From Pseudomonas sp. (lineage in GTDB: Bacteria; Pseudomonadota; Gammaproteobacteria; Pseudomonadales; Pseudomonadaceae), in NCBI GenBank assembly GCA_003488145.1, contig DNMQ01000433.1, positions 1 to 11,169 of the forward strand: DNA of 11,169 nucleotides, given 5' to 3'. The notes below the pieces were generated by a model that did no database searches, was not told the DNA's origin, and saw only the letters and a program-made list of their open reading frames with translations. Below, piece after piece: positions 1 through 11,169 of the stretch. Each line of letters begins with the position of its first letter. The first letter of the stretch is position 1. The translations under genes and the position numbers were made by a program.

Positions 1-6
1 GTTAGG

Positions 7-22
7 AGCAACAGCTGTGCCA
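7..22 (-). promoter_or_regulatory. Sigma-54 (-24/-12) promoter pointing out of the window
   Basis: Read on the minus strand this is TGGCACAGCTGTTGCT, matching the RpoN consensus TGGCACG-N4-TTGCW except at one flexible position. The invariant GG (21-20) and GC (9-8) are separated by exactly 10 bases. The expected transcription start lies a few bases beyond the left edge, so the regulated gene is not in the window. Position after fliK and known Pseudomonas gene order suggest the fliL-fliM-fliN operon, which is inference. Activation would need an enhancer-binding protein such as FleQ or FleR. Confidence 0.85.
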
Positions 23-147
23 ACGTCAATGCACGCCGGTACGGCGCAGCCTCGGGATCCAGGCAGTGCGCTCACAAGGTATCAGGAAAAGGATGGAGAT
101 AACGCCTGGATAGGCGACGCGAAAGCGATTGCAGCGACGGGCGGCGG

Positions 148-179
148 AAAACCGACGCGCACCTGAACGGCGGCGCCGG
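148..179 (-). terminator. Candidate Rho-independent terminator after fliK
   Basis: On the minus strand, about 20 bases after the fliK stop, a 7-bp stem can form: CCG plus GCGC pairing with GCGC plus CGG, with a 2-base bulge (155-156) and a 12-base loop (161-172). TTTT follows directly (151-148). The U-run is short, so termination may be partial. Its place between fliK and the outward sigma-54 promoter supports it. No folding energy was computed. Confidence 0.4.
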
Positions 180-201
180 ATTATCCCTCAAAGCGGATGG
201 C

Positions 202-1440
202 TCAGGCGTAGTAGTCGACGAGTCCGCGGTCACCGGCGGTACGACTGGAGGCGATTTCCGTCACGCCGAGCTCCACCTCATCGCCTGCCAGGTCGCCCTC
301 ACCCGACGCTCCACCCCGCGAGGAGCCACCATCGGCTCCGCCTTGCCAGCCACGCGCCAGCGACTGATCGGATACGTTCACGTCCATCAGGTTCATGCCT
401 TGCTGGGTGAACATTTCCCTTAGTCGCTGCATCTGCCCTTCCAGCGCGTCGCGCACTCCCGCATGCGGGCTGAGGAAGGTCACCTGCGCCTGATCCTTGG
501 TCAGGTCGATACGCACTTCCATACGACCGAGTTCAGCCGGATCGAGTTGGATTTCCGCCGACTTGAGATTCTGGCTGGACAGCCACATCACGCGGTCGAC
601 GACCGCCTCGCTCCAGCCGGACTGCTGCATCTGTACAGGTTGACCCGGCACCAGTTGCGGACGCTGCGATTGCTGCACCTGCTGAGCGATGGCCTGGCTC
701 AAGGGGTTGAGGCGTCCCGCAGCCAGTTCGCTGGCGCTGGCACGACTCTCCTTTGGCGCCTCCACGCTTTCCAGCAGGTCCTTGGTCAGCAATTCCACAT
801 CGAGCTCTTCGCCCTCACCCGCGTCCTGACTCGCCAGCAACGCGCTGGCAAAGCCATCGTCAGCCGAGGCCTTCGCCTGCGCATCGGTCAGCGGGTTCTG
901 CAATTGCTGCTGGGCCGTCTTCTGCATAGCTGCCGGGGTTTCGGTCAGCGTACGCATGCCGGCCAGTGTTGCTTCGTCCGCATCGACGGCCTCATCGCCG
1001 GCGATGCCGGCAGCGGCCGTCGGCAGCCCCGGAAGCAGGGAGACAGCATCGACCTCGGTTTCAGGCTGGGCTTCGGACTCCGCCACGAACTGCGTGCCAA
1101 GACCAAGCAGCAGCATTGGATCGAGCTCCGCCTCCGGAATGTCCTCAGCCGGCGTTTCGGGAGGCAAGGTATTGCCGCTTTCGGCAACCGCCGGCTTCTC
1201 GTCGGTGGTCGCCTCCGCCGTTTCCTGCTCGCGCTTGTCCTCGACCGGCTTGTCGCGGCTGGCCTCGTTGCGCACCGGGCGCTCGGCTGGTTTCGTCTGA
1301 CGCTCCTTGGCGTAGACATCGGAGAAGCTGGCGCTGCCGCTGTCTCGCCCTTCGCGCGGTGCTTCTGGCGCTTTGGCCGCCGCTTTGGGACGTGCGTCGA
1401 CGGATGGGGATCTAAGCAACAGGTCGGGGGAAACAGCCAT
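202..1440 (-). CDS. fliK: Flagellar hook-length control protein FliK
   Basis: 412 residues, close to the usual Pseudomonas FliK size. FliK is a secreted molecular ruler: it measures the growing hook and, through its C-terminal domain acting on FlhB, switches the export gate from rod/hook to filament substrates. The C-terminal Flg_hook domain is clear at about residues 275-365, with the hallmark LDPAELGRMEVRI (299-311) followed by a hydrophobic VTFLSPHAGVR stretch. Residues 1-270 are low-complexity and rich in Ala, Glu, Asp and Gln, as expected for the poorly conserved ruler part. The tail after residue 366 is Gly/Ser-rich. The ATG at 1440 is chosen because MAVSPDLLLR resembles other Pseudomonas FliK starts; the ribosome site is weak (CGGAA, about 8 bases upstream). 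It has its own sigma-54 promoter and is flanked by candidate terminators, so it is probably a monocistronic unit. The family is certain; the exact start slightly less so. Confidence 0.95.
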   Translation of the reverse strand: MAVSPDLLLRSPSVDARPKAAAKAPEAPREGRDSGSASFSDVYAKERQTKPAERPVRNEASRDKPVEDKREQETAEATTDEKPAVAESGNTLPPETPAEDIPEAELDPMLLLGLGTQFVAESEAQPETEVDAVSLLPGLPTAAAGIAGDEAVDADEATLAGMRTLTETPAAMQKTAQQQLQNPLTDAQAKASADDGFASALLASQDAGEGEELDVELLTKDLLESVEAPKESRASASELAAGRLNPLSQAIAQQVQQSQRPQLVPGQPVQMQQSGWSEAVVDRVMWLSSQNLKSAEIQLDPAELGRMEVRIDLTKDQAQVTFLSPHAGVRDALEGQMQRLREMFTQQGMNLMDVNVSDQSLARGWQGGADGGSSRGGASGEGDLAGDEVELGVTEIASSRTAGDRGLVDYYA

Positions 1441-1478
1441 GAGGTCATTCCGCTACGGATGGATCGTGGCGGAAGCAG

Positions 1479-1494
1479 AGCAAGTTCCGGGCCA
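1479..1494 (-). promoter_or_regulatory. Sigma-54 promoter of fliK
   Basis: Minus-strand TGGCCCGGAACTTGCT fits TGGCACG-N4-TTGCW with one mismatch. GG lies at 1493-1492 and GC at 1481-1480, 10 bases apart. The predicted transcript start near 1468 leaves a leader of about 28 bases before the fliK ATG. A perfect 6-bp inverted repeat with a 2-base centre (CGGCAT/ATGCCG, 1496-1509) abuts the -24 side. A role for that repeat is unproven. Confidence 0.85.
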
Positions 1495-1539
1495 GCGGCA
1501 TGAATGCCGGAAAAACGCCGGGGAAGCGCGCTGACATGA

Positions 1540-1592
1540 ACAGAAACGACGGCCCGGTGGCAGCGGCTCTGCTGTTAGAGGGCACCGGCGTC
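1540..1592 (-). terminator. Candidate terminator after hptB
   Basis: On the minus strand, 14 bases after the hptB stop, GACG-CCGGTG (1592-1583) can pair with CACCGG (1559-1554) and CGTC (1551-1548). This makes a 10-bp stem with a 2-base bulge (1553-1552). The 23-base loop can itself form a small stem. A moderately T-rich stretch, GTTTCTGTT, follows the stem. The loop is long and the T-run impure, so efficiency is doubtful, but it lies just before the fliK promoter, where a boundary makes sense. Confidence 0.4.
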
Positions 1593-1606
1593 AGAGATTT
1601 GGCCAC

Positions 1607-1957
1607 TCAGCCGTGGCGCTGGCGCTCGGCGCGGAACAGAATGCCGACGATGGCGAACTCCCGCTCGATGGATTCGATGAGCGCCGGGGCCTGGGCGAGG
1701 TTCTCCTCCCGAGCGGCACTCTCGAGCTCCTGGCAGAGGTCGGCCAGCAGTGTCGCGCCCATGTTGCTGCAGCTGCCTTTGAAGCTGTGCGCAGCACGCC
1801 GCAAGGTTTCAGACTGGTCGTCGAGACAGGCCTGGCGGAGCAGCCGAACGCGCTCCTCGGAGTCGGCAAGAAAGGTATCCAGCAGCGCCGGATACTCACT
1901 CTCCATCACGTCCTGCAGCGTGGTCAGCACGGCGCTGTCGAGATGAGCGTTGGACAC
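1607..1957 (-). CDS. hptB: Histidine phosphotransfer protein HptB
   Basis: 116 residues, a single Hpt domain. The phospho-accepting histidine is His57 in the motif AAHSFKGSCSNMG (55-67), the classic HxxKG pattern of an Hpt four-helix bundle. In P. aeruginosa HptB takes phosphate from hybrid sensors (PA1611, RetS, ErcS', SagS) and passes it to the receiver of HsbR, steering motility versus biofilm through HsbA, FlgM and the Rsm pathway. That role is inferred here from homology and from hsbR and hsbA lying directly upstream. The start is GTG at 1957, supported by AGGGG (1969-1965) 7 bases upstream. It follows hsbR after 28 bases, so it is probably co-transcribed. A candidate terminator follows. 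Confidence 0.92.
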   Translation of the reverse strand: MSNAHLDSAVLTTLQDVMESEYPALLDTFLADSEERVRLLRQACLDDQSETLRRAAHSFKGSCSNMGATLLADLCQELESAAREENLAQAPALIESIEREFAIVGILFRAERQRHG

Positions 1958-1964
1958 CGGTACA

Positions 1965-1969
1965 CCCCT
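1965..1969 (-). promoter_or_regulatory. Ribosome binding site of hptB
   Basis: Minus-strand AGGGG lies 7 bases before the GTG at 1957. It supports that non-ATG start; no in-frame ATG is available at a suitable distance. Confidence 0.6.
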
Positions 1970-1985
1970 GAATGAAAGCGGACGA

Positions 1986-3677
1986 TTATGCCTCAGCCTG
2001 CCAGATGAACTCCACGCTCAGCCCGCGCCCATCCGACTGCCAGTCGAATCGGTCGCTCAACTGGCGCACCAGATGCAAGCCGCGCCCACTGAAGCGGTCG
2101 CTGCCAAACTGCGCCTGCAACGCGCGCGACACGTCGAAGCCCGAGCCGCTGTCGCTGATGCCGATGCGCAGGCGCCCTCCATGCGGGGCGGTCTTGATGT
2201 TCAGCTGCAGATGCACATGACCGTCGACCAACGCCTGCAGGCGTTGTTGGCGTAAGTCGTAGTAATGCTTGAAACCGTCGGCATCACACTTGAGGCTCGA
2301 ATCGAGGCCGAGCACACCATGCTCCAGGGCATTGGAATAGAGCTCGCCCAATACGGTGTAGATCTCACCGACACGCGAGCGCAACTGATTGACCTGCAGC
2401 AGGATCTGCAGCAACGAAGGCAATGGATTGCCGCTGCGCAGGCTGTCGGCACGCAGCTCGAGCCGAATCGACCAGTCCATCGGCCGTGAGCGGTGCGCGG
2501 TGGCCGGGGCAATCGACGGCATCGTGATCACCTCCGGGCTGACTACGACCTCGACCAGGCTCAGATCGTCGTGCTGCTGGCCGTGGAAATCCAGCAGCGC
2601 CTGCTCGATCTCGTCGAACAGCCGTGCCGGATCGTCGTTGGCGTCCAGCACGGCGAGCAGGCGCTGCTCGCCGAACAGCTCGTCATTGGCATTGCGACTC
2701 TCGACCACGCCGTCGGACAGCAGCAACAGCCGGTCGCCGGGGGCCAAGGGGTAATGCTCGAACTTGTCGTCCAGCGCCGCCGGGGAGACGACACCAAGCG
2801 GCAGGTGACGGGATGCCAGGGCCGTGCGCCGGCCGGCCGCGCCGATCAGGTAACCGTCGGGCAAACCGCCGTTCCACACCCGCAGGCTGCCCTGTTTGGG
2901 ATCGATATCGAGCAGCGTCGCGCAGCAGAACATTTCCACCGGGAGGATCTGTTTGAGCTTGGCATTCATCTCTCGAAGGATGTCGGTGCTCGAATAGCCT
3001 TTCGCCGCCATCCCGTAAAAGGTTTCCGCCAGCGGCATGGCCCCGATCGCGGCGGGCAGCCCGTGGCCGGTGAAATCGCCGAGCAGGACAAACATCTGCC
3101 CCGCCGGGGCCTGCGCCGCCAGCAGCAGGTCGCCGTTGAACAGCGCCTGCGGCGACTGGCGGAAGCGGATGGTGGGCGCGCTCAGGCAACCAGCATGTGC
3201 GACTTTGTCGAAGATCGCCTTGGCGGCCCGATGTTCGTCGAGCAGCTGCTGATTGCGCCTGGCGATCAGGTCGCGCTGCTCGAGCACGGTCGCCTGCAGG
3301 CGGCGCAGACGATGCATGGCCTGAATCTTGGCTTCGAGAATGATCGGGTTGTAAGGCTTGGCGATGAAGTCGTCGCCGCCAGCCTCGAGGCAGCTGACCA
3401 GCGCTTCGTGCTCGGTCAGCGAGGTGAGAAAGATGATCGGGACCAGCTCATCGCCGGCCAGTTGCTTGATGCGCCGCGCCGCCTCGAAGCCATCCATTAC
3501 CGGCATCAGCGCGTCCATCAGCACCAGCTGCGGCCGCTCCTCCTGAAACAGCTCGACCGCCTCCTGCCCATCGGCTGCCGTCAGCACCCGGTGGCCCTGC
3601 TTGGCAACGATGGTGGAAAGCAGCATCCGATCGACCGGGCTGTCCTCGGCGATCAGGATCGACAGCCGCATGGGCAT
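1986..3677 (-). CDS. hsbR: HsbR-type response regulator: receiver, PP2C phosphatase and HATPase/anti-sigma kinase domains
   Basis: 563 residues in three modules. The receiver domain (about 1-120) has acidic residues E11/D12, phospho-acceptor Asp55 in LVLMDALMP, Thr85 and Lys107 (FIAKPYN). A helical linker (about 121-160) follows. The SpoIIE/PP2C-like Ser/Thr phosphatase domain (about 165-380) has metal-binding candidates D183 (NGD), D201 (GDFTGHG), D322 (LLSDGVVES) and D370/D371. The C-terminal GHKL/HATPase domain (about 400-560) has an N-box at E445-H453 (ELYSNALEH), a G1 motif SDSGSGF (508-514) and a G2 motif GRGLHLV (531-537). In P. aeruginosa, HsbR phosphorylated by HptB acts as phosphatase on HsbA, while the unphosphorylated form phosphorylates HsbA through the kinase domain. 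All key residues appear intact, so both activities are plausible. The ATG at 3677 is one base past the hsbA stop (TGAcATG) and has no clear ribosome site, which suggests translational coupling. A second in-frame ATG at 3671 is possible. Confidence 0.93.
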   Translation of the reverse strand: MPMRLSILIAEDSPVDRMLLSTIVAKQGHRVLTAADGQEAVELFQEERPQLVLMDALMPVMDGFEAARRIKQLAGDELVPIIFLTSLTEHEALVSCLEAGGDDFIAKPYNPIILEAKIQAMHRLRRLQATVLEQRDLIARRNQQLLDEHRAAKAIFDKVAHAGCLSAPTIRFRQSPQALFNGDLLLAAQAPAGQMFVLLGDFTGHGLPAAIGAMPLAETFYGMAAKGYSSTDILREMNAKLKQILPVEMFCCATLLDIDPKQGSLRVWNGGLPDGYLIGAAGRRTALASRHLPLGVVSPAALDDKFEHYPLAPGDRLLLLSDGVVESRNANDELFGEQRLLAVLDANDDPARLFDEIEQALLDFHGQQHDDLSLVEVVVSPEVITMPSIAPATAHRSRPMDWSIRLELRADSLRSGNPLPSLLQILLQVNQLRSRVGEIYTVLGELYSNALEHGVLGLDSSLKCDADGFKHYYDLRQQRLQALVDGHVHLQLNIKTAPHGGRLRIGISDSGSGFDVSRALQAQFGSDRFSGRGLHLVRQLSDRFDWQSDGRGLSVEFIWQAEA

Positions 3678-3678
3678 G

Positions 3679-3984
3679 TCAGGCGATCACGAATAATTGT
3701 TCGAAATTCGACACCGACAGGATCTTGCGCACGTCGCCATTGCAGTTGAGCAGACGGATGTCCGCCTCGTCGCCACCGGCGTGATCGCGCAACAAGAGCA
3801 GCATGCCCAGCGCCGAACTGTCCATGTAAGTGGTGCCTTGCAGATTGACCACATAACGCTGCGGATTCACGTCCTGACGTTGGTAAGCATCACGGAAGGC
3901 CTGATGCGCATTGAAGTCGAAGCGTCCGCTGATGGATATGGTCAACTCCTGGCCATCCGTCGAAGGCTGCGAGGTAATGGTCAT
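3679..3984 (-). CDS. hsbA: Anti-sigma factor antagonist HsbA (STAS domain)
   Basis: 101 residues, one STAS domain. The phosphorylatable serine lies in TYMDSSALGMLLLL, most likely Ser56 (D55-S56-S57), which agrees with my recollection of the Ser reported for P. aeruginosa HsbA. Unphosphorylated HsbA binds the anti-sigma factor FlgM and frees FliA (sigma-28); phosphorylated HsbA has been linked to the diguanylate cyclase HsbD. These roles are from the family, not visible here. The open frame extends upstream to 4080, but ATG 3984 is preferred. It has AGGAG (3995-3991) 6 bases upstream, gives the usual STAS start MTITSQPSTDG, and the extra 32 residues look like non-coding sequence. It is followed one base later by hsbR, its predicted kinase/phosphatase. 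Confidence 0.92.
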   Translation of the reverse strand: MTITSQPSTDGQELTISISGRFDFNAHQAFRDAYQRQDVNPQRYVVNLQGTTYMDSSALGMLLLLRDHAGGDEADIRLLNCNGDVRKILSVSNFEQLFVIA

Positions 3985-4221
3985 GTGGCACTCCTGATCC
4001 GGTACGTCTTGAAAGCGGCTTGCGAGCAGCCGTCGCGATAAGCGAAATGAACAGCCGTGTACCGGCTGAAAGGCGGCCATCCGGTTCTGAGACTTATCCT
4101 CGGAAGAGCCAGATGGCAGCTGAAACGAGCTGTTGGCGGTCGCCGCGCTGAAACGCGGTCAAGATTTATCATCCAAGCAGCGGTACGGCAAGCACGAATC
4201 CGGCCTGAGACCGTGGCTGGA
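3985..4221 (-). other. Intergenic region between fliJ and hsbA
   Basis: 237 bases without a convincing gene. On the minus strand there is a 6-bp hairpin CAGCCG-GTACA-CGGCTG (4068-4052) followed by TTCATTTC, a weak terminator candidate. A 5-bp hairpin CCGCG-TTTCAG-CGCGG (4158-4143) has no T-run. A possible sigma-70 box GATAAA with TTGCCG 15 bases upstream is too weak to call. No sigma-54 pattern was found. The region may hold the hsbA promoter, or the hsb genes may be read through from fliJ. Confidence 0.5.
3991..3995 (-). promoter_or_regulatory. Ribosome binding site deciding the hsbA start
   Basis: Minus-strand AGGAG lies 6 bases before the ATG at 3984. This selects the 101-residue HsbA over the longer open frame beginning at 4080. 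Confidence 0.8.
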
Positions 4222-4674
4222 TCACTGCTCACGCGTTCTCCCGGACAGCCGCTGGGCGTACTCGTCGAGCAACTTCTGCTCGCGCTTGTCCGCCGCGATC
4301 CGCGCCTCCTTCTGATAGCTTTCGACCAGCTTGCTCAGGCCTTCGACGCGCGCATGGCGCTGGTGCCACTGCTGGCGCAGCTTCTTCAGATTGTCGCGGT
4401 ACCAGTTGACGCTGCGCTGCTGCTGCCCGATGGCCGACTCCAGCTGCGACAGGAAGCGCTGGTAATTCATCAGCCACTGCCCCGAGACGCCCTGACTGCC
4501 CTGCTGCATCCATTGCTGCTGGTAGTCGCTGAAGTACTGCTCCAGCTCACCGAGCTTGGCCTCGGCCTGATTCAGCTGAGTCTGGCCCTGGCCCAGCAAC
4601 CGCGCGGCCTCCTGCTCGGCCTTTTCGGCCATCTCGATGACCGGCGCCAGGCGCGCCGCCCGACTGGCCGCCAT
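4222..4674 (-). CDS. fliJ: Flagellar export chaperone/ATPase stalk protein FliJ
   Basis: 150 residues, the normal size for FliJ. It is almost wholly helical and rich in Gln, Glu, Arg and Ala with heptad-like spacing, as expected for the antiparallel coiled coil that sits in the pore of the FliI hexamer and couples it to the export gate protein FlhA. The motif VSGQWLMNYQRFLSQLE (about 63-79) is typical of Pseudomonas FliJ. There is no signal peptide or membrane segment. The ATG at 4674 lies 3 bases after the fliI stop. A purine-rich stretch at the end of fliI (GCAGGGCGG) could serve as a ribosome site. It is the last gene of the fliE-J run, before a 237-base gap. Confidence 0.94.
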   Translation of the reverse strand: MAASRAARLAPVIEMAEKAEQEAARLLGQGQTQLNQAEAKLGELEQYFSDYQQQWMQQGSQGVSGQWLMNYQRFLSQLESAIGQQQRSVNWYRDNLKKLRQQWHQRHARVEGLSKLVESYQKEARIAADKREQKLLDEYAQRLSGRTREQ

Positions 4675-4677
4675 CGG

Positions 4678-6036
4678 TTAGCCGCCCTGCCGTGGATTGA
4701 ACACCGCTGCGAGTTGCGCGGCGCTGCGCGTCAGGTCCTCGCTTTCATCGAGGCCCTGGCGCAGGTAGCTCACCATCTCGGCCTGGCGCGCGATGGCCAT
4801 ATCCGTTTCCGGATCGCCACCTGGCACATAGGCGCCGACACTGATCAGGTCGCGGCTCTGCTGGTAGCGCGACCAGAGCTGCTTGAAACGCTGCGACGCA
4901 CGCACATGTTCGGCGCTCACCACCTGCGGCATGACTCGGCTGATGGAGGCTTCGATGTCGATAGCCGGATAGTGGCCTTCTTCGGCCAAACGGCGCGACA
5001 GCACGATGTGGCCGTCGAGTACACCGCGAGCGGCATCGGCGATCGGGTCCTGCTGGTCGTCACCCTCGGAGAGCACGGTGTAGAACGCCGTGATCGAGCC
5101 GCCGCCCTGCTCGGCATTACCGGCGCGCTCGACCAGACTCGGCAGCTTGGCGAACACCGAAGGCGGATAGCCCTTGGTCGCCGGCGGCTCGCCGATGGCC
5201 AGGGCGATCTCGCGCTGGGCCTGGGCATAGCGCGTCAGCGAGTCCATCAGCAGCAGCACGTTCTTGCCCTGATCGCGGAAGTACTCCGCAATACGCGTGC
5301 AGTACTGCGCGGCGCGTAGGCGCATCAGCGGCGCTTCGTCAGCCGGCGATGCCACCACCACGGAGCGCTTGATGCTTTCCTCGCCGAGGATGTTCTCGAT
5401 GAATTCCTTGACCTCTCGCCCCCGCTCGCCGATCAGGCCGACGACGATGATGTCGGCCTCGGTGAAGCGCGTCATCATGCCCAGCAGCACCGACTTGCCG
5501 ACACCGGTGCCGGCAAATAGGCCTAGGCGCTGACCGCGACCGACGGTCAGCAAGCCATTGATACTGCGGATGCCGACATCCAGCGGCTCGCTGATGGGGT
5601 GGCGCTTGAGCGGGTTGATAACGGGGCCGTCCATCGGCACCCAATCCTCCGCTCTCATGCCGCCCTTGCCGTCCAGTGCACGCCCTGCGCCATCCAGCAC
5701 GCGGCCGAGCATGGACATGCCCATGGGCAGCCGTCCGGTATTGACCAGCGGCACGACCCGCGCGCCCGGCGCGATGCCGGCAAGGCTGCCGACAGGCATC
5801 AGATACAGCTTGCCGCTGGAAAAGCCCATCACCTCGGCCTCGACCTCGGTGGGGTGATAACTGTCGTCGTTGATCACCAGGCAGCGACTGCCAACGGCTG
5901 CGCGCAGCCCTTCAGCCTCCAGCGTCAGACCGACCATGCGCAACAGGCGCCCTTCGAGCATGGGCTGGCTGGGCAGTTTGATCGCTTCGCCATAGGCTTC
6001 GAAACGCTTGGCGAAGCTGGTTCGCTCAAGGCGCAT
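4678..6036 (-). CDS. fliI: Flagellum-specific export ATPase FliI
   Basis: 452 residues, full length. FliI hydrolyses ATP as a hexamer at the base of the flagellar type III export apparatus, helping to unfold and load substrates with FliH and FliJ. It is homologous to the F1 beta subunit. Visible motifs are Walker [12 protein letters not shown] (172-182), the GERGREV segment carrying the catalytic glutamate (203-209), Walker B NVLLLMDS (259-266), and the type III ATPase block [17 protein letters not shown] (283-299). The N-terminal region (about 1-25) is the FliH-binding part. The ATG at 6036 overlaps the end of fliH by 11 bases and has no separate ribosome site, so translation is probably coupled. 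No defect is seen. Confidence 0.97.
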
Positions 6037-6802
6037 CGGGCATGTCCAGATCGATGGTCAGATCGGCGGCAGGGGGACGGGTGGCATTCTCGCGCTGCTG
6101 TTCGAACAGTTGCTTGATGGCCTGGGTGAGACGCGTCTCGATGCTCGCATCGATGCGACTGTGCTCGGTTTCGATATGACAGCCACCAGGCAGCAGGCTG
6201 CTGTCCTCGAGAATTCGCCAGCTTTCCTCGTGCCGCTCGCGCAGCGCCTTGATCAGCTCGAAGTCCTGCGGATTGACGTGGATTCGCACATTGCTGGCGC
6301 CCATTGGCAGCAACTTCAGCGCCTCACGCAGCACCTGACGGATCTGGCTGGAATCGATCAGCAGATCACGCTGGATCACTTCGCGCGCCATGTGGCTGAC
6401 CAGGGTCGCCATGGCGTGCTCGATATTGCGATCCTGATCGGCAATCGGCTCGAGCAACTGCCCCATCAGCTGCTCGAGGTTTTCCAGCCGCGGCGCCAAC
6501 GCGGCCTCGGCCTCCTGCCGCGCCTTGAGCTGGCCGGCATGGAAACCATCTTTCTCGCCGGTGGCGAAACCTTCGTTGTATGCCTGCTGGCGGATCGCTT
6601 CGAGTTCGTCGAGCGTCAGCGGTTTGACTTCCTCGACCGGGACGTCCTCGCTTCGCGCCAGCTCTTCGGCGGGCTCTTCCACGACCCCTGCTGCCGGCAA
6701 CTCGTCTTCTTCGCCCTGCGGGTCGAAGCTGGGCAGCGACCAGCGATCGAACAGGCTGACGTCTTTCGCGCGTATGACGTCGCTGGGGTTGTCCTTGGCC
6801 AT
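6026..6802 (-). CDS. fliH: Flagellar assembly protein FliH (export ATPase regulator)
   Basis: 258 residues. FliH dimers bind the FliI N-terminus, restrain its ATPase activity and tether the complex to FliN on the C-ring. Near the N-terminus, [14 protein letters not shown] holds the conserved aromatic/hydrophobic segment expected for C-ring attachment. It is followed by an acidic Glu/Pro-rich stretch, then an Ala/Glu/Gln-rich helical region (about 90-140), and a C-terminal globular domain with [15 protein letters not shown] of the FliH/YscL family. The ATG at 6802 lies 19 bases after the fliG stop. The ribosome site is weak (AGGT about 13 bases upstream). The 3' end overlaps fliI by 11 bases. 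Confidence 0.95.
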
Positions 6803-6821
6803 GTGTGGAATTCGTACCTGG

Positions 6822-7838
6822 TTAGATCATCTCTTCGCCGCCCTTGGAGCCCAGGACGATTTCACCGGCCTCGGCCATGCGGCGAGCAATGGTAAGGATT
6901 TCCTTCTGCGCATTCTCGACATCGCTGACACGCACCGGGCCCTTGGCCTCCAGGTCGTCACGCAGCAGCTCGCCGGCGCGCTTGGACATGTTCTTGAAGA
7001 CCTTTTCCTTGATGCCGTCGTCGGCGCCCTTGAGCGCCATCACCAGCACGTCGGAGGATACCTCACGCAGCAGCACCTGAATGCCGCGGTCGTCGACTTC
7101 GGCGAGGTTGTCGAAGACGAACATCAGGTCTTCGATCTGGCTCGACAGGTCCTCGTCCACATCGCGGATGGCATCCATCAGCTGGCCTTCGATGGAACTG
7201 TCCAGGTAGTTCATGATGTCCGCCGCGCGCTTTACGCCGCCCAGGCTGGCGCGGCTGGTGTTGGTGCTGCCGGAGAACTGCTTTTCCAGGATCAGGTTCA
7301 GCTCTTTCAGCGCAGCCGGCTGCACGGTGTTGAGCGAGGACACGCGCAGGACGATGTCCAGGCGCACCTTGTGGTCGAAATGCGAGAGCACTTCGCCAGC
7401 CTGGTCCGGGTCGAGATAGGCCACCACGATGGCCTGGATCTGCGGGTGCTCGTAGCGGATCACATCGGCCACCGCACGCGGCTCCATCCACTTCAGGCTG
7501 TCCAGACCGCTGGTGTTGCCGCCCAGCAGGATGCGGTCGATCAGGCCGCCGGCCTTGTCCTCGCCGAGCGCCTGAGTAAGCATCTTGCGGATGTAACCGT
7601 CGGAGCCGACGCCGAGGCTGGTCTGGTCGCCGACGATCTCGACGAACTCGCTCATTACCTGTTCGATCTGTGCCTTCTGCACGTTGCGCATCTGCGCCAT
7701 GGCAGTACCGACGCGCTGCACCTCTTTCGGACCGAGGTGACGCAGGACCTGCGCAGCGTCGGTTTCACCCAGCGAGAGCAACAGGATGGCGGCCTTGTCG
7801 ACCTTGTTGAGCTTGGCTTGAACTCGATTGTCATTCAT
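6822..7838 (-). CDS. fliG: Flagellar motor switch protein FliG
   Basis: 338 residues, typical length. FliG forms the upper C-ring: its N-domain binds FliF, its middle domain binds FliM, and its C-domain carries the charges that meet the stator. The EHPQ motif is at 130-133 within RYEHPQIQAIVVAYL, the flexible linker includes G200-G201, and MFVF is at 239-242. The C-terminal torque helix has the charged pattern K286-R287, R293, D294-D295 and R303. No substitutions are apparent at these positions. The ATG at 7838 overlaps the fliF stop by 8 bases, a usual coupling arrangement. Confidence 0.97.
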   Translation of the reverse strand: MNDNRVQAKLNKVDKAAILLLSLGETDAAQVLRHLGPKEVQRVGTAMAQMRNVQKAQIEQVMSEFVEIVGDQTSLGVGSDGYIRKMLTQALGEDKAGGLIDRILLGGNTSGLDSLKWMEPRAVADVIRYEHPQIQAIVVAYLDPDQAGEVLSHFDHKVRLDIVLRVSSLNTVQPAALKELNLILEKQFSGSTNTSRASLGGVKRAADIMNYLDSSIEGQLMDAIRDVDEDLSSQIEDLMFVFDNLAEVDDRGIQVLLREVSSDVLVMALKGADDGIKEKVFKNMSKRAGELLRDDLEAKGPVRVSDVENAQKEILTIARRMAEAGEIVLGSKGGEEMI

Positions 7839-9612
7839 CGGCGTTGATCCACTCTTTCACCACCTGGGCTACCCGTCCGGGGTCATCGGCCACCAGGTTC
7901 TTGATCGCGTTCAGCTGGGCTTCATATCCCTCGCTGGGGCTCGGCAACAGAATGTTCTGCGGGCCGCTCAGGCTGACCCGGTCACTGGCCAGGCCGGAGT
8001 CCAGTCCATCATCGTCACCCAGTTCGCCCGGACCGCTGGCAACCTGCAGTTCCTTGCCGCTGGACGGATTGGTGAGGCTCTTGAGCACCGGACGCAGCAC
8101 ACCGAACACCAGCACCAGGATGAACAGCACGCCGAGGACCTGCTTGACCACATCCCAGAACCACGGTTGCGAGTAGAACGGTATCTCTTCGAAGGTCTCA
8201 CCGGCGCTGTCGGCGACGAACGCGGTGTTGATCACGCTGACGCTATCGCCGCGGCTGGCATCGAAACCCACCGCGTCTTGCACCAGGCGAGTGAAGCGCG
8301 CCAGATCATCGGCGTTCCACGGTACGCGAACCATCTCGCCGGCCGCATTGAGCGTCATCTGATCGTCGACCACTACTGCCACCGAGAGCCGGCGCAGGCG
8401 ACCCTGCTGCTGCTTGGTATAGCTGATCGAGCGATCGAGTTCGTAGTTGCGCGTAGCCTGCTCGCGCTTGTCGGCCGGATAAGGCGCGAGCATCGGCTGA
8501 CCGGTCACTGGATCCATGACCTGCTGACCATTGGCATCGAGCAGAGGCTGACCAGGAGCCACGGCACCCGCGGCGGCTGCGGCCTGATTGGCCTGCTCGG
8601 GCGCGGTCGCCGGGCCAGGAGGCTGATTGCTCAGGGCCCCCGGCACGCCTTGCGGCGGCAGGCTGCTCTGGCGCTGCTCATTGACGCTCTGTTCGCTGCG
8701 CAACGCCGGCTGATCGGGGTTGAAGGTTTCCGAGGTGGATTCGACGGCGCTGAAATCCACGTCCGCGGAGACTTCGGCCTTATAGCGGCCGCTGCCCAGC
8801 ACTGGCTGCAGAATGTTGTGCACGCGCTGGGTGTAGAGACCTTCCATGCGGCGGCTGTAGTCGAACTGCTTGCCGGCCATGCTCAGCTCGGTCAGTTCCT
8901 GCTGATCGGACAGCAGGTTGCCCTTCTGGTCCACCACGGTGATCTGCGATTTGCCCAGTTCCGGCACGCTGGTGGCGACCAGGTTGATGATCGCCATCAC
9001 CTGGCTCGGTTCCAGCGCGCGGCCCGGGTAAAGCTCCACCAGTACCGAGGCACTGGGCTTGCGCTCGTCGCGAATGAACACCGAGCTCTTCGGGATCGCT
9101 AGGTGCACACGGGCGCCCTTGACGTTGTTCAGGCTGGAAATGGTGCGGCCCAGTTCGCCCTCGAGACCACGGCGATAACGGGTCGCCTCCATGAACTGGC
9201 TGGTACCCAGCCCCTGTTCCTTGTCGAGGATTTCGAAGCCGATGTTGCTGTCGGCCGGCGCGATACCCGCACCGGCGAGCTTGAGACGTGCGCGAGCAAG
9301 ATCATCCGCCTTGACCAGCAGGGCGCCGGAGTTCGGTTCGACGGTATAGGCGATATCCGCAGCGGCGAGGGTTTCCATCACCTGATTGGCATCCATCCCC
9401 GCCAGGCTGCCGAGCAGCGGACGATAATCGGGCTGCTGCGACCAGAGCACCACGGCAAAACCGATCGCCACGCTGGCCGCCAGCCCGACCAACAGGCCGA
9501 CCTGCCGCAGCATGGACATATCCGAAAGGTTTTCCAGAAAGGACAAGCCCAGCAGGGGCTTCTTGACACCCTCGGGAGTAGCCGGCACCGGAACGTTCAC
9601 CGCTTCAGCCAT
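7831..9612 (-). CDS. fliF: Flagellar MS-ring protein FliF
   Basis: 593 residues. FliF oligomerises in the inner membrane into the MS ring, the first flagellar structure and the mount for FliG. Two membrane segments are visible: about 39-58 (VGLLVGLAASVAIGFAVVLW) and about 486-509. Between them are the periplasmic ring-building motifs (YscJ/FliF type, about 60-220) and a Pro/Ala/Gln-rich linker (about 318-386) that includes a GQPLL...GQPML near-repeat. The cytoplasmic C-terminus (about 555-593) ends in the FliG-binding helices VADDPGRVAQVVKEWIN. The ATG at 9612 lies 13 bases after the fliE stop with a weak GGCGGA upstream. The 3' end overlaps fliG by 8 bases. Confidence 0.97.
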   Translation of the reverse strand: MAEAVNVPVPATPEGVKKPLLGLSFLENLSDMSMLRQVGLLVGLAASVAIGFAVVLWSQQPDYRPLLGSLAGMDANQVMETLAAADIAYTVEPNSGALLVKADDLARARLKLAGAGIAPADSNIGFEILDKEQGLGTSQFMEATRYRRGLEGELGRTISSLNNVKGARVHLAIPKSSVFIRDERKPSASVLVELYPGRALEPSQVMAIINLVATSVPELGKSQITVVDQKGNLLSDQQELTELSMAGKQFDYSRRMEGLYTQRVHNILQPVLGSGRYKAEVSADVDFSAVESTSETFNPDQPALRSEQSVNEQRQSSLPPQGVPGALSNQPPGPATAPEQANQAAAAAGAVAPGQPLLDANGQQVMDPVTGQPMLAPYPADKREQATRNYELDRSISYTKQQQGRLRRLSVAVVVDDQMTLNAAGEMVRVPWNADDLARFTRLVQDAVGFDASRGDSVSVINTAFVADSAGETFEEIPFYSQPWFWDVVKQVLGVLFILVLVFGVLRPVLKSLTNPSSGKELQVASGPGELGDDDGLDSGLASDRVSLSGPQNILLPSPSEGYEAQLNAIKNLVADDPGRVAQVVKEWINADE

Positions 9613-9625
9613 GATTCAATCCGCC

Positions 9626-9956
9626 TCACACCGGCATCTGCATGATGTCTTGATAAGCCTGAACCAGTTTGTTGCGCACCTGGGTCATGGCCTGAAAGGA
9701 AACGCTGGCCTTCTGGGAGGCGATCATCACTTCGGTCAGGTCGACACCGCCCTGCCCCATCTCGAAGGCAGATGACAGCTGGCTCGAAACCTGCTGGGTT
9801 TCGTGCACTTTATTCACCGCCTGGCCAAGCATGTCGGAGAAGCTCGGAGCGCCGACCTCCTGGGTCTTGACCTCCGGCTTGGCGCGCGCCATTGCATCGG
9901 TCTGCATGGCCCGCATTTCCAGCATCAAGCGATTGAATTGGACACCCCTGACTCAT
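9626..9956 (-). CDS. fliE: Flagellar hook-basal body protein FliE, with an apparent +1 frameshift near the start
   Basis: FliE joins the MS ring to the proximal rod and is exported early. Residues such as [20 protein letters not shown] and the ending [11 protein letters not shown] are diagnostic of the family. The natural start is ATG 9956, with GGAGGA (9966-9961) 4 bases upstream. It codes MSQG, but a run of four G (9948-9945 on the minus strand) puts the rest out of frame. Removing one G gives [18 protein letters not shown] and a normal 109-residue FliE. As written, translation from ATG 9956 would stop after 48 codons (TAA at 9812-9810). The uninterrupted FliE frame spans 9626-9928 from a TTG, or 9925 from an ATG. 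Neither has a ribosome site, and either start would lose the first 9 or 10 residues. This is either a sequencing/assembly error or a real mutation. It is the first gene of the fliE-J operon, behind a sigma-54 promoter. Confidence 0.9.
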
Positions 9957-9960
9957 CTAA

Positions 9961-9966
9961 TCCTCC
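9961..9966 (-). promoter_or_regulatory. Strong Shine-Dalgarno of fliE
   Basis: Minus-strand GGAGGA followed by TTAG and ATG (9956-9954). It is the strongest ribosome site in the window and marks ATG 9956 as the intended fliE start, which exposes the frameshift just downstream. Confidence 0.85.
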
Positions 9967-10011
9967 ACAGCCGCGGTTTTTTTGACGCATCGCGGCAGGC
10001 AAAGACTAGAT

Positions 10012-10027
10012 AGCAACAAGGGTGCCA
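10012..10027 (-). promoter_or_regulatory. Sigma-54 promoter of the fliE-fliJ operon
   Basis: Minus-strand TGGCACCCTTGTTGCT, one mismatch to TGGCACG-N4-TTGCW. GG is at 10026-10025 and GC at 10014-10013, with 10 bases between. The predicted start is near 10001, giving a leader of about 45 bases before ATG 9956. In P. aeruginosa fliE belongs to the RpoN-dependent class activated by FleR, so FleR is the likely activator by analogy. Confidence 0.88.
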
Positions 10028-10201
10028 GATCGAATACCAGCGGCCAGACGCGGCGATGACCTGCACTTACGCCCGTCGCAACTGTTACGTCCAATACGCG
10101 GGCGGCTGTACCGCGACGCTACCCGACCACGGCCAATAGGCTTTGTACGATAGGCTGCCGCAGCCGCGCGACGTCATACCTTGCATAAGTAGAAATCAGC
10201 A

Positions 10202-11169
10202 ATGAACGAAATCAGCCGTACCGCCCTGCGCCCCCTTACTGATAGCTCGCCTTCGACCGTCGTCGCCGGCTTCATCGCCATGCTCACCGGCTATACCAGC
10301 TCGCTGGTGCTGATGTTCCAGGCCGGCCAGGCAGCAGGCCTGAGCACGGCGCAGATCTCTTCGTGGATCTGGGCACTGTCGATCGGCATGGCGATCTGCA
10401 GCATCGGCCTGTCGCTGCGCTATCGCACGCCGGTGGTGGTTGCCTGGTCGACGCCCGGCGCGGCCCTGTTGATCACCAGTCTGCCCGGCGTGCCGTACGC
10501 CGAAGCCATCGGCGCCTTCATCTTCGCCTCGGCGCTGATCGCCCTGTGCGGCCTGACTGGAAGCTTCGATCGGCTGATGCGGCGAGTACCGGCATCGCTG
10601 GCTGCCGCGCTGCTGGCGGGCGTGCTGTTCAATATCGGAAGCGAGATTTTCCGTGCCGTCGAGGTTCAGCCGGTGCTGGTGCTCGGCATGTTCTTCAGCT
10701 ACCTGCTGGCCAAGCGAATGCAGCCCCGCTACGCCGTGCTCGCTGCGCTGCTGGTCGGCTGCCTGATCGCCGGTATTTCCGGCCTGCTGGACTTCCAGCG
10801 CTTCAGCCTGCAGGTCGCGGTGCCGGTGTGGACTACACCGGCGTTTTCCCTCGCGGCGATCTTCAGTATCGGCATCCCGCTGTTCGTCATCGCCATGGCT
10901 TCGCAGAACATGCCAGGCCTGGCCGTGCTGCGTGCCGAGGGATATCAGGTGCCGGCTTCGCCACTGATCTCGACAACGGGCATCGCCTCGGTGCTGCTAG
11001 CCCCATCCGGCTCCCACGGCATCCATCTGGCGGCGATCACCATGGCGATCTGCGCCGGCCCGGAGGCGCACCCCGACCCAGGCAAACGCTACACCGCAGC
11101 AGCCTGGTGCGGCGTGTTCTACGGCATCGCCGGTATCTTCGGTGCGACGCTGGCGGCGCTGTTCGCGGC
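10202..11169 (+). CDS. benE: BenE-family benzoate/H+ symporter-like transporter, 3' end beyond the window
   Basis: 322 codons are visible and the frame stays open to the window end. The family is about 380-400 residues, so the last fifth or so is missing. It is an inner-membrane protein with many hydrophobic segments, for example VVAGFIAMLTGYTSSLVLMF near residues 20-39 and later ALLAGVLFNIGSEIF. BenE hallmarks are VVAWSTPGAALL, a PSGSHGIHLAAIT segment, and AICAGPEAHPDPGKRY close to the visible end. Characterised members import benzoate with protons; E. coli YdcO belongs to the same family with no firm substrate. No benzoate-catabolic gene is in view, so the substrate is open and the symbol denotes family only. 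ATG 10202 gives a normal family N-terminus (MNEISRTALRPLTD), though no good ribosome site precedes it. Base composition matches its neighbours, with no sign of recent transfer. It is divergent from fliE. Confidence 0.88.
   Translation, partial: MNEISRTALRPLTDSSPSTVVAGFIAMLTGYTSSLVLMFQAGQAAGLSTAQISSWIWALSIGMAICSIGLSLRYRTPVVVAWSTPGAALLITSLPGVPYAEAIGAFIFASALIALCGLTGSFDRLMRRVPASLAAALLAGVLFNIGSEIFRAVEVQPVLVLGMFFSYLLAKRMQPRYAVLAALLVGCLIAGISGLLDFQRFSLQVAVPVWTTPAFSLAAIFSIGIPLFVIAMASQNMPGLAVLRAEGYQVPASPLISTTGIASVLLAPSGSHGIHLAAITMAICAGPEAHPDPGKRYTAAAWCGVFYGIAGIFGATLAALFA

What the first reader, a model, noticed from the sequence alone, without database searches (positions are those of the whole stretch)
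9942..9956. fliE disrupted by one extra G right after its start codon
ATG 9956 has a near-ideal Shine-Dalgarno and codes MSQG, the family N-terminus. A four-G run (9948-9945) then shifts the frame away from [11 protein letters not shown], which continues as intact FliE. With three Gs the protein is a normal 109 residues. As written, ATG 9956 yields a 48-residue unrelated peptide. FliE is essential for flagellar assembly, so a true mutation would predict a non-motile strain unless a weak TTG/ATG start rescues a shortened protein. The alternative is an assembly error in a homopolymer. Slippage at such a short G run as a phase switch is possible but speculative.
Basis: partly seen in the sequence, partly recalled or inferred. 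Interest (0 to 1): 0.7.

Follow-up and report, generated by a model that had tools for sequence, protein, structure and literature searches.

The report
Broken fliE start, probably assembly artefact
In this draft bacterial genome the gene for a protein at the base of the flagellum loses its reading frame just after its start codon, but the break is seen only in this record and the same contig carries sequence of two species joined together, so it is more likely an assembly flaw than a real mutation.

Summary
fliE (minus strand, start codon 9956) loses its frame in the G run 9945-9948: ATG 9956 gives 48 unrelated residues, while the FliE frame stays open from just downstream to 9626. The record is a Stutzerimonas draft (514 contigs, 73.5% complete; the window is all of contig C199). 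The change is private: 109 of 109 related loci read are intact; the intact start pattern occurs in 292 of 398 family genomes, the altered one in 1 of 398, this genome. It lies in a cluster of three private differences (9941, 9945, 9966) that holds the only two private indels of the contig before 10960. The contig is an interspecies mosaic: it follows one species group to about 10973, then another Stutzerimonas at 224 of 225 bases. Contig C40 ends the same way. Best explanation: local assembly or consensus artefact in a mixed bin (0.58). Main rival: a genuine private frameshift (0.36). Nothing supports phase variation or recoding. If genuine, polar flagella should fail, though the bin also holds an intact lateral flagellar cluster. 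Low interest.

The parts
9626..9928 (-). FliE frame from the first standard start codon (TTG 9928) to its stop: 100 residues, intact FliE body
9810..9956 (-). Frame read from the family start codon ATG 9956: 48 unrelated residues
9945..9948 (-). G run in which the frame changes; one base longer than in the relatives aligned
9961..9966 (-). Shine-Dalgarno GGAGGA of fliE
   Evidence: -9.3 kcal/mol with the anti-Shine-Dalgarno
9941..9966 (.). Cluster of three differences private to the window against seven close genomes: substitution 9941, indel 9945, opposite-sign indel 9966
10943..10973 (.). 31-base stretch shared by both parents, in which the contig switches from the kunmingensis/chloritidismutans group to the species of G029
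10974..11169 (.). Contig tail that follows G029 (one difference, at 11007) and differs from the seven close genomes by about 15%
10202..11167 (+). Divergent benE-family transporter gene, running off the contig; the junction lies inside it
7831..9612 (-). fliF, next gene downstream of fliE, intact
1..588 (.). Overlap at 100% identity with the end of contig C154, left unmerged in the assembly

Best explanation
The frame break is most likely a local assembly or consensus artefact in a draft assembly built from a mixture of related Stutzerimonas. Near the fliE start, alleles that differ by one base just upstream of the Shine-Dalgarno appear to have been merged inexactly: the contig is one base shorter there and one base longer inside codon 4, so its length is unchanged but the start codon and the body of fliE are out of step. 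The sampled organism would then carry an ordinary intact fliE. Shown: the break, its uniqueness, the opposite-sign indel pair, and interspecies junctions in this contig and in C40. Inferred: that merging of the same kind made the break in fliE.
For: Private in every comparison made: 109 of 109 related loci intact, altered pattern in 1 of 398 family genomes, the own one, intact pattern in 292 of 398. The only two private indels among 33 private differences before 10960 lie 21 bases apart with opposite sign; random placement does that in 0.38% of trials, and with a substitution in the same 26 bases in 0.04%. The contig switches species at 10943-10973; C40 switches to the same second species for its last 804 bases inside 29 shared bases. 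Of 27 contig ends that could be aligned (14 contigs), 4 fall to 68.8-83.5% identity against 96.6-98.4% in their bodies. C310 has an NN join whose two sides repeat the same 17 bases in two allelic versions. Published benchmark: 22.15 chimeric contigs per genome with megahit and 2.63 with SPAdes (PMC11261854, passages).
Against: No reads are held. The fliE start does not match the second species found in the contig tail, G029, so the break is not a switch to that species. The upstream indel state (4 of 109 loci) and the 9941 state (many loci) exist in nature, so a short natural recombination tract could explain two of the three differences. Any three of 33 differences falling within 26 bases is not rare by chance (7.8%), and these tests are post hoc. 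Coding frame breaks elsewhere in the record are few: three including fliE in about 143 kb compared with one or more relatives, a rate that ordinary pseudogenes could give. The merge step is not demonstrated.
Confidence: 0.58

Rival explanations
1. A genuine private frameshift in the sampled lineage. fliE is a pseudogene or a recent loss-of-function allele, the rod cannot start, and polar flagella are not made; the early stop may also reduce expression of the genes downstream.
For: The remainder of the contig around fliE is well formed and every other gene of the window is open. Natural indel pseudogenes are common: in one Xanthomonas strain 81 of 137 putative pseudogenes came from short indels (PMC3826837, passages), and natural non-motile Salmonella Dublin isolates carry an in-frame fliE deletion (PMC8546590, passages). 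Two other coding frame breaks were met in about 143 kb of the record, so isolated frame breaks are not rare in it. An intact lateral flagellar cluster in the bin could relax selection.
Against: Private against 397 family genomes by pattern and 109 of 109 loci read. It coincides with a second private indel and lies in a contig with a proven species switch.
Confidence: 0.36
2. The gene works as it stands: a shortened FliE is made from TTG 9928 or ATG 9925.
For: Among the 120 listed of 1672 FliE relatives, two are recorded with 99 residues starting at the methionine equivalent to ATG 9925 and one with 93, so short starts are at least annotated; whether they are real is unknown.
Against: Weak start signals (-2.8 and +1.5 against -9.3 kcal/mol). 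Ribosomes from ATG 9956 would read through both starts in another frame. [quoted passage not shown]
Confidence: 0.04
3. Phase variation by slippage in the G run, or programmed frameshifting near codons 3 to 5, switches FliE on and off.
For: Only that a short G run lies at the break.
Against: The run is four bases; 33 runs of four and 6 of five G or C occur in the window. Many relatives have CAAGGT there, so run length is not conserved. The altered pattern occurs in 1 of 398 genomes.
Confidence: 0.02

Closest known systems
Chimeric contigs of metagenome or mixed-culture assemblies
   Same: Switch between two close species inside a short identical stretch (31 and 29 bases), at contig ends, with scaffold joins that repeat their flanks
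   Different: The fliE break itself is a one-base problem about 1 kb from the junction and does not match the second species; the link is inferred
Natural flagellar pseudogenes (Xanthomonas strains; Salmonella Dublin fliE deletion)
   Same: A single event that removes a flagellar gene product
   Different: Those were found in isolates, several Xanthomonas frameshifts being confirmed by Sanger sequencing (PMC3826837, passages); here there is no isolate and no reads, and the context is mosaic
FliE of Pseudomonadaceae
   Same: The frame from 9928 to 9626 is FliE; solved relatives are 8z5s (E 5.2e-21) and 7bin (E 1.2e-12)
   Different: The first nine residues are out of frame with the start codon in this record

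Membership tests
FliE (PF02049 / TIGR00205) | Profile match over the curated cut-off | tested here: met
   108 bits against 22.4; 104.3 bits against 30
FliE (PF02049 / TIGR00205) | Start codon in frame with the body (MSQG N-terminus of this family's Pseudomonadaceae members) | tested here: not met
   ATG 9956 is in another frame; in frame in 109 of 109 related loci
Chimeric contig | Parts of one contig match different species at near identity | tested here: met
   98% to the close group up to about 10973, then 224 of 225 bases to G029, next best 89%
Chimeric contig | Same fault elsewhere in the assembly | tested here: met
   C40: last 804 bases follow G029 (12 differences)
Chimeric contig | The fliE frame break itself lies at a switch between two identified parents | tested here: inconclusive
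   Three private differences in 26 bases, two of them states found in other species; no single donor sequence has all three
Chimeric contig | Change in read support at the fault | not testable with these tools
   No reads are held
Natural pseudogene | Change present in the organism's DNA | not testable with these tools
   Needs reads, isolate or PCR
Natural pseudogene | Further decay of the gene or of neighbouring flagellar genes | tested here: not met
   The FliE body differs from close relatives by about 1% and the other flagellar genes of the window are open
Slippage-type phase-variable gene | Run-length variation between related genomes | tested here: not met
   1 of 398 genomes with the altered pattern; many relatives interrupt the run

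The most novel reading that the evidence does not exclude
A natural Stutzerimonas lineage has just lost its polar flagellum through a private frameshift in fliE while keeping a complete lateral flagellar system: a change of motility mode caught early. This needs both the break to be real and contig C315 to belong to the same organism.
Probability: 0.08. Interest if true: 0.4.

Novelty: not a real feature. Interest (0 to 1): 0.1.

Why it matters
Mainly as a caution: a fragmented draft with interspecies junctions can show a convincing 'essential gene broken' signal. Two cheap warning signs showed here: opposite-sign indels close together that no relative shares, and contig ends that switch species. 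If the break were real it would be one more natural motility-loss allele, of some interest because a second flagellar system is present in the bin.

Tried and rejected
my first pattern for the altered allele was mis-written (the own genome did not match it); its 0 of 398 is discarded and replaced, as denominator.

A generally indel-prone assembly was considered. Over 94,591 aligned bases of 12 contigs against G028, 23 indels not divisible by three fell in mechanically called ORFs. On reading the frames I judged by eye that most were pairs that cancel, spurious ORFs or intergenic, leaving fliE and the last residues of an ABC-transporter ATPase (L190:5931; LolD-like by recognition, no family search). 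While checking this report I found a third that I had first overlooked: at L138:3748 a 789-residue frame of G020 is split in the own genome; I could not test whether that is private. L141 and L138 also differ by many indels in diverged stretches, which I did not sort one by one.

A second copy of the polar fliE in the bin was sought and not found; the other FliE is the lateral paralogue on C315. The fliE start was compared with G029 and does not match it. The left side of the C310 join is only 85% like G029. The plasmid search found one record, a 79% match in P. aeruginosa. G019 (L112, 96.3%) and G047 (L120, 93.8%) were left out of the private-difference count, which used seven of the nine close genomes; both also differ from the window at 9941, 9945 and 9966. 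Paper searches: in the listings seen, no paper is titled or abstracted as a Stutzerimonas fliE frameshift; PMC2831843 passages did not bear on runs of four.

Full report
Setting. The window is the whole of contig C199 (11,169 bases) of a genome of 3.65 Mb in 514 contigs, 73.52% complete and 3.95% contaminated. The genus is Stutzerimonas by its nearest named relatives, S. chloritidismutans and S. kunmingensis (L033-L035). The minus strand carries fliE, fliF, fliG, fliH, fliI, fliJ, a STAS-domain protein, a response regulator with a SpoIIE-type phosphatase domain, an Hpt protein and a fliK-like gene; the plus strand carries a benE-family gene that runs off the end.

ATG 9956 has the strongest Shine-Dalgarno pairing of the starts tested, codes MSQG, and then runs in a frame that ends after 48 residues at 9810. 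The FliE frame is open to 9626, has a stop at 9955, and has no standard start before TTG 9928. The 100-residue frame is FliE by Pfam and NCBIfam; the 48-residue peptide has no relative in the searches made.

It is private. Of 56 genus genomes, this one included, 55 have a FliE match; the exception, G021, is 71% complete. I read the start region of 109 other fliE loci (29 from genus genomes, 80 from named genome contigs; some are the same genome twice): in 109 of 109 the same ATG is in frame and the protein begins MSQG[V/I]xFNR. A DNA pattern for the intact start occurs in 292 of 398 Pseudomonadaceae genomes, and in 52 of the 55 other genus genomes; the altered pattern occurs in 1 of 398, this genome. 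The other 105 genomes match neither pattern and say nothing.

The neighbourhood is odd. Against seven close genomes (97.7-98.4% identity; two more distant ones were left out of this count) the window has 33 private differences before 10,960, two of them indels. The two indels lie at 9945 and 9966 with opposite sign, and a private substitution lies at 9941. Random placement puts two indels that close in 0.38% of trials, and with a substitution within the same 26 bases in 0.04%; any three of 33 differences within 26 bases is unremarkable at 7.8%. These tests are post hoc. The upstream indel state is natural elsewhere (4 of 109 loci) and the 9941 state is a synonymous variant seen in many relatives, so a short recombination tract could supply two of the three changes.

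The contig is a mosaic. Up to about 10,973 it follows the close group; from 10,943 on it follows G029, another Stutzerimonas species, with 224 of 225 bases identical in the tail tested, the next best genome having 89%. The switch lies within 31 bases common to both. Contig C40 switches to G029 for its last 804 bases (12 differences), within 29 shared bases; its last 241 bases are 98% G029, next best 83%. In 14 contigs (C201 was left out of this test), one of 28 ends could not be aligned and 4 of the other 27 fall to 68.8-83.5% identity against 96.6-98.4% in the bodies of those contigs; only the ends of C199 and C40 were traced to a second species. Contig C310 has an NN join with the same 17 bases on both sides in two allelic versions; the other N runs did not show shared flanks. 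In 64 own-genome loci, window included, 6 read wholly N and the rest hold 21 internal N runs of 2 to 198 bases, 15 of them of exactly two. C154 overlaps the first 588 bases of the window at 100% and was left unmerged.

Frame breaks elsewhere. Over 94.6 kb aligned to G028, and three further regions compared with one to three relatives (about 143 kb in all), I judge three coding frame breaks to be real in the record: fliE, the last residues of an ABC-transporter ATPase in C175, and a 789-residue frame in C201 that is split relative to G020. The sorting was by eye. The rate does not by itself separate assembly errors from ordinary pseudogenes.

Mechanism. My best account is an inexact merge, in assembly or consensus, of alleles that differ by one base upstream of the Shine-Dalgarno: the contig keeps its length but the start codon and the body of fliE end up out of step. 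The break, its uniqueness and the mosaicism are shown; the merge at fliE is inferred. A true frameshift stays a serious rival (0.36), because the allelic states around it exist in nature and no reads are available.

If it were true. [quoted passage not shown] Salmonella FliE has a functional domain in its first 18 residues, and natural Dublin isolates with an internal fliE deletion are non-motile (PMC8546590, passages). A product from TTG 9928 would lack nine residues and has poor start signals. Polar swimming should fail. The bin also holds C315 (51 kb) with lateral flagellin LafA (383.4 bits, cut-off 365), FliI, FliF and an intact FliE over their cut-offs, and FlhA and FlhB just under theirs. 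A second FliE occurs in 27 of the 55 other genus genomes but not in same-species G019 and G020, and C315 is only about 76-91% identical, piece by piece, to the two genomes compared, so its ownership is uncertain.

Phase variation and recoding have no support: the run is four bases, many relatives interrupt it, and no other genome of 397 carries the altered pattern.

Verdict: a correct reading of the record with, most likely, an ordinary technical cause; low interest unless reads say otherwise.

Noticed in passing
window 10943-11169: The contig tail switches to another Stutzerimonas species (G029, 224 of 225 bases) inside the benE-family gene.
   Followed up: yes
L143 (own contig C40) 3707-4510: The last 804 bases follow the same second species, junction within 29 shared bases.
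   Followed up: yes
L146 (own contig C310) around 10530-10595: NN scaffold join with the same 17 bases on both sides in two allelic versions, inside a long ORF.
   Followed up: partly
own contig C315 (L130, L131, L124): 51-kb contig with a lateral flagellar system (LafA, FlhA, FlhB, FliI, FliF, intact 106-residue FliE); absent from same-species G019 and G020 by FliE search; may be a binned-in stranger.
   Followed up: partly
L190:5931 (own contig C175): Frame break in the last residues of an ABC-transporter ATPase (256 against 265 residues in G028).
   Followed up: partly
L138:3748 (own contig C201): A 789-residue frame of G020 is split by an indel in the own genome; whether private was not tested.
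   Followed up: partly
P0004, P0006 and P0015: FliE relatives recorded with 99, 99 and 93 residues, starting at later methionines; a gene-caller choice or similar frame breaks elsewhere.
   Followed up: no
window 1-588: 100% overlap with the end of contig C154, not merged by the assembler.
   Followed up: partly
L202 left end and L141 left end (own contigs C325 and C20): Two more contig ends fall to 80% identity with G028; donor species not sought.
   Followed up: no
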